Below, one piece after another: positions 1-64,000 of a stretch of DNA of 64,000 nt (position 1 is the first letter of the stretch; each line of letters begins with the position of its first letter). Under the pieces are notes generated by a model. It was not told the origin of the DNA. It made no database searches and worked only from the letters and a program-made list of their open reading frames with translations. The DNA is from Microlunatus capsulatus (GTDB lineage: Bacteria > Actinomycetota > Actinomycetes > Propionibacteriales > Propionibacteriaceae), in assembly GCF_017876495.1 (NCBI RefSeq), contig NZ_JAGIOB010000001.1:1178001-1242000 (forward strand), written 5' to 3'. Both the position numbers and the translations under genes were made by a program.

Positions 1-1036
1 CCCGCAGATCGTCTGCGGCTGGGAGCGGGACCCGGAGCTCTTCGGGCTCACGTTCCCGATGGACCTCAACACCCACGCGCACGAGATCATCCGCACCTGG
101 CTGTTCTCCCGCGTCGTCCGCGCGCACTTCGAGAACGGCTCCCTGCCCTGGGTGCGCTCGATGATCTCGGGCTTCGTCATGGACCCGGACCGCAAGAAGA
201 TGAGCAAGTCCCAGGGCAACGTCGTGGTGCCGACCGAGATCCTCGAGCGCTACGGCTCCGACGCCGTCCGCTGGCGCGCCGCCAAGGCCCGTCCCGGGAT
301 GGACTCCCCCTTCGACGAGCGCGAGATGAAGGTGGGCCGCCGGCTGGCGACCAAGGTGCTCAACGCCTCGAAGTTCGTGCTGGCGATCAGCAGCGACCCC
401 GACCTGGCCGCCGTCACCGAGCCCGTCGACCGGGCCGTGCTGGCCGCGCTGGCCGACGTCGTCGACGCCGCGACCACCGCGTTCGACGCCTTCGACTACA
501 CCGGGGCGCTGGAGGCCGCGGAGCAGTTCTTCTGGCAGTTCTGCGACGACTACCTCGAGCTGGTGAAGGAGCGCGCCTACGGCGACGTGACCGACCCGGC
601 GGTGCGCTCGGCCCAGGCGGCGCTGGCGCTGGCCCTGGACGTGATGCTGCGGCTGCTCGCGCCGATCATGCCCTTCGCCACCGAGGAGGTCTGGTCGTGG
701 TGGAAGGACGGCTCGATCCACACGGCGGCCTGGCCGGCGCGCGCCGAGCTGGCGACCGACGGCGACCCGGCGGTGCTGGCCGCGGTGTCGACGGCGCTGG
801 TCGAGATCCGCGGGGCGAAGTCCCAGGCCAAGGTCTCGATGCGGACCGACGTCGCGGCCGCGGAGTTCTCCGGGTTGGCCGAGGCGCTCGCCCGGCTGCG
901 CGACGTCGAGGCCGACCTGCGCGCGGTGGGCCGGATCACCGGCGACGTCTCCTGGGTCGCGGGCGACGGCCCCGTCGCCGTCCGGGTCACCCTGGCCGAG
1001 GAGACCCGGCCGGCGGCTCCGCGGTCGGCGGAATAA
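1..1036 (+). CDS. valS: Valine--tRNA ligase, C-terminal part (5' truncated by window edge)
   Basis: Charges tRNA-Val with valine in the cytoplasm. The reading frame is open from base 2, so the window holds only the last 344 residues. It shows the class I synthetase KMSKS signature (KKMSKSQGN, near bases 195-221), then the helical anticodon-binding domain ([17 protein letters not shown] region). The N-terminal Rossmann core and editing domain lie upstream. The tail after the anticodon domain is short and ends in a low-complexity Ala/Pro/Arg stretch. The KMSKS context plus the [13 protein letters not shown] segment fit ValS better than IleS or LeuS. Confidence 0.95.
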
Positions 1037-1059
1037 CCCCCGGCGGCCGCGGGTTGCCG

Positions 1060-1085
1060 CAGTCAGTAGAAGTTTCAACTGACTG
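1060..1085. promoter_or_regulatory. Inverted repeat, likely operator of the NmrA-like reductase
   Basis: A perfect 8-bp inverted repeat (cagtcagt / actgactg) with a 10-bp spacer (agaagtttca) ends exactly at the ribosome binding site gaggag (1085-1090) of the gene starting at 1097. Its position suggests a repressor that blocks transcription or translation start. MarR/HxlR-type regulators commonly control this reductase family, but no such regulator is seen in the window, so the factor is unknown. Confidence 0.5.
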
Positions 1086-1096
1086 AGGAGCACCCC

Positions 1097-1957
1097 ATGC
1101 CCACCACCGCCGTCACCGGAGCCACCGGCCACCTCGGCCGCCTCGTCGTCGCCTCCCTGCTGGAGCGGGGGGCCGACGTCGTCGCCGTCGTCCGCGACGC
1201 CGCCAAGGCGGCCGAGGTCGTGCCCTCCGGCGCCGAGGTCCGGGTCGCCTCCTACGACGACCGCGCGGCCCTCGAGGCGGCGTTCGCCGGGGTCGACACC
1301 CTGGTCCTGGTCTCGGGCTCCGAGGTCGGCCAGCGCGTCCAGCAGCACACCAACGCCGTCGAGGCCGCCGCCGCGGCGGGCGTCCGCCGGGTCGTCTACA
1401 CCAGCGCCCCGCACGCCGACACGACCACGCTGGTGCTGGCTCCGGAGCACAAGGCGACCGAGGAGGTCCTCGCGGGCTCCGGGCTGGCCTGGACCGTGCT
1501 GCGCAACAACTGGTACCACGAGAACTACGCCGCCCAGGTCGGCCAGGCGGCGGAGTCCGGCGTGCTGCTGGGCAGCGCGCACGACGGCCGGATCGCCAGC
1601 GCCTCCCGCCGCGACTACGCCGAGGCCGCAGCCGCCGTCGCCGTCCAGGACGGCCACGAGAACACGGTCTACGAGCTCGCCGGCGACGTGGCGTGGACGC
1701 TCCCCGAGCTGGCCGCCGCGATGGCCGAGGTCAGCGGTCGCCCGGTCGGGTACCGCGACGTGAGCACCGAGGAGCACGTGGCCGCGCTGACGGCCGCGGG
1801 TCTCGACGAGGGCACCGCCGGCTTCGTGGCCGCGCTCGACGCCGGGACCGCCGCGGGCACGCTGGCCGACACCAGCACGGGCGACCTGCGCCGCCTCCTC
1901 GGCCGCCCCACCACCCCGCTGGTCGAGGGCCTGCGGGACGCCGTCGCCGCAGTCTGA
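1097..1957 (+). CDS. NmrA/QorB-like NAD(P)-binding reductase
   Basis: A 286-residue atypical short-chain dehydrogenase. The N-terminus carries the Rossmann motif GATGHLG (residues 8-14), followed by the alternating beta/alpha core and VYTSAPHA, where classical SDRs have the catalytic Ser/Tyr. The sequence resembles the NmrA-like NAD(P)H:quinone oxidoreductase QorB group, which reduces quinones or senses NADP(H); the substrate is not visible here. The ATG has a good Shine-Dalgarno (gaggag) 7 bases upstream, overlapping a palindromic operator. The gene stands alone, with valS 60 bp upstream. Confidence 0.8.
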   Translation: MPTTAVTGATGHLGRLVVASLLERGADVVAVVRDAAKAAEVVPSGAEVRVASYDDRAALEAAFAGVDTLVLVSGSEVGQRVQQHTNAVEAAAAAGVRRVVYTSAPHADTTTLVLAPEHKATEEVLAGSGLAWTVLRNNWYHENYAAQVGQAAESGVLLGSAHDGRIASASRRDYAEAAAAVAVQDGHENTVYELAGDVAWTLPELAAAMAEVSGRPVGYRDVSTEEHVAALTAAGLDEGTAGFVAALDAGTAAGTLADTSTGDLRRLLGRPTTPLVEGLRDAVAAV

Positions 1958-1961
1958 GCCG

Positions 1962-2120
1962 TGTGCACCGCGCCCTGAGCCGAGTCCACCGCGCCCTGAG
2001 CCTGTCGAAGGGTCACCCCGGCGCTCCGGAGGCCCTTCGACGAGCTCAGGGAGCGGGGGTCGGCCCTTCGACAGGCTCAGGAAGCGGGGGTCGCCCCTTC
2101 GACGAGCTCAGGGAGCGGGG
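1962..2120. repeat. Intergenic palindromic/tandem repeat block (cccttcgacNNgctcaggg family)
   Basis: Between two convergent genes lie three direct units with a 31-bp period, starting at 2033, 2064 and 2095, each with core cccttcgacgagctcaggg (middle copy cccttcgacaggctcagg), followed by an agcggggg tail. A fourth copy at 1994-2012 is in reverse orientation, so it can pair with any of the others to form a hairpin. Just before it, a 19-bp stretch containing caccgcgccctgagcc occurs twice (from about 1965 and 1985). The core is itself nearly palindromic, as in REP-type elements. A degenerate relative lies at 48951-49003. The block may also stop transcription from both sides. Confidence 0.8.
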
Positions 2121-2134
2121 CGGGCCGGACGTCG

Positions 2135-3097
2135 TCAGAGCGTCGGGTCGGCCCAGACCGCCTCGGGGACGGGGCGGGTGAGCCGCTCCGCGGCCGCCGC
2201 CACCTCCACCGGGGAGCGGAGCCCGACGACCACCGCCGCGGTCGCCGGGTGCCGGAGCGGGAACTGCAGGGCCAGGTCCGGCAGCGTGACGCCATGCTGC
2301 TCGGCCCGGAGCGCCCAGCGACGGGCGGTCGCCAGCACGCCGGCCGGCGCGGGCCCGTAGTCGAAGCGGGCGTCGTCGGCCGGCCAGGGCGCGGTGAGCA
2401 GCCCGGAGTTGTAGGCGGCCGCGGCCAGCACCGACACCGAGCGCTCCTGCGCCGCCGCCAGCAGGGGCTCGGCGGAGCGGTCGACGAGGGTCCAGCGGCC
2501 CGCGACCATCACCACGTCCAGGTCGGTCTCGACGACGACGCGGTGCAGCGCCTGCCACTGGTTCATCCCGACGCCCACGGCCCCGACCAGCCCCTCCTCG
2601 CGCAGCGCCACCAGCGCGGGCACCGTCTCGGCGACGGCCTGGTCCAGCACGTCGTCGGGGTCGTGCACGAGCGCGACGTCCACCCGGTCGAGCCCGAGCC
2701 GCTCGAGGCTGGCCTCGAGGCTGCGCCGGACGCCGTCGGCGGAGTAGTCCCGGACGCGGGTCAGGTCGTCAGGGACGGCGAACTGGTGCGCCATGTCCGA
2801 GCCCGTGGGGTGCGGGTTGTCGACGAGCAGCCGGCCCACCTTCGTGGACACGACGAGCTGGTCGCGCGGGCGCCCGGCCAGGGCGGCGCCCAGCCGCCGC
2901 TCCGACAGCCCCAGCCCGTAGTGGGGTGCGGTGTCGAAGTAGCGGATCCCGGCGTCCCAGGCGGCGTCGACGGCTGCCCGCGCGTCCTCGTCGGTGACCG
3001 GTGCGTACAGGTTGCCGAGCGCGGCGGCGCCGAAGCCCAGCGGGGTGACCTCGACGTCGGTCCGCCCCAGTCGCCGCCGCCCGCTCACCCCTGCCAC
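2135..3097 (-). CDS. Aldo/keto reductase (aldose/L-fucose dehydrogenase-like)
   Basis: A 320-residue TIM-barrel NAD(P)-dependent oxidoreductase. The catalytic tetrad of the AKR superfamily is visible: Asp and Tyr in YFDTAPHYG (about residues 48-56), Lys in VSTKVGR, and His in VALVHDPDD. The N-terminal RRLGRTDVEVTPLGFGAAALGNLY and the length match the D-threo-aldose 1-dehydrogenase / L-fucose dehydrogenase branch. It is 21 bp downstream of the quinone oxidoreductase gene and probably shares its transcript. The sugar or aldehyde substrate cannot be read from sequence. Confidence 0.88.
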   Translation of the reverse strand: MAGVSGRRRLGRTDVEVTPLGFGAAALGNLYAPVTDEDARAAVDAAWDAGIRYFDTAPHYGLGLSERRLGAALAGRPRDQLVVSTKVGRLLVDNPHPTGSDMAHQFAVPDDLTRVRDYSADGVRRSLEASLERLGLDRVDVALVHDPDDVLDQAVAETVPALVALREEGLVGAVGVGMNQWQALHRVVVETDLDVVMVAGRWTLVDRSAEPLLAAAQERSVSVLAAAAYNSGLLTAPWPADDARFDYGPAPAGVLATARRWALRAEQHGVTLPDLALQFPLRHPATAAVVVGLRSPVEVAAAAERLTRPVPEAVWADPTL

Positions 3098-3118
3098 GGG
3101 CCCGAGCCTAGCCAGGGC

Positions 3119-4156
3119 TCAGCCGGCGACGTCGATGAGCACCTTGCCCACGGTGTCGGCCTCGACCGCCGCGTGCGCGTCGGCCGTCCGCTCCAGCGGG
3201 AAGCGCGTCAGCGGCAGCCCCGCCTCCTCGCCGACCGGCAGCGCGCCGTCCTCGAGCGCCCGGGTGATGTCCTCGGCCGCGACGGCGAGGGCGTCCTCCC
3301 CGACGGTGTAGAGCAGCAGGCCCTGGTAGCGGATGTTCTTGGCGAAGGTCGGGACGACGTCCAGGGTGACGGTGTCGCCGTTGTTGTTGGCGTAGTAGGC
3401 GACGGTCCCGTGGTTGGCCAGCACGGCCGTGTTCAGCGCCGCGTTGGGGCCGGGCGCCACCTCGACGACGACGTCCACGCCGTCCGGGGCGATCGCCGAG
3501 ATCTCGGCCGCCGCGTCACCCGTGCGGTAGTTGACCACGTGGTGGGCGCCGGCGGCGGTCGCGAGGGCGGCCTTGGCGTCGCTGCTGATGGTGGTGATGA
3601 CGGTGGCGCCGGCCCAGCGGGCCAGCTGGATGGCGGCGTGCCCGACGGCACCCGCTCCCCCGGCCACCAGGACGGTCCGGCCCTCCAGGGCCCCGGGGGC
3701 GAGCCGTGAGGGTCCCTGCTCGGAGACGGTGAGCGCGCGGTGGGCGGTCATGGCCGGCACGCCGAGCGAGGCGCCGACGTCGAACGAGACGCCCTCGGGC
3801 AGGGCGACGACGTGCTCGACGGGGACGACGACGTACTCCTGCGCCGTGCCGGTCGGCCGCTGGTGCTGGGACAGGAACGTCCAGACCGGGCTGCCGACCC
3901 GCAGCCGCGGGGCGAGGTCGGCCGCGTCGGCGCCGATGGCGTCGACCGTGCCGGCGCCGTCCTGGTTCGGCGTCACCTCGGGGAACGGCAGGTCCTGGCC
4001 GGGGCCGCCGCCGGCGCGGGACTTCCAGTCGGTGGGGTTGACGCCGGAGACGGCGATCTTGACGCGGACCTCGCCGGGCCCGGGCTCGGGCACCTCGCGG
4101 TCGACGAGCTGGAGGACGGACGGGTCACCGGTCGCGGTGTAGAGGATGGCCTTCAT
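3119..4156 (-). CDS. NADPH:quinone oxidoreductase-like MDR enzyme
   Basis: A 345-residue zinc-independent medium-chain dehydrogenase/reductase. It starts MKAILYTATGDPSVLQLVD, typical of quinone reductases, has an N-terminal GroES-like domain and a Rossmann segment VLVAGGAGAVGHAAIQLARW (about residues 155-174). No zinc-ligand Cys cluster is present, which fits the quinone reductase branch (one-electron or enoyl substrates are also possible). The frame stays open far upstream of 4156, but this ATG matches the family N-terminus and leaves a normal promoter gap to the divergent gene at 4275. Confidence 0.88.
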   Translation of the reverse strand: MKAILYTATGDPSVLQLVDREVPEPGPGEVRVKIAVSGVNPTDWKSRAGGGPGQDLPFPEVTPNQDGAGTVDAIGADAADLAPRLRVGSPVWTFLSQHQRPTGTAQEYVVVPVEHVVALPEGVSFDVGASLGVPAMTAHRALTVSEQGPSRLAPGALEGRTVLVAGGAGAVGHAAIQLARWAGATVITTISSDAKAALATAAGAHHVVNYRTGDAAAEISAIAPDGVDVVVEVAPGPNAALNTAVLANHGTVAYYANNNGDTVTLDVVPTFAKNIRYQGLLLYTVGEDALAVAAEDITRALEDGALPVGEEAGLPLTRFPLERTADAHAAVEADTVGKVLIDVAG

Positions 4157-4215
4157 ACCAGTCCCAACCCCGTGCGGCGCCGGACTCTTCCCGCGGGCGT
4201 CCACCTGGCGGAAAG

Positions 4216-4227
4216 GTCGTGCACGAC
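4216..4227. promoter_or_regulatory. 12-bp perfect palindrome in a divergent promoter region
   Basis: gtcgtgcacgac lies between the divergently transcribed quinone oxidoreductase (start 4156, minus) and the SRPBCC gene (start 4275, plus). The position suits an operator shared by both. GC-rich DNA makes short palindromes common, so confidence is low. Confidence 0.3.
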
Positions 4228-4274
4228 GGGACCCGGTGGCCGTGCGCTCAGGGGTCACCGGCCAGACTGGCGCC

Positions 4275-4733
4275 ATGACGACGACGCAGACGGTCACGCG
4301 GACCATCAACGCCCCCGCGGCGCAGATCTTCGACCTGCTCTCCAACCCCGAGCGGCACACCGAGTTTGACGGCTCCGGCTTCCTCCGCTCGGCGGTGAAG
4401 CCCCAGCGCATCAGCGCGGTGGGCGACACCTTCCGGATGGACATGGAGGGCGCCCACATGGGCGGGGAGTACCAGGTCGACAACCACGTCACCGGCTTCC
4501 AGCCCAACACCCTGATCGCCTGGAAGACCGCCCCGGCCGGCACCGAGCCGCCCGGGTGGGAGTGGATGTACGAGCTCAAGGCCGACGGCTCCGACCGGAC
4601 CGACGTCACCCTGACCTACGACTGGACCCACGTCACGGACAAGGAGCTGCTCAAGAAGGTCGGCTTCCCGCTGGTCAGCGAGGACGCGATGGAGTCCTCC
4701 CTCGCCTCGCTCGCCGCCGCGGTCAACGGCTGA
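4275..4733 (+). CDS. SRPBCC (START/AHSA1-like) family protein
   Basis: A 152-residue cytoplasmic protein with the helix-grip fold of the SRPBCC superfamily (polyketide cyclase/dehydrase group): it opens with a beta strand and TINAPAAQIFDLLSNPERHTEFDGSG, the usual N-terminus where the fold makes its ligand cavity. The frame extends upstream to 4146, but the ATG at 4275 starts directly before the conserved strand. Members bind hydrophobic ligands or act as cyclases; no substrate can be assigned. A strong terminator follows. Confidence 0.85.
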   Translation: MTTTQTVTRTINAPAAQIFDLLSNPERHTEFDGSGFLRSAVKPQRISAVGDTFRMDMEGAHMGGEYQVDNHVTGFQPNTLIAWKTAPAGTEPPGWEWMYELKADGSDRTDVTLTYDWTHVTDKELLKKVGFPLVSEDAMESSLASLAAAVNG

Positions 4734-4754
4734 CCTCGCCCCCGGCCCCGCAGG

Positions 4755-4786
4755 ACGGCCCGGACACCCACGGGTGTCCGGGCCGT
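4755..4786 (+). terminator. Rho-independent terminator hairpin after the SRPBCC gene
   Basis: A perfect 15-bp GC-rich stem (4755-4769 with 4772-4786) with a nominal 2-nt loop, 22 bp after the stop codon. There is only a short T pair afterwards, as usual in high-GC actinobacteria. Confidence 0.75.
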
Positions 4787-4863
4787 TCCGCGTCCGGGGC
4801 AACCCGACCGGCGCCCCGGGCGTAGACAGCGCACGAAGCACACCCGCTGTCCCGGAGGTCATC

Positions 4864-5562
4864 ATGCCCGTCCGTCCCCTGCGCACCGCCGCCCTCGGCC
4901 TGAGCGCTCTCGCCGTCACCGCCGCCACCGCGATCGTCGCGCCGGTCGGGGCGAGCGCCGCCGGCCCCTCGGGCGCCGCCGCCCACCTGCCCGTGGAGCG
5001 GACCCTGTCCTGGCACCAGCGGGGCGACTGGGTCTCGGAGGGGACCACGCGCTCGACCGAGCCCACCAGCCCGTCGCCGTGCCTGACCCGCCCGCTCAAC
5101 CGCTACCCCGGTGCGCGCGCGGTGACGGCCGAGCGCAGCTTCACCCTGCCCGACGCCGAGCGGGGCGCGGCCCTGGCCGTGGTCGTGGAGTTCGACAGCC
5201 GGGCCCGGGCGGCCGCGGCGGCCGCCGCCGTCCAGCGGTCCCTGCGGCGCTGCGCCGCCACCCTGGCCGACGACCCGGGTCACGCCGAGGTCCAGGTGGC
5301 CCCGACCCGCCGGGTCCGCGTCCCGCGGGGCACCGCCCGCTTCACCGAGGTCACCCGCGCCAGCCCCGCCGACCTCGAGGCCGGGCTCCGGACCTTCGAC
5401 GCGACGGCCACCGTCGCCTCCGGACGCCGTCTGCTGGTGCTCACCCTGTCGGTGACCGGCCAGGACGACAGCTGGTCCCACCGCGCCGACGACCCGACGG
5501 GCCTACCCCTGCACCCGATGTACGCGACGCTGCCCCGCGCCGCCTCGCGGCTGGCGGGCTAG
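4864..5562 (+). CDS. Secreted protein of unknown function
   Basis: 232 residues. The start is a good choice: ggaggtc lies just upstream of the ATG, and the protein begins MPVRPLRTAALGLSALAV, a Sec signal peptide with a likely cleavage after GASA (about residue 33). The mature part is rich in Arg and Ala, predicted alpha/beta, with Cys residues near PSPCLTR and RRCAATL that could form a disulfide outside the cell. The layout (exported domain, paired Cys, no catalytic motif) faintly recalls PknH-type extracellular sensor domains, but I do not recognise the family. Confidence 0.75.
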   Translation: MPVRPLRTAALGLSALAVTAATAIVAPVGASAAGPSGAAAHLPVERTLSWHQRGDWVSEGTTRSTEPTSPSPCLTRPLNRYPGARAVTAERSFTLPDAERGAALAVVVEFDSRARAAAAAAAVQRSLRRCAATLADDPGHAEVQVAPTRRVRVPRGTARFTEVTRASPADLEAGLRTFDATATVASGRRLLVLTLSVTGQDDSWSHRADDPTGLPLHPMYATLPRAASRLAG

Positions 5563-5650
5563 CCCCGGCACGCGCGGCCGGGCGGCCGGCGCACGGGCGC
5601 ACGGGTCCGTGGCCGGCGCCCGGCCGCCGTCTGGTGGGATGGCCACGACC

Positions 5651-6193
5651 ATGACGACACCCGACCCGACGAGCACCGCCCCCGACCGCTCCCTGCTGCG
5701 CCCGGGGCTCCGGGTGCTGGTCGCCGGCACCACCGGCCGCGGCCGCCGTCCGGCGCAGTACTACGCGGGCCCCGGCAACCAGTTCTGGGCCCTCGTGCAC
5801 GCCAGCGGCCTGGTCGCCGAGCGCCTCTCACCCGACCGGGCCGAGCGCCTGCCCGCCCTCGGCGTCGGCCTCACCGACCTCGTGATCGAGCGGGTGGAGC
5901 TGGCCGGCCGCGAGCCCGAGGTGCTGGTCCACCGCGCACCCTTCGACGCCGCCGTGCGCGCCGCCGCCCCGCGGGTGGTCGCGTTCGTCAGCAAGACGGC
6001 GGCCACCTGGTACGCCCGGGGCGCGGGCGAGCGGCTCCCCCGCGGCTACGGCGAGCTGGACTGGGCCGTCGCCGGCGTGCCCGCCTTCGTGCTCCCGGGG
6101 CCCTCGGGCGCCAACAACGCGATGGCGGCCTCGCGGACCGCCCTGTGGACCGACCTCGTCGACTTCCTCGAGCACCTGGAGGCCGGGGCCTGA
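5651..6193 (+). CDS. mug: Mug-type mismatch-specific uracil/thymine DNA glycosylase family protein
   Basis: About 180 residues of the UDG superfamily (COG3663, Mug/TDG-like), which removes uracil or thymine from G:U/G:T mispairs and similar damaged bases. Visible family motifs: GTTG followed by YYAGPGNQFW (first active-site motif and the conserved N-x-FW), GVGLTDLV, and the C-terminal loop LPGPSGANNAM. In E. coli Mug the first motif reads GINPG with a catalytic Asn; here Thr occupies that place, as in the GTxxG branch of the family. ATG 5651 is chosen; ATG 5639 and GTG 5609 are in frame. Confidence 0.82.
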   Translation: MTTPDPTSTAPDRSLLRPGLRVLVAGTTGRGRRPAQYYAGPGNQFWALVHASGLVAERLSPDRAERLPALGVGLTDLVIERVELAGREPEVLVHRAPFDAAVRAAAPRVVAFVSKTAATWYARGAGERLPRGYGELDWAVAGVPAFVLPGPSGANNAMAASRTALWTDLVDFLEHLEAGA

Positions 6194-6198
6194 ACCGG

Positions 6199-6254
6199 CA
6201 CCGGCCCCGGCGGGCACGCCCCGCGGGTGCGGGAGGTGCCGGCCGGGGCCGGTG
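6199..6254. terminator. Bidirectional terminator between mug-like gene and clpX
   Basis: A 13-bp perfect stem (6199-6211 with 6242-6254) closes a 30-nt GC-rich loop that can fold further. It sits between the stop codons of two convergent genes and could end transcription from both. Confidence 0.6.
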
Positions 6255-6285
6255 ACCGAGCAGGTCGGCGTCGGAGCAGGAGCGC

Positions 6286-7575
<1,290 letters not shown>

Positions 7576-7637
7576 GACCGTTCCTTTCCTCGGTGGTGCA
7601 GCCCGGCCGACCCGCGGGTCGGCCGGTGGATCAGGTG

Positions 7638-7682
7638 GACCCGGCCCGACGGCGAGGGACTACCTCGTCGACGGGCCGGGTC
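7638..7682 (-). terminator. Hairpin in the clpP2-clpX gap (attenuator or partial terminator)
   Basis: An 11-bp perfect stem (7638-7648 with 7672-7682) encloses a second short stem around gcgagg/cctcgt, giving a long rod. It follows clpP2 by 13 bp and precedes clpX by 62 bp, so it may reduce read-through or protect the clpP1P2 mRNA 3' end. Confidence 0.55.
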
Positions 7683-7695
7683 TGCCCGGTGGGGC

Positions 7696-8355
7696 TCAGG
7701 CGTCGACGGCCTTGAGGGACGTCAGGATCTCGTCGATGATGCCGTACTCGAGGGCCTGCTCGGCCGTCAGGTACTTGTCGCGCTCGATGTCCCGGCTGAC
7801 CTCGTCGGTGCTCTTGCCGGTGTCGGTGGCCAGCATGTCCTCCATCAGGGACCGGATGCGCAGGATCTCGCGCGCCTGGATCTCGATGTCGGAGGACTGG
7901 CCGTAGCCGCCCTCGGTGGCGGGCTGGTGGATGAGGATCCGGCTGTTCGGCAGGGCGAGACGCTTGCCCTTGGTGCCGGCGGCGAGGATCACGGCGGCGG
8001 CCGAGGCCGCCTGCCCCAGGCAGACGGTGCGCACGTCGGGCTTGATGTAGCGCATCGTGTCGTAGATCGCCGTCAGCGCGGTGAACGAGCCGCCCGGGGA
8101 GTTGATGTAGATCTCGATGTCGCGGTCGGCGTCCATCTGCTGCAGGCACAGCAGCTGGGCCATCACCGCGTTGGCGATCTCGTCCGAGATCGGGGTGCCG
8201 AGGAAGATGATGCGGTCCTCGAACAGCTTGGTGTAGGGGTCGATGCGCCGCATCCCGTAGGACGTGCGCTCCTCCCACTGCGGGATGTAGTAGTCCATGG
8301 TCGGCGCGAACGGCTGACCCTCAGCGCGGGGCGCGCCGAACGATGCGTTGCTCAT
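7696..8355 (-). CDS. clpP2: ATP-dependent Clp protease proteolytic subunit ClpP2
   Basis: 219 residues. Serine peptidase of the S14 family with catalytic Ser118 (GQAASAA), His143 (LIHQP) and Asp189 (SRDIERD), plus the INSPGG substrate-binding loop. Its closest match by eye is actinobacterial ClpP2 (QAASAAAVILAAGT, where ClpP1 has MAASMG). The start ATG is 10 bp after the clpP1 stop, so both are made from one mRNA; ClpP1 and ClpP2 rings stack into a mixed 14-mer. An N-terminal extension of about 40 residues precedes the protease core and is probably processed. Confidence 0.97.
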   Translation of the reverse strand: MSNASFGAPRAEGQPFAPTMDYYIPQWEERTSYGMRRIDPYTKLFEDRIIFLGTPISDEIANAVMAQLLCLQQMDADRDIEIYINSPGGSFTALTAIYDTMRYIKPDVRTVCLGQAASAAAVILAAGTKGKRLALPNSRILIHQPATEGGYGQSSDIEIQAREILRIRSLMEDMLATDTGKSTDEVSRDIERDKYLTAEQALEYGIIDEILTSLKAVDA

Positions 8356-8365
8356 CGCACGCTCC

Positions 8366-9040
8366 TTACTGGTTCGGGGCTTGGGTGGAGGGGATCTGCG
8401 CGGCCGAGGCGTAGACGTGGTCGATCTGGCCGTACTTGAGCGCGTCCTCGGCGGTGAACCAGCGGTCGCGGTCGGAGTCGGCCTCGATCTGCTCGAGCGT
8501 CTGGCCGGTGTGCTCGGCGATCAGCTTCTGCATCACGGTCTTGATGTGCAGCGACTGCTCGGCCTGGATGCGGATGTCGCTCGCGGTGCCGCCGAGGCCG
8601 CCGGAGGGCTGGTGCATCATGATCCGGCTGTGCGGGAGCGCGTAGCGCTTGCCCTTGGTGCCGGCGCACAGCAGGAACTGCCCCATCGAGGCGGCGAGGC
8701 CCATGGCCACGGTCGCGACGTCGTTGGAGATCCAGTTCATGGTGTCGTAGATCGCCATGCCCGAGTCGACGGAGCCGCCCGGGGAGTTGATGTAGAGGTA
8801 GATGTCGCGGTGCGGGTCCTCGGCGTTCAGCAGCAGCATCTGCGCGCAGATCGCGTTCGCGTTCTCGTCGCGGACCTCGGAGCCGAGGAAGATGATGCGG
8901 TTCTGCAGCAGCGCCTGGTACACGTTGTCGTCGAGTCCGATGCCGTTCCGGCTCGCTGCTCGGGGCTGGACGACGCCCGCCTGCCCTGGGTACTCAGAGT
9001 GTGCGTTCACGTCGACGAACCTACCCCGCAGGACTGACAT
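8366..9040 (-). CDS. clpP1: ATP-dependent Clp protease proteolytic subunit ClpP1
   Basis: 224 residues. The catalytic triad is Ser118 (GLAASMGQF), His143 (MMHQP) and an Asp in [10 protein letters not shown] (near 188); INSPGGS is present. Gene order tig-clpP1-clpP2-clpX and the MGLAASMG active-site motif identify it as ClpP1. An N-terminal leader of about 35 residues, longer than in Mycobacterium, precedes the core; a later start is possible, but the first ATG is usable. A 498-bp gap with an unusual hairpin array separates it from tig, so it probably has its own promoter there. Confidence 0.97.
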
Positions 9041-9117
9041 CCCGGGGTGAGCGCGCGCGTTGTTCGCTGTCGGCGCAGCGTGCCCGGGGCCCGCCCGGAC
9101 ACGGGTGGCGGCGGGCG

Positions 9118-9328
9118 GTGGCTCTCCCCCAGACGTGAGCCACGGCCGCGCCGTTCCCGTCGGCGACGGCGCGGGCGACCCTCCCCTGACGTGGGCCGTC
9201 CCTGCCGTGCACCGCTCCCCTGCCCGCCCGGGCCCCGGCCGACCGGGCGCCGACCCTCCCCCAGACGTGGGTCGCCGCTCCGTCCGCCGGGCTCCGGTGC
9301 GGCGGCGCTCCCCCTGACCTGCGCCGCC
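9118..9328 (-). repeat. Array of four hairpins with a conserved loop, tig-clpP1 gap
   Basis: In the 498-bp space upstream of clpP1 four stem-loops occur at 9118-9143, 9176-9198, 9251-9274 and 9301-9328. Read on the minus strand, each has a loop matching acgtctggggga (variants acgtcagggga and aggtcaggggga). The stems differ in sequence but stay paired (gtggctc, cgaccc, cgaccc, ggcggcgc arms). In the second hairpin one pair is G-U on the minus strand but A-C on the plus strand, pointing to a minus-strand RNA, the same sense as tig and clpP1. The rest of the gap (9041-9117, 9374-9482) shows nothing clear beyond a 7-bp stem at 9344-9373. No coding signal is evident here. Confidence 0.7.
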
Positions 9329-9482
9329 CCTGCGGGGCCCTGCTCACCGGCGATCCCCCTCGTCGTCCGGTGATGAGAACGATGCCGGGCCGACCTCGGC
9401 GCGGGCTGTGGCCGACGTCGGCCCCGGCTCAGGATCGGCGCAGGCTTGGCCCCGCCACCTCAGGACGGACCCCCTGGACGCA

Positions 9483-9518
9483 GCAGAGCCCCCGTCCGGG
9501 ACCGGACGGGGGCTCTGC
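9483..9518 (-). terminator. Terminator downstream of tig
   Basis: A perfect 17-bp stem (9483-9499 with 9502-9518) 20 bp past the tig stop codon. It separates tig from the clp genes, so clpP1 likely needs its own promoter in the following gap. Confidence 0.8.
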
Positions 9519-9538
9519 GGGTGGTGCGGGGCGGTGGG

Positions 9539-11011
9539 TCAGGCCTTGGCCTGCTCCTCCTCGTCGACGGGGGCGTCGGCGGTGGTGGTGCCGTCGCCCT
9601 CGGCGACCGGGGCGGTGCCGTCGAGGACCTCGCCCTCCACGGCCTCGGTCTCCTCGGCCGGGTCGCCGATCGTGCCGTCCTCACGGAGGTTCGCCAGCTC
9701 GACGGGGGCGCCGTCGCTGTCGGTCACCGTGGCCGACTCGACGATCAGCGCGAGCGCCTTGCCGCGACGGATCTCCGTCATGTACTCGTCGATGTGGTGC
9801 GGGTGCTCCTGCAGGTGGTCGGCGACCTGCTGCGGCGGCACGTTGTCCTGCTGGGCCTTGCGGATGATGTGCTGGGTCAGGTCGTTCTGGTCGACGCCCA
9901 CCTGGTGCTCGTCGGCGACCTTGTCCAGGATCATCTGGGCCTTGAGCGCCTGCACGGAGCGGGTCTCGACGTCGGCCCAGAACTCGTCCTCGGTCTGCCC
10001 CTCCTCGGCCTCGGTCAGGTACTGCTCGAGGCTCAGCTGGGCCTGCGCGAGCTGCTGGCTGATCTGCTGCTTCCGGGCCTCGGTCTCCGACGCCAGGATG
10101 TTCTCCGGCACGTCGATCTCGAGCTGGGAGATGAGCTCCTCGAGGACGGCGTCGCGGGCGCGGCCGGCCTGGTCGAGGCGGGCCATCGCGGTCAGCCGGT
10201 CGGCGATGCTGGCGCGCAGCTCGCCGATGGTGTCGAACTCCGACGCCTGCTGGGCGAGCTCGTCGTCGGCCTCGGGCAGCTCCTGCTGCTGCACCTTGGT
10301 GACGGTGACCTCGATGTCGGCCTGCTCGTCCTTGAGGGGACCGCCGACCAGGGTGGAGGTGAAGGTCTTCGAATCCCCCGCCGAGAGGCCGGTGACGGCC
10401 TCGTCGAGCCCGTCGAGCATCTGGCCGGAGCCGACGGTGTACTCGAGGTCCTCCGCCGTCGCGTCGGGCAGCGCCTCGCCGTTCTGGGTGGCGACCAGGT
10501 TGATGCTGACGATGTCGCCGTCAGCGGCCGCGCGCTCGACGGTCTCGCGGGAGCCGAAGCGGCTGCGCAGGACGTCGATCTGCTCGTCGACCTGGGCGTC
10601 GGGCACCTCGAGGGCGTCGACGGTGGCCGTCAGGCCGGAGAAGTCGGGCAGGTCGAACTCGGGCCGGACGTCGACCTCGGCGGTGAACTCGATGAGGTCG
10701 CCGTCCTCGAGCTTGGTCACCTCGACCTCGGGCTGCGTCAGCGGCGACAGCGAGTTCTCCGCCACCGCGGCGCCGTAGAAGCGCATCCAGGAGTCGTTGA
10801 ACGCCTCCTGGATCACCGCGCCGCGCCCGAAGCGCTGGTCGATGACCATCGGGGGCACCTTGCCGCGGCGGAAGCCGGGGATGCTGATGGTCTTGGCGAT
10901 CTCGGCGTAGGCCTTGTCCATGCTCGGCTTGAGATCGGTGAACGGCACCTCGACGGTGATCTTGACCCGCGTGGGGCTCAGCTGCTCGACAGTGCTGGGC
11001 ACTCTTGTCAC
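9539..11011 (-). CDS. tig: Trigger factor (ribosome-associated chaperone / PPIase)
   Basis: 490 residues. Binds the ribosome exit tunnel and shields nascent chains. The N-terminal domain carries the ribosome-docking signature GFRRGKVP (46-53). A central FKBP-type peptidyl-prolyl isomerase domain (about 160-245) is followed by the long helical C-terminal cradle. The last 50 residues are very acidic and Ala/Glu/Asp-rich, a common actinobacterial extension. It is transcribed toward clpP1P2-clpX but ends at a strong terminator. Confidence 0.97.
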   Translation of the reverse strand: MTRVPSTVEQLSPTRVKITVEVPFTDLKPSMDKAYAEIAKTISIPGFRRGKVPPMVIDQRFGRGAVIQEAFNDSWMRFYGAAVAENSLSPLTQPEVEVTKLEDGDLIEFTAEVDVRPEFDLPDFSGLTATVDALEVPDAQVDEQIDVLRSRFGSRETVERAAADGDIVSINLVATQNGEALPDATAEDLEYTVGSGQMLDGLDEAVTGLSAGDSKTFTSTLVGGPLKDEQADIEVTVTKVQQQELPEADDELAQQASEFDTIGELRASIADRLTAMARLDQAGRARDAVLEELISQLEIDVPENILASETEARKQQISQQLAQAQLSLEQYLTEAEEGQTEDEFWADVETRSVQALKAQMILDKVADEHQVGVDQNDLTQHIIRKAQQDNVPPQQVADHLQEHPHHIDEYMTEIRRGKALALIVESATVTDSDGAPVELANLREDGTIGDPAEETEAVEGEVLDGTAPVAEGDGTTTADAPVDEEEQAKA

Positions 11012-11186
11012 TCCTGGATTGGGGTTTCGTCCCAGGGCGTCGTCGGAACAGCGCCCGGGTCACGGCTCGTCTAGAGCAACGGTCATCCTACTTCCGCGCG
11101 GCCGGGCGGGCCAAAACCGCGATCGCAGGACCCCGGCCGGTGCCCTACACTCGGGCCTCGACGCCGTGCACGACGACGGGCGGTCG

Positions 11187-11259
11187 CGGGGCGTAGCGTA
11201 GTGGCTAGCGCGTCTGCTTTGGGAGCAGAAGATCGCAGGTTCGAGTCCTGTCGCCCCGA
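11187..11259 (+). tRNA. tRNA-Pro (anticodon UGG)
   Basis: 73 nt. Acceptor cggggcg pairs with cgccccg (7 bp); discriminator base A; anticodon stem tctgc/gcaga with loop tttggga gives TGG at 11220-11222; T arm contains ggttcgagtcc. CCA is not encoded. It lies in the 175-bp region upstream of tig, on the opposite strand. Confidence 0.95.
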
Positions 11260-11339
11260 CCCGGCTGCTGGCCGCGAGGCCTCGGCGGATGTGCCCGGCC
11301 GGTCCCCGGTGTGGTTGGATGACCGGGTCCGTCAGCCCT

Positions 11340-11413
11340 GCGGGTGTAGCTCAATGGTAGAGCCCCAGTCTTCCAAACTGGCTACGCGAGTTCGATTCTC
11401 GTCACCCGCTCCA
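11340..11413 (+). tRNA. tRNA-Gly (anticodon UCC)
   Basis: 74 nt with an encoded 3' CCA. Acceptor gcgggtg pairs with cacccgc; anticodon stem ccagt/actgg with loop cttccaa gives TCC; T arm has gttcgattc. It sits 80 bp after tRNA-Pro and ends 7 bp before the stop codon of the convergent MFS gene. Confidence 0.95.
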
Positions 11414-11420
11414 GCACCTC

Positions 11421-12653
11421 TCAGCGCGTCGCCGGCGCGGCCCGCCGGGCCCGGAGCGAGACCACGGCCCAGGCCGCCAGGGCCACCACGAGCAGCCCGC
11501 AGCAGACCACCCCGACGCGCGCCATGCCGCCCGCCGCGTAGGCCGCGGGTCCGAGGAACGCCCCGGCCGAGCCGCCGAGGAAGACGAAGAACATGAAGAC
11601 GGTGTTGGCCTGCGCCGCGCGCTCCGGCTCCAGGGCCAGCACGCGGCTCTGGTGGGCCGACTGGTGCAGCTGGCCGGCCGCGGTGGCCGCGAACATGCTG
11701 AGCGCGAAGGGCACCAGCCGGTCGGCGTCGACGACGACCGCGGCCATGGCCACCAGCATCACCGCGAGCGCGGCCCCGGCGACGGGCAGCGTGCCGAACC
11801 GGTCGACGAGCCGCCCCGACAGCGGAGTGGTCAGCCCCGCGGCCAGCCCGACCAGCCCGAACAGGCCGGCGGCGCGGACGCTCCAGCCGTAGGGCTCGGC
11901 CGTCAGGTGCAGCACCATCACCGTCCAGGCCGAGTTGAAGGTGGCGAAGACGAAGAACTGCAGCAGCGCGGACTGGGCCAGCTGGGGGCTGCGGCGCACC
12001 AGCGCCAGGGTGTCGAGCAGCAGCCGCGGGTAGCCGGTGCCCGCCTCGGCCGGCACGGCGGCGTCGCGCAGCGCCCACCGGGTGAACGGCACGGTGGCCA
12101 GCACGAGGGCGGCGAAGCCGACGGCCACCCAGCGCCAGCCGACGCTCTCGACCACCAGGCTGGCCAGGATCCGGCCGCCGAAGATGCCGACCGAGAGGGA
12201 GCCGACGATGGTGGCGGTCGTGGTGCCGCGGCGGGCGGCCGGGGCCAGCCGGCCCGCGGCCGGGATGACGACCTGCGCGATGTTGGCCACCAGGCCCACG
12301 ACGGCGAAGCCGGCGGCGACAGCGGCGACGGTGGGCAGCGTCGCGGACAGGGCCAGGGCCGCGGCCAGCAGGACGGACTGGACGGTGATCTGGCGGCGCG
12401 GGTGCACCCGGTCGGCCAGCGGGACCAGGAGCAGGATGCCCAGCGCGTAGCCCGCCTGCACCGCGGTGGCCACCAGGCCGGCGGCGCCCGGGCTGACGCC
12501 GAGGTCGGCCGCGACGTCGGTGAGCAGCGACTGCGGGATGTAGATGACGGCCACGGCCACCGCGGCGGCCACCGCGAGGGCCAGCAGCCGGGGCGTCCAG
12601 GCGACCTCCGCCGTCGGCGCGGGGCGGGTCTGCTCGGCTGCTCCCTGGGTCAC
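11421..12653 (-). CDS. MFS transporter (12 predicted TM, drug/metabolite efflux type)
   Basis: 410 residues with about 12 hydrophobic segments and the MFS loop 2-3 signature as VPLADRVHPRRQI (near residues 77-90, a variant of GxLaDrxGrr). The overall look (IYIPQSLLTDVAADLGVSPGAAGLVATAVQAGYALG) resembles the multidrug/arabinose efflux branch. The substrate is unknown. It ends 7 bp from tRNA-Gly on the other strand. The neighbouring membrane protein lies just upstream (stop 12661, 7 bp away), so the two are likely co-transcribed. Confidence 0.85.
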   Translation of the reverse strand: MTQGAAEQTRPAPTAEVAWTPRLLALAVAAAVAVAVIYIPQSLLTDVAADLGVSPGAAGLVATAVQAGYALGILLLVPLADRVHPRRQITVQSVLLAAALALSATLPTVAAVAAGFAVVGLVANIAQVVIPAAGRLAPAARRGTTTATIVGSLSVGIFGGRILASLVVESVGWRWVAVGFAALVLATVPFTRWALRDAAVPAEAGTGYPRLLLDTLALVRRSPQLAQSALLQFFVFATFNSAWTVMVLHLTAEPYGWSVRAAGLFGLVGLAAGLTTPLSGRLVDRFGTLPVAGAALAVMLVAMAAVVVDADRLVPFALSMFAATAAGQLHQSAHQSRVLALEPERAAQANTVFMFFVFLGGSAGAFLGPAAYAAGGMARVGVVCCGLLVVALAAWAVVSLRARRAAPATR

Positions 12654-12660
12654 GCCGTGC

Positions 12661-13293
12661 TCAAGCCGTTCCGGCGCCGCGATGTTCCCGCCCGCCCGCG
12701 GGGGTCGCGGCCCGCGGCCGGGTGAGCGCGACGGCGAGGGCCCCGACGAGGGCGCCCAGCGAGCCCAGCGTCAGGTCGCCCAGGGTGTCGGTGTAGGCGG
12801 TCTGCAGCTCCGGCGAGGTGCGCAGGAAGGTGGCGTACTCGCCCAGCTCCCACGCCAGCGCCGCCGCCATCCCGAAGGCCAGCCCGGCCAGCACCACGAG
12901 CGCCCGGGACACCCCGCGCGGCGCCCAGGCCAGCAGCACGCCCGCGGTGAGCAGCGCCCAGTTGAGGAAGTGCATCCCGTCGTCCCACCAGCTGACGGTG
13001 TCGAACAGGTCCGCCCGGTTGCCCAGGGTGTCCAGCAGCCAGGGCAGCGAGACGAGCAGGTCGGCGGCCCACGGGAAGCCGGGCCGGGCCACCGGGTCCC
13101 TCCGCACCGCCCGGCGCCGTCCCCAGGCCCACCACCACAGCGGCACGGCCGCGAGACCCAGCGGGTAGACCACCAGCCGCGCCGTGCCCGCCTTCTCCTT
13201 CACCCCGGACAGGTCGGGGAGGACCAGCGCGGACACGAGCAGCGCGACGAGGGCGACCTTCACCGCGACGTCGAGGACCGGGAGGCGGCGCAC
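12661..13293 (-). CDS. DUF2238/YjdF-like integral membrane protein
   Basis: About 210 residues with five or six hydrophobic helices. The motifs WWDDGMHFLNWALLTAG and AAALAWELGEYATF, followed by DTLGDLTLGSLGALVGA, match the pattern of the YjdF/DUF2238 family (conserved Asp/His in one helix, W-E near the next, then a GD loop). No function is known for the family. GTG 13293 is preferred, with agga upstream; the frame is open to 13362 but that would overlap the divergent gene at 13346. Probably co-transcribed with the MFS gene that follows 7 bp later. Confidence 0.65.
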   Translation of the reverse strand: MRRLPVLDVAVKVALVALLVSALVLPDLSGVKEKAGTARLVVYPLGLAAVPLWWWAWGRRRAVRRDPVARPGFPWAADLLVSLPWLLDTLGNRADLFDTVSWWDDGMHFLNWALLTAGVLLAWAPRGVSRALVVLAGLAFGMAAALAWELGEYATFLRTSPELQTAYTDTLGDLTLGSLGALVGALAVALTRPRAATPAGGREHRGAGTA

Positions 13294-13345
13294 GCGCCCA
13301 TCCTGGCAGGGGCGGCGGGGCCGCACCGGTAGCGTCGCGCGGGAC

Positions 13346-14593
13346 ATGGACACCACGCGCACCCCGACCCCGCACCCGCCCGCGGTGCTGTCCGCCCGGA
13401 ACGCGACCTACGTCGCCTTCATCGGCGCCGGGTTCGGCTTCGCCACCTGGGCCTCCCGCATCCCGCAGCTCCGCGACGCGCTGCAGGCGTCCCCGTCGAC
13501 GCTGGGGCTGGTGCTGCTGGCCGTCGCCCTGGGCTCCCTGGTCGCGCTGCCGCTGGCCGGGGTCGTCGTCACCCGGCTGGGCACGGCGCGCACGGTCACG
13601 GTGATGGCCTGCTGCGTGGCGGCGGGGCTGGCCGTGGTCGCGCTCGGGTACCCGGCCGGCATCCCGCCCGTCGTCGTCGGCCTCTTCCTCATCGGCTTCG
13701 GCAACGGCACCTGGGACGTCGCCATGAACGTCGAGGGCGCCGCCGTCGAGCAGCGCCTGGGGGTGGCGATCATGCCGCGCTTCCACGCCGGGTTCAGCGT
13801 CGGCACGGTGGCCGGCGCGCTGGGCGGGGCCGCGATGGTCGCGCTGGGCGTCCCGGTCGCGGTGCACCTGGTGGCGGCCGCCGTCGTCGTCGCGGTCGTC
13901 GTGCCGCTGGGCACCCGCCGCTTCCTCCCCGTCGAGCCGCCGGTCGAGCCGGAGCGGGACGCCGCCGGCACGGCCCGGCACCCGCTGGCGGCCTGGACCG
14001 AGCCCCGGACCCTGCTGATCGGGGTCTTCGTGCTCTGCATGGCCTTCACCGAGGGCACCGGCAACGACTGGCTGGCCGTCGCCGTGCTGGACGGCTACGG
14101 CGCGCCGCCCGTGGCGGGTCCGCTGGTCTTCGCCGGGTTCCTGGCCGCGATGACGCTGGGCCGCTGGTTCGGCCCCCAGCTCATCGACCGCTCCGGCCGG
14201 GTCGCCACCGTCCGCGCCTCCGCCCTGGTGGCGCTGGTGGGGCTGCTGCTGGTGGTCTTCGGCGGCGTCCTGCCGCTGGCGGCCGCGGGCGCCGTGCTGT
14301 GGGGGCTGGGCACGGCGCTGGGCTTCCCCGTGGGGATGAGCGCGGCGGCCGACGACCCGCGGCGGGCGGCGGGCCGGGTCAGCGTCGTCGCCTCGATCGG
14401 CTACACCGCGTTCCTGGCCGGTCCCCCGCTGATCGGCTTCCTGGGCGACCACGTCGGCGTCCTGCGGGCGCTGACCGTGACGGCCGGGCTGCTGGGGCTG
14501 GCCGCGCTGCTGGCCGGCACCATCCGGCCGCTGGCCCCGGGGACGGCACGACCCCCGTCGCCGGAGGGCGACGGGGGTCGGGAGCTGCGCTGA
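13346..14593 (+). CDS. MFS transporter (YbjJ-like)
   Basis: 415 residues, 12 hydrophobic segments. The N-terminus (YVAFIGAGFGFATWASRIPQLRDAL) and GNGTWDVAMNVEGAAVE in helix 4-5 are characteristic of the YbjJ/FucP-like MFS branch found widely in actinobacteria. Substrate unknown. The in-frame ORF begins earlier (13184), but ATG 13346 precedes the conserved part, with a -10-like tagcgt at 13331-13336. Its last codons contain a 14-bp hairpin that serves the convergent aldo/keto reductase. Confidence 0.85.
   Translation: MDTTRTPTPHPPAVLSARNATYVAFIGAGFGFATWASRIPQLRDALQASPSTLGLVLLAVALGSLVALPLAGVVVTRLGTARTVTVMACCVAAGLAVVALGYPAGIPPVVVGLFLIGFGNGTWDVAMNVEGAAVEQRLGVAIMPRFHAGFSVGTVAGALGGAAMVALGVPVAVHLVAAAVVVAVVVPLGTRRFLPVEPPVEPERDAAGTARHPLAAWTEPRTLLIGVFVLCMAFTEGTGNDWLAVAVLDGYGAPPVAGPLVFAGFLAAMTLGRWFGPQLIDRSGRVATVRASALVALVGLLLVVFGGVLPLAAAGAVLWGLGTALGFPVGMSAAADDPRRAAGRVSVVASIGYTAFLAGPPLIGFLGDHVGVLRALTVTAGLLGLAALLAGTIRPLAPGTARPPSPEGDGGRELR
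14549..14580 (-). terminator. Terminator hairpin embedded in the 3' coding end of the MFS gene
   Basis: Perfect 14-bp stem (14549-14562 with 14567-14580), 4-nt loop. It ends 13 bp before the MFS stop and lies 20 bp beyond the stop codon of the convergent aldo/keto reductase, where a terminator is expected for the minus strand. Coding and termination functions overlap here. Confidence 0.65.
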
Positions 14594-14600
14594 GCCGGGG

Positions 14601-15449
14601 TCAGGCCGGCACGTAGTCCATCGTGTCGGGGTGCCCGCCGGTGCGGCCCGCGTCGCCGCGGTCCAGCGCCGAGATGGACACCATGTCGTCGTCGGTGAGC
14701 TCGAAGTCGAAGATCTCGAAGTTCTCCTGGATGCGCGACGGCGTCGTGGACTTCGGGAAGACGATGTCGCCCCGCTGCACGTGCCAGCGCAGGGTCACCT
14801 GGGCGGGCGTGCGGCCCAGCCTCTCGGCCACCGTGACGATGGCCGGGTCGCCGAGGACCGCGCCCTGGGCGATGGGCGACCAGGCCTCGGTGGCGATCCG
14901 GTGCTCGGCGCCGTAGGCCCGCACCTCGCTGTTCAGCAGGTAGGGGTGCACCTCGATCTGGTTGACCGCCGGCACCACGTCGCTCTCCTGCGCCAGCCGG
15001 CGCAGGTGGTTGACCTGGAAGTTGGAGACGCCGATGGAGCGGGCCCGGCCGTCGCGGTAGAACTCCTCCAGCGTCTTCCAGGTGGAGACGAAGTCGCCGC
15101 CGTACAGCGTCGGCAGCGGCCAGTGGATGAGGAACAGGTCGACGTGGTCGGTGCCCAGCTCGACCAGCGTCTGGTCGAAGGCGCGGCGGGCGTCGTCGGG
15201 CTCGTGGAAGCCGTTGTTCAGCTTGCTGGTGATGTAGACCTCGTCGCGGTCGAGGCCGGCGTCGCGGATGCCCTGGCCGACGCCCGCCTCGTTGCCGTAC
15301 ATCTCGGCGGTGTCGATGTGCCGGTAGCCGATCTCGAGGGCCTGCCGGACGGCGTCCGCGGTCTCGGCGGGGTCGATCTGGAAGACCCCGAAGCCCAGCT
15401 GCGGGATGGTCTGGCCGTTGTTCAGGTCGATCGTGGGAACGCTGCTCAT
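14601..15449 (-). CDS. Aldo/keto reductase (2,5-diketo-D-gluconate reductase-like)
   Basis: 282 residues. AKR tetrad: Asp and Tyr in HIDTAEMYGNE (about 46-56), Lys in YITSKLNN, His in LFLIHWPLP. IGVSNFQ and the C-terminal NADP-binding IPKS-like segment (VFPKSTTPSRIQENFEIFDF) place it in the AKR5/DkgA-DkgB group, which reduces ketogluconates, methylglyoxal and other carbonyls with NADPH. RBS ggagga lies before the ATG. Stands alone between two terminator-like regions. Confidence 0.9.
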   Translation of the reverse strand: MSSVPTIDLNNGQTIPQLGFGVFQIDPAETADAVRQALEIGYRHIDTAEMYGNEAGVGQGIRDAGLDRDEVYITSKLNNGFHEPDDARRAFDQTLVELGTDHVDLFLIHWPLPTLYGGDFVSTWKTLEEFYRDGRARSIGVSNFQVNHLRRLAQESDVVPAVNQIEVHPYLLNSEVRAYGAEHRIATEAWSPIAQGAVLGDPAIVTVAERLGRTPAQVTLRWHVQRGDIVFPKSTTPSRIQENFEIFDFELTDDDMVSISALDRGDAGRTGGHPDTMDYVPA

Positions 15450-15546
15450 GGGTGTCCTCCTCGTGGTCCGGGGGCGGCGCCGGTTCCGGCGCGCTCGCCC
15501 CGCGCACGGCTGCTCAGCCTAGCCAGCGCCCGCCGGGCGGCGGCGG

Positions 15547-16320
15547 TCACCCCTGCCGCGGACCCAGCTCGACCACCAGCGGCCGGTGGTCGGAGAGCTC
15601 CTGCTCGGGGTTCTCGACCGCACGGACCCGGCCCAGCCGGCCGCGCAGCAGGACGTGGTCGATCTGGCGGGCGGGGCGACCGGCCGGCATCGTCGGGCGC
15701 CGGCCGAGCGACCGGTAGCCGGTGACCAGCTCCGGCTGGCGGCCCGCGAGGTTGAGGTCGCCCATCAGGACCACCGGGCCGGCCACGTCGGCGAGCGCGC
15801 GGCGCAGCCTCAGCAGCTGCAGGTGGGCCAGCCCGGGCACGAAGGTGAGGTGCGTCGTGGCCACGGTCAGCGGGCCGTCCGGGGTCTCGAAGCGCCCGAT
15901 CACGGCCGCGCGGGGCTCCTCGTGGTGCATCCCGAAGCGCGTGGGGAACCGGCGCAGCAGCGGGAAGCCCCGGGCCACCCACGGCAGGTGCAGCACCCGC
16001 CACGCGGTCGCCGGGTAGCGCGACAGCAGCGACACCCCGTAGGCGGCCGAGCCCGGGTCGTCGGGGTCCGACGGCCGCGCCCACGCCGCGCCGGGCGTCC
16101 CGGCCAGCGCGGGGACGAAGCGCTGGTCGACCGCACCCATGGCGGTGGCGGCCACCTCGGTGAGGTCGGCGTGGTGGGAGCGGGCCTGGGCGCGGTCCAC
16201 CTCCTGCAGGGCCAGGACGTCGGGGTCGAGGCGGCGGACCGCCTCCGCCAGCCGTCCCGTGTCCACCTGGCCGTCGCGCAGGCTGCGCCCGTGCAGGATG
16301 TTGAAGGTCACCAGCCGCAT
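15547..16320 (-). CDS. Endonuclease/exonuclease/phosphatase (EEP) family hydrolase
   Basis: 257 residues, one EEP domain (exonuclease III / DNase I fold). Metal and catalytic motifs: TFNILHG (Asn near residue 7), LALQEVDR (Glu about 41), GDLNLAG (Asp/Asn), and the final SDHRPL with the catalytic Asp-His pair. No signal peptide, so cytoplasmic. The fold covers nucleases, sphingomyelinases and inositol phosphatases; the RQIDHVLL segment is common in actinobacterial enzymes of unknown substrate. The frame is open upstream but the ATG at 16320 begins exactly at the first strand. Confidence 0.88.
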   Translation of the reverse strand: MRLVTFNILHGRSLRDGQVDTGRLAEAVRRLDPDVLALQEVDRAQARSHHADLTEVAATAMGAVDQRFVPALAGTPGAAWARPSDPDDPGSAAYGVSLLSRYPATAWRVLHLPWVARGFPLLRRFPTRFGMHHEEPRAAVIGRFETPDGPLTVATTHLTFVPGLAHLQLLRLRRALADVAGPVVLMGDLNLAGRQPELVTGYRSLGRRPTMPAGRPARQIDHVLLRGRLGRVRAVENPEQELSDHRPLVVELGPRQG

Positions 16321-16388
16321 GCCCCCGACGCTACGAGGCACCCGGCCCGCCCTGCGCCGCCGGGTGCCGGCGTCGCCGCGGGCCCGGC

Positions 16389-17396
16389 CTAGATGAACGG
16401 CCGCCGGTCCAGCACCAGCCGCAGCGGCACGGGCGTCGCGATGCTGCCGGGCAGGGCACGCTGCAGCTCCGCCACGGTGCAGACGGCGCCGAAGGTGACG
16501 TGCACGTCGTCGGTGGCGTCGGAGCCGAGGTAGCCGGGGTCCCCCAGCAGCGCGGCCACCCGGTCGGCCAGCAACTCCAGCGCCTCCCCCGCCGCCCGGA
16601 AGTGCACGTCGGTCTGCCGTCGGGCCCGGCTGAGGCAGTACACGAGGTCGATCTCGGCGAAGCCGACCGACGTCTCGGCGATGGCGGCCGCCGAGTCGTG
16701 CAGCAGGGTGAGGCAGGTCTCCAGCACCCGCTCGGGGTGCGGCCACGGACGGCGGAAGTAGTCGTAGAGGAAGTGGTAGTGGAACGAGCCGCCGAGGTTG
16801 GAGAACAGCCCGGGCCACTCCTGCGCCGGGAGCATCCGGCCGCGCCGCCACAGCCCCGTGGCCGCGTCGGCCTCGGCGTCCAGCCAGGCGAAGTAGGCGT
16901 CGAACCAGGCCGGTCCGGCCTCCCCGGTGATGGCCAGCGCGGCCGCCGCCCCGGCCCCGTCGTGGGAGGAGGGCCAGGGGTGGTCCCAGTCCAGGCCGTC
17001 GAGGAAGCCGGCGACGGCGGCGGGCTCCAGGACCGGTGCGAGGACGGCCAGCGGGTGCGCGGGGCGGGCGTCGAACAGCTCGAGGGCCGCCGTCACCTGC
17101 GCCGTCGTGTGCAGGTCGGAGTGCGTCCGGTCCGCGAAGACGCCGGACGTCGGGTCCTGGAAGGACCGCAGGCTCTCCACCCACGCCGCCCGCTCGTCCG
17201 CGCCGGCCGGCAGGGCGCCCAGCATGTAGAGGATGCCGGCGGCGTCCGCGCAGCCGTAGGCGTCGGGGACGCCGGCCTCGACGTCGGCCCGGTGGAGGTG
17301 GCGGGCGTAGCGCCCGGTGCCCTCCAGCGCGTAGCGGGGCAGCCACTCCCCCAGGAAGTCGACGAACCCGGTCAGGTCGTGCCGGTAGCTGCTCAC
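16389..17396 (-). CDS. Predicted alpha/alpha-toroid protein linked to a sugar-binding lipoprotein
   Basis: 335 residues, GTG start overlapping the preceding stop by 4 nt (GTGA), so it is translated together with the binding-protein gene. It is mostly helical with aromatic-rich turns (DAYGCADAAGILYMLGALP, DPTSGVFADRTHSDLHTT, GGSFHYHFLYDYFRRPWPHP), the look of alpha/alpha-barrel proteins such as prenyltransferase-like repeats or (alpha/alpha)6 glycosidases. No signal peptide. I cannot name the family. Context suggests it processes or binds the saccharide imported by the neighbouring system. Confidence 0.7.
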   Translation of the reverse strand: MSSYRHDLTGFVDFLGEWLPRYALEGTGRYARHLHRADVEAGVPDAYGCADAAGILYMLGALPAGADERAAWVESLRSFQDPTSGVFADRTHSDLHTTAQVTAALELFDARPAHPLAVLAPVLEPAAVAGFLDGLDWDHPWPSSHDGAGAAAALAITGEAGPAWFDAYFAWLDAEADAATGLWRRGRMLPAQEWPGLFSNLGGSFHYHFLYDYFRRPWPHPERVLETCLTLLHDSAAAIAETSVGFAEIDLVYCLSRARRQTDVHFRAAGEALELLADRVAALLGDPGYLGSDATDDVHVTFGAVCTVAELQRALPGSIATPVPLRLVLDRRPFI

Positions 17397-19027
17397 TGCT
17401 GCTCCTTCGCGGCGGCCAGCTCCCGCTTGATGGTGGCCCCGTCGCCGTCGTTCCACGTCTTCAGCGCCTCGTCCAGGTCGGTGAGCGGCCGCCGGCCGGT
17501 GATCACCCCGTTCTGCACGTCGGTGATCATGGCGACGAAGTTGTTGTTGCGCCGGGCGAAGGTCTCGGAGTAGAGGCCCGTGGTGGCGCTGCGGACGTAG
17601 GCCGGCTCGGCCGCGGAGGCGTAGGCGTGCTTGGCCTTCGTGATCCCGGTCAGCGCCCCCTCGTAGGCCACCTTCATCCCGTCGGCCAGGTGGTAGTCGA
17701 GCGCCTCGGTGACGGGGGTGACCTCGTCGGTGCCCTTCTTCGTCAGCGTCGGGTTGCCGCCCTCGACGGTGTGCTGGACGCCCGCGGTGCCGTACTTGCG
17801 GAACAGGAACTCCGCCGAGCCGAACGGCGCGGACAGGTAGTCCAGGATCCGCAGCAGCTCGCGCACCCGGCCCTCGTCGGCCTTGCGGATGACGGTGAAG
17901 TTCGAGGAGCCGGCGCTGACGGTGTAGGTGGGCGTCGCCCCGTCGAACCCGGCCACGGGGAGGGCGCCGATCACCTCCTGCTGGCCGGCGGGCAGGAAGC
18001 GGGCCAGCGAGCCCCAGGCCGAGAAGCCGTCCGGGTGGATGCCCACCTGGCCGCCGACCAGGCGCTGCTTGCCCAGCACGGTCGCGTTGGCCGCGAAGGC
18101 GTCGGGGTGCAGGAAGCCCTTGCCGCTGAGCTCGGCGCACCGCGCCAGCGCCTCCCGGTACTGCGGGCTCTCCTGGTAGCGGACGAAGGTGCCGTCCTGC
18201 TCGGCCCAGTCGGCGATGCCGCCCAGCGCGCCCGTCAGGTAGCTGACCGGGGCCAGGCTGAAGGCGTAGCGCGAACGCTTGGGCTCGGTCAGCGCGGCGC
18301 AGAGGTCGAGCAGCTGCTCCCAGCTGGTGACGTCGGGGTCTAGGCCGCGCTGCTCCAGCAGGTCGGTCCGGACGAACGGGGCGACGGACTGCACCGGCCG
18401 CGGCACCGGGACCCCGAAGATCTTCCCGTCGAACACGGTGGTGCGCCACATGTCCGGCGTGCACGCCGCGAGGTTGGGGTAGTCGAGGACGGCGTCCCCG
18501 GCGAGGAACGGGGTGAGGTCGGCGCAGGTGGCGCCGAGCAGCTGGGGCAGCTGCGGCTGGACGGGCAGCATCTCCAGCACGTCGGGCAGGTCGCCGCTGC
18601 TGACGGTGGTGGCGAGCTTGACGGCGTAGTCGGCGGCCGGCACGACCTGCAGCGCGAGCTCGGCCCGCAGCCGGGTGTTCAGCTCGGCCGCGTAGGCGTT
18701 GCGCGGCGCGCTGGTGGGGGCGACGGCGAAGCTGCTGAGCAGCGCGGTCACGGCCGCACCCGTGCCGGGCGCCTCGCTGACGCTGGGCTTCGGGTCGGCG
18801 GGGTAGCGGAGGAAGCCGTCCGGGACGCCGGACGCCGTGCCCGGCAGGTCGGGCTCGGCCAGCGCCGCCGCGCGCCGGGTGGGCAGCTGGACCGCGGCCC
18901 CGGAGGCGGTGGCGCCGGAGCCCGGTCCGGAGGAGCAGGCGGCGAGGCCCGGCACGAGCGCGGCGGCGGCCAGCCCGGTGGTGGTGAGCAGGAGGGACCG
19001 GCGGGAGAAGGTGGGGCTGGACGGCAT
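17393..19027 (-). CDS. ABC transporter substrate-binding lipoprotein (family 1, oligosaccharide type)
   Basis: 544 residues. The N-terminus combines twin Arg (SRRSLLLTTTGL) with a lipobox LAAC near residue 31, so it is a Tat- or Sec-exported lipoprotein anchored outside the membrane. The rest is a large extracellular solute-binding fold, rich in Trp and Tyr, of the size typical for the LplA-like family that binds oligosaccharides or polysaccharide fragments. No permease or ATPase genes are adjacent, so partners must be elsewhere. The promoter region upstream contains a strong operator. Confidence 0.88.
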   Translation of the reverse strand: MPSSPTFSRRSLLLTTTGLAAAALVPGLAACSSGPGSGATASGAAVQLPTRRAAALAEPDLPGTASGVPDGFLRYPADPKPSVSEAPGTGAAVTALLSSFAVAPTSAPRNAYAAELNTRLRAELALQVVPAADYAVKLATTVSSGDLPDVLEMLPVQPQLPQLLGATCADLTPFLAGDAVLDYPNLAACTPDMWRTTVFDGKIFGVPVPRPVQSVAPFVRTDLLEQRGLDPDVTSWEQLLDLCAALTEPKRSRYAFSLAPVSYLTGALGGIADWAEQDGTFVRYQESPQYREALARCAELSGKGFLHPDAFAANATVLGKQRLVGGQVGIHPDGFSAWGSLARFLPAGQQEVIGALPVAGFDGATPTYTVSAGSSNFTVIRKADEGRVRELLRILDYLSAPFGSAEFLFRKYGTAGVQHTVEGGNPTLTKKGTDEVTPVTEALDYHLADGMKVAYEGALTGITKAKHAYASAAEPAYVRSATTGLYSETFARRNNNFVAMITDVQNGVITGRRPLTDLDEALKTWNDGDGATIKRELAAAKEQQ

Positions 19028-19069
19028 GGGGTGCTCCTAGGTCGACAGCTCGTCGGCGAGCTCCGGTCG

Positions 19070-19109
19070 ACGCTAGGGACGGCGGGAAAGCGCTTGCAAC
19101 GCAAACGCT
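19070..19109 (-). promoter_or_regulatory. Promoter and operator of the binding-protein operon
   Basis: Read on the minus strand: -35 ttgcaa (19094-19099), 18-bp spacer, -10 tagcgt (19070-19075). A 21-bp near-perfect inverted repeat, agcgcttgc-aac-gcaaacgct (19089-19109, one mismatch), covers the -35 box. It resembles LacI/GalR-family operators, and binding there would block RNA polymerase. Just upstream acgctcaga occurs twice in tandem. The likely ligand is the regulator encoded next door (19118-20185). Confidence 0.7.
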
Positions 19110-19117
19110 CAGAACGC

Positions 19118-20185
19118 TCAGAACCGCGTCGGCACGGGTCCGGTCGAGCGGCGCAGGACCAGCTCGGGCAGCAGCCGGACGTGCGCGACCGGGGGCCGGT
19201 CCAGCCCGGCCCGGGCCCGGAGGTGGCGGCGCAGCAGGAGCGAGACCGCCTCGACGCCCAGCTGGTGCTTGGCCGGGGAGATCGAGGTGAGGGACACCTC
19301 GGCCCGCGGCCCCACGATGTCGTCGTAGGCCACCACCGAGCAGCGGCCGGGCACGTCGACCCCGCGGGCGCGCAGCGCGGAGACCAGCACCTGGGCCGAG
19401 GTGTCGGTGTGCATGACCACGACCGTCGCGCGCTGGTCGAGCACCGCGGCCACGACGGCGTCGAAGTCGGCGGGCTCCAGCCCCTCGGGGGTGAGCAGCG
19501 GCTCCCCCAGCTGCGGCAGCCCGCGGCGGTGCAGCTCGGCGACGAAGAACCGGCGCAGCAGCCGGCCCGGCGGGGTGTTGTCGCGGATGCTGGCCAGGAT
19601 CCGGGTGTGCCCCAGCTGCTGCAGGTGGTCCATGGCGAGCCGCATCCCGTAGGCGTGGTCGGCGATCACCGAGTCGAGCTCGAAGAGCGGGTGCCCCGCC
19701 TCGACGTCGCGGCCCGCCAGCACCACGGGGACGGCCGCTCCCGCCAGCCACGGCAGCGGCTCCGCGGCCTCCTCCTCGGTCCGCCACTGCGGGGAGCAGA
19801 CCAGGCCCACGCAGCCCGCCGCGACCAGCCGGGCCGTCGCCGCCCGTGACTCCTCGGCGTCCTCGACGTGCTCGAGCAGGAAGCGGTGGCCCCGCCGCTC
19901 GGCCTCGCGGCGGGCCGCCTGGCCGATCAGCGCCAGGTAGCGGTTGGTCGAGACCATCATCCCGATCGCGCCGCCGCTCTCCCGGGGCAGCCGGCTGCGG
20001 TCCTCCAGCTCGACGGCGCCGTGCCGCCGGGTCAGCCGGCCCTGCCGGCTGAGCGCCTCGACGTCGCGCCGGACCGTCGGCATCGAGACGTCGAGCTCCT
20101 CGGCGAGGTCGCGCAGGCGTGCCTTGCCGGTCCGGCCCAGGCTGCGGAGCAGGGCGGCCCGTCGGCTGGCGGGGCTGCCGCTCAC
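19118..20185 (-). CDS. Transcriptional regulator: DeoR-type HTH fused to a LacI-type sensor domain
   Basis: 355 residues. Residues about 5-60 form a DeoR-family winged helix ([39 protein letters not shown]), and from about 80 onward a periplasmic-binding-protein-like sensor typical of LacI/GalR regulators ([48 protein letters not shown]). LacI family members normally carry a different HTH, so this is a hybrid. It probably senses the sugar handled by the downstream binding protein and acts on the palindrome at 19089-19109. GTG 20185 chosen; a plain upstream extension shows no homology. Confidence 0.82.
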
Positions 20186-20201
20186 CGGGCGCGGGACGGG
20201 C

Positions 20202-20846
20202 TCAGCGGCTCTGCCACGTGCAGAGGCAGACCCGGTTGCCCTCGGGGTCGGCCAGCACCCAGAAGGCCGGTGCCTCCGCGTCGTCGACGAGGGTGCCGCC
20301 GGCCGCCACCGCGGCGTCGATGCGCGGCTGCACCTCGGCCGGGTCCACCCACAGGTCCGGGTGCCAGCGCTGCCGCGGCTCGTCGGCACCCGAGCCCTGG
20401 AACCAGACGGTGGGCAGCGCCCGCGCCGGGTCGAGCAGCTCGTCGGCACCGCCGTCCTCGTCCACCAGCCCCAGCACCGCACCCCAGAACGGCGCCACGG
20501 CCCGCTGGTCGGGGCTGTCCAGCCCCAGCTCCAGACGGGTGACACCCGCGGCCGCCGTCCGCAGCCCGGCCGCGGCGGCGAGCTCGGTGATGCGCCGGGC
20601 CATCCGCACGTCGCGGCCCGTGATCCCGCCGACGTCGTGGCTGCGCAGCCGGACGTCCACCTGGCCCGGTCGCAGGCCGAGATCGGGGTGGTGGTCCAGC
20701 TCGTCGGCCAGCGCGCCGATGGCGTCGACCAGGGCCAGCCCGGCGGCGAAGTCCGGCGTCGTGACCCGGGTCTGCAGCCCGCCCAGCAGGTTCACCCACC
20801 CGTCCAGGCCCGCGTCGGCGACCTGCTGCCCGTCCAGAGTGCTCAC
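20202..20846 (-). CDS. Pterin-4a-carbinolamine dehydratase-like / VOC fusion protein
   Basis: 214 residues in two halves. Residues about 5-95 match pterin-4a-carbinolamine dehydratase: [22 protein letters not shown] followed by [14 protein letters not shown], including the catalytic His pair. Residues about 105-214 form a glyoxalase/bleomycin-resistance (VOC) domain ([22 protein letters not shown] ... NRVCLC). Such fusions recur in actinobacteria; no aromatic amino acid hydroxylase is nearby, so a role in pterin recycling is uncertain. GTG start; the gene precedes the DeoR/LacI regulator by 16 bp. Confidence 0.8.
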
Positions 20847-20883
20847 CGGCTCATGCTCGCGCAGCCGGGCCGCCACGGGAAGG

Positions 20884-20904
20884 GGCCGTCCGTCACGGAC
20901 GGCC
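20884..20904. promoter_or_regulatory. Hairpin/palindrome in divergent promoter region before rnhA
   Basis: ggccgtccg-tca-cggacggcc is a perfect 9-bp stem with a 3-nt loop, in the 87 bp between the starts of the pterin/VOC gene (minus) and rnhA (plus). Either an operator or a 5' mRNA structure. Confidence 0.4.
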
Positions 20905-20933
20905 GGGCGGCCCGGTCCTGCGATCATGGGGCC

Positions 20934-21404
20934 GTGGACGCGGTGGAGATCTGGAGCGACGGAGCCTGCAAGGGCAACCCCGGGGTCGGCGGCTGGGGCG
21001 CCTGGCTGCGGTCGGGTGAGCGCGAGCGCGAGCTGTTCGGCGGCGAGCGGGTGACGACGAACAACCGGATGGAGCTGACGGCCGTCATCGAGGCCCTCCG
21101 GGCCCTCAAGCGGCCGTGCGCGGTCACCCTGCACGTGGACTCCACCTACGTGATGAACGGCCTCAACGACTGGCTGCCCGGCTGGAAGCGGAACGGCTGG
21201 CGGACTTCGGCCAAGAAGCCGGTGAAGAACGAGGACCTCTGGCGCGCGCTGGACGCCGAGGTGGCGCGGCACACCATCACCTGGGTCTGGGTCAAGGGCC
21301 ACTCCGGGGACCCGGGCAACGAGCGCGCCGACCAGCTGGCCAACCGCGGCGTGGACGAGGTCCGGCTCCGCGGTGCCGACGTCCCGGTCGTCGCCAGCGC
21401 CTGA
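20934..21404 (+). CDS. rnhA: Ribonuclease HI
   Basis: 156 residues, GTG start. Degrades the RNA strand of RNA:DNA hybrids (R-loops, Okazaki primers). The four metal-binding acidic residues are D9 (WSDGACKG), E47 (NNRMEL), D69 (HVDSTYV) and D133 (NERADQLA), with catalytic His123 (VKGHSG), each one residue off E. coli numbering. The basic helix region ([18 protein letters not shown]) is present. Upstream sequence in this frame is long but not conserved. Confidence 0.96.
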
Positions 21405-21495
21405 GGTGACCGCCCCCGGCCGGCGTCGGCGCGTCTCGTAGGCTGCCGCGGGCGACCCGGGCCGACGGCCGGGGCGGACGGACAGGAGCGGTGGG

Positions 21496-22269
21496 ATGGC
21501 GACGGTGCTGGTGACGGGCTCGAGCGACGGCATCGGGCGGCAGACCGCCCTGGACCTGGTGGCCGGTGGTCACCGGGTCGTGCTGCACGCCCGCAGCGAC
21601 GCGCGGGCCGAGCAGGCCCGGTCCGCGGTGCCCGGGGCGGCCGACGTCGTCGTGGGCGACCTGGGCTCGCTGGCCTCCACCCGCGCGCTGGCCGACCAGG
21701 TGAGCGCTCTCGGCACGCTCGACGCCGTCGTGCACAACGCGGGCGTCGGCGGGCAGGACGAGCGCCGGCTCACCGAGGACGGGCACGAGCTGACCTTCCA
21801 GGTCAACGTGCTGGCCCCCTACCTGCTGACCGCCCTCACCCCGACGCCCGCCCGGCTGGTCTACCTGACCTCCGGCCTGGAGGCGCAGGGCGAGCCGCAC
21901 CTGGACGACCTCGACTTCGCGCGCCGCCCGTGGGACGGCATGCAGGCCTACTGCGACTCCAAGCTCTGGGACGTCGTGCTGGCCCTCGCCGTCGCCCGGC
22001 ACCGGCCCGGCACGCTGAGCAACGCCGTCGACCCCGGCTGGATCAAGACCCGGATGGGCGGCGCCGGCGCGACCGACGAGCTGCCCGCCGGCGCGGACAC
22101 CTCCGTGTGGCTGGCCACCAGCGACGACGACGCGGCGCGGGTGACCGGCCGCTACCTGCACCGCCGCCAGCTGCGCGCGCCCAACCCGGCCGCCACCGAC
22201 GTCGACCTCCAGGAGCGCTTCCTGGCCCGGGCGGCGGAGCTGACCGGCGCCACCCTGCCCGCCGCCTGA
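21496..22269 (+). CDS. Short-chain dehydrogenase/reductase
   Basis: 257 residues, classical SDR fold. Rossmann motif TGSSDGIG (7-14), HNAGVGG (the NNAG equivalent), Ser in VYLTSG and the catalytic Tyr-x-x-x-Lys as YCDSK (about 152-156). Specificity unknown. RBS gacaggagcg upstream of the ATG. It is followed 65 bp later by the LysE gene, which has its own leaderless promoter. Confidence 0.88.
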   Translation: MATVLVTGSSDGIGRQTALDLVAGGHRVVLHARSDARAEQARSAVPGAADVVVGDLGSLASTRALADQVSALGTLDAVVHNAGVGGQDERRLTEDGHELTFQVNVLAPYLLTALTPTPARLVYLTSGLEAQGEPHLDDLDFARRPWDGMQAYCDSKLWDVVLALAVARHRPGTLSNAVDPGWIKTRMGGAGATDELPAGADTSVWLATSDDDAARVTGRYLHRRQLRAPNPAATDVDLQERFLARAAELTGATLPAA

Positions 22270-22322
22270 GCGGGCCGGGCCCGCCCGGGCCTCGGACCCA
22301 GCGGCTCCCGCCCACCTGTTGG

Positions 22323-22328
22323 TACCGT
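22323..22328 (+). promoter_or_regulatory. -10 box of a leaderless promoter (LysE gene)
   Basis: TACCGT followed by 6 nt and then the ATG at 22335, so transcription likely starts at the start codon. No Shine-Dalgarno sequence precedes the ATG. Confidence 0.55.
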
Positions 22329-22334
22329 CCGCCC

Positions 22335-22991
22335 ATGCCCCCCGCCGCGAACCTGGCCGCGTTCGTCCTCGCCGCGGCCCTCCTGATCGCGGTCCCCGGG
22401 CCGAGCGTGCTGTTCGTCATCGGCCGGTCCCTGGCGGCCGGGCGACGCGTGGGGCTGCTCACCGTGCTCGGGAACGCCCTGGGGATGGTGCCGCAGGTCC
22501 TCGCCGTCGCCGCCGGCGTCGGGGCCCTGCTCGCGCAGTCCGTGGTCGCGTTCACCGTCCTGAAGACGGCGGGCGCGTTGTACCTCGTGCACCTCGGGGT
22601 CCAGGCCATCCGGCACCGCCACCGCGCGACCGCGGCGGCCGCGGCGACGACGGGCGGCACCGGCTCCCCCGCCGAGGTCCCCGCGAGCAGGGCGCTGCGC
22701 GAGGGTTTCCTCGTCGGCGTCAGCAACCCCAAGTCGGCGGTCTTCTTCGTCGCGGTCCTGCCGCAGTTCACCGCCCCGGCCACCGGGCCGGTCTGGAGCC
22801 AGATCCTCGTCCTCGGGTTGATCCACCTGCTGATCGGGCTGGCCTTCGACACCGTCTGGGCGCTGACCGCCGGCGCGGCCCGCGGCTGGCTCACCCGCGA
22901 CCCGCGTCGGCTGCCCCGCCTCGGCGCCACCGGCGGCGTGATGATGATCGGCGTCGGCGTGACCATCGCGCTCACCGACCGCCAGCTCTGA
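22335..22991 (+). CDS. LysE/RhtB family exporter
   Basis: 218 residues with about six hydrophobic segments. It opens with LAAALLIAVPGPSVLFVIGRSLAAGRRVGL, the LysE/RhtB signature (P-G-P followed by a basic loop), and contains FLVGVSNPKSAVFFVAVLPQF, the second family motif. Members export amino acids such as lysine, threonine or homoserine lactone; substrate not predictable. Likely leaderless transcript. It is unlikely to belong to the Nit1C operon, from which it is separated by 313 bp. Confidence 0.88.
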   Translation: MPPAANLAAFVLAAALLIAVPGPSVLFVIGRSLAAGRRVGLLTVLGNALGMVPQVLAVAAGVGALLAQSVVAFTVLKTAGALYLVHLGVQAIRHRHRATAAAAATTGGTGSPAEVPASRALREGFLVGVSNPKSAVFFVAVLPQFTAPATGPVWSQILVLGLIHLLIGLAFDTVWALTAGAARGWLTRDPRRLPRLGATGGVMMIGVGVTIALTDRQL

Positions 22992-23098
22992 GGCCACCCC
23001 GTCCGTCCCCGGAGCGGGCGCCAGGGGAGCCCCGGCGGGCTGACCTCACCGCTCGTCGCCGGGGTCACGCGCCGCGGTGAGCCGTCGGACGCGAGATC

Positions 23099-23145
23099 GT
23101 CACCGCTGTCACCGGGGCTTGTTCCGGCTGTAACCACGCTGACAT
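23099..23145 (+). promoter_or_regulatory. Possible GlnR-like box upstream of the Nit1C operon
   Basis: In the 313-bp region before the operon (22992-23304) GTCAC occurs at 23099 and 23108, GTAAC at 23130 and GACAT at 23141. The second GTCAC is 22 bp from GTAAC and GACAT is 11 bp after it; an 11-bp period is what GlnR half-sites (GTnAC-n6-GAAAC) show. The match is partial: no good half-site stands at 23119. Proposed because the encoded proteins are named for nitrogen starvation; no other structure is visible in the gap. Confidence 0.3.
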
Positions 23146-23304
23146 CGGCCCGGGCCGAGGATGGACGTACCGGACCAGGGGTGCACGCGCCGTGGTCGTC
23201 CTCCCCCAGGGCCGACGGACCGGCCGGGCGTCGACGCCCGGTCCGCCCGCCGCGCCCGCCGAGCCGCTCCGCGCTCTCCCGCACCCGCCCCAGGAGGCTC
23301 CGCC

Positions 23305-23829
23305 ATGCCCCAGTTCGACGAGACCATCACCGCCAACATCGCCACGTCCCTCACCGAGATCCCCCACCCCTCGCTGCCCAAGGGCAGCAGCATCTACGGC
23401 GGCACCAAGATCTTCCCCGACTACCAGGCGTCGGAGGGCCAGTCCTACTTCACCCTGGTGCACGGCATCGCCCACGAGTCCTCGGTCAGCTTCGTCGCGG
23501 TGCTGCAGGCCACCCGCGCGCTGCGCAAGGGCTTCGAGTCGGTCCTCTACTTCTACGGCCCGGGCTCCATCAACTGCCTGGCCACCCGCGGGTTCCCCAC
23601 CACCGGCGACTCCGCCTTCCCGGGCGAGCAGAACCTCAACGACTCCATCGCCACCTTCATCGGCGAGGGCGGCACGGTCTTCTGCTGCCGCTTCGGCCTG
23701 GCCCTGCACGGCGGCCGCGAGGAGGACCTCATCGAGGGCGTCATCCCCTGCCACCCGCTGGACGTCCAGGACGCCGTCATCCACTACGCCAACAAGGGCG
23801 CGATCATCAACTCCACCTACATGGTCTGA
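23305..23829 (+). CDS. MSMEG_0572/Sll0783 family nitrogen starvation response protein
   Basis: 174 residues, first gene of an eight-gene Nit1C-type operon. Soluble, no signal peptide. Recognisable by GSSIYGGTKIFPDYQASEGQ, YFYGPGSINCLATRG and the CCRFGLALHGGREEDLIEGV stretch; the predicted fold resembles DsrE-like small proteins. Biochemical role unknown, but the gene family is induced on nitrogen starvation and goes with nitrilase genes in cyanobacteria, mycobacteria and proteobacteria. RBS caggagg lies 8 bp before the ATG. The next gene starts 31 bp later. Confidence 0.9.
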   Translation: MPQFDETITANIATSLTEIPHPSLPKGSSIYGGTKIFPDYQASEGQSYFTLVHGIAHESSVSFVAVLQATRALRKGFESVLYFYGPGSINCLATRGFPTTGDSAFPGEQNLNDSIATFIGEGGTVFCCRFGLALHGGREEDLIEGVIPCHPLDVQDAVIHYANKGAIINSTYMV

Positions 23830-23860
23830 GCCGGCCGCCGCGCAGCAGGCAGGAGCAGCC

Positions 23861-24919
23861 ATGAGCACCAGCACCCGCGTCGACCTGGCCATCCTGGGCG
23901 TCCGCGGCCGGGCCCCGGTCAGCCGGGTGGCCGGCGCCGGACCCAGCGACGACGGCCACCTGCTGATCGACGGCCTCGGCGCCGCGCTGCCGATCAATGA
24001 CACCAGCCCCTACCTGCTCGACGACCGGGGCCGGATCACCCTCGACGGCGCCGACATCGGGCTGGACGTCGGCCTCGTCCCGCGGCCGCGGTTCTACGAC
24101 CTCAGCACCGCCGACGGGGTCCCCTACGAGAAGATCGCCCGGCTGCACGGCGCGGACGTGCTGGCCACGACCGTCGTCCAGACCTGCGTCCGCTACGCCG
24201 AGGACCAGCGCTGCCGCTTCTGCGCCATCGAGGCCTCGCTGACCGCGGGCAGCACCGTCGCGGTGAAGAAGCCGGCCGACCTCGCCGAGGTGGCGGCCGC
24301 GGCCGTCGCGCACGACGGGGTCCGGCAGATGGTCATGACGACCGGCACCTCCGCCGGCCGCGACCGCGGGGCCACCCACCTCGCCCGCTGCGTCCGCGCG
24401 GTCAAGGCCGCCGTGCCGTGGCTGCCGGTGCAGGTGCAGTGCGAGCCGCCGGGCGACCTGGCCACGATCACCGAGCTGCGCGAGGCCGGGGCCGACTCCA
24501 TCGGGATCCACGTCGAGTCGCTCGACGACGGGGTCCGCCGCCGCTGGATGCCGGGCAAGGGGGCCGTCAGCCTGGACGAGTACCGGGCGGCCTGGGTCGA
24601 GGCGGTCCGGGTGTTCGGCCGCAACCAGGTCTCGACGTACCTCATCGTCGGGCTGGGCGAGGACCCCGACGAGCTGGTCGCCGGCGCCGCCGAGCTGGTC
24701 GCCCTGGGGGTCTACCCCTTCGTCGTGCCCTTCCGGCCGCTGGCCGGCACCCTGGCCACGACGGTGGACGGCGTCGGCGCCCCCGACCCGGCGGTCGTGG
24801 CCGACGTCACCGCCCGGGTGGCCCGGCTGCTGCTGGCGGCGGGGATGGGCTCGGACGGCCAGAAGGCCGGCTGCGCGGCCTGCGGCGCCTGCAGCACGCT
24901 CAAGACGCTGGGGGCCTGA
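23861..24919 (+). CDS. MSMEG_0568 family radical SAM protein (Nit1C)
   Basis: 352 residues. A radical S-adenosylmethionine enzyme whose [4Fe-4S] ligands are C109, C118 and C121, a CX8CX2C spacing instead of CX3CX2C, within the motif CVRYAEDQRCRFC. A biotin-synthase-like TIM barrel follows (VQCEPPGDLATITELREAGADSIGIHVESLD). The C-terminus carries a second Cys triad, C338-x2-C341-x2-C344, a plausible auxiliary cluster site. The substrate is unknown in every organism. ATG with aggag upstream; stop one base before the next GTG. Confidence 0.92.
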   Translation: MSTSTRVDLAILGVRGRAPVSRVAGAGPSDDGHLLIDGLGAALPINDTSPYLLDDRGRITLDGADIGLDVGLVPRPRFYDLSTADGVPYEKIARLHGADVLATTVVQTCVRYAEDQRCRFCAIEASLTAGSTVAVKKPADLAEVAAAAVAHDGVRQMVMTTGTSAGRDRGATHLARCVRAVKAAVPWLPVQVQCEPPGDLATITELREAGADSIGIHVESLDDGVRRRWMPGKGAVSLDEYRAAWVEAVRVFGRNQVSTYLIVGLGEDPDELVAGAAELVALGVYPFVVPFRPLAGTLATTVDGVGAPDPAVVADVTARVARLLLAAGMGSDGQKAGCAACGACSTLKTLGA

Positions 24920-24920
24920 G

Positions 24921-26333
24921 GTGACCTTCGACGTCGAGGTGCTGACCCGGGGACCGCGGCACGCCCCGCCCGCCGCGCCGGCCGTCACGGTCGCCGTCGC
25001 GGTCTCGGCGGCCGAGCGGGACGCGGCCGCCCGGCTGCGGCACGCCACCTTCGTCGAGGAGCAGGGCCTGTTCGCCCGGCACGACCGCGACGACGCCGAC
25101 GACGACGCCCGCGCCCTCACCCTGGTGGCCCGCGACGGCTCCGGCGCCGTGCTGGGCACCGTGCGGCTGGCCCCGGCCACCGCCGTCGACGTGGGCTGGT
25201 GGACCGGCAGCCGGCTGGCCGTCCGGCCCGACGCCCGGGGGCACGCGCTGGGCGTCGGCTCGGCCCTGGTGCGGGCGGCCTGCGCCCACGCCGAGGCCCG
25301 CGGGGTGCTCCGCTTCGACGCCCACGTGCAGCGGCAGAACGCCCGCCTGTTCACCCGGCTGGGCTGGCGGGCGCTGGACGAAGAGCAGGTGCACGGCCAC
25401 CCGCACGTGCTGATGACCTGGCCCGTCCACCGGGTCGCCGACCTCGTCGCCCGGACCAAGGCCCCGCTGGGTGCCACCCTCGCCACCCTCGGCGGCGGCG
25501 CGGCCGGCCTCGGCGGCCCCGGCTTCCGGGGCGACGACGGCGCCCCGGTGCCCGGCAGCGACCTCGTCGCGGCCACCGACGCCGTCCTGCCCTCGATGGT
25601 GGAGCGCGACCCGGAGTGGGCCGGCTGGTGCGCGGTGCTGGTCAACCTCAACGACCTCGCCGCGATGGGCGCGGAGCCGGTGGGCCTGCTCGACGCCCTC
25701 GGGGCCCGCGACCGCTCCTTCGCCACCCGCGTGGTGCACGGCCTGGCCGCGGCCGCCCGGGCCTGGGACGTCCCCGTGCTGGGCGGGCACACCCAGCTGG
25801 GCGTCCCCGCCGCGCTCTCGGTGACGGCGCTGGGCCGCACGGACCGCCCCGTCCCCGGCGGCGGCGGCCGGCCCGGTCACGCCGTCCGGCTGACGGCCGA
25901 CCTCGGCGGCCGCTGGCGCGCCGGCTACACCGGGCAGCAGTGGGACTCCACCAGCGGCCGGACCACCGCCGAGCTCCGGGCGATGGGCTCCGCCGTGGCC
26001 CGCACCGCCCCCGCGGCGGCCAAGGACGTCAGCATGGCCGGCGTCGTCGGCACCCTCGGCATGCTCGCCGAGGCGAGCGGCTGCGGGGCCACCCTGGACG
26101 TCGCCGACGTCCCGCGCCCCGCCGGCGCCACCGCCGGGGACTGGCTGACCTGCTTCCCCGGCTTCGCGATGCTCACCGCCGACGCCCCGGGCGCCGAGCC
26201 GGCCTCCGCCGGCCCGGCCACGTCCGCGGTCTGCGGCACCCTGCACGACACCCCCGGGGTCTCCCTGCGCTGGCCCGACGGCCGGCTCACCGAGGCCCTC
26301 TCCCCCCACGTCACCGGACTAGGACCCGCATGA
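24921..26333 (+). CDS. GNAT acetyltransferase - AIR synthase-related fusion (MSMEG_0567/Sll0787 family)
   Basis: 470 residues, GTG start one base after the radical SAM gene. Residues about 20-170 form a GNAT acyltransferase domain (LAVRPDARGHALGVGSALVRAA is the acyl-CoA loop region; N-terminal AARLRHATFVEEQG). Residues about 185-470 resemble PurM/AIR synthase-like ATP-binding enzymes (GDDGAPVPGSDLVAATD, LVNLNDLAAMGAEPVGLLDAL). In some bacteria these are two separate genes (nitE and nitF of Nit1C); here they are fused. Suggests a nucleotide-dependent step coupled to acylation. Ends in a 4-nt ATGA overlap with the nitrilase. Confidence 0.9.
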   Translation: MTFDVEVLTRGPRHAPPAAPAVTVAVAVSAAERDAAARLRHATFVEEQGLFARHDRDDADDDARALTLVARDGSGAVLGTVRLAPATAVDVGWWTGSRLAVRPDARGHALGVGSALVRAACAHAEARGVLRFDAHVQRQNARLFTRLGWRALDEEQVHGHPHVLMTWPVHRVADLVARTKAPLGATLATLGGGAAGLGGPGFRGDDGAPVPGSDLVAATDAVLPSMVERDPEWAGWCAVLVNLNDLAAMGAEPVGLLDALGARDRSFATRVVHGLAAAARAWDVPVLGGHTQLGVPAALSVTALGRTDRPVPGGGGRPGHAVRLTADLGGRWRAGYTGQQWDSTSGRTTAELRAMGSAVARTAPAAAKDVSMAGVVGTLGMLAEASGCGATLDVADVPRPAGATAGDWLTCFPGFAMLTADAPGAEPASAGPATSAVCGTLHDTPGVSLRWPDGRLTEALSPHVTGLGPA

Positions 26334-27256
26334 GCCGTTCACCGAGCACGTCGACCACCATCATCACCGCCGTCTCGGCGGCCTTCGGGCGCGACCTCGA
26401 GGAGGCCTACGCCGCCATCGCCACGATCGCCATCGAGGCCCGCGAGCGCGGCACCGACCTGCTGGTGCTGCCCGAGGCGTGCCTCGGCGGCTACCTGCCC
26501 AGCCTCGGCAACGCGGGCGACGACGCCGAGACCCGCGCCCGCCGGGCCCGCGACCTGCCGCCGGCCCTGGAGCTCGACGGCCCCGAGCTCCGCCGGGTCG
26601 CAGGGCTCGCGGGCGACATGCTCGTGCTGGTCGGCATCCGCGAGGCCGCCGGCGCGGACACCTACAACACCGCCGTCGCCCTCACCGGCGACGGGGTGCT
26701 GGCCACCCACCGCAAGGTGCACCAGCCGCTCGGGGAGAACCTCTGCTACGCCGCGAGCGACGGCTTCGCGGCCTTCGACTCCCCCGTCGGCCGGATGGGC
26801 ATGCTCATCTGCTACGACAAGGCCTTCCCCGAGGCCTCCCGCACCCTCGCCCTCGACGGCGCCGAGATCATCGCCGCGCTGTCGGCCTGGCCGGCGGCCC
26901 GCACGGCGACGGCGGCGAACCTGGAGGACGACCGCTGGAAGAAGCGCCACGACCTCTACGACGCCGCCCGGGCGCTGGACAACCAGGTGGTCTGGGTGGC
27001 CTCCAACCAGGCCGGCACCTTCGGCTCCCTGCGGTTCGTCGGCAGCGCCAAGGTGGTCGGGCCGGGCGGTGAGGTGCTGGCCGCGACCGGCGTCGGACCG
27101 GGCCTGGCCACCGCCGCCGTCGACGTCCCGGCCGTGCTGGCCGGCGCGCGGGGCGGGATGTACGCCCTGCGCGACCGCCGGCCCTCGGCCTACCGGCTCG
27201 ACGCCGTCCTGGGCGACTACGAGCCCGCGCCCCGGCCGGAGCCGTCCTATGCCTGA
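26330..27256 (+). CDS. Nit1 family nitrilase (active-site complete)
   Basis: 308 residues of the carbon-nitrogen hydrolase superfamily, hydrolysing a C-N bond such as a nitrile (or cyanide in cyanotrophic relatives). All catalytic residues are present: E49 (LLVLPEACLGGY), K129 (THRKVHQP), the second Glu in QPLGEN (E136) and nucleophile C161 (GMLICYDKAFPE). Members assemble into spiral filaments. This is the catalytic member of the cluster; a degenerate paralogue lies two genes downstream. Substrate here cannot be fixed without assay. Confidence 0.93.
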   Translation: MSRSPSTSTTIITAVSAAFGRDLEEAYAAIATIAIEARERGTDLLVLPEACLGGYLPSLGNAGDDAETRARRARDLPPALELDGPELRRVAGLAGDMLVLVGIREAAGADTYNTAVALTGDGVLATHRKVHQPLGENLCYAASDGFAAFDSPVGRMGMLICYDKAFPEASRTLALDGAEIIAALSAWPAARTATAANLEDDRWKKRHDLYDAARALDNQVVWVASNQAGTFGSLRFVGSAKVVGPGGEVLAATGVGPGLATAAVDVPAVLAGARGGMYALRDRRPSAYRLDAVLGDYEPAPRPEPSYA

Positions 27257-27539
27257 GATGACCTTCACCACGCGCTGGCCCGACGGCGGCGAGCTGGTCA
27301 GCTACTCCCCCTCGCTGGTCGTGCACGACCACCTGGAGGTGGGCGAGCGGTACGCCGTCGCGGACTTCCTCGCCCGCTCCCGCACGGCGCTGGGGACCGC
27401 GAGCGAGCGGGTGCGGGCCCGCTACGGCGTCCCCTGCTCCCGGGCGGCCGCATCCCTGGCGGTCATCGAGGCGCGCGCCGCCGGCGTGGCCGGCGAGGTC
27501 GAGGTCACCGCGCTCCGACCGGCGCGGGAGGCACGGTGA
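27249..27539 (+). CDS. MSMEG_0570 family nitrogen starvation response protein
   Basis: 96 residues, small soluble protein of unknown function that travels with the Nit1C cluster (nitG position). Conserved start MTFTTRWPDGGELVSYSPSLVV, then VGERYAVADFLARSRTALGTASERVRARYG. ATG 27249 overlaps the nitrilase by 8 bp; ATG 27258 would start at MTFTTRW and avoid most overlap, and is equally possible. Its stop overlaps the next GTG. Confidence 0.88.
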   Translation: MPEMTFTTRWPDGGELVSYSPSLVVHDHLEVGERYAVADFLARSRTALGTASERVRARYGVPCSRAAASLAVIEARAAGVAGEVEVTALRPAREAR

Positions 27540-28813
27540 GCACGGCCGCGCCCCGGCACGTGCCCGTGGTCGTCGTCGGCGCGGGCCAGGCCGGCCTGTC
27601 GGCCAGCTGGTACCTGACCCGGCACGGCGTCGAGCACCTGGTGCTGGAGCGGGACACCGCCGCCCACGCCTGGCGGGACAGCCGCTGGGACCACTTCACC
27701 CTCGTCACCCCCAACTGGCAGTGCCGGCTGCCGGGCTTCCCCTACCCCGGCCCCGACCCCGACGGCTTCATGACCCGCGAGCAGGTGCTCGCCTACCTGG
27801 CCGACTACGTGGCGCTGGTCGACCCGCCGCTGCGCGAGCACGTCACCGTCACCTCGGTGCAGCAGGACGGGTCCGGCGGGTTCCTCGTCAGCACCCGCTC
27901 GGCGAGCGGTGACGTCGAGGTGCTGCGGGCCGACCACGTCGTCGTGGCCACCGGCGGCTACCACGACCCGCACGTGCCGCGGCTGGCCGACCGGCTGCCG
28001 GAGGACCTCGTGCAGGTGCACTCCTCGGCCTACCGGCACGCCGACGCCCTGCCGCCGGGCGCGGTGCTGGTGGTGGGCAGCGGCCAGTCGGGCGCCCAGA
28101 TCGCGGAGGACCTGCACCTGGAGGGCCGCCGGGTGCACCTCGTCGTCGGCTCGGCGCCCCGGGTCGCGCGGTTCTACCGCGGCCGCGACTGCGTGGCCTG
28201 GCTGGAGGACATGGGCACCTACGACGTGCCGGTGCAGCAGCAGCCCGGCGGGCTGGCGGCGCGCGAGAAGACCAACCACTACGTGACCGGGCGCGACGGC
28301 GGCCGCGACATCGACCTGCGGGCCTTCGCCCGTGACGGGATGCGGTTGCACGGCCGGCTGCTCGGCTGCACCGGCACCCGTCTCGCGCTGGCCCCCACCC
28401 TGGAGGCGTCGCTGGACGCCGCCGACGCGGTGGCCGAGTCGATCAAGGACGCGATCGACGTGCACATCGCGAAGCTGGGCCTGGACGCCCCGACCGAGCC
28501 GCGCTACGTGCCGGTGTGGCGGCCGGAGTCCGAGAGCACCGCGCTGGACCTGGCAGCGGAGGGCATCACCTCGGTGGTCTGGGCGGTGGGCTTCCGGAGC
28601 AACTTCCGCTGGCTGCGGGTGCCCGTCTTCGACGGCGAGGGCCAGCCCTGCCACGAGCGCGGCGTCACCGCCGTCGAGGGCCTCTACTTCCTGGGCCTGC
28701 CGTGGCTGCACACCTGGGGCTCGGGCCGGTTCGCCGGCGTCGACCGCGACGCCGCGCACGTCGTCGAGCACCTCGCCGCGCGGGTCCGCACGCCGCAGGC
28801 CGCGCTCGGCTGA
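27536..28813 (+). CDS. MSMEG_0569 family flavin-dependent oxidoreductase (Nit1C)
   Basis: 425 residues, GTG start overlapping the previous stop (GTGA). Class B flavin monooxygenase-like enzyme: FAD-binding VVVVGAGQAGLSASWYL (residues 10-26), and a second Rossmann motif VLVVGSGQSGAQIAEDL for NADPH. Predicted to oxygenate or dehydrogenate the substrate of the pathway; none is proven. It corresponds to nitH in other descriptions of the cluster. The pseudo-nitrilase begins 2 bp after its stop. Confidence 0.9.
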   Translation: MSTAAPRHVPVVVVGAGQAGLSASWYLTRHGVEHLVLERDTAAHAWRDSRWDHFTLVTPNWQCRLPGFPYPGPDPDGFMTREQVLAYLADYVALVDPPLREHVTVTSVQQDGSGGFLVSTRSASGDVEVLRADHVVVATGGYHDPHVPRLADRLPEDLVQVHSSAYRHADALPPGAVLVVGSGQSGAQIAEDLHLEGRRVHLVVGSAPRVARFYRGRDCVAWLEDMGTYDVPVQQQPGGLAAREKTNHYVTGRDGGRDIDLRAFARDGMRLHGRLLGCTGTRLALAPTLEASLDAADAVAESIKDAIDVHIAKLGLDAPTEPRYVPVWRPESESTALDLAAEGITSVVWAVGFRSNFRWLRVPVFDGEGQPCHERGVTAVEGLYFLGLPWLHTWGSGRFAGVDRDAAHVVEHLAARVRTPQAALG

Positions 28814-28815
28814 GG

Positions 28816-29688
28816 ATGGCGCTCACCCGCATCGGCGCCGTCGCGGGCCACTTCGGCCGCGACGTGGACCGCACGCTGGCCAAGCTCGCCGGGATCGTCG
28901 CCGCGGCCCGGCGCGACGGGCTCGACCTGCTCGTGCTGCCCGGCGCCACCCTCGGCGGCTACATCCCCGACCTGCGCCACCCCGGCCGCGACGACCTGCC
29001 CCCGGTGCTGGCCCTCGACGGCCCCGAGCTGGCGGCGCTGCGGCGGATGGCCGGCCCGCTGACGCTCTGCGTCGGCTTCTGCGAGGAGGCCGACGGGCGG
29101 CGCTACAACACCGCGGTCTGCCTCAGCGGCGACGGGCTCCTCGGCCACCACCGCAAGGTCCACCAGCCCGCCGGCGAGCACTTCGCCTACGCGGCCGGCG
29201 ACCGCTTCGCCGCCTTCGACACCCCGGTGGGCCGGCTGGGCCTGCTCGTCGACTACGACAAGACCTTCCCGGAGTCGACGCGCACCCTGGCCCTCGACGG
29301 GGCCCGCGTCGTCGCCGCGCTGTCGGCCTGGCCGGCCAGCGTCACCGACCGGGCGGCCCGGATCACCGAGGACCGGCAGTCCCGGCTGTTCGACCTGTAC
29401 GACGCGGCCCGGGCGGCCGAGAACCAGGTGGTGCTCGCCTCGGCCAACCAGACCGGCGTGCTGGGCGACCTCCGCTTCCTCGGCCAGGCCAAGGTCGTGG
29501 GCCCGGGCGGCGACGTGCTGGCCCGCACCTGGTCCAAGGGCGCGCTGGCCCGCGCCGACCTCGACGTCGACGCCGAGGTCGACCGGGCCCGCCGGGTGCT
29601 CTCCCACCTGGCCGAGCGCCGACCGGCCGCCTACCGGCTGGACGCCCCCGCCCCGCCCGGCGCGGCCGTCCCGGGGGCCACGGGATGA
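28816..29688 (+). CDS. Second nitrilase paralogue lacking catalytic Glu and Cys (probable pseudoenzyme)
   Basis: 290 residues, clearly homologous to the upstream nitrilase (shared HRKVHQP, YDKxFPExxRTLALDGA, LSAWPA, LYDAARAxxNQVV). Two of four active-site residues are replaced: Gly43 in LLVLPGATLGGY (Glu49 in the active copy) and Asp146 in GLLVDYDKTFPE (Cys161). K114 and the following Glu (QPAGEH) are kept. The frame is intact, with no stop or frameshift, and it is embedded by 2-bp and 4-bp junctions in the operon, so it is probably expressed. It may be a structural or regulatory partner in nitrilase filaments, or a binder of the substrate. Confidence 0.88.
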   Translation: MALTRIGAVAGHFGRDVDRTLAKLAGIVAAARRDGLDLLVLPGATLGGYIPDLRHPGRDDLPPVLALDGPELAALRRMAGPLTLCVGFCEEADGRRYNTAVCLSGDGLLGHHRKVHQPAGEHFAYAAGDRFAAFDTPVGRLGLLVDYDKTFPESTRTLALDGARVVAALSAWPASVTDRAARITEDRQSRLFDLYDAARAAENQVVLASANQTGVLGDLRFLGQAKVVGPGGDVLARTWSKGALARADLDVDAEVDRARRVLSHLAERRPAAYRLDAPAPPGAAVPGATG

Positions 29689-30776
29689 GGCTCGCGCTGC
29701 TCACCTACTCGACGAAGCCGCGCGGGGGCGTGGTGCACACGCTGGCCCTGGCCGAGGCGCTGGCGGCCCTGGGCGTCGACGTCACCGTGTGGACGCTGGG
29801 CCGGGGCGGGGACGCCGACTTCTTCCGGCCCGTCGACCCGGCCGTCCGCGTCCGGGTCGTCGACTTCCCCGCGGTGGACGGCGAGGCCGTGGGCGCGCGC
29901 ATCGTCCGCTCGATCGCCACGCTCCGGGCCGCCTTCGACGCCCACCTCGCCGCGGGCGGGACCTACGACGTCGTGCACGCGCAGGACTGCATCAGCGCGA
30001 ACGCGGTGGAGCGGTGCGTGCGGACCGTCCACCACCTCGACCACTTCACGACCCCCGAGCTGGCCGCCTGCCACGAGCGGGCCGTCGTCCGGCCCTCGGC
30101 GCTGGTCTGCGTGTCGGCCTCGGTGGCGCGCGAGGTGGAGCAGGGCTGGGGGCGCCACCCCACCGTCATCGGCAACGGCGTCGAGGCGGAGCGGTTCGCG
30201 GCCGCGGCGCAGGACCACGCCGGGCAGCAGCACTGGCGCGACCGCGTCGGCGAGCGGTACGTGCTGGCCGTCGGCGGGATCGAGCCGCGCAAGGGCAGCC
30301 TGGACCTGCTGGAGGCGGTGGCCCGGCTGCGGGTCGACGACCCCGGGCTGGAGCTGGTGGTCGCGGGCGGGGAGACCCTCTTCGACTACCGCGACTACCG
30401 GGCGGCCTTCGACGACCGGGCCCGCGCGCTGGGCGTGGTGCCGCAGGTCCTCGGCCCCGTCGAGCACGCGGCGCTGCCGTCGCTGGTCGCCGGCTGCGGG
30501 GCCCTGGGCTTCGTCTCCACCCAGGAGGGCTTCGGGCTGGCGGCGATGGAGGCACTGGCCGCCGACGTCCCCGTCGTCGTCCGCGACCTGCCGGTGATGG
30601 CGGAGGTGTTCGGGCCGCACGTGCGCTACGGCTCGGACCCGGCGGGCATGGCGGTGGCCCTGCGGGCGGCTCTCGACGAGGGCCCGCTGCCCGGCGGCCA
30701 GGCCTTCGCCCGCCGGCACACCTGGGCCGCCGCGGCCCGCGCGCACCTCGCCTTCTACGCCGCCCGGGAACCTTGA
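29685..30776 (+). CDS. MSMEG_0565 family glycosyltransferase (GT4-like)
   Basis: 363 residues, starting in a 4-nt overlap with the pseudo-nitrilase. GT-B fold: N-terminal LALLTYSTKPRGGVVHTLALAEAL, then VHAQDCISANAV, and the C-terminal donor-binding site with VLAVGGIEPRKG and the E-x7-E motif as TQEGFGLAAMEALAADVPVV. Resembles nucleotide-sugar or phosphosugar transferases of family GT4. The end product of the Nit1C cluster may therefore be glycosylated, but the acceptor is unknown. Last gene of the operon. Confidence 0.9.
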   Translation: MRLALLTYSTKPRGGVVHTLALAEALAALGVDVTVWTLGRGGDADFFRPVDPAVRVRVVDFPAVDGEAVGARIVRSIATLRAAFDAHLAAGGTYDVVHAQDCISANAVERCVRTVHHLDHFTTPELAACHERAVVRPSALVCVSASVAREVEQGWGRHPTVIGNGVEAERFAAAAQDHAGQQHWRDRVGERYVLAVGGIEPRKGSLDLLEAVARLRVDDPGLELVVAGGETLFDYRDYRAAFDDRARALGVVPQVLGPVEHAALPSLVAGCGALGFVSTQEGFGLAAMEALAADVPVVVRDLPVMAEVFGPHVRYGSDPAGMAVALRAALDEGPLPGGQAFARRHTWAAAARAHLAFYAAREP

Positions 30777-30859
30777 CGCGATCTTGACGCCGACAACCCG
30801 TGCCCGCGCGCCGGGTCGTCCTAGCGTCGAGGGGCAGAGTCCTTCGACGCAGGAGCAGC

Positions 30860-32845
30860 ATGACCCTCACGGCCCCGCCGGCCGCCCCGACCCCCGTGGC
30901 GCCGTCCCCGGCGCCCGCCCGCGGACCCGTCCGCGGCTGGCTGCTGGACGGCCTCCCCGACCGCGGCCGCGGCCACCCCGGACCCCACGCCCACCCGGAC
31001 GACACCGGCACGAAGCACTCCTGGTGGCGGGTGATGTGCCTGACCGGCGTCGACTACTTCTCCACCCTCGGCTACCAGCCGGGCATCGCGGCGCTGGCCG
31101 CCGGGGCGGTGTCCCCGCTGGCCACCCTGGTCCTGGTCGCCCTCACCCTGCTGGGCGCGCTGCCGGTCTACCGCCGGGTGGCGCAGGAGAGCCCGCACGG
31201 CGAGGGCTCGATCGCCATGCTGGAGCGGCTGCTGTCGTTCTGGGGCGGCAAGCTGTTCGTGCTGGTGCTGCTGGGCTTCGCGGCGACCGACTTCCTCATC
31301 ACCATGACGCTCTCGGCCGCCGACGCGACCGCCCACCTGGTCGAGAACCCGCACCTCTCCCCGCTGCTCGAGGGGCACGAGGTGCCCGTGACCCTGGTGC
31401 TGCTGGCCCTGCTGGGCGCGGTGTTCCTCAAGGGCTTCCGCGAGGCGATCGGCATCGCCGTCGGCCTCGTCGGGGTGTACCTGGCCCTCAACGTGCTGGT
31501 CATCGGCGTCGGGATCTACCACGTCGTCACCCAGCCGTCGGTGGTCACCGACTGGCAGGCGGCCCTGACCACCTCGCACGCCGACCCGCTGATGGTGGTC
31601 GCGGTCGCCCTCCTGGTGTTCCCCAAGCTCGCGCTCGGGCTGTCCGGCTTCGAGACCGGCGTCGCCGTGATGCCGCACATCGCGGGCGCCCCCGGGGACA
31701 CCGAGGAGCACCCCCGCGGCCGGATCGCCGGCGCGAAGCGGCTGCTGACCGCCGCGGCGCTCACGATGAGCGTCTTCCTCGTCTCCAGCAGCGTCGTCAC
31801 CACGCTGCTCATCCCCGCGGCGGAGTTCCAGCCCGGCGGGGAGGCCAACGGCCGGGCGCTGGCCTACCTGGCGCACTCCTACCTGGGCGGGGTCGTCGGC
31901 AGCGTCTACGACGCGTCCACCATCGCCATCCTGTGGTTCGCGGGCGCCTCGGCCATGGCCGGGCTGCTCAACCTCATCCCGCGCTACCTGCCCCGCTACG
32001 GGATGGCCCCGGACTGGGCCCGCGCGGTCCGGCCGCTGGTGCTCATCCTCATCGCCGCCGCCTTCGTCATCACGGTGATCTTCCGCGCCGACGTGGACGC
32101 CCAGGGCGGCGCCTACGCCACCGGCGTGCTGGTCCTCATCACCTCCGCGGCCATCGCGGTGACGCTGGCGGCCCGGCGCGCGCGGCAGCCCAAGCGGACG
32201 GTCGCCTTCGCCGTCGTCGCCCTGGTCTTCCTCTACACGACCGCGGCCAACGTGGTGGAGCGCCCCGACGGCGTCCGGATCGCCGCGGTCTTCATCGCCG
32301 CGATCGTCGCCGTCTCGCTGGTCTCGCGGCTGACCCGGGCCTTCGAGCTCCGGGTGGACGCCGTGGTGCTCGACCCGACCGCGCAGCGCTTCCTGCGCGA
32401 GTGCGCCCGCCGCACCATCCGGCTGGTGCCGAACGAGCCCGACCGCCGCGACGCCGGGGAGTACCGCGAGAAGCTGCGGCAGGTGCTGCGCGACAACGAC
32501 CTGCGCGACGAGGAGGACGTCGTCCTCGTCGAGATCACCGTGGCCGACGCGTCGGACTTCCAGAGCACGCTGGAGGTGCACGGCGAGGTGCGGCACGGCC
32601 GCTACCGGGTGCTCACCGCGACCAGCTCGACGGTGCCCAACGCGCTCGCGGCGCTGCTGCTGGAGGTCCGCGACGTGACCGGGCGCTCGCCGCACGTCTA
32701 CTTCGAGTGGACCGAGGGCAACCCGGTCGTCAACCTCGCCCGGTTCCTGCTGCTGGGCAGTGGTGAGATCGCGCCTGTGACGCGCGAGGTGCTCCGCCGC
32801 GCCGAGCGCGACCGGAGCCGTCGGCCGCACGTGCACGTGGGCTGA
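30860..32845 (+). CDS. APC-superfamily permease with a cytosolic C-terminal domain (KimA-like)
   Basis: 661 residues. A short basic and Pro-rich N-terminus, then about 12 hydrophobic segments from [20 protein letters not shown] onward, the APC helix 1 signature. After residue about 500 follows a soluble domain of about 160 residues with [18 protein letters not shown] and repeated [18 protein letters not shown]. This size and layout match APC members with long cytosolic tails, including the KimA-type potassium importer; amino acid transport is the alternative. RBS aggag precedes the ATG. TTGACG occurs twice upstream (30773, 30784). Confidence 0.72.
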
Positions 32846-32877
32846 GCGCGGCGGGCGCGCGGCCGGGCCACGCGCCC

Positions 32878-32883
32878 TAGGGT
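32878..32883 (+). promoter_or_regulatory. -10 box of a leaderless promoter (VOC gene)
   Basis: TAGGGT followed by 6 nt and then the ATG at 32890, which would be the first base of the transcript. No ribosome binding site. Confidence 0.6.
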
Positions 32884-32889
32884 CGGCCC

Positions 32890-33285
32890 ATGGACATGAA
32901 GCTGGAGCTGGTCCCCGTGCCGGTCGCCGACGTCGACCGCGCCCTGGCCTTCTACACCGAGCAGCTCGGGTTCGCCCTCGACGTCGACGTGCAGCCCGCG
33001 CCGGGCATGCGGGTGGTGCAGCTGACGCCGCCGGGCTCGGCCTGCTCCGTCGTCATCGGCACCGGCCTGGGCCCCATCTCGGCGATGGCCCCGGGCACCC
33101 TCCAGGCGCTGCACCTCGTCGTGGCCGACATCGAGGCCGCCCGCGCCGAGCTGCGGGGCCGCGGGGTCGACGTCGGGGAGGTCAGCGACGTCGGCGGCGG
33201 CGTGCGCTACGCCTGGTTCGGCGACCCGGACGGCAACACGTGGACGCTGCAGGAGATGGCCTGGCGGACCGGCGACGCCTTCTGA
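32890..33285 (+). CDS. VOC family protein (glyoxalase-like)
   Basis: 131 residues with the vicinal-oxygen-chelate beta-alpha-beta-beta-beta repeat: VPVADVDRALAFYTEQLGF at the N-terminus and GNTWTLQEM at the end, where a metal-ligand Glu normally lies. The HLVVADI segment begins the second module. Possible roles are lactoylglutathione lyase-like activity, dioxygenase or antibiotic binding; no ligand is predicted. Leaderless promoter; a terminator follows 15 bp after the stop. Confidence 0.85.
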   Translation: MDMKLELVPVPVADVDRALAFYTEQLGFALDVDVQPAPGMRVVQLTPPGSACSVVIGTGLGPISAMAPGTLQALHLVVADIEAARAELRGRGVDVGEVSDVGGGVRYAWFGDPDGNTWTLQEMAWRTGDAF

Positions 33286-33300
33286 CGGCGCCGGCGCGAG

Positions 33301-33332
33301 GGCCCTCAGCCGGAGGCCGCCGGCTGAGGGCC
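33301..33332 (+). terminator. Terminator after the VOC gene
   Basis: Perfect 13-bp stem (33301-33313 with 33320-33332) with a 6-nt loop, between convergent genes. Confidence 0.75.
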
Positions 33333-33362
33333 ACCGGCGGACCGCCACCGGCCGGGGACGCG

Positions 33363-33404
33363 GACGGGCCGCGCCCCCGGGAGATCCCGGGAGCACGGCC
33401 CGTC
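33363..33404 (-). terminator. Terminator downstream of glgX
   Basis: 8-bp outer stem (gacgggcc/ggcccgtc) enclosing a self-pairing cccggg core, about 46 bp after the glgX stop on the minus strand. Confidence 0.55.
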
Positions 33405-33450
33405 GGCACCTGCTCCTGACGAGGGCGGTCGCCCGCCCGGCGCCTCCGCC

Positions 33451-35682
33451 CTACGGCTTGGCCGGGGTGGGCTTGATGGCGTGCGGCGGGTTCTCCGACC
33501 GCTTGGCCACGCTGCCCGACGCCGCCGTCGCCCGCTCGTTCGCCGCCTGGCGCTCGGACTCGGGCACCACCTCGGTGGAGAGCACCACCATCGAGTGCGG
33601 GGCGACGACGTGCTCGGTCCCGGCGTCCCACGGGGCGTCGGCGACCGGGCCGACGGTGCCGTCACCGGTGTCGAGCTGGACCACCCAGTGGTTGCCGAAC
33701 GGCTCCGGCGGCACGGTGAACGTGATGTCCTCGCCGGAGGCGTTGAACATCAGCAGGAAGTGGTCGTCCACCACCCGGCGGCCCATGGCGTCGGACTCGG
33801 GGATGGCGTCGCCGTTGAGGAAGACCATGAGGCTCTGGGCGTAGCCGGTGCTCCAGTCCCCGTCGTCCATGGCGCCGCCGTCGTTGCGGAGCCACTCGAT
33901 GTCGCCGAGCTCGCTCTGCCCGCCCCGGGCGGCGTCGCCCCCGAAGAAGCGCCGGCGCCGCAGCACCGGGTGCGCCTTGCGCAGCGCGATCGCCGCCGAC
34001 GTGAAGTCCAGCAGCGACTTCTGGTCCTCGTCGAGGTCCCAGTCGACCCAGGAGAGCTCGTTGTCCTGCGCGTAGACGTTGTTGTTGCCGCCCTGGGTGC
34101 GACCCAGCTCGTCGCCGTGGGCGAGCATCGGCACGCCCTGGCTGACCATCATCGTGGTGATGAAGTTCCGCTGCTGGCGCAGCCGCAGCGCCTGGATCGC
34201 CGGGTCGTCGGTCTCCCCCTCGACGCCGCAGTTCCAGGAGCGGTTGTGGCTCTCGCCGTCGTTGCCGCCCTCGCCGTTGGCGTCGTTGTGCTTCTCGTTG
34301 TAGGACACGAGGTCGCGCAGCGTGAAGCCGTCGTGGGCGACCACGAAGTTGATCGACGCGGTGGGGCGCCGGTCGGAGTGGTTGTAGAGATCGCTGGATC
34401 CGGTGATCCGGGAGGCGAACTCGGCCAGCGCGGCCGGCTCCCCCCGCCAGAAGTCGCGGACCGTGTCGCGGTACTTGCCGTTCCACTCCGTCCACAGGGG
34501 CGGGAAGTTGCCCACCTGGTAGCCGCCGTCGCCGAGGTCCCACGGCTCCGCGATCAGCTTCACCTGGGAGATCACGGGGTCCTGCTGGATGATGTCGAAG
34601 AACGCGCTCAGCTTGTCGACCTCGTGGAACTGCCGGGCCAGGGTGGCGGCCAGGTCGAAGCGGAAGCCGTCGACATGCATCTCGGTCACCCAGTAGCGCA
34701 GCGAGTCCATGATCAGCTGCAGCACGTGCGGGCTGCGCATCAGCAGGCTGTTGCCGGTGCCGGTGGTGTCGTAGTAGTGGCTCTTGTCGTCGTCCACCAG
34801 GCGGTAGTAGTTGACGTTGTCGAGCCCGCGGAACGCGATCGTCGGGCCCTTCTCGTTGCCCTCCGCGGTGTGGTTGTAGACCACGTCGAGGATGACCTCG
34901 ATGTTCGCCGCGTGCAGCGCCTTGACCATCGCCTTGAACTCGGTGGTCTGCGCGCCGATGGCCGAGGAGCTGACGTAGCCGTTGTGCGGCGCCAGGAACC
35001 CGATGGTGTTGTAGCCCCAGTAGTTCGACAACCCCTGGTCGACGAGGTGGGAGTCGTTGACGAACTGGTGCACGGGCAGCAGCTCGACGGCGGTGACCCC
35101 GAGCGAGGTGAGGTGCTCGATGATCGCCGGGTGGCCGATGGCGGCGTAGGTGCCGCGCACGTCGTCGGGCACGTCGGGGTGGGTCATCGTCAGACCCTTG
35201 ACGTGCATCTCGTAGAAGACGGTCTCGTGGTACTCGTGCCGCGGCGGGCGGTCGTGGCCCCAGTCGAAGAACGGGTTGGTCACCACCGAGAGCATCGTGT
35301 GGCCGAGCGAGTCGTCCTCGTTGAACGCGTCCGGGTCGTCGAAGCGGTAGCTGAAGAGCGACTCGTCGCCGTCGATCTGGCCGTCGATGGCCTTGGCGTA
35401 GGGGTCGAGCAGCAGCTTCGACGGGTTGCTCCGGTGGCCGTTCGCCGGGTCGTACGGGCCGTGCACGCGGTAGCCGTAGCGGATGCCCGGCTGCACGTTC
35501 GGCACGTAGGCGTGCCAGACGTAGCCGTCGACCTCCACCAGCTCGTGCCGGGTCTCGGAGCCGTCGTCGTCGATCAGGCAGAGCTCGACCTTGTCGGCCA
35601 CCTCGGAGAAGATCGCGAAGTTGACGCCGCTGCCGTCGTAGGTCGCACCCAGCGGGTAGGGCCTTCCAGGCCAGATATCCAT
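33451..35682 (-). CDS. glgX: Glycogen debranching enzyme GlgX
   Basis: 743 residues. GH13 enzyme that hydrolyses alpha-1,6 branches left on phosphorylase-trimmed glycogen. An N-terminal carbohydrate-binding/starch-sensing module precedes the TIM barrel. Catalytic triad of the GH13 family: nucleophile D343 (DGFRFD), acid/base E379 (LIAEPWD), and D451 (VVAHDGF). The length and FFDWGHDRPPRHEYHETVFYEMHVKG are typical of isoamylase-type GlgX rather than TreX. Stands alone; no other glycogen genes in the window. Confidence 0.96.
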   Translation of the reverse strand: MDIWPGRPYPLGATYDGSGVNFAIFSEVADKVELCLIDDDGSETRHELVEVDGYVWHAYVPNVQPGIRYGYRVHGPYDPANGHRSNPSKLLLDPYAKAIDGQIDGDESLFSYRFDDPDAFNEDDSLGHTMLSVVTNPFFDWGHDRPPRHEYHETVFYEMHVKGLTMTHPDVPDDVRGTYAAIGHPAIIEHLTSLGVTAVELLPVHQFVNDSHLVDQGLSNYWGYNTIGFLAPHNGYVSSSAIGAQTTEFKAMVKALHAANIEVILDVVYNHTAEGNEKGPTIAFRGLDNVNYYRLVDDDKSHYYDTTGTGNSLLMRSPHVLQLIMDSLRYWVTEMHVDGFRFDLAATLARQFHEVDKLSAFFDIIQQDPVISQVKLIAEPWDLGDGGYQVGNFPPLWTEWNGKYRDTVRDFWRGEPAALAEFASRITGSSDLYNHSDRRPTASINFVVAHDGFTLRDLVSYNEKHNDANGEGGNDGESHNRSWNCGVEGETDDPAIQALRLRQQRNFITTMMVSQGVPMLAHGDELGRTQGGNNNVYAQDNELSWVDWDLDEDQKSLLDFTSAAIALRKAHPVLRRRRFFGGDAARGGQSELGDIEWLRNDGGAMDDGDWSTGYAQSLMVFLNGDAIPESDAMGRRVVDDHFLLMFNASGEDITFTVPPEPFGNHWVVQLDTGDGTVGPVADAPWDAGTEHVVAPHSMVVLSTEVVPESERQAANERATAASGSVAKRSENPPHAIKPTPAKP

Positions 35683-35824
35683 GTCTCAAACCTCTGCACT
35701 TGTGGTCGTTCGATGCGGGCGCGGGCAGCATCGCCCCCGAGGGGGTACCCCGGCGCCGCGGGGTCAACCTACCGACACCCGGCGGGCGCGCCCGCGCACC
35801 CGTCCCGTGGCGGGCGCCCCCCGC

Positions 35825-36256
35825 TCAGCCGGGCGGCGGCTCGAGGAGGGTGGCCCCGTCGGGGGTGAGGACCCAGCCCGGGTTGTGGGCGACCTCCCAG
35901 GGGTGGCCGTCGGGGTCGACGAAGACGCCCCCGTAGCCGCCCCAGGAGGTGGGCGCGCCGCGGCGGCCGATCCGCGCCCCCGCGGCCTCGGCCCGGGCCA
36001 GGACCGCGTCGACGGCGGCCGGGTCGGCGACGTTGTGCGCGAGCGTCACGCCGCCCCAGCCGCCGGTGTCCTCGACGCACGAGTCCTCCGCCAGCTGCTC
36101 ACGTCCCCACAGCCCGACGACGAAGCCGCCCACCTGGAAGAAGACGACGTCGCCGTCGCCCGGCTGGTGCGGCCGCCAGCCGAGGTCCTCGTAGAACTGG
36201 CGGGCGGTCTCGAGGTCGCGCACGCCGAGCGTCAGCACGCTGATCCGTTGCTCCAT
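35825..36256 (-). CDS. VOC family protein
   Basis: 143 residues. A second VOC-fold protein, differing from the one at 32890: it opens RISVLTLGVRDLETARQFYEDLGW and ends GVFVDPDGHPWEVAHNPGW, a pattern of the bleomycin-resistance/dioxygenase-like group. The PDGHPWE segment carries the usual metal-ligand Glu. The start codon is preceded by a -10 element at a leaderless distance. Function unassigned. Confidence 0.85.
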   Translation of the reverse strand: MEQRISVLTLGVRDLETARQFYEDLGWRPHQPGDGDVVFFQVGGFVVGLWGREQLAEDSCVEDTGGWGGVTLAHNVADPAAVDAVLARAEAAGARIGRRGAPTSWGGYGGVFVDPDGHPWEVAHNPGWVLTPDGATLLEPPPG

Positions 36257-36262
36257 GCGCCG

Positions 36263-36268
36263 ACCGTA
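36263..36268 (-). promoter_or_regulatory. -10 box of a leaderless promoter (VOC gene, minus)
   Basis: TACGGT on the minus strand, 6 nt before the ATG at 36256. Confidence 0.5.
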
Positions 36269-36315
36269 GAGCCCACCGCTGACAGTTCTCTCCGCCCGGG
36301 TCCGGGAAACGGGAA

Positions 36316-36358
36316 GGGGCTGGTGGGAGCGCCCCGACTCATCGCCCCCACCAACCCC
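36316..36358 (-). terminator. Probable terminator of the lipoprotein gene
   Basis: 12-bp stem (36316-36327 with 36347-36358). One position pairs as G-U only on the minus strand (A-C on plus), which points to a minus-strand transcript. It is 130 bp after the lipoprotein stop; the remaining 36257-36487 shows nothing else. Confidence 0.4.
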
Positions 36359-36487
36359 TAGGCCGCACCGCCCGCGCGCACCGCGGCGGTGGGACGGGAG
36401 GGACGGCGTCGACGGGACCGCACGTCCGCCCGGCTGTGCGCTGGGAAAAGTATGGGTCCCGTACCTCAGGATTGGCTCGGGTCGGTC

Positions 36488-37120
36488 CTAGGTCGTGGCG
36501 AGCGCGATCTCCAGGGTGTCGCTGGCCGTCTGCTTGAGGTAACGCTTCGACTTCGGGGCGCTCTGGGCGAGCAGCTCGTAGGTCAGGTTGAGCGTGACCG
36601 AGCGGGCGGCGGGGTCCAGCGCCGGCAGGGTCAGCACCTCGCTGTAGGAGCTCGGCTCCGTGACGAGGTACCCGGGGTCGACGTCGGCCTGGTCGGTCAG
36701 CGGCTCGGCCGCCGGCAGCGGGCCGTCCTCGCCCGCCACGTCGACCCGGGCCTCGACCGAGCGCAGGTAGATGTCCTGCTCGCTGCCGTCGGGGAAGGAG
36801 GCCGTGAGGGCCACGTTGAGCGGCTTGGTGGCCTCGGGGCTCCAGCGGTCCAGCGCCAGCTCGGAGTAGTAGGTGACGGCCACCTCGACCCCGCCGGCGG
36901 TCAGGGTCCGCTTCGCCGACCCCTTCGCCAGGTCGTTCACGAGCTTCGCCGTGGGCGTCGGGCTCGGGGTGACGGACGGCGTCGCGGAGACGGGGGCGGC
37001 GGGGGCGGCCTGCTCGTCGCCCTCGTTCCAGGGGGCGGTGCCGCAGCCGGACAGGACGCCGCCCAGGAGAGCCGTGGCGAGAGCCAGGGACGCCAGGCGG
37101 GGGGTGGTTCGGGGGCTCAC
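36488..37120 (-). CDS. Lipoprotein of unknown function
   Basis: 210 residues. Signal peptide with lipobox LSGC (LATALLGGVLSGCG), followed by a Pro/Thr/Ser-rich linker and a beta-rich globular domain (GVEVAVTYYSELALDRWS, SVTLNLTYELL). GTG 37120 is chosen because aaggag lies 7 bp upstream; the frame is open to 37171 but that adds only a poor N-terminus. Surface-anchored; no relatives recognised. No obvious partner genes. Confidence 0.8.
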   Translation of the reverse strand: MSPRTTPRLASLALATALLGGVLSGCGTAPWNEGDEQAAPAAPVSATPSVTPSPTPTAKLVNDLAKGSAKRTLTAGGVEVAVTYYSELALDRWSPEATKPLNVALTASFPDGSEQDIYLRSVEARVDVAGEDGPLPAAEPLTDQADVDPGYLVTEPSSYSEVLTLPALDPAARSVTLNLTYELLAQSAPKSKRYLKQTASDTLEIALATT

Positions 37121-37239
37121 CGGTGCTCCTTCGGGCGCGCGCGCCACAGTGTCGGTCCCCGAGGCCGCCACGGTAGCAGCCGGGACCCGACCGGCCGCCG
37201 TACCAGCGGCGCACTGGTCGCAGCCGCGACCGATCGGAC

Positions 37240-37270
37240 GTCAACGTGCTGTTGACAACAATCTGTTGAC
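37240..37270 (+). promoter_or_regulatory. Operator-like repeats before the small HTH gene
   Basis: gtcaac-gtgct-gttgac (37240-37256) is an inverted repeat, and tgttgac recurs 14 bp later (37264-37270). They lie just upstream of the HTH protein start at 37288, where an autoregulatory site would be expected. TTGACA inside the repeat could serve as a -35 element. Confidence 0.5.
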
Positions 37271-37287
37271 GGGTGGAGGCTCGGAGC

Positions 37288-37701
37288 ATGACCGAGGAAC
37301 CCCGCACCACCGCCGAGGACCGACGCCGCCGGCGGGCCCCCGCCGCCCTCGTCGCGGTCGCCGAACGGCACGCCGCCTCCCCCGCCGCCCGCGCCCGGAC
37401 GGCTCCGGCCGCGACGCTGCTGCCGCACGAGGCGGTGCGCCTCGTGGAGCTGCTCGCGGCCGGCACGGCCCAGCACGAGGACGCCGAGCCCCGGGTGGAC
37501 GCCGACGACCTGCGGGCCGCGCTCACCCTGCTCCCCCAGGTGCGGGCCGAGCTGGACGAGACCGAGCTGGGGCTGCTGGTGATGGCCCGCGGCCGCGGGC
37601 TCACCTGGGCCGAGGTCGCCGAGGGCCTCGGGCTGGGCAGCGCGCAGGCGGCCCAGCAGCGGCACGACCGGCTGGCCGCGCGGACCCAGCCCGAGGGCTG
37701 A
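37288..37701 (+). CDS. Small helix-turn-helix DNA-binding protein
   Basis: 137 residues, very basic N-terminus (TAEDRRRRRAPAAL) and a C-terminal sigma-region-4-like HTH, LGLLVMARGRGLTWAEVAEGLGLGSAQAAQQRHDRL. Proteins of this build are widespread in actinobacteria; some are small transcription regulators. ATG 37288 gives the shortest form with a conserved start; an upstream ATG at 37273 is in frame. The TGTTGAC repeats in its promoter suggest self-control. Ends 4 bp from a convergent gene. Confidence 0.75.
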   Translation: MTEEPRTTAEDRRRRRAPAALVAVAERHAASPAARARTAPAATLLPHEAVRLVELLAAGTAQHEDAEPRVDADDLRAALTLLPQVRAELDETELGLLVMARGRGLTWAEVAEGLGLGSAQAAQQRHDRLAARTQPEG

Positions 37702-37704
37702 GGG

Positions 37705-38490
37705 TCAGCGGCGCCAGGTCCAGGGCGTCGTCCTCGTGACCCGGACCAGGCCGGCCCGCTCGAGGATCGGCCGCGAGAGCTCGGTCGAGTCGCTGTGCAG
37801 CAGGGTGCGGCCCAGCGCCAGGGCCGAGCGCGCGCGGGCGGCGGTGAGCGCGCGGTAGATCCCCCGGCCGCGCCAGCCCGGCAGGGTCGCGCCGCCCCAG
37901 AGCCCGGCGACGTCGCTACCGGCCACCGGCTCGAGCCGCCCGGCGCTGACCACCCGGCCGCCGGACTCGGCGACCCACAGCTCCACCCCGTCGTCGGCGG
38001 CCAGCCGGTGCAGCAGGTCCTCGGCCCGCCGGGCCGACACGGGCTCCCCGAGAGCGGCGTCCTGCGCCGTGCTCGCCGCCCGGACGTCCTCCTCCGCGCG
38101 GACCCGGCGGAGCGCGACCCCGGCCGGCAGGGCGACGTCGGCGGCCAGCAGCGCGGCGCGGCCGAGCATGACCGACTCGGGCTCACCGGCGACGAAGCCG
38201 TGCGCCGCCAGGGCCTCGGGCAGACCGCGGGCGTGGTCGTGGCCGCGGGCCTTCCACTCGACCTCCTCGACCGACGGCAGCCCGCGGAAGTGGTCGAGGG
38301 CGCCCGCGACGAGCGCCGCGACCTCCGCCGCCCCGCCCCCGCCGAGGTCGCGGTAGGTGATGAAGCCCTGACCCCCGGCGAAGGTGGCCAGCAGCAGCGG
38401 GCCGAGGGTCGCGACGTCGAGCGCTCCGGCCGTCTCGGCGTCGGTGCGGAGCTGGGCGTCGTAGGCGGCGAGGAGGTGTGCGGCGTCCAT
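37705..38490 (-). CDS. GNAT family N-acetyltransferase
   Basis: 261 residues. The C-terminal part carries the GNAT acetyl-CoA site (LPGWRGRGIYRALTAARARSALALG), the motif A pattern Q/R-x-x-G-x-G/A. The N-terminal 130 residues form a second, degenerate GNAT-like or helper region (VEEVEWKARGHDHARGLPEALAAHGF). Substrate unknown; no toxin or antibiotic context. Convergent with the HTH gene, 4 bp apart. Confidence 0.82.
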   Translation of the reverse strand: MDAAHLLAAYDAQLRTDAETAGALDVATLGPLLLATFAGGQGFITYRDLGGGGAAEVAALVAGALDHFRGLPSVEEVEWKARGHDHARGLPEALAAHGFVAGEPESVMLGRAALLAADVALPAGVALRRVRAEEDVRAASTAQDAALGEPVSARRAEDLLHRLAADDGVELWVAESGGRVVSAGRLEPVAGSDVAGLWGGATLPGWRGRGIYRALTAARARSALALGRTLLHSDSTELSRPILERAGLVRVTRTTPWTWRR

Positions 38491-38552
38491 GGCCGGGCCA
38501 GCCTCCCCGGCCGGGCGGCGTCCCGCCACCGGGTCTCGCCGCCGGCCGTCCG

Positions 38553-39467
38553 TCACGGCCGGCCGGCCAGCCGGGCGAGGTCGCGCCGACCGCGCTCGGC
38601 CACCCCGGCGACGAGGTCCGGGCGCCGGTCGAGGGCCCAGCGGACGCGGTCGAGGACGGCGACGGCCCGCACGTCGTCCAGCGGGGCCAGCAGCGCGGGC
38701 AGCGTCGTGCCGAAGCCGGCGGCGAAGGCGGCCAGCTGGTCCGGGCTGGCGATGTCGTCGTCGGTGTGGTGGCCGGTGAGGGTGAGCAGGTCGGCGAACG
38801 GGACCGGCCCGCACGCGGCCGTCCCCCAGTCGATGAGCACCAGCGTGCCGTCGGGGGCCCGCAGGACGTTGCGGGGCACCAGGTCCCCGTGGCCGAGGCC
38901 GGTCCGCAGCGGGGTGGCGGCCAGCCGGTCCAGCCGCTCGTGCAGCCGCGGCTGCTCGGCGGCCGGGTAGACGCCGAGCCCGAGCAGCGGGTCCTCAGCC
39001 GTCAGCGCCGCGCGGTTGTAGTCCAGGTGGGCCTGCCAGGCGGCCGGCAGGTCGCGGCCGAACCGGGTGAACAGGGCGTCGGGGGCGTCGTCGCCCACCG
39101 GGACGTCCGCCGTCCGCCGGGCCCAGTCCCCCAGCGTCCACCACAGCCGACCGGGGTCGGCCGGCTCCAGCGGGAGGTGCGGGACGTACCGCTGGACGCC
39201 GTAGGGCACCCCGTCCAGGACGCCGTCGGCCAGCGCCGCGGGCACCGGCAGCCCGGCGGCCGCGGCCGCCCGCAGGCACCAGGACTCGACGACGAACTCG
39301 TCGCCGCGCTCCTGCTCGCGCGCGAACCGCACCACCACGCGCTCGTCGCCACGGCCGAGGACCACCACGTGGTTGACCGAGCCGGCGCCGCGCACCTCCT
39401 GCGCCGGGGCGGTGGGCAGCCCGTGGCGCTCGGCGATCCGGACGGCCAGGGCGAGGTCGCGGGGCAC
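38553..39467 (-). CDS. Phosphotransferase family protein (aminoglycoside phosphotransferase-like)
   Basis: 304 residues, GTG start. Protein-kinase-like fold: N-lobe with VNHVVVLGRGDERVVVRFAREQ (Lys-equivalent region) and the catalytic Brenner motif LGHGDLVPRNVLRAP followed by LVLIDWGTAACG (the DFG-equivalent Asp). Such enzymes phosphorylate sugars, choline, homoserine or drugs; the target cannot be read from sequence. TAGGTT lies 5 nt before the start, so the mRNA may be leaderless. It faces an inverted repeat shared with dinB. Confidence 0.8.
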   Translation of the reverse strand: MPRDLALAVRIAERHGLPTAPAQEVRGAGSVNHVVVLGRGDERVVVRFAREQERGDEFVVESWCLRAAAAAGLPVPAALADGVLDGVPYGVQRYVPHLPLEPADPGRLWWTLGDWARRTADVPVGDDAPDALFTRFGRDLPAAWQAHLDYNRAALTAEDPLLGLGVYPAAEQPRLHERLDRLAATPLRTGLGHGDLVPRNVLRAPDGTLVLIDWGTAACGPVPFADLLTLTGHHTDDDIASPDQLAAFAAGFGTTLPALLAPLDDVRAVAVLDRVRWALDRRPDLVAGVAERGRRDLARLAGRP

Positions 39468-39507
39468 ACCGCAACCTAGCGCCCTGTCTCCGCACAGCGT
39501 GTGAGCT

Positions 39508-39552
39508 GGTGAGGCGTACTCACCGCGCGAGGTCACACGTTGTCGCCTCACC
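39508..39552. repeat. Intergenic inverted repeat (GTGAGG...CCTCAC type)
   Basis: 9-bp arms ggtgaggcg and cgcctcacc separated by 27 bp, in the divergent region between the phosphotransferase and dinB. A second element of the same geometry lies at 48574-48615. Both share GTGAGG and CCTCAC cores. Confidence 0.4.
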
Positions 39553-39614
39553 GGCCGGATCGGGCGGCTACGGCGCAGGAGTGAGCCCGCGGCGCGGGGC
39601 GGCATGATGGGGCC

Positions 39615-40940
39615 GTGCGACCCGAGGCCTCCGTGCTGCACCTCGACCTCGACGCGTTCTTCGCCTCGGTCGAGCAGCGCGACAAGCCCTCGCTGCGGGG
39701 CAAGCCCGTCGTCGTCGGCGGGGTCGGCGCCCGCGGGGTCGTCGCCACCGCGTCCTACGAGGCCCGGGTGTTCGGCGTCCGGTCCGCGATGCCGGGCGGG
39801 GAGGCCCGTCGGCGCTGCCCGCACGCCGCGTTCCTCGGCGGCCGCTTCGGCGCCTACCGCGAGGCCAGCGGCCAGGTGATGGCCCGGCTGCGGGCGCTGT
39901 CCCCGCTGGTCGAGCCGCTGAGCCTGGACGAGGCGTTCGTCGACCTGCGGGCCGCCGAGTCCGTCCCCGGCTACGACACCGCCACGCTGCAGCGCGTGGT
40001 CGACGAGCTCCGCGCCGCGATCACCGAGGCGACGGACGGGCTGACCGCCTCCGTCGGCGTCGGGACCTCGAAGTTCATGGCCAAGATCGCCAGCGAGCTG
40101 GCCAAGCCCGACGGCAGCCGGATCGTCGAGCCCGGCACCGAGGTCGCACTGCTGGCGCCGATGGAGGTGGGCGTGATCCCCGGCGTGGGGCCGGTGACGG
40201 TCGACAAGCTGCAGCGCATCGGGCTGCACCGGGTCGGCGACCTGCAGGACGTCGACGTCGACGAGCTGGCCCAGGTGCTGGGCCGCAACGCCGCTACCGC
40301 CCTCGTCGCCCTGGCGCACGCGCGCGACGACCGGCCCGTCGAGGCCGAGCGCGAGGCCAAGTCGATCTCCACCGAGGACACCTTCGAGCGCGACCTCACC
40401 GACGTCGCCGAGCTCACCGCGATCCTGCGCCGCGACGCCCGGGCGGTGGCGCGCCGGCTCACCGCCTCCGGGCTCTTCGCCCGCACCGTCACCCTCAAGC
40501 TGCGCCGGCACGACTTCTCCACGATCACCCGGTCCCGCACCCTGCTGAGCGCCACTGACCGGGCCGAGGTCGTCGCGTCGGTCGCCGAGGCGCTGCTGGC
40601 CGGCGTCGACGTCACCGACGGCGTACGGCTGCTGGGCGTCGGCGTGGCCGGGCTGACCGACGTCCTGCAGGAGGACCTGTTCGCCGAGGACCCGCCGGCG
40701 CTCGCCGAGGCCGACGCCGCCCCGGGCGCCGAGCCGACCTCAGCGCCGGACGAGGAGCCCGAGCCGCCGCGGCGGGCCGGCTGGACCCCCGGCGCCGACG
40801 TCGAGCACGACGAGCACGGCCCCGGCTGGGTCTGGGGCTCCGGCGTCGGCCGGGTCACCGTCCGCTTCGAGACCCGGACCACCGGCCCCGGCCCGGTCCG
40901 CACGTTCAGCGAGGACGACCCTCGGCTCCGCCGGTGTTGA
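39615..40940 (+). CDS. dinB: DNA polymerase IV (Y-family)
   Basis: 441 residues, GTG start. Translesion polymerase. Catalytic acids D11 (HLDLDAFF) and D105-E106 (LSLDEAFVD) are present, with the steric gate at the conserved FF-A-S-V-E. After the little-finger domain the clamp-binding peptide QEDLF occurs (in TDVLQEDLFAED), so it can dock to the beta sliding clamp. A C-terminal Pro/Glu tail of about 80 residues ending in GWVWGSGVGRVTVRFETR is typical of actinobacterial DinB2. No LexA box seen upstream. Confidence 0.95.
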   Translation: MRPEASVLHLDLDAFFASVEQRDKPSLRGKPVVVGGVGARGVVATASYEARVFGVRSAMPGGEARRRCPHAAFLGGRFGAYREASGQVMARLRALSPLVEPLSLDEAFVDLRAAESVPGYDTATLQRVVDELRAAITEATDGLTASVGVGTSKFMAKIASELAKPDGSRIVEPGTEVALLAPMEVGVIPGVGPVTVDKLQRIGLHRVGDLQDVDVDELAQVLGRNAATALVALAHARDDRPVEAEREAKSISTEDTFERDLTDVAELTAILRRDARAVARRLTASGLFARTVTLKLRRHDFSTITRSRTLLSATDRAEVVASVAEALLAGVDVTDGVRLLGVGVAGLTDVLQEDLFAEDPPALAEADAAPGAEPTSAPDEEPEPPRRAGWTPGADVEHDEHGPGWVWGSGVGRVTVRFETRTTGPGPVRTFSEDDPRLRRC

Positions 40941-41037
40941 TGGTCCTCGCTCCGCTCGGACGCGGCGGGCGCTCTGGTCCGCCGTGTTCGTCGGGTGCCG
41001 GGTGGCGTCGCCGGGTCTCTCCCCTGCTCGGCTCGGC

Positions 41038-41733
41038 TCAGCTCTTCAGCCCACGTTCCACCAGGCCGCGGAAGAGGCCGTGGTCGTCGCCGTGCTCGGG
41101 GTGCCACTGGACGCCGAGCCAGAAGGGCCGGTCGGGGTCCTCGAGGGCCTCGACCGTCCCGTCGGCGGCGTGGGCCGTGGCCACCAGGCCCGGGTGCACG
41201 GCGACGCTCTGGTGGTGGTGGCAGTTGACCTGCAGGTCCGCGCCCACGAGCGTGCGGACCAGCGAGCGCTCGGCGGTGGCGACCGGCACCCAGCCGAAGG
41301 CGTCGCCGCCCGGCGAGTGCTCGTCGTGGCCGACGACGTCCGGCAGGTGCTGCTGCAGCGTCCCGCCGGCGTGCACGGCCATCACCTGCAGGCCGCGGCA
41401 GATGCCGAGCACCGGGGTGCCCAGCGCCGCCGCCCGGTCGAGCAGGGCCAGCTCCCAGGCGTCGCGGTCGGGCCGCGGCGCCTGCGTGCGCGGGTCGCTC
41501 TCCGCGCCGTAGCGGACCGGCTCGACGTCGGAGCCGCCGCTGATGATCAGCCCGTCCAGCCGCTCCACCACGCCCGCCCCGTCCTCGGCCTGCGGGGGCA
41601 GCAGGACCGGGATCCCGCCGGCCGCCTCCACCGAGCGCGCGTACAGCGAGTTGAGCAGGTCGGCCTGCGCGTGCCAGACGCCCCAGGCCGCCTGCTCCCG
41701 GTAGGCGCTGAGCCCGATCACCGGGCGGCTCAC
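41038..41733 (-). CDS. Gamma-glutamyl-gamma-aminobutyrate hydrolase (PuuD-like)
   Basis: 231 residues, GTG overlapping the SDR stop by 4 nt. Class I glutamine amidotransferase fold with the triad C112 (LGICRGLQVM), H211 and E213 (VQWHPEH). This matches PuuD, which cuts gamma-glutamyl-GABA to glutamate and GABA at the end of the glutamylated putrescine pathway. Last gene of the polyamine-type operon; its partners (glutamine-synthetase-like ligase, aldehyde dehydrogenase) support the call. Confidence 0.88.
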   Translation of the reverse strand: MSRPVIGLSAYREQAAWGVWHAQADLLNSLYARSVEAAGGIPVLLPPQAEDGAGVVERLDGLIISGGSDVEPVRYGAESDPRTQAPRPDRDAWELALLDRAAALGTPVLGICRGLQVMAVHAGGTLQQHLPDVVGHDEHSPGGDAFGWVPVATAERSLVRTLVGADLQVNCHHHQSVAVHPGLVATAHAADGTVEALEDPDRPFWLGVQWHPEHGDDHGLFRGLVERGLKS

Positions 41734-42497
41734 AGCGGCGTCACGTACGCGCCGCTGATCCCGCCGTCCACCAGGAAGGTGTTCGCGGTGATGAAGCTGG
41801 ACTCGTCCGAGGCCAGGAACAGCACGGCGTTCGCGATCTCGTCCGGCTCGGCGAAGCGGCCGATCGGGACGTGCACCAGCCGACGGGCGGCCCGCTCCGG
41901 GTCGGAGGCGAACAGCTCGCGCAGCAGCGGCGTGTTGACGGGCCCGGGGCACAGCGCGTTCACCCGGATCCCCTGCCGGGCGAACTGGACGCCGAGCTCA
42001 CGGCTCATCGACAGCACGCCGCCCTTCGACGCGGAGTAGGAGATCTGCGACGTCGCCGCCCCCATCACCGCCACGAAGGAGGCCGTGTTGATGATCGACC
42101 CGCGGCCCTGCTCGATCATGTGCGGCAGCGCGGCCTTGCAGCACAGGTAGACGCTCGTCAGGTTGACCTCCTGCACCCGCCGCCAGGCGTCGAGGTCGGT
42201 GTCGAGGATCGAGTCGTCCTCCGGCGGGGAGATCCCCGCGTTGTTGAAGGCGATGTCGACCGCGCCGTAGGTCTCCTTGGCGGTGGCGAAGAGGGCGTCC
42301 ACGTCCTCCTTGCTCGTGACGTCGGTGCGCACGTAGGTGCCCTGCACCGACTCCGCCACCACGGGTCCCCGGGCGTCGTCGACGTCACCGATGACGACGT
42401 GCGCGCCCTCCGCGGCCAGCCGGCGAACGCTCGCGAGGCCGATGCCCGAGCAGCCCCCGGTGACCACGGCCACCCTGCCCTGCACGCGTCCGGTCAT
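41730..42497 (-). CDS. SDR family oxidoreductase
   Basis: 255 residues, classical SDR: TGGCSGIG Rossmann motif (14-21), NNAGISPPED, catalytic Ser in NTASF and Tyr-x-x-x-Lys as YSASK (about 160-164). C-terminal VDGGISGAYVTPL. Similar to 3-oxoacyl-ACP reductase-type dehydrogenases often found in amino acid or polyamine catabolic operons; its step here is undefined. It is linked to PuuD by a 4-nt overlap and follows the aldehyde dehydrogenase by 40 bp. Confidence 0.88.
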   Translation of the reverse strand: MTGRVQGRVAVVTGGCSGIGLASVRRLAAEGAHVVIGDVDDARGPVVAESVQGTYVRTDVTSKEDVDALFATAKETYGAVDIAFNNAGISPPEDDSILDTDLDAWRRVQEVNLTSVYLCCKAALPHMIEQGRGSIINTASFVAVMGAATSQISYSASKGGVLSMSRELGVQFARQGIRVNALCPGPVNTPLLRELFASDPERAARRLVHVPIGRFAEPDEIANAVLFLASDESSFITANTFLVDGGISGAYVTPL

Positions 42498-42537
42498 GAT
42501 CTTGCTCCTTCGTGGTCGGTTGGACAGATGATCATGC

Positions 42538-43908
42538 TCATCCGTCGCTGAGGAAGACGTTCTTCTCCTCGGTGAAGCCGTGCGGGGCGTCGGGCCCCAG
42601 CTCGCGGCCCAGGCCGGACTGCTTGAAGCCGCCGAACGGGGTCCAGTAGCGCACCGAGGAGTGGGAGTTGACGCTGAGGTTGCCGGCCTGCACGGCCCGG
42701 GAGACCCGTAGCGCCCGGCCGAGGTCGCCGGTGTAGATCGAACCGGACAGCCCGTAGTCGGAGTCGTTGGCCAGCGCCACGGCCTCGGCCTCGTCGGCGA
42801 ACGGCAGCACGGCGACGACGGGCCCGAAGACCTCCTCGCGCCAGATCCGCTGCTCGGGGCCGGTGGCCAGCACCACCGACGGCGGCACCCAGAACCCGGG
42901 CCCGTCCGGCGCGGTGCCGGCGAAGGCGACGTCGACCTCGTCGAGGTAGCCCTGCACCCGGTCGCGCTGCCGGGCCGAGACCAGCGGTCCCATCTCGGCG
43001 GCCTCGTCGGACGGGTCGGTGACCACGAAGGCCTCGACGGCGCTCTGCAGCCGGTCGAGGAACTCCGCGTGCACCGACTCCTGGACGAGGATCCGGGAGC
43101 GGGCGCAGCAGTCCTGGCCGGCGTTGTCGAACACCGCGGACGGGGCCGCGGCGGCGGCCTTGGCGAGGTCGGCGTCGGCGAAGACGATGTTGGCGCTCTT
43201 GCCGCCCAGCTCCAGCGTGCAGCGCTTCACCTGCTCGGCGCAGCCGGCCAGCACCTGCTTGCCGACGGCGGTGGAGCCGGTGAAGCAGACCTTGCGGACC
43301 AGCGGGTGGGTGACGAACCGCTGCCCGACGACGGGCCCGGCGCCCGGCAGGACGGTGAGGACGTGCTCGGGCAGCCCCGCCTCCAGCGCCAGCTCGGCGA
43401 GCCGCAGCGCGGTCAGGGGCGTGTACTCGGCGGGCTTGAGGACGACCGTGTTGCCCGCCGCCAGCGCCGGCGCGAAGCCCCAGGCCGCGATGGGCATGGG
43501 GAAGTTCCAGGGCACGATGATCCCGACGACGCCCAGCGGCTCGTGGAAGGTGACGTCGATGCCGCCGGGCACCGGGATCTGCCGGCCGAACAGCCGCTCG
43601 GGGGTGGCCGAGTAGTAGTTGAGGACGTCGCGGACGTTGCCGGCCTCCCAGCGGGCGTTCCCGATGGTGTGGCCGGCGTTGCGGACCTCCAGCCGGGCCA
43701 GCTCCTCCAGGTGCTCGTCGACGACGACGGCGAACCGCCGCAGCAGCCGGGCCCGCTCCCCCGGCGTGACGGCGGCCCAGGCCGGGGCGGCGGCCGCGGC
43801 GGCCTCGATCGCGGCGTCGGTGCGGGCCAGGTCGGCCATCGCCACGTCGCCGATCGGGCGGGCGGTGGTGGGGTCGACCAGCGTGAAGCTCTCGGAGATG
43901 GGTCTCAC
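42538..43908 (-). CDS. Aldehyde dehydrogenase family protein (PuuC/gamma-aminobutyraldehyde type)
   Basis: 456 residues, GTG overlapping the glutamine-synthetase-like stop (GTGA). NAD-dependent aldehyde dehydrogenase: catalytic Cys in NAGQDCCARSRI, general base Glu in LELGGKSANIVF, and the cofactor segment IIVPWNFPMPIAAWGFAPALAAGNTVV. Expected substrate is gamma-glutamyl-gamma-aminobutyraldehyde or aminobutyraldehyde, inferred from the operon. Slightly shorter than the usual 480-500 residues at the N-terminus, but the fold is complete. Confidence 0.9.
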   Translation of the reverse strand: MRPISESFTLVDPTTARPIGDVAMADLARTDAAIEAAAAAAPAWAAVTPGERARLLRRFAVVVDEHLEELARLEVRNAGHTIGNARWEAGNVRDVLNYYSATPERLFGRQIPVPGGIDVTFHEPLGVVGIIVPWNFPMPIAAWGFAPALAAGNTVVLKPAEYTPLTALRLAELALEAGLPEHVLTVLPGAGPVVGQRFVTHPLVRKVCFTGSTAVGKQVLAGCAEQVKRCTLELGGKSANIVFADADLAKAAAAAPSAVFDNAGQDCCARSRILVQESVHAEFLDRLQSAVEAFVVTDPSDEAAEMGPLVSARQRDRVQGYLDEVDVAFAGTAPDGPGFWVPPSVVLATGPEQRIWREEVFGPVVAVLPFADEAEAVALANDSDYGLSGSIYTGDLGRALRVSRAVQAGNLSVNSHSSVRYWTPFGGFKQSGLGRELGPDAPHGFTEEKNVFLSDG

Positions 43909-45278
43909 ATCCTCTCGAAGCCGCGGCGCAGCTCCCAGTCGGTGACGGCGGCGTCGAAGGCGGCCAGCTCGACGTCGGCCATGTTGGTGTAGTGGTCGAC
44001 GACCTCGTCGCCGAAGACCTCGCGGGCGACCGCGGAGCCGGCGAAGGCGTCCCGGGCCTGGAGCAGCGTACGCGGCACCGTCGGCAGGCCCGAGGTGTAG
44101 GCGTTGCCCGTCAGCTCGGCCGGCAGCTCCAGCTCGTGCTCGATGCCGTGCAGGCCGCCCGCGACCATCGCCGCCAGCGCCAGGTAGGGGTTGACGTCGC
44201 CGCCCGGGACCCGGTTCTCCACCCGGGCGCCCTTCCCGTGCCCCACGACGCGGAGCGCGCAGGTCCGGTTGTCCTGGCCCCAGGCGATCGTCGTGGGGGC
44301 GAAGGAGCCGGCGGCGAACCGCTTGTAGGAGTTGACGTTCGGCGCGTAGAGCAGCGTGAAGTCGGCCATCGTCGCCAGCAGGCCGGCGAGGAAGTGGTCG
44401 TAGAGCGTGCTCCTCCCGCCGTTCCCCGACTCGTCCCAGAAGACCGTCTCGCCGTCCTCCCCGCGGAACGAGAGGTGGATGTGGCAGGAGTTGCCCTCGC
44501 GCTGGTCGTACTTGGCCATGAAGGTCAGCGACATCCCGTGCTGGGCGGCGATCTCCTTGGCGGCGGTCTTGTAGACGGCGTGGTTGTCGGCCGTGGTGAG
44601 GGCGTCGGCGTAGAGGAAGCCGATCTCGTGCTGGCCGAGGTTGCACTCCCCCTTGGCCGACTCGACGTCCATCCCCGCGCCGTACATCGCGTTCCGGATG
44701 GCGCGGGAGAGCGGCTCCACCCGGGCGGTGCCCAGCACCGAGTAGTCGACGTTGTACTGGCTGAGCGGCGCGAGGTCGCGGTAGCCGGCGTTCCAGGCGT
44801 CCTCGTAGGAGGTGCGGAAGGCGATGAACTCCAGCTCGGTGCCGGCCAGGGCGACGTAGCCGCGCTCGGCGGCCCGGGCCAGCTGGGTGGTCAGCAGCGT
44901 GCGCGGGGACTGCGGGACCGGGCGGTGGTCGAGGGTGACGAGGTCGCACTGCACCATCGCCGAGCCCGGCAGGTGCGGCAGCAGCCGGATCGTCTGCAGG
45001 TCCAGCGCGAACTCCATGTCGCCGTAGCCGGAGTCCCAGCTGGCCATCGCGTAGCCGTCGACGGTGTTCATGTCGACGTCGACGCTCAGCAGGTAGTTGC
45101 AGCCCTCGGTGCCCGCCTCCAGCACGTGGTCGACGAAGTAGGCGGCGTGCATCCGCTTGCCCTGCAGCCGTCCTTGCATGTCGGTGAAGGCCACCACGAC
45201 GGTGTCGAGCTCGCCCTCGGCGACGCGTCGTCGCAGGTCGTGCACGCTCAGGTGCCGGTCGTTCCTCAGCTGGCTCAT
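43905..45278 (-). CDS. Glutamine synthetase family protein (gamma-glutamylpolyamine ligase type)
   Basis: 457 residues. ATP-grasp-like GS fold with the metal and glutamate ligands in ECNLGQHEIGF, FMAKYDQREGNSCHIHLSF and ENRVPGGDVNPYL. It lacks the Tyr adenylylation loop of true GlnA, as do the PuuA/GlnA3/GlnA4 ligases that attach glutamate to putrescine or other amines. The neighbouring PuuD and aldehyde dehydrogenase genes support this role; whether spermidine, putrescine or ethanolamine is used is unknown. Confidence 0.88.
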   Translation of the reverse strand: MSQLRNDRHLSVHDLRRRVAEGELDTVVVAFTDMQGRLQGKRMHAAYFVDHVLEAGTEGCNYLLSVDVDMNTVDGYAMASWDSGYGDMEFALDLQTIRLLPHLPGSAMVQCDLVTLDHRPVPQSPRTLLTTQLARAAERGYVALAGTELEFIAFRTSYEDAWNAGYRDLAPLSQYNVDYSVLGTARVEPLSRAIRNAMYGAGMDVESAKGECNLGQHEIGFLYADALTTADNHAVYKTAAKEIAAQHGMSLTFMAKYDQREGNSCHIHLSFRGEDGETVFWDESGNGGRSTLYDHFLAGLLATMADFTLLYAPNVNSYKRFAAGSFAPTTIAWGQDNRTCALRVVGHGKGARVENRVPGGDVNPYLALAAMVAGGLHGIEHELELPAELTGNAYTSGLPTVPRTLLQARDAFAGSAVAREVFGDEVVDHYTNMADVELAAFDAAVTDWELRRGFERM

Positions 45279-45311
45279 GTCCGCTCTCCTCGTCCCTCGT
45301 CCACTCGTCGG

Positions 45312-46049
45312 TCAGTCCAGCAGGCCGCGCAGCAGCGCGGCGGTGTCGTCGCAGTGCCGTTCCATCTCCCGGCGCGCGCGGGCGCCGTCGCCCTCCAGCA
45401 CGGCGGCCACGATGGCCTCGTGCTGGGCGCTCGAGTGCTCGATGTTGACCCGGAGCACCGGGATCGCCACCAGCATGTCGTGCAGCCCCGCCTGCACCGC
45501 CGTCACGGCCTCGACCAGCCGGGCCGACCCGGTGACCGTGGCCAGCGCGAGGTGCAGCCGGGAGTCCGCCTGCCGGTGCCCCGCCGCGTCGGGTGCCGCG
45601 GCCACCGCCGCGAGCGAGTCGACCACCAGCGCCCGCTCCGCCGCGCTCAGCGTGCGCCCCGCCGCGACCTGCACCGCCCCCGGCTCCACCACCCGGCGGA
45701 AGACGAGGCCGTCCAGCAGCTCCTCGCGCCGGCCCCGCAGCCGGGCCCGGCCGCCCTGGCCCGGCGTGGAGGGCTCGTGCAGCACGACGCTGCCGCCGCC
45801 CCGGCCCCGGGTGGTGGCCACCATCCCGGCCTCCCGGAGCCCGGCCATCGCCTCCCGCAGCGTCGCCCGGGAGACCCCGAGCGCCACCGCGAGCTCCCGC
45901 TCGGGCGGCAGCGCGCTGCCGTGCGGGTAGACGCCCAGCCGGATGGCCGTGGCCAGCCGCTCGACGCAGTCCTCGAAGGCGTGCCGGCTGCGCGCCGCGC
46001 CGAGGACGACGGCCGCCAGCCCCGGCCCGGCCTCCTGCTCCCCGCTCAG
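45312..46049 (-). CDS. FadR-type GntR family transcriptional regulator
   Basis: About 245 residues. N-terminal winged HTH (AIRLGVYPHGSALPPERELAVALGVSRATLREAMAGLREAGMVATTRGRGGGSVV) and the alpha-helical FadR/FCD effector domain with metal-type His/Asp residues. No ATG or GTG fits near the conserved start; the best start is CTG at 46049, which overlaps the permease TGA as CTGA, the same overlap style as its neighbours. A second CTG follows an aggagg. It probably represses its operon through the palindrome at 47646-47667. Confidence 0.78.
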   Translation of the reverse strand: MSGEQEAGPGLAAVVLGAARSRHAFEDCVERLATAIRLGVYPHGSALPPERELAVALGVSRATLREAMAGLREAGMVATTRGRGGGSVVLHEPSTPGQGGRARLRGRREELLDGLVFRRVVEPGAVQVAAGRTLSAAERALVVDSLAAVAAAPDAAGHRQADSRLHLALATVTGSARLVEAVTAVQAGLHDMLVAIPVLRVNIEHSSAQHEAIVAAVLEGDGARARREMERHCDDTAALLRGLLD

Positions 46050-47584
46050 CTGTCCAGCACCTTCTCGGCCTCCGGGCTGGTCGCCTCGTCCTTCGCCGCC
46101 AGCATGAAGGTGTGCCGGCCGCCGACGAACCAGGAGACGGTGGCGAAGGCCAGCACCACGAGCACCGCGACCGGTGCGTAGTTGAAGGTGCTGACGTCGA
46201 CCGGGGAGACCGGCGGCAGCACGAAGAGGATGCAGATGATGACGACCCAGACCACCGCGACCCAGCCGACGAGGCCGGAGAAGCGGCCGAGGTTCCACGG
46301 GCCCGGGGTGAAGTCGCGGTTGAGCCGGCGCAGCAGCACCGGGACCACGTAGGCGATGTAGAGCCCGATCACCGCGATCGAGGTGACGGCGAAGTAGGCC
46401 GTCGAGCTGACCAGGGCGGGCGAGGCCAGGATCACCGACAGCGCGACGCACAGCCAGATGGAGTTGGTCGGGGTGCCCGTGCGCGGGTTGACCTTGGCCC
46501 AGATCCGGGAGCCCGGCAGCGCCTTGTCGCGGGAGAACGCGTAGGACATCCGCGAGTTGGCGGTGACCGAGGCCATGCCGCAGAAGAACTGGGCGACGCA
46601 GACGATGAAGAGCAGGAACTTCGCCACCGTCGGGTTGTCCAGGCTGTCGAGGAAGATCTGCGCGGGCGGCAGGCCGGTCGCCGACTCCGACAGGGCGGCC
46701 AGGCCGGCCTCGCTGCGGTCGGTGATGGCGGCGGTGATCGAGTACAGCAGGATGAACCCGCCGATGACTGAGACCAGGACGCTGGTGACGATCCCCCGGG
46801 GCGCCGCGACGGAGGCGTTCTTGGTCTCCTCGGCGACGTGGGCCGACGCGTCGTAGCCCGTGTAGGTGTACTGGGCCATCAGCAGGCCCATGAGGAAGAC
46901 GTAGGGCAGGAAGGTCCAGCCGGTCTCGTTGTGGAAGCCGGTCAGTGTCCAGGACACCGACTGGTGCTTCTCGGGCAGGATCCACAGCGCGCCGACGATC
47001 ACCAGCACACCGCCGACGTGCCACCAGGCGGAGACGTTGGACAGCAGGCTGACCAGGTTGACGCCGAAGGTGTTGAGCAGGCCGTGCACGACGATGATCG
47101 CGACGAAGAGGGCGAACGTGCGCCCCGGCGTCGCCTCGACGCCCCAGACGAGGTTCATGAACGCCATCCAGGTGGTGGCGCAGCCGAAGTCGATGGCCGC
47201 GGTCACGGCGACCTCGCCGAGGAAGTTGAACCAGCCGGTGAACCAGGCCCACTCGCGCTTGTTCCGCTTGGCCAGGCGGCCGGCCCAGAAGTAGAGCCCG
47301 CCCGCCGTCGGGTAGCGGGAGCAGACCTCGGCCATCGCGCCGGCCACGGCCAGCACGAGGATGCCGACGATGAGCCAGCCGAGCACCAGCGTCGACGGGC
47401 CGCCCGAGCGGAGCGCGATCCCGTAGGAGGTGATGCAGCCGGCGAGGATCGAGATGATCGAGAACGAGACGGCGAAGTTGGAGAACGCGGACATGCCGCG
47501 GTGCAGCTCCTGGGTGTAGCCGAGCTCGGCCAGGTGCCGGGCGTCGTCGTCCAGGTCGGCGTGGTCGGGGTGGTCGACGCTCAT
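46046..47584 (-). CDS. APC-family amino acid/polyamine permease
   Basis: 512 residues with about 12 hydrophobic segments. After a cytoplasmic start (DHPDHADLDDDARHLAELGYTQELHRGMSAFSNFAVSFSIISIL) come the APC hallmarks GGLYFWAGRLA and SRMSYAFSRDKALPGS. It resembles the GABA permease/amino acid-choline transporter branch. As first gene of the operon it likely imports the amine or amino acid degraded by the downstream enzymes. ATG 47584 with ggagccc upstream. Confidence 0.87.
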   Translation of the reverse strand: MSVDHPDHADLDDDARHLAELGYTQELHRGMSAFSNFAVSFSIISILAGCITSYGIALRSGGPSTLVLGWLIVGILVLAVAGAMAEVCSRYPTAGGLYFWAGRLAKRNKREWAWFTGWFNFLGEVAVTAAIDFGCATTWMAFMNLVWGVEATPGRTFALFVAIIVVHGLLNTFGVNLVSLLSNVSAWWHVGGVLVIVGALWILPEKHQSVSWTLTGFHNETGWTFLPYVFLMGLLMAQYTYTGYDASAHVAEETKNASVAAPRGIVTSVLVSVIGGFILLYSITAAITDRSEAGLAALSESATGLPPAQIFLDSLDNPTVAKFLLFIVCVAQFFCGMASVTANSRMSYAFSRDKALPGSRIWAKVNPRTGTPTNSIWLCVALSVILASPALVSSTAYFAVTSIAVIGLYIAYVVPVLLRRLNRDFTPGPWNLGRFSGLVGWVAVVWVVIICILFVLPPVSPVDVSTFNYAPVAVLVVLAFATVSWFVGGRHTFMLAAKDEATSPEAEKVLDS

Positions 47585-47645
47585 GCGGGCTCCGATCGAA
47601 GGGGGCGACGTCGCGCACAGTCTGTCGGCGGGGCCCCGAGCCGTC

Positions 47646-47667
47646 AATGGTCCGGCCTCAGACCATT
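47646..47667. promoter_or_regulatory. Operator palindrome AATGGTC-n8-GACCATT of the polyamine/GABA operon
   Basis: Perfect 7-bp inverted repeat with an 8-bp spacer, centred about 73 bp upstream of the permease start. TGGTC-n-GACCA matches the general pattern of FadR-subfamily operators (TnGTnnnACnA type), and the regulator is encoded as gene 2 of the same operon, implying feedback control. Confidence 0.62.
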
Positions 47668-47716
47668 CGGCCACCGGACGCGCGCGCCCTTCCCCGGTGC
47701 TGCGTCATGCCCCGGG

Positions 47717-48541
47717 TCAGCCGCGGAGCCAGGGGTCCTCGGGCCGGGTGTCAGGGCGGAAGCCGTGCGCCTCCGCCCTGGCCGCGGCGCCCTCGAGCCC
47801 GCGGCCGACCTTCTCCGGCTCGTGCGCGTCGCTGCCGAAGGTGACGCGGCGCCCGCCCTCCTCGACCCACCAGCGGAGGACCGTGTCGTCGAGCGGCAGC
47901 TTGGTGTTGATCTCCAGCGCCCGCTCCCCCGCCGCGACGGCCGCCAGCGCGGCCCGCAGCTCGTCCTCGAAGTCGCGCGGGTCGAACGGACCGGCCGTCG
48001 CGGGCCAGGACCGCACGGGGTAGTCGATGTGCGCCAGCACGCCGAACGCGTCCGAGCCCGCGACCATCCGCGGGATCTCGGCCAGGTACTCGACGAAGAG
48101 CTCCGCGACGGGCCGGCGCTCGACCAGGGTGAAGGGCTCGGCGAAGGCGTCGCCGTCGGGCAGGCAGTGCAGGGAGCCGAGCACCCGGTCGACGGACCCC
48201 GCGGCCAGCAGCGCGGCGAGCTCGTCGCCGTGCCGGTGCGGCTGACCCACCTCGATCCCGGTGACGACCCGCAGCTCCGGGAACAGGCCCCGGCAGCGCT
48301 CGACGGAGGCGAGGTAGCCCGGGACGTCCAGTCGCGGCGCGACCAGCAGGCCGTCCTGGACGAGCGGGGCGTAGCGCTCCACCAGGGCGCCGGCCCGGAA
48401 CGGGGTGAGGTCGACGTGCTCGGTGAAGACCACCGCCGGCAGGCCGAGCGCGACGGCCCGGCGGCAGGTCCCCTCCATCGAGCCCGCCAGCGCGTCCCAG
48501 GAGAACTCGCTGTGGACGTGTCCGTCGGCCGGCAGCACCAT
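47717..48541 (-). CDS. PHP domain-containing phosphatase (histidinol-phosphatase-like)
   Basis: 274 residues of the polymerase-and-histidinol-phosphatase fold. Metal ligands: DGHVHSEFS, the TEHVD motif, GIEVG, LGSLHCL, and GSDAHEPEKVG at the C-terminus. HisK-type histidinol-phosphate phosphatases share this set, so it may act in histidine biosynthesis; no other his genes are in the window, so a different phosphoester is possible. An inverted repeat lies upstream. Confidence 0.85.
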   Translation of the reverse strand: MVLPADGHVHSEFSWDALAGSMEGTCRRAVALGLPAVVFTEHVDLTPFRAGALVERYAPLVQDGLLVAPRLDVPGYLASVERCRGLFPELRVVTGIEVGQPHRHGDELAALLAAGSVDRVLGSLHCLPDGDAFAEPFTLVERRPVAELFVEYLAEIPRMVAGSDAFGVLAHIDYPVRSWPATAGPFDPRDFEDELRAALAAVAAGERALEINTKLPLDDTVLRWWVEEGGRRVTFGSDAHEPEKVGRGLEGAAARAEAHGFRPDTRPEDPWLRG

Positions 48542-48573
48542 CCGGGCAGTCTGCCACCGGTCGGCCGTGGGCT

Positions 48574-48615
48574 TGTGAGGACTTCGACCGGGTAGTCGCG
48601 ACTCAACTCCTCACA
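48574..48615. repeat. Intergenic inverted repeat (GTGAGG...CCTCAC type), second copy
   Basis: 8-bp arms tgtgagga/tcctcaca around 26 bp, between the divergent PHP phosphatase and DUF503 genes. Resembles the element at 39508-39552. Confidence 0.4.
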
Positions 48616-48624
48616 GCTCGGCCC

Positions 48625-48630
48625 TACCAT
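48625..48630 (+). promoter_or_regulatory. -10 box of a leaderless promoter (DUF503 gene)
   Basis: TACCAT, then 6 nt, then GTG at 48637. Confidence 0.5.
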
Positions 48631-48636
48631 CGGCCG

Positions 48637-48936
48637 GTGGCCATGTGGACGGGATCGCTGGAGCTGGACCTGCTGCTCGGGGACGTGCACTCGCTCAAGG
48701 AGAAGCGCTCCCTGGTGCGGCCGCTGCTGGCGGAGCTCCGACGCCGCTTCGAGGTGGCCGTCGCCGAGGTGGACCACGTCGAGCTGCACCGCCGGGCCGT
48801 CGTCGGGGTCGTCGCGGTGGCCGGTGAGCAGGGGCACCTCGTCGACGTCCTCGACGCCGTCGAGCGCAGCGTCGCCGCCCGCCCGGAGATGGAGCTGCTC
48901 TCCGCGCGGAGGCGGCTGCGGGCCGGGGACGACTGA
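48637..48936 (+). CDS. DUF503 domain-containing protein
   Basis: 99 residues matching DUF503 (YlxP-like): GSLELDLLLGDVHSLKEKRSLVRPLLAELRRRFEVAVAEVD, then HRRAVVGVVAVAGE. In many bacteria the gene sits next to rbfA or ribosome maturation genes, hinting at translation, but not here. GTG 48637 is leaderless; the in-frame ATG at 48643 is the alternative. Degenerate intergenic repeats follow the stop. Confidence 0.85.
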   Translation: MAMWTGSLELDLLLGDVHSLKEKRSLVRPLLAELRRRFEVAVAEVDHVELHRRAVVGVVAVAGEQGHLVDVLDAVERSVAARPEMELLSARRRLRAGDD

Positions 48937-48950
48937 GCCCTACGACGGCT

Positions 48951-49003
48951 CGGCCCGTCGACGGGCTCAGGGAGCAGGGGCGGGCTCAGGGAGCGGGGGC
49001 CGG
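48951..49003. repeat. Degenerate copy of the cccttcgac..gctcaggg repeat
   Basis: cccgtcgacgggctcaggg followed by a second partial unit (gggctcagggagcggggg) between the convergent DUF503 and nitroreductase genes. The tails match the block at 1962-2120, showing the element is dispersed in convergent gaps. Confidence 0.6.
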
Positions 49004-49016
49004 CGCAGGGCGGGGG

Positions 49017-49826
49017 TCAGCGTGGGGTCTGGCCGACGTCGTCCCAGCCCTGCTGCGGGGTGGCGCAGGAGTCGCGGAAGACGTACTGGGATACCAGCTT
49101 GCGCTGGTGGCTGGACCAGTCGATGGCCGGTCGGCGCTGCTCGGCGGGCAGGTAGCCCAGCCGGTAGACCGCCATCAGCTCCAGCTCGTCGGGGACGCCG
49201 AAGAGCTTCTCGATCCGCGCCCACTGGCCCGGCACCTCCATCGGGAAGGAGATGAACTGGATGCCCATCCCGAGCTCAACGGTGGTCAGCCAGACGTTCT
49301 CCATCGCCGCGCCCATGCTGAACACGGAGTAGAAGGACGACAGCTCCCCGGGCCGGTACTCGGCGCGGTCCAGCATCACGCCGAGCAGCAGCGGCGAGCC
49401 CGCCACCAGCTTGCGGTTCTCCTCGCCCAGGGTGTGCGGCACCCGCAGCGTGTTCATCAGCCGCTGGCCGCGCGCGGTGAACACCTGCTTGGTGAACGGC
49501 CGCAGCGGCGCCGGCAGCTTGTCGAAGAGCATCCCGTCGCGGCGGGACTCCATCTCCTCGGCGCTGAAGCGGAAGTACCGCTTGTAGCGCTCGAAGAACG
49601 TGCCGTTCGACATCGCCTCGGTCATGCTCTCGCCGCTGATCGCCGCCACCTGCTCGACGACGCCGCGGTCCTCGGTGATGACGAAGCGCCACGGCTGGCT
49701 GTTGAGCTGCGACGGCGCCCGCCCCGCCACCTCCATCAGCAGCTTCTGGTGCTCAGGCGTCACCGGGTCGGGCAGGAACGGCCCGTTGGTGGTCTTGCGC
49801 CGCCGGACGACGTCGAGGAACTCCAT
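49017..49826 (-). CDS. Nitroreductase family protein
   Basis: 269 residues, FMN-dependent NAD(P)H oxidoreductase fold. Family features: [17 protein letters not shown] at the N-terminus (RR motif binding FMN phosphate), [13 protein letters not shown], and [10 protein letters not shown] near the second FMN contact. Longer than minimal nitroreductases by a helical insertion (residues about 65-130). Members reduce nitro compounds, flavins or unsaturated bonds. The next gene upstream ends 2 bp before its start, so it may belong to the type III PKS operon. Confidence 0.87.
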
Positions 49827-49828
49827 GG

Positions 49829-50158
49829 TCACCGCCGGTCTGCGACCAGGGCGGCCGCGTAGAAGGGTGCGGCCGAGGCCGCGACGACGACGTGGCGCCG
49901 CGAGCGGGTGCCCGCGTACGGGACCACGGCCAGCGGGACGACCGCGGGGAGCAGCCACCAGCCGGCCCGGGCCCGCTCCCGGCCCGCGGCCGCCAGCGCC
50001 ACCGCCGTCAACGTCGCCGTGCTGACGTAGAGCGCGTGGTGCACCCAGCGCGCCCGGCCGGTGCGCAGCCGGCCGGTGGCGACGCCGACGCCCAGGGCGC
50101 AGCTGGCCAGGTAGCTGGTGCCGGCCGCCCGGAGCAGCGCCCGCGCCGGCCTAGCCAC
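49829..50158 (-). CDS. Small membrane protein of the type III PKS operon
   Basis: 109 residues with about four hydrophobic segments and basic loops. GTG start inside the last codons of the methyltransferase gene (8-nt overlap). No known motif. Its fixed position after a polyketide synthase and methyltransferase suggests handling of a lipid-linked phenolic product, but that is inference. Confidence 0.65.
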
Positions 50159-50849
50159 GCGGGCTCCAGGTGGCGAGCAGCCGGAACGGCGCCTGCGGCC
50201 GCACCCGCCAGCCGTCCGGGAGCGCCCGGGCCAGCTCGTCGGGGGTGTAGCTGCGGCGGATGGACCGCAGCCCATCGGTGTGCAGGAAGGAGTCGCGGGC
50301 CGCCGGCCGCGCGGCCAGCCACCAGCCCAGGTAGGCCGCCCGACTGCGCCGCAGGTCGCTGTGCACGACGAGCCCGCGCGCCAGCCGGGTGCACTCCTCC
50401 AGGACCCGGCCCAGCGCGTCGGCGTCGAGGTGGTGCAGCAGGTGGTTGGAGGTGACGAGGTCGAACCGCTCCCCCGCCGCGACGAGGGCGGCGGTGTCGG
50501 CGGCGCGGAAGGTGACACCCGGGGTGGCGGGCCGGTCGCGGACGAAGGCCAGCGCGCGCGGGTCCGGGTCGACGGCGTCCACGACCAGCCGGAGCCCGTC
50601 GGCCCGCGCCCAGCCGGCCAGCGCGCGGGCCAGGTCCCCGCCGCCGAAGCCGACGTCGAGCAGCGTCGTCGTCCGCTCGGCGGAGAGCCGGGGCGCCAGC
50701 AGCTCGCGGTAGGTCCGTCGCCAGCCGGCGACCAGCCGGTTGACCAGCCCGAAACGGGCGTAGGTGCGGCGCAGCGCCTGCTCGTCGCAGTCCGGGTCGT
50801 CCATCAGCTCGAGCACCGCGGTGTCGCGGTGCCGCAGGTCGACGCTCAC
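50151..50849 (-). CDS. Class I SAM-dependent methyltransferase
   Basis: 232 residues, GTG start. SAM-binding motif I LLDVGFGGGDLA, motif II VDAVDPDPRALAF, motif IV region FDLVTSNHLLHHL. Located between the type III PKS and a small membrane protein, it probably methylates the resorcinol or quinol ring formed by the PKS. Such PKS-methyltransferase pairs occur in pathways for phenolic lipids and alkylated quinones in actinobacteria. Confidence 0.85.
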   Translation of the reverse strand: MSVDLRHRDTAVLELMDDPDCDEQALRRTYARFGLVNRLVAGWRRTYRELLAPRLSAERTTTLLDVGFGGGDLARALAGWARADGLRLVVDAVDPDPRALAFVRDRPATPGVTFRAADTAALVAAGERFDLVTSNHLLHHLDADALGRVLEECTRLARGLVVHSDLRRSRAAYLGWWLAARPAARDSFLHTDGLRSIRRSYTPDELARALPDGWRVRPQAPFRLLATWSPRG

Positions 50850-50862
50850 CGGCGCGGCCCCA

Positions 50863-51996
50863 TCAGGCGTCCCGCCGGGTCAGCAGGGCGCTCTCCACGC
50901 TGAGACCGGGGCCGAAGGCCAGCGCGCAGACCCGGCCGGCGCCCGCGGGCTCCCCCTGCAGGAGGGCGCGCAGGACGAACAGCACGGTGGCGCTGGACAT
51001 GTTGCCGTAGCGGCGCAGCACCTCCCGCGACGGCGCCAGCTGGTCCGGGCCCAGCCCCAGGGCGGACTCGACGCGGTCGAGGATGCTGCGCCCGCCCGGG
51101 TGCACCGCCCAGTGGTCGACGCCGGGGTAGCCGTCCCCGCCCGCGCCCAGCAGGGGCGTCAGGGCCTCACGCACGTGGGCGCCGACCAGCCGCGGCACCT
51201 GGCCGCTCAGCACCATCTCGAAGCCCTCGTCGCCGATCGTCCAGGCCATGTCGTGCTCGCCCTCGACGACCAGCGCCGACGCGAAGGTGTCGAGGTCCAG
51301 CAGCGGTGTGCCGGGCGGGGCGGGCCGGGCGGTGACGACGGCCGCCGCGCCGCCGTCGGCGAACAGCGAGCAGCTCAGCAGGGTGTCGGCGTCCTCGGCG
51401 CTGCGCAGGTGCAGCGTGCACAGCTCGACGGAGACGACGAGGACCACCGCGTCGGGGTCGGCCCGGCAGAAGTCCGCGGCCGCCCGCAGGGCCGGGAACG
51501 CGCCGTAGCAGCCCATGAAGCCGACGTGGTAGCGCTGCACGGAGGGCTCCAGGCCCAGCGCCCGGACCACCTCGATGTCGGGGCCGGGGGCGTAGAAGCC
51601 GGTGCAGGAGACGGTGACGACGTGGGTGACGTCGGCGGGCAGCACGCCGGGCGCGGCGGCCAGCGCCTGCTTGGCGGCGGCGGTGAACAGCTCACCGGCC
51701 GCCTCCCGGTAGACGGCGTTGCGGCGGCCGGTCGGCAGCCGGCGCAGCACGCCGGTGGCGGGTTCGAGGAACCCCGCGCCGGGGGTGCCGCCCCCGGCCA
51801 GCTCGGCGAGGACGGTGTGCCGGGTGTCGATGGCGGCGGCGTCGAAGACGGTGGCCACCATCCGCTGCCGCAGCCGCGACAGCCCGGGCTGGGCGGCGAA
51901 GAGGTCCCGGACCACCGGTTGGGCCAGGACGGTCTCGGGCACCACCGTCTCGATGGATCGGATGCTGACGGGCACGGCTCCACTCTGCCTCGTCAC
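50863..51996 (-). CDS. Type III polyketide synthase (chalcone/stilbene synthase superfamily)
   Basis: 377 residues. Thiolase-fold condensing enzyme with the catalytic triad C163 (MGCYGAF), H299 (HWAVHPGG) and N332 (RYGNMSSA). Builds phenolic or pyrone products from malonyl-CoA and an acyl starter. The following methyltransferase gene starts 13 bp after its stop. The pair resembles actinobacterial phenolic-lipid or alkylresorcinol clusters (SrsA/SrsB-type), though the flavoprotein usual there is replaced here by a nitroreductase-family gene. GTG or ATG starts near 51996 are both usable. Confidence 0.9.
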   Translation of the reverse strand: MTRQSGAVPVSIRSIETVVPETVLAQPVVRDLFAAQPGLSRLRQRMVATVFDAAAIDTRHTVLAELAGGGTPGAGFLEPATGVLRRLPTGRRNAVYREAAGELFTAAAKQALAAAPGVLPADVTHVVTVSCTGFYAPGPDIEVVRALGLEPSVQRYHVGFMGCYGAFPALRAAADFCRADPDAVVLVVSVELCTLHLRSAEDADTLLSCSLFADGGAAAVVTARPAPPGTPLLDLDTFASALVVEGEHDMAWTIGDEGFEMVLSGQVPRLVGAHVREALTPLLGAGGDGYPGVDHWAVHPGGRSILDRVESALGLGPDQLAPSREVLRRYGNMSSATVLFVLRALLQGEPAGAGRVCALAFGPGLSVESALLTRRDA

Positions 51997-52038
51997 ACAA
52001 CCGCCCGCCGCGCGGAGGTCACGTCGGTCCGCCGCACC

Positions 52039-52854
52039 TCAGGACGTGCGGTCGCGCCGGCCGGCCGCCCACGGCTCGCCGAGGTCGACGTCGAGCACCA
52101 GGCGCGCGGGGTCCAGCAGGGAGGCCTCCCGCCGGCAGACGTAGCGGCCCTCGCCGTCGGTGCCGGAGATCGTGTTGCCGTCCTCGATGACGTCGCCGGT
52201 GTCGAACAGGTAGATCGCGGTGGCGAACAGCAGCTCGGCGATCTCGCCCGGCTCCCGGTCGCGGAAGTGGCACTGGACGTCGGGCAGGTCGAAGACGTGC
52301 AGGCCGAGGGAGTCCATCGCCAGCGCGCCCTCGTCGTGGGCGTCGCTGAACATCCGCACGTTGATCACGCCGTCGACGTCGCCGGCGCCGAAGGTCGCCG
52401 GGTCGGAGACGCGCTGGCTGCGGGCCCAGTGCAGGGCGCGCGGCGACGTGCGGGCGACCAGCACCGCGACGACCTCGCCCAGCGACGTCACCCGCTCGGC
52501 GGCGCTGCGGCCGGCGGCCAGCACCTCGGTCACCAGCACCGAGGCCCGGCACGGCGCGAGCGCGGCCTCCGCGCCCGCCCAGTCCCAGGTCTGGCTGACG
52601 TCGGGCAGGGTCTTGCCGTCCTCGCCCAGCGGGGAGCCAGGCACCACGACGGTGACCAGCGGCGGCAGGTCCGGGTCGTCGAGGGGGTGCGGGACGCTCA
52701 GCGAGCCGTCCTGCACCTCGGCCCCGGGGCGGACGGCGCGCAGCGCCTCCAGCAGGCCGGGGTCGGCGAGGTCGGGCGCCTCGGGGTACCAGAGCTCGGC
52801 CACCAGGCCGGGTCCGGTGGGGGCCCCGGCGCCGGTGCTCGGCGGGTTCGTCAT
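52039..52854 (-). CDS. DUF4261 domain-containing protein
   Basis: 271 residues, cytoplasmic. The C-terminal half carries the DUF4261 signature ALAMDSLGLHVFDLPDVQCHFRDREPGEIAELLFATAIYLFDTGDVIEDGNTI. Function unknown; family members are often found near secretion or cell-envelope genes. Last gene of the lysX operon, joined to the hydrolase by an ATGA overlap. Confidence 0.8.
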   Translation of the reverse strand: MTNPPSTGAGAPTGPGLVAELWYPEAPDLADPGLLEALRAVRPGAEVQDGSLSVPHPLDDPDLPPLVTVVVPGSPLGEDGKTLPDVSQTWDWAGAEAALAPCRASVLVTEVLAAGRSAAERVTSLGEVVAVLVARTSPRALHWARSQRVSDPATFGAGDVDGVINVRMFSDAHDEGALAMDSLGLHVFDLPDVQCHFRDREPGEIAELLFATAIYLFDTGDVIEDGNTISGTDGEGRYVCRREASLLDPARLVLDVDLGEPWAAGRRDRTS

Positions 52855-53699
52855 GGTCGCTCGTCCCTCCAGGGCTCGCGGCCCACCGCAGCGGTGAGCA
52901 CGTCGGGGCAGTCCAGCATCATCAGGTGCCGAGCATCCTCCACCACAACCACCGACGCCGACAGCAGCCCCGCCAGCCGGCGCTGGTCAGCCACCCAGCC
53001 GGCCCCGCCGTCACCGGCCGCGGTCAGCACGACGGCGGGGGTGCCGGGCCAGGGCGCCCGGGCGCGGACGGCGTCGAGCGCGGCCAGCTGGTCGGCCTCG
53101 ACCGACTGCTCGGCGACGACGGCCGCCACGGCCTCCGGGTCGGACCAGGCCCGGCGGACGGCGTCGCGCACCGCCGCCGCCCGGACGCGGGTCTGCCGGG
53201 CGCTGCCGAGCCAGCCGACCTCGGCCGCCAACCGGCGGGCCGGGGCGAGCCGGAGCAGCCGTCGGGCCAGCCGGGCCAGGGCCAGCCAGCCGGCGCCGAC
53301 GGCGGCGGGGTGCGGCCGCGGGCGGTCCCGGGCCACGCTGCTGTCCACCAGCACCAGCCGGGCGACGAGGTCGGGGTGCAGCCGGGTCAGCGCCTCGGCG
53401 TGCGGCCCGGCCATCGAGTGGGCGGCGACCACGGCCGGCCCGTCGAGCTCGGCCAGCAGGGCGGCGAGCACCGCGACCTCGCCCGCCAGGTCGGGCAGCC
53501 GGCCGGGCCAGCGGGTGCCGCCGCCCCCCGCGCGCTCGAGCCGGACGACGGTGGCGCCCGGCAGCCGCTCGACCACCGGCGCCCACAGCTCGGCCGGCAC
53601 CCCGCAGCCGCCGAGCAGCAGCACCGGTGGGCCGCTCCCCTGCACCCGGACCCGGACGTCTAGCCCGGCGAGCCGGCGGACCCCGTCGACGTCGCTCAC
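52851..53699 (-). CDS. Alpha/beta fold hydrolase
   Basis: 282 residues, GTG start overlapping the DUF998 stop. Alpha/beta hydrolase: strand-turn-helix [12 protein letters not shown], nucleophile elbow VVAAHSMAG (Ser, a variant of GxSxG), acid in LTAAGDGG and His in VEDARHLMM. Unusually rich in Arg/Ala between residues 130 and 190. Substrate unknown; context suggests lipid or envelope chemistry near lysX. Confidence 0.82.
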
Positions 53700-54472
53700 C
53701 GCGGCACCCGCCCGGCGAGGGCGTCGGCAGGCTCTCGGGTCGCCTCGCGCCGGTCCGACGACGGCGGCGCGTCCAGGCCGCCGAGCCCGACGACCGCGCA
53801 CCACAGCGACGCCGCCACGACCGTCACGGCCTGCGGGTAGCCCAGCCCGGGGACGCCGAGCCCGTCCATCACGACGAGCACGAGCAGGGCCACGACCTCG
53901 ACGACGGCCAGGCCCAGCGCGACCCGTCGTCGGGTCGGGGGCTCGTGCCGGGCGCCGGGACGACGCACCAGACCCAGCCACCCGGCCACGAGCGACGTCG
54001 TGATCCCCACCTGGGCGCCGACGCTGGTCCAGGTGTGCGCGGCGTGCCGCCAGGAGACCCGGCCCTGCTCCTCGGCGACCCGGCAGGCGGTCTCGAGGGT
54101 GGGCGAGCAGTCGAGGGCGCAGAAGGCGTCGAGCACGGTGGCGACGGCGAACAGCAGCAGCCCGGCCCAGGCCAGCGCCTCCCACCGGCTCGTCGTGCCG
54201 GCGCGGCGCGCGCGCCAGCGGCTCCGCGCGTGCAGGCCGACGACCACCACGAGGAGGCCGCTCAGCAGGTCGCCACCGCGGAAGAACAGGTCGTGCGGCT
54301 GGTCGAGGGCGCCCAGCTCGGAGAGGTAGCCGTCGAGGAGGGTTGCGTGGCCGTTGAGCGGGCGCCAGGCCGCCCAGGTGTTGTAGGTGAGCACGGTGAC
54401 GAGCCCGGCGACGGCGGCGACCGGACGGCCCGGCGCGGTCCGGAGGGAGCCCCGGGAGCCTGCGGCGCTCAC
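53696..54472 (-). CDS. DUF998 family integral membrane protein
   Basis: 258 residues, GTG start overlapping the lysX stop (GTGA). About seven hydrophobic segments with the DUF998 pattern [28 protein letters not shown]. Function unknown; the family is common in actinobacterial membranes and often neighbours lipid-modifying enzymes, consistent with its position directly after lysX. Confidence 0.8.
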
Positions 54473-57400
54473 CCCCGGCCCCGCGGCCGGACCAGCGGGA
54501 AGGTGATGGTCTCCCGGATCGAGGTGCCGGTGAGCAGCATGACGAGCCGGTCCAGGCCCATCCCCAGGCCCCCGGTGGGCGGCATGGCGTGCTCGAGGGC
54601 GACGAGGAAGTCCTCGTCCAGCTCCATCGCCTCCGGGTCGCCGCCCGCCGCCTGCAGCGACTGCTCGGTGAGCCGGCGGCGCTGCAGGACGGGGTCGACC
54701 AGCTCGGAGTACGCGGTGCCGATCTCGGCGCCGAAGGCCACGAGGTCCCAGCGCTCGGCCAGCCGGTCGTCGCGCCGGTGCGGGCGGGTCAGCGGGGACA
54801 CCTCGGCCGGGAAGTCGGTGTAGAAGGTGGGCCGGCCGGTCGTCCGCTCCACCAGGTGCTCGTAGAGCTCGGTGAGCACCGCACCACGGCCCGCGCGCGC
54901 GTCGAGGTCGAGGTGCAGCCGCTCCGCCAGCGCCACCAGGTCCGCGCGCGGGGTGTCCGGGGTGACCTCGGTCCCCGCGGCCGCGGCGACGGCGTCGTGC
55001 ACCGTGACCACGGGCCAGGGTTCCAGCAGGTCGACGACGTGGTGCCGGCCCGCGGCGTCGGTGCCCTCGACGACGGGGTGCCCGGTCACCGCGCGCGCCG
55101 CCTCGGTGACGAGCTGCTGGGCGACCGCCCGCATCGTCGTGTAGTCGCCGTAGGCCTGGTAGGCCTCGAGCATCGTGAACTCGGGGTTGTGGGTGGCGTC
55201 CGCGCCCTCGTTGCGGAAGTTCCGGCCGATCTCGAACAGCCGGTCGACCCCGCCCACCATCAGCCGCTTGAGGTAGAGCTCGGGCGCGATCCTCAGGTAG
55301 AGCTCGAGGTCGTAGGCGTTGATGTGCGTGCGGAAGGGCCGGGCGTTCGCGCCGCCGTGCACGGTCTGCAGCACCGGCGTCTCGACCTCGAGGTACCCGA
55401 GCGCGTGCAGGGTGTCGCGGACCGCCCGGACCGCTCCCGAGCGGGCGACCAGCCGGCCGCGCGCCGCGGGGCTGACCGTGAGGTCGAGGTAGCGCTGCCG
55501 CACCCGGGTCTCCGGGTCGGGCACACCGGTGCGGAGGTCGGGCGGCGGCCGCAGCGCCTTGGAGGTGAGCAGCCAGGCGGTGACCTGCAGAGACTGCTCG
55601 CCGCTGCGGGACAGGACGACGGTCCCCTCGGCGCCCACGTGGTCCCCGCGGCCGACGGTCCGGCGCAGCTCGGCGAGCGCCTCCGGACCGGCCGCCTCAC
55701 GGGTGATCATCAGCTGCGCGCGGCCGCTCCAGTCCTGCACCAGCAGGAACACCACGCCGCCGAGGTCGCGGACGGCCAGCACGCGGCCGGCCACGGAGGT
55801 CGTCATGCCCAGCCGGAGCTCGGCCAGGCTCCGGGCGGGCCGGAAGGCGGGCGGGTAGGGGTCGACCCCGCGGGCCAGCAGGTCGTCGCGGACCGCCATC
55901 CGCTGCCGCACCTGCTCCGGCAGCCGGCGGGCGTCGCCGGCGTCGGAGGGGTCGGCCGCCGGGTCCGCGGGTGGCTCGGCGGGCGCCGACCTGGCCGGGC
56001 CGGCGCCGACCGCGGCGGGCCGGGAGCGCGAGCGGAGGAACCCCGGCAGGTCGATGAAGCCCTCGGCCACGCCCGACGCCGCACCGACCAGCGCGATGTC
56101 GCGGGTCTCGGCGTAGCAGAGGAAGCGGGGTTGCCAGAGCGGGCGGTACTTGACGTTGGAGCGGTACAGCGACTCGATCTGCCACCAGCGCGACGCCACC
56201 AGCAGCAGCCGCCGCCACAGCCGCAGCACCGGCCCGGCGCCGATCCGCGCGCCCTCCTCGAAGGCCGAGCGGAAGACCGCGAAGTTCAGCGACACCCGCC
56301 GCAGCGCCAGCTCCCGGCCCGCGGCCAGCACGGCGCAGACCATCAGCTCGGTGACCCCGTTGTCCGCCTGCGGGTGCCGGCGCATGAGGTCGAGGGAGAA
56401 GCCGTCGGTCCCCCAGGGCACGAAGGAGAGCAGGCCGGCGACGGCCCCCCGCTCGTCCACCAGGGCGTCGGGGAACAGCGCCTCGACCACCAGGCAGTCG
56501 CCGTCGGCGGGGTCGCCCAGCCGGCCCAGCGCCATCGAGAAGCCGCGCTCGGTCTCGGCGTCGCGCCATGCCTCGACCAGGCCGACGAGCGCGGCCAGCT
56601 CCTCGGCCGGCACCTCGCGCTGCCGGCGGACGCGGGTGCGGTAGCCCGCCCGCTCCAGCCGCTGGACGGCCTGCCGGACGGGGCGCATCTCCTTGTCGTC
56701 GAGGTGGAAGTCACGCGGCTGCAGCACCGCCTCGTCGCCCAGCCGCAGGACCCGCAGGCCGGCGCGCGCGTAGGCGGTGGCCCCCGGCTCGCCGGCGCCG
56801 ATGACGGCCGGCGTCCAGCCGTAGGTCGCGCAGAGCGAGCGCCAGGCGTCGATGGCGGCCGGCCACTGCTCGCGCGGGCCCAGCGGGTCGCCGGCGGCCA
56901 GGCAGACGCCCAGGTCGACGCGGTAGGTGACGGCCGCCCGGCCGTCGGGGGCGAAGACGACCGCCCGGTCCCGCCGGGTGGCGAAGTAGGCCAGCGAGTC
57001 CTCCCCCGACCGGGCGACCAGGGCGCGGACGCGCGGCTCCTCGGCGTCGGTCATCAGCGACGCCCGGCGCTGGCTGCGCATGAGGACGACGAGTGCGGCC
57101 AGCAGGCTGAGCCCGGCCAGCACCCCGATCACGGTGCTGACCCAGCTGGGCGGCGCGACCAGGACCGGCCCGGTCAGCGAGCCGCCGCTGTCGAGGGCCA
57201 GGGTGCCCAGCTGGCGCAGCACCCAGGCGGACCGCCCCCGCGGCGCGACCAGCGCGCTCGGCACCACGGTGACGAGCAGCAGCGCGACGCCGAAGGTGGC
57301 CACCAGCCCGACGGCGAGGGTGAGCAGCGCCGAGCGGACCCGGCCGGGCGGGCGCCGGGCGTCGAACTCGCGCCGGTGCAGGACCAGGCACGCGGTGAGC

Positions 57401-57852
57401 CAACCGAGCACGGCGAGGTTCACCGCGAACCGGGCCAGCAGCGGGAGGGCCGTGCCCTCCCCCGCCTGCGCCGAGGCCCGGACCAGGCCGACGACGCCCA
57501 CCACGTCCCCCAGCAGCGCCAGCCCGCAGAGCACCAGCGCGACCACCCACGCGGCCTGCTTCCGCCGCGCCAGCCCGCCGGCCAGGATCAGCAGGAAGAC
57601 GGCGAAGCCGACGGTGGCGCCGTCGACGGGCAGCACGAGCGTGGAGTAGACGTCGACGAGCAGGTCGGTCCAGCCGACGCCGGGGGCCAGCGCCTGCAGG
57701 CCCAGCACCACCGCCCCGAGGACCAGCAGCCGCGCGACCACCGAGGGGAAGCGGGTCCAGCGCCTGCCGGGGCGGAGCGCCCGCCCCGGACGCCCCGGCG
57801 GCGGGGCCGTCCCGGACGTCGCGACCGGGGGGACCACCGCCGTGCTGCTCAC
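54469..57852 (-). CDS. lysX: Fused lysyl-phosphatidylglycerol synthetase / lysyl-tRNA synthetase LysX
   Basis: 1127 residues, GTG start. N-terminal membrane part with about 6-8 TM helices (residues 35-275), then a cytoplasmic aminoacyl-transfer domain (DUF2156/MprF-C type, about 285-600) with [28 protein letters not shown], then an OB-fold and a class II lysyl-tRNA synthetase core (about 660-1127) with motif 2 [20 protein letters not shown] and motif 3 [13 protein letters not shown]. It charges tRNA-Lys and transfers lysine to phosphatidylglycerol, lowering membrane charge and protecting against cationic peptides, as in Mycobacterium. First gene of a four-gene operon. Confidence 0.95.
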
Positions 57853-57950
57853 CCCGCCACTGTGGCAGAGCGCTCCGCGCCGGCCCCGCACCGAGCGGCG
57901 GGCGGACGGTGCGGGTGGCGCGGTGCGCGGGGGGCTCGCGGGGCGGGGCG

Positions 57951-59516
57951 TCAGTCGGCGCGGGCGGCGAGCAGCAGCCACGAGAGCGCGGGACCAGCGG
58001 CGGGCCCGCCGTCCCAGGCCACCCGCTCCAGCACCTGGGCGCGGCCGGTCGTGGCCAGCACCTGCGCGGTGCAGCCCCAGCGGGTCCGGTGCGCGGCCGC
58101 GGCCGGCTCGGGCAGCAGGGCCAGGACGGCGCAGAGGTGCGCCAGCTGGTCCACCGGCACCGGCCGCACCGCGCGCCCGGTCAGCCCCGCGCCCAGCCAG
58201 CCGCCCAGCGCCGCCACCCGGTCCCGGACCGTCGTGGACCCGGCGCCGCCGCCGTCCGGCCCGCCGCGGGCGGTGACGACCTCCAGCTCCAGCAGCGCCG
58301 CCTGGTCGGCCAGCGGGGCGGCCACCGGAGGCCGGTCGGCCGCGGCGGCCAGCCCGGCCAGGTGCTCCAGGACGGGGGCCACCGGACGGCCGGCCAGCAG
58401 CAGCGCCAGGCACAGCTGGGTGGCGGCGAGGCCCAGCCCGGGCTCGGGCGCACGGGCGGCCAGCACCGCCCGCTCCGCCCGGTCCAGCAGGCCGGCGTCG
58501 CGGGTCCGGGTGTGCTCGCCGCACAGGTAGCCGACGGTGCGCGGGTCCAGCGCGTCGTCCTCGGGCAGCCGCGCCGTCCGCAGGTCCAGCGCCTCCTCGG
58601 CCGTCTCGATGTCGGGCAGCACGGCGGCGGCCAGCGCCCGCTGCACGACGAGGGCGGCGTCGACGTCGGGCAGCCGGACGACGCCGGCGGAGGTGCGCGG
58701 CTGGTCCAGCGCGGCCAGCGCCCGCTCGGCGAGCAGGACGTCGAGGGTCGGGCCCACCCGCAGCTCGTAGGCGGTGGTGCCCCGCGCCGACCGCAGCTCG
58801 ACGGGGTAGCGGCCGGGGCTGGCGGCGCTCAGCTCGACCTGGCCCCGGCTGTGCTCGGCCTCGAGCCCGCCGGCCAGCACCAGCGCCTCGTCCTCCCCCG
58901 CGTCGGCGACCACCACCTCGTCGACGACGAGGTCGAGCCGGCGGGGCACCTCGGGGTGCCGGCCGCGGCCGAGGCTGCGCGGACCGGGGTGCAGGTCCCA
59001 CTGCCACTGCACGACGTAGCGCCCGCCCGGCTCCAGCCGCACCGGGCCGAGGTGCAGACCGTCGGCGTCGACGGCGGGCAGGGCGCCGCTGCGCAGCACG
59101 CCGCCCAGCAGCGGACCGGTGCCGTCGGCGGGCAGCACGGCGTAGGCCCCGGCGGCCCCGGCGGCGAGGGCCCAGGCCGGGCGCGCGGGCGGCACCCGCC
59201 AGGTCAGCAGCGGGTCGTCGAGGACGACGGCGTGGTCGCCGGGGGCGCTGAGCGCCACCCGCAGCCCCCAGCCGGCGACGAAGGTGTGCCGGACGACGAG
59301 GCCGAGCGACCCAGAGAACCAGGCGAGCTCGAGCTCGTCCTCGTCGGCCCGCACCTCGGGCGGTCCGGCCACCAGGGGCGTGCCGTCGGCGGCGTGCACG
59401 AGCAGCCCGCCGCTGACCAGCCGCTCGGGCCCGGCGCCCGGCAGGACGGCGGTCACGGTGCCGTCCGGGGCGACGCCGACCTCCGCGGCGCCGCAGGGGA
59501 ACGTGAGCCCGCTCAC
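57951..59516 (-). CDS. Large protein of unknown function
   Basis: About 521 residues (GTG 59516; an alternative GTG at 59549 adds 11). The N-terminal half is beta-rich with many short strands (GLTFPCGAAEVGVAPDGTVTAVLPG, WRVPPARPAWALAAGAAGAYAVLP); the C-terminal half is helical with Leu/Ala repeats (LAGGLEAEHSRGQVELSAASPG, RTVGYLCGEHTRTRDAGLL). No signal peptide or catalytic motif recognised. The 98 bp to lysX hold no clear terminator, so co-transcription with lysX is possible. Confidence 0.6.
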   Translation of the reverse strand: MSGLTFPCGAAEVGVAPDGTVTAVLPGAGPERLVSGGLLVHAADGTPLVAGPPEVRADEDELELAWFSGSLGLVVRHTFVAGWGLRVALSAPGDHAVVLDDPLLTWRVPPARPAWALAAGAAGAYAVLPADGTGPLLGGVLRSGALPAVDADGLHLGPVRLEPGGRYVVQWQWDLHPGPRSLGRGRHPEVPRRLDLVVDEVVVADAGEDEALVLAGGLEAEHSRGQVELSAASPGRYPVELRSARGTTAYELRVGPTLDVLLAERALAALDQPRTSAGVVRLPDVDAALVVQRALAAAVLPDIETAEEALDLRTARLPEDDALDPRTVGYLCGEHTRTRDAGLLDRAERAVLAARAPEPGLGLAATQLCLALLLAGRPVAPVLEHLAGLAAAADRPPVAAPLADQAALLELEVVTARGGPDGGGAGSTTVRDRVAALGGWLGAGLTGRAVRPVPVDQLAHLCAVLALLPEPAAAAHRTRWGCTAQVLATTGRAQVLERVAWDGGPAAGPALSWLLLAARAD

Positions 59517-59598
59517 GGCCGCGCCGCCCGCCCGCGGAGCGCGCGACACATCGGGTAACGAGTTGGTCTCGATTCCCGGCCGCCCCGGAGGGCGCGCC

Positions 59599-59604
59599 TA
59601 GCGT
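59599..59604 (+). promoter_or_regulatory. -10 box of a leaderless promoter (small ORF)
   Basis: TAGCGT, 7 nt, ATG at 59612. Confidence 0.5.
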
Positions 59605-59611
59605 GGACCGC

Positions 59612-59875
59612 ATGAGTGGTGCGTGGGCACCGGGGGCCAGGCCCTCGGGAACGCACGGCGGGGGAGCTCCCGGGGGGCACCCGTCCGAGTGGCGCGACGG
59701 ATGGCCGCGCGACTTCGGGCGGGACGGTGTCTCCGGGCTGGTCACCCTCGACCGTGCGATGCGGGCTCGGGACGTGTCGCGTCCCGGCCCCGACGACGAG
59801 GAGCTGGCGGTGGAGGTGCTGGCCGACCTGATGGCCCGGGTCGACGGCCGGCGACCCAGCCGCACGTCCGCCTAG
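59612..59875 (+). CDS. Small ORF, unknown function
   Basis: 87 residues. Supported by a leaderless promoter at the right distance and a typical third-position GC pattern; the C-terminal half (GLVTLDRAMRARDVSRPGPDDEELAVEVLADLMARVDGRRP) looks like a folded helical segment, the N-terminal half is low complexity. No relatives recognised. Confidence 0.55.
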   Translation: MSGAWAPGARPSGTHGGGAPGGHPSEWRDGWPRDFGRDGVSGLVTLDRAMRARDVSRPGPDDEELAVEVLADLMARVDGRRPSRTSA

Positions 59876-59930
59876 GGGCCGGTCCGGCGGTGCGCCCGGG
59901 GACCGGCCCGGTCGTGCGTGCACGGTCGGC

Positions 59931-60386
59931 TCAGGCCGTCCGGTCGCGCTCGTAGTCGGCGAGCAGGGCGATCCGCCGCGCGTGCCGCTCCTCCCCGCTG
60001 AACGGGGTGTCGAGGAACAGCCGGACCAGCTCCAGCGCCTCCTCCTCGGTGTGCATGCGCGCGCCGACGGCGACGACGTTCGCGTCGTTGTGCTGACGGG
60101 CCAGGGTGGCGGTGTCGCGGTCGTAGGCCAGGGCGGCGCGGGCGCCGACGACCTTGTTCGCGGCGATCTGCTCGCCGTTGCCCGAGCCGCCGATGACGAC
60201 GCCCAGCGAGCCGGGCTCGGCGACGGCCGCCTCGGCCGCCGGGATGCAGTAGACGGGGTAGTCGTCCTCGGCGTCGTAGGCCTCCGGCCCGTGGTCGACC
60301 ACGTCGTGCCCGTCCGCGACGAGGGCGCTGACCAGGTAGTTCTTGAGGTCGAAGCCGGCGTGGTCGGTGCCGATGTGTACGCGCAT
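59931..60386 (-). CDS. rpiB: Ribose-5-phosphate isomerase B
   Basis: 151 residues. Interconverts ribose-5-P and ribulose-5-P in the pentose phosphate pathway. Family motifs: TDHAGFDLKNYL at the N-terminus and VVIGGSGNGEQIAANKV, where the catalytic base is Glu72 in GNGEQ, as in mycobacterial RpiB (Cys in other bacteria). The C-terminal basic helix (ALLADYERD) is present. The ATG at 60386 starts directly at the conserved strand. A CAGACT box 6 nt upstream may give a leaderless mRNA. Confidence 0.95.
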   Translation of the reverse strand: MRVHIGTDHAGFDLKNYLVSALVADGHDVVDHGPEAYDAEDDYPVYCIPAAEAAVAEPGSLGVVIGGSGNGEQIAANKVVGARAALAYDRDTATLARQHNDANVVAVGARMHTEEEALELVRLFLDTPFSGEERHARRIALLADYERDRTA

Positions 60387-60458
60387 GGCAGCAGTCTGGC
60401 AGACGCCGCCGACGCCCCCACCGGCGCTGCGCCGCGCCCCCGGACGGCTCCCGGTGCC

Positions 60459-60464
60459 TAGGGT
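60459..60464 (+). promoter_or_regulatory. -10 box of a leaderless promoter (SGNH hydrolase)
   Basis: TAGGGT, 7 nt, GTG at 60472. Confidence 0.55.
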
Positions 60465-60471
60465 GGACGCC

Positions 60472-61689
60472 GTGCCCGCTCCCCCGCTGCGCCTGGACCG
60501 GCGCCGGCTCCTCGGCTGGGGCGGCGCCCTGGCCGCCGGTCTCGCCGTCGGCGGCTGCACCGGCGACGAGCCGCCCGCACCGGCGCCGTGGCAGCAGCGG
60601 CTGCGGACCGCGACGCCGGCCGGGCCGCGCCGGATCGGCGTCCTCGGCGACTCGGTCGCGTTCGGCTCCGGCAGCTCCTCGCCGAAGCCGCTGCACAGCC
60701 TCGTGGGCCTGCTGCGGCAGAGCCTCGCCCGCACCTACGGCGACGGCGGTACCGGCTGGCTGCTGCTCAACCAGCAGGCCTGGCCGGTGACGGCGCAGAA
60801 CCGGGGCTGGGACCCCCGGCTGGTCGTCCACGGCCCGGTGACCAAGATCGCGGCGGGGCTGTTCCGGCGGACCTGCGCCGGCCTGCCCGACGGCGGCCCG
60901 GACGGCTCCCGCGCCCACGTCGAGCTGACGGCCGAGGGCCGGACCGCCACCACCCTGGTGCTGGCCCAGCCGGGCGGCCGCAGCCAGCAGCTGGTGTCGG
61001 TCGACGGCGGCGCCCCGGTCGCGCTGCGCAACGTCCTCACCGGCGGCCCGGAACCGGACGTCGCCCCGCGCGGCGGACCGGTGGCGGGCCACCTCGTCAG
61101 CGAGGTCGACCTCGGCTCCCCCGGCCGGCACACGGTGCGGGTCTGGGCTAGCGGCGGCCCGGTGCACCTGGTCGCCGTCGGCACCGGGACGGGCGCGGGC
61201 CCCTACGTCGTCGACGAGCTGGCCGTGGCCGGGGAGTCGCTGGAGACCTTCCTCGGCCCCGACGACCCGGCGCGCGAGAGCTTCTTCGGGCTGCCCTTCC
61301 TCGACACCCTGGCCGAGGACCTGCTGCTGGTGGAGCTGGGCGCCAACGACTACAACGCGGGCCGGCCGCTGGACGCCGTCGAGGCCGACCTGCGCCGCCT
61401 CGTCACCCGGCAGCAGGCCACCGGCGGCGACGTCGCGCTGTGCTTCCCGCCGGTCTCCAGCCCGACGCTGTACCGGCCCGGCACGCCGACCTACGCGGAC
61501 TACACGACCCGCTGGACGGCCGTCGCCGACGACCTCGGGATCGGCTTCTGCGACCTCAGCCGGATCTGGGGCGACACCTTCGCCGAGGCGTCGGCGCTGC
61601 AGCCGCCCCGCTACGCCGACCTGCTGCACCCCACCGACGCGGGCGCCGCCGACCTCGCCGCGCGGGTGCAGGACTTCCTCGGCCTCTGA
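60472..61689 (+). CDS. SGNH/GDSL-type hydrolase lipoprotein
   Basis: 405 residues, GTG start with a leaderless promoter. Signal with twin Arg and lipobox (LDRRRLLGWGGALAAGLAVGGC). SGNH motifs: GDSVAFGSG (block I Ser), a Gly/Asn in LGANDYN, and the C-terminal DLLHP with the Asp/His pair. Surface esterase or lipase of unknown substrate. A beta-rich insertion (TAEGRTATTLVLAQPGG...) sits between blocks I and III, as in some carbohydrate esterases. Confidence 0.87.
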   Translation: MPAPPLRLDRRRLLGWGGALAAGLAVGGCTGDEPPAPAPWQQRLRTATPAGPRRIGVLGDSVAFGSGSSSPKPLHSLVGLLRQSLARTYGDGGTGWLLLNQQAWPVTAQNRGWDPRLVVHGPVTKIAAGLFRRTCAGLPDGGPDGSRAHVELTAEGRTATTLVLAQPGGRSQQLVSVDGGAPVALRNVLTGGPEPDVAPRGGPVAGHLVSEVDLGSPGRHTVRVWASGGPVHLVAVGTGTGAGPYVVDELAVAGESLETFLGPDDPARESFFGLPFLDTLAEDLLLVELGANDYNAGRPLDAVEADLRRLVTRQQATGGDVALCFPPVSSPTLYRPGTPTYADYTTRWTAVADDLGIGFCDLSRIWGDTFAEASALQPPRYADLLHPTDAGAADLAARVQDFLGL

Positions 61690-61715
61690 GCCGACGACGG
61701 GCTTGGGGTGCTCCC

Positions 61716-61721
61716 TACCCT
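61716..61721 (+). promoter_or_regulatory. -10 box of a leaderless promoter (extensin-like lipoprotein)
   Basis: TACCCT, 6 nt, GTG at 61728. Confidence 0.5.
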
Positions 61722-61727
61722 GGCCGT

Positions 61728-62534
61728 GTGCCCGACCCGCTGACCCGTCGCCGCGTGCTCGGCCTCGGCGCGGGGCTGGCGGTCACCGGCCTGGCGGGCT
61801 GCGGCGCGGTGCCCGACCTCGGCGGCGGGGTCGCCGAGCGCGGGGAGAGCGCCACCTGCGTGCCGCGCTCCGCGCTGGGCTCCCACCGCACGGTCGGCGG
61901 GCTGCCGCTGGTCTACGAGCCGGACGGGCGGCGCAGCGCCTTCCGCTTCGACGCCGCCTTCCACGCCCGGCTGGGGACCTGGGCCGAGGGGCTGGCCGCG
62001 GTGCTGCCGTCGCCGCCGGAGCAGCTCAGCACCTACGGCAGCTGGACCGACGGCGGCACCGCCTGCGACTCCTGGCACCACGCCGGCCGGGCCTTCGACC
62101 TGGCCCGCGTCCGGCTGGCCGACGGCACCGAGGTGTCCTGCCGCCACGACCGCTGGCGCTCCCTCGACGGGGCCCGGCTGGACGAGGCCAGGCAGCGCTA
62201 CTGGGCCCTCGCCGCCGGCCTGCACGCCCGGTTCTCCTACGTGCTCACCTACCTCTACGACGCCCAGCACGCCAACCACGTGCACGTCGACAACGGCCGC
62301 TCCGGCGACGGCGACCCCACCTTCAGCCCGCGCTCGGGTGTCCAGGTCGACGTCGTCCAGGCCGTCTGCCGCTACCTGTGGGGGCAGCCCGTCGAGCTGA
62401 CCGGCTCGTGGGACGCCGCGACCCGCCGCGCGGCCGGCACGGTGCTGGACGGGCTCGGCCTCGACGACGACCTGCAGGCGCCGGGCAGCTGGACCGGCCT
62501 GATGTCCGCCGCCGCCGCGCGCGGCCGGGACTGA
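61728..62534 (+). CDS. Extensin/M15-like lipoprotein, probable peptidoglycan enzyme
   Basis: 268 residues, GTG start. Lipoprotein signal LTRRRVLGLGAGLAVTGLAGC. The central part carries extensin/M15-like features (STYGSWTDGGTACDSWHHAGRAFDLARV and YDAQHANHVHVDNGR, the His/Asp zinc-site pattern of D-alanyl-D-alanine carboxypeptidases). The C-terminal 60 residues look like a peptidoglycan-binding helical module. Likely a wall peptidase at the outer face; zinc ligands inferred, not proven. Confidence 0.78.
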   Translation: MPDPLTRRRVLGLGAGLAVTGLAGCGAVPDLGGGVAERGESATCVPRSALGSHRTVGGLPLVYEPDGRRSAFRFDAAFHARLGTWAEGLAAVLPSPPEQLSTYGSWTDGGTACDSWHHAGRAFDLARVRLADGTEVSCRHDRWRSLDGARLDEARQRYWALAAGLHARFSYVLTYLYDAQHANHVHVDNGRSGDGDPTFSPRSGVQVDVVQAVCRYLWGQPVELTGSWDAATRRAAGTVLDGLGLDDDLQAPGSWTGLMSAAAARGRD

Positions 62535-62555
62535 CGCCGGACCCGCGGTACCCCG

Positions 62556-62614
62556 GGAACCGCTGACGGGTCGCGCGCCGCGCGTCCTCCGACGGCCCAC
62601 CGCTCAGCGGTTCC
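62556..62614. other. Inverted repeat downstream of the extensin-like gene
   Basis: 10-bp arms ggaaccgctg/cagcggttcc around 39 bp, in the 161-bp gap before pepN. May act as a terminator or as part of the pepN promoter region. Confidence 0.4.
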
Positions 62615-62695
62615 GCACCGGCGACCCGCGAGCGGGTGACCAGCGGCGCCCCGCTCCCGACAGCGGTGTCAGGAGCGCGTGACAAGATCGCCCGC

Positions 62696-64000
<1,305 letters not shown>

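Follow-up and report, generated by a model that had tools for sequence, protein, structure and literature searches.

The gpr cluster of Mycobacterium smegmatis (MSMEG_0565-0572) is induced by GlnR during nitrogen starvation (PMC6039565, PMC4222082, PMC3662644), its levels also go up when nitrogen is limiting (PMC4617892), and its deletion results in peroxide sensitivity (PMC6039565). One of its genes, MSMEG_0566, is among those induced (PMC4222082, PMC4617892), and its product has been described as a putative aliphatic amidase with a possible part in nitrogen assimilation (PMC6039565). The second described system resembling the locus reported here is Nit1C, described as confined to subfamily-1 nitrilases (Podar et al. 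2005, PMC1199592), which has in common with our locus the radical SAM, GNAT, AIR-synthase-like and flavin oxidoreductase genes and, in some species, a glycosyltransferase gene. In the passages of the gpr and Nit1C literature cited here, no description of the cluster product was found.

The DNA analysed here (the window) is a stretch of 64,000 nucleotides from Microlunatus capsulatus, in which an operon of these families runs in the order 0572, 0568, 0567, nitA, 0570, 0569, nitB and 0565 types. The names nitA and nitB are our own labels, unrelated to the Pseudomonas genes so called. The features are as follows:

23305..23829, + strand: MSMEG_0572/Sll0783-family protein, with which the cluster opens (TIGR04044; start codon read from the sequence)
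23861..24919, + strand: MSMEG_0568-family radical SAM protein (TIGR04043, 506 bits; start codon approximate)
24921..26333, + strand: MSMEG_0567-type GNAT and AIR-synthase-like protein (TIGR04045, TIGR04050)
26330..27256, + strand: nitA, the intact paralogue, 308 aa, with E49/K129/E136/C161 (PF00795; not TIGR04048)
27249..27539, + strand: MSMEG_0570-family small protein (TIGR04042)
27536..28813, + strand: MSMEG_0569-family flavin-dependent oxidoreductase (TIGR04046, 648 bits)
28816..29688, + strand: nitB, a nitrilase-fold protein with G43/K114/E121/D146 in place of the Glu/Lys/Glu/Cys set (PF00795, 107.3 bits)
29251..29253, + strand: codon of Asp146 (GAC), where the nucleophile Cys would be encoded
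29685..30776, + strand: MSMEG_0565-family glycosyltransferase (TIGR04047, 424 bits; cut-off 259.85)

The six cluster genes besides nitA and nitB all score above their NCBIfam cut-offs, and each of the families of the MSMEG_0565-0572 cluster (TIGR04042, 04043, 04044, 04045, 04046, 04047 and 04050) is matched over its cut-off. In mycobacterial loci the order is 0572, nitA, 0570, 0569, 0568, 0567, nitB, 0565, an arrangement that the MSMEG numbers, the NCBIfam names and the published labels all fit, and the M. smegmatis counterpart of nitB, placed by synteny alone, is MSMEG_0566. Where the earlier note spoke of a Nit1C operon, our searches indicate otherwise. The scores against TIGR04048 (NitC) were 42.8 bits for nitA and 19.2 bits for nitB, with a cut-off of 502.6, and no match above this cut-off was found in a search of the whole genome, so that identity with the canonical Nit1C nitrilase was rejected. 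Because Nit1C is described as restricted to subfamily-1 nitrilases (PMC1199592) and NitC is absent here, we consider the window cluster a variant of Nit1C, carrying instead a nitA/nitB pair from another branch of the family.

The UGA of MSMEG_0571 was proposed to encode selenocysteine and to be read into the downstream genes (PMC6039565). In the window the TGA of nitA falls inside the next gene (the 27249-27256 overlap) in a different frame, and readthrough would not, as judged from these frames, produce a fusion with it. Searches of the window with two GlnR-box-like patterns found no site where the cluster begins; the first pattern matched once, at 49817 (chance expectation about 0.6), and the second had 0 matches.

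The earlier note had described a second nitrilase homologue two genes after the normal one, in an intact frame and joined to its neighbours by 2-bp and 4-bp junctions, and the coordinates bear this out exactly. By open reading frame check, nitB encodes 290 aa without an internal stop; it starts after a 2-bp gap from the end of the FAD gene at 28813, and its stop overlaps the ATG of the glycosyltransferase gene (29685) by 4 bp, as ATGA. The residues were also as described, with E49, K129 and C161 present in nitA, and Gly43, Lys114 and Asp146 in nitB, in which the second Glu is E121. The two proteins are 57% identical and, as judged from their alignment, descend from a common ancestor. By fold, nitB belongs to the nitrilase superfamily: its PF00795 score compares with a cut-off of 23.2, and the same profile matches 66/66 members of an alignment of 60 nitB and 6 nitA proteins. 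The structure model of nitB has a confident nitrilase fold (pLDDT 92.1), and its top Foldseek match is an N-carbamoylputrescine amidohydrolase (5h8l, TM 0.83); both this model and that of nitA are single chains. With that enzyme and the Pyrococcus amidase (5h8l, 6ypa, 1j31) nitB has in common the fold, the Lys and the second Glu; these structures, however, carry Glu and Cys (or an engineered variant) where the nitB family carries Gly or Asp and Asp. In a HMMER profile alignment the Asp column aligns, in fact, with the Cys of 1j31 and with the Ala of 7ovg and 6ypa, the latter titled a C146A variant of an amidase. A Pfam search of nitB-family proteins gave no match besides PF00795 and no effector domain.

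Enzymes of the nitrilase family form a thioester through the catalytic Cys. Given this mechanism, a protein such as nitB that lacks the Cys could not form the thioester, and nitB is probably an old, non-hydrolytic member of the nitrilase superfamily. The published label of MSMEG_0566 is that of a putative amidase, whereas the nitB family has neither the nucleophile nor the base, and we believe that the amidase label is probably wrong. Our findings hence question the annotation of a family induced by nitrogen starvation, whose records read carbon-nitrogen hydrolase or aliphatic amidase.

Whether one looks at the homologues at large or at the loci, the replacement is a property of a family and not of one genome. 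Among 271 non-redundant homologues (E no higher than 1e-40, 230 residues or more, redundancy removed), 152 have the Glu-Lys-Glu-Cys (EKEC) set and 119 have Asp at the nucleophile position, the latter divided into 101 DKED, 11 GKED, 2 HKED, 2 YKED, 1 NKED, 1 QKED and 1 DKDD. In these 119 rows the nucleophile Cys and the first Glu are absent throughout, Asp146 and the catalytic Lys114 are present in 119/119 and Glu121 in 118/119, and position 43 is Asp in 102, Gly in 11, His in 2, Tyr in 2, Asn in 1 and Gln in 1. A mixed state, with only one of Cys and Glu changed, was seen in none of the 271 homologues, a result which also draws on whole-protein genome searches, from which only part of the matches came as loci. 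In the 92 nitB rows other than that of the window, Asp146 and Lys114 are each found in 92/92, and position 43 is Asp (82), Gly (5), His (2), Tyr (2) or Asn (1), while 76/77 nitA rows have Glu, Lys and Cys, and the remaining one is a fragment. The contig scan is biased towards the Asp type, since one of its six nitB peptide patterns includes the Asp and, of 314 relatives, the best 80 were kept. The codon of Asp146 is GAC in 105/107 nitB reads and GAT in 2/107, in a set for which the motif used for picking presupposes Asp. Some genomes appear in several of our searches, so that the samples overlap (three of the loci, L009, L077 and L146, are the same gene), and, as the genomes are related, the counts are not independent events.

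The change from Glu to Gly43 highlighted in the earlier note is true of the window but not the norm of the family. Gly43 is a lineage-specific state, seen in the genus to which the window belongs and in six genomes from one family (f118), and Asp43 is the commonest one. Sequencing error, which had been named as a possible refutation, is unlikely, because a relative of the same genus (G011) has Gly43 and Asp146 at 93% identity, and because Asp occupies the nucleophile position in 119 of the 271 homologues. In the tree (IQ-TREE, 95 rows) the Asp-type rows form one clade with support of 100/98, which includes a genome of another class (G468); this genome is the only match among 148 genomes of its class, and the cross-class span of the clade rests on it. 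According to the tree and alignments, the nucleophile Cys and the base Glu were both replaced on the stem branch of this one clade, with no intermediate seen. The cluster itself is already known as gpr; we found in the open-access literature no report of catalytic loss in the nitB family, and nothing relevant on inactive or pseudoenzyme nitrilases. The nitA/nitB pair is not specific to the window genome, and the observation is larger than first stated, as it concerns a clade kept by many actinobacteria beside a glycosyltransferase.

The earlier note had asked for the selection on the paralogue to be measured. The median omega of nitB was 0.058, with a range of 0.022-0.129 (pairwise NG86 over 19 genome pairs, in which nitB dS reaches about 1.1), the highest value being that of the window against its close relative G011. 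Median values were 0.073 for nitA, 0.149 for the glycosyltransferase and 0.036 for the MSMEG_0572 gene, and nitB had the lower omega in 12/19 pairs when compared with nitA. Over the same 74 loci, using full-length genes, the mean distance was 0.335 for nitB and 0.418 for nitA. These substitution patterns point firmly to strong purifying selection on nitB, under a constraint which, by the same measures, appears at least equal to that on nitA; relaxed selection is contradicted, and a paralogue lacking the Cys mechanism is indeed kept in a tight operon, as had been proposed. Loss of the nucleophile, in other words, does not prevent a nitrilase from being conserved as tightly as its intact paralogue, or more so. 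With segments chosen by us and with Asp and Cys rows drawn from differently sampled sets, the entropy of the segments holding the catalytic residues was 0.34 bits in nitB, versus 1.01 elsewhere in the protein, and 0.72 versus 1.38 in the Cys rows. Because these segments are more conserved than the rest, the predicted pocket of nitB may still bind a ligand, and because the pocket is under so much constraint we favour a ligand or a chemistry over a bare scaffold. Ten positions are nearly invariant in 96 Asp rows (at least 97%) and rare in 126 Cys rows (at most 15%), among them Asp146, Thr150, Arg179, Leu191 and Gln224.

The steadiest neighbour of nitB is the glycosyltransferase and not nitA. A glycosyltransferase of the MSMEG_0565 type was found in 93/93 nitB loci, window included, in at least three gene orders, and it overlaps nitB or sits within 20 bp of it in 83/93, with starts placed by alignment that in 17/93 fall on a codon other than ATG, GTG or TTG. 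For the same 93 loci, nitA lies in the locus in 78, elsewhere in the genome in 10, and on other contigs in 5; contig breaks may explain four of these five, and in the remaining one (L050) nitA and nitB are truly apart, each being far from the ends of a large contig. In the window's genus, 5/20 genomes had high-scoring matches to nitA or nitB and all five had both. In an even sample of the class (393 genomes), 32 genomes had nitB and 31 of these had nitA, and the glycosyltransferase gene came directly after nitB in 30/32; in one genome (G1076) it was on a different contig from nitB. The coupling of genes that would be expected of an auxiliary protein of the glycosyltransferase is what these 93/93 loci and 30/32 genomes display, and the pair of paralogues together with the adjacent glycosyltransferase offers a concrete handle on the cluster.

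The association does have exceptions on both sides. Sixteen genomes of the class sample had nitA without nitB, with the glycosyltransferase in 16/16 loci: G976, G829 of family f118, and 14 more f118 genomes, which carry a different flavin oxidoreductase and whose absences may be one or two losses. Loss in relatives, another refutation that had been anticipated, does occur in these genomes, but in the window's own genus the five genomes with high-scoring matches all have both genes. In one genome (G821), which has nitB, a nitA search at E 1e-60 found nothing and no glycosyltransferase scored above the TIGR04047 cut-off. In a sample of the phylum, 7/396 genomes passed the MSMEG_0567 C-terminal cut-off; five had nitB and the glycosyltransferase, and two (G195 and G216) had neither. 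Ten clusters of the order of G195, these two included, had the core genes and nitA, no nitB, and no glycosyltransferase in the locus, the latter absence being read from the loci (that of G195 is cut by a contig end) and, for G195 and G216, from a whole-genome search. The strict rule by which nitB and the glycosyltransferase would imply each other was rejected, as it failed on G238 and on the wider class sample, and is now a tendency; the strict rule that nitB always occurs with nitA was rejected on account of G821. nitB usually stays with the glycosyltransferase, and either can persist alone.

Several other arrangements were seen among the loci. In 16 clusters (L233-L248 except L239 and L241, plus L250 and L135) another FAD oxidoreductase, of about 530 aa, replaces MSMEG_0569, and 14/16 of these have nitA and the glycosyltransferase without nitB. 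A third type of cluster, found in G238 (L153) and G262 (L155), combines a related glycosyltransferase with genes like MSMEG_0572, 0568 and 0567, with neither a nitA nor a nitB homologue in the two loci; the 0568-like and 0572-like genes of L153 flank a PF04909 amidohydrolase. Three Williamsia genomes (L036, L039 and L041) have two nitA copies each, one in the nitB cluster, which lacks MSMEG_0569, and the other elsewhere, in the case of L039 beside MSMEG_0569 in a further locus (L168). The nitB of G821 (L231:8842-10834) has an aldose-1-epimerase gene 1 bp downstream, a neighbour seen beside nitB only in this genome among the 154 long loci scanned.

Comparison of evolutionary distances between the genes, for which 17/91 loci were dropped for missing full-length genes, gave correlations with nitB of 0.82 for the glycosyltransferase, 0.82 for MSMEG_0568, 0.81 for MSMEG_0567 and 0.69 for nitA. 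The partial correlations, which control for the remaining genes, are confounded by linkage and transfer and were weighed as weak, were 0.54 for MSMEG_0572, 0.32 for MSMEG_0568, 0.27 for the glycosyltransferase, 0.24 for MSMEG_0569, 0.16 for MSMEG_0567 and -0.23 for nitA (5-95% range -0.33 to -0.06), while the distances of nitA track those of the flavin oxidoreductase, with a partial correlation of 0.84. Weakly, and at the level of sequence divergence, this test speaks against nitA as a close partner, but it does not point to the glycosyltransferase in particular; the case for the latter rests mainly on adjacency, and adjacency can mean co-transfer rather than contact.

Our tentative preference, held with less than even confidence, is that nitB is a non-hydrolytic protein with a working pocket that serves the neighbouring glycosyltransferase in a glycosylation step. 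With the Cys and Glu replaced, and Lys114, Asp146 and nearly all Glu121 kept, a putative pocket formed by Lys114, Glu121 and Asp146 would bind a ligand; the ligand might be an intermediate that the core genes (radical SAM, AIR-synthase-like, nitA and flavin oxidoreductase) produce, and nitB might then activate the MSMEG_0565-type glycosyltransferase, or perhaps pass the intermediate to it. A parallel is found in DesVIII and EryCII, P450 homologues that lack the Cys ligating the haem and activate their partner glycosyltransferases (PMC3391682). The likeness, that of an enzyme fold minus a key residue and tied to a glycosyltransferase, is a functional analogy and not a membership: the fold is another one, and the pocket of nitB is highly conserved. 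As the pocket region of EryCII is mobile, the analogy with nitB is partial. The glycosyltransferase role is supported by the ten clusters with no glycosyltransferase in the locus, in which nitB is absent in 10/10, all of one order. It is weakened by the 16 class-sample genomes that keep nitA and the glycosyltransferase without nitB, by G238 and G262, where a related glycosyltransferase occurs without nitB, by the nitB of G821, with no TIGR04047 match over the cut-off, and by a partial correlation with the glycosyltransferase that falls below those with MSMEG_0572 and MSMEG_0568. The distance test, with its higher values for MSMEG_0572 and MSMEG_0568, and the small number of loci in which nitB is truly apart from nitA weigh somewhat against this reading and in favour of those of a partnership with nitA and of sensing.

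Two other explanations are close rivals of the glycosyltransferase role, and sequence cannot separate the three. Next in our ranking, possible but on balance doubtful, is that nitB is a new nitrilase-fold enzyme in which a cluster intermediate would be acted on by Asp146, with Lys114 and Glu121, through general acid/base catalysis or through a covalent carboxylate. The near-perfect retention of these three residues, the ten positions specific to Asp rows (e.g. Thr150, Arg179, Leu191 and Gln224), a constraint at least as strong as that on nitA, and the aldose-1-epimerase gene adjoining the orphan nitB of G821 are all consistent with it; however, at position 43, the place of the first acid, Gly, His, Tyr, Asn and Gln also occur, and no such enzyme was found in the open-access literature. 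That these residues form an active site of a new kind, acting on a cluster metabolite just before glycosylation, we hold to be rather unlikely, although, if true, an Asp-based nitB would found a non-hydrolytic enzyme class in a superfamily thought to be Cys-dependent. Placed after the new-enzyme explanation, and also more doubtful than not, is that nitB is a prozyme of nitA, co-assembling through the dimer surface and tuning activity or filaments. For each of the 93 nitB loci nitA is present in the locus or the genome, and the two proteins have the same ancestry and fold; moreover, helices 146-150, 152-160 and 187-203, which we take to be the dimer surface in the nitrilase superfamily, are largely alike in both. 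A prozyme would never be found without its active paralogue, and this pattern was seen in 31/32 class-sample genomes, but in G821 no second match appears at E 1e-60; nitA, in turn, occurs without nitB in the ten clusters of one order and in 16 class-sample genomes, and a purely structural partner need not retain Lys114, Glu121 and Asp146. Co-assembly with nitA, the role suggested in the earlier note, is thus possible but not favoured, given the negative partial correlation between the two genes and the glycosyltransferase found in every nitB locus. A sensing or regulatory role in which nitB touches neither nitA nor the glycosyltransferase, for example by binding a metabolite of nitrogen starvation, is in our opinion improbable. 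In its favour, the cluster in M. smegmatis is GlnR-induced (PMC6039565, PMC4222082, PMC3662644) and up in nitrogen limitation (PMC4617892), and nitB distances track the MSMEG_0572 gene best, but PF00795 is the sole Pfam match of the protein, which has no effector domain. The loss of the catalytic Cys and Glu and the absence of the gene in some lineages could also come from decay of an unselected duplicate or from a sequencing error; this explanation was rejected as very improbable in view of an omega that stays low in all 19 pairs, of a single clade with a member genome in another class, and of Asp in 119 rows.

Two loci bear on how these genes travel. One, titled Acidobacteriaceae bacterium isolate BOG_194 (L065), has a nitB cluster on a contig labelled Acidobacteriota, and its nitB groups in the tree with that of Nocardia macrotermitis, which suggests contamination or a recent transfer. 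The other is the Rhodococcus qingshengii plasmid pN9T4-1 (L158), of 565 kb, which carries the whole eight-gene cluster within a few kb of a transposase gene and a recombinase gene, and this suggests that the cluster moves horizontally as a unit.
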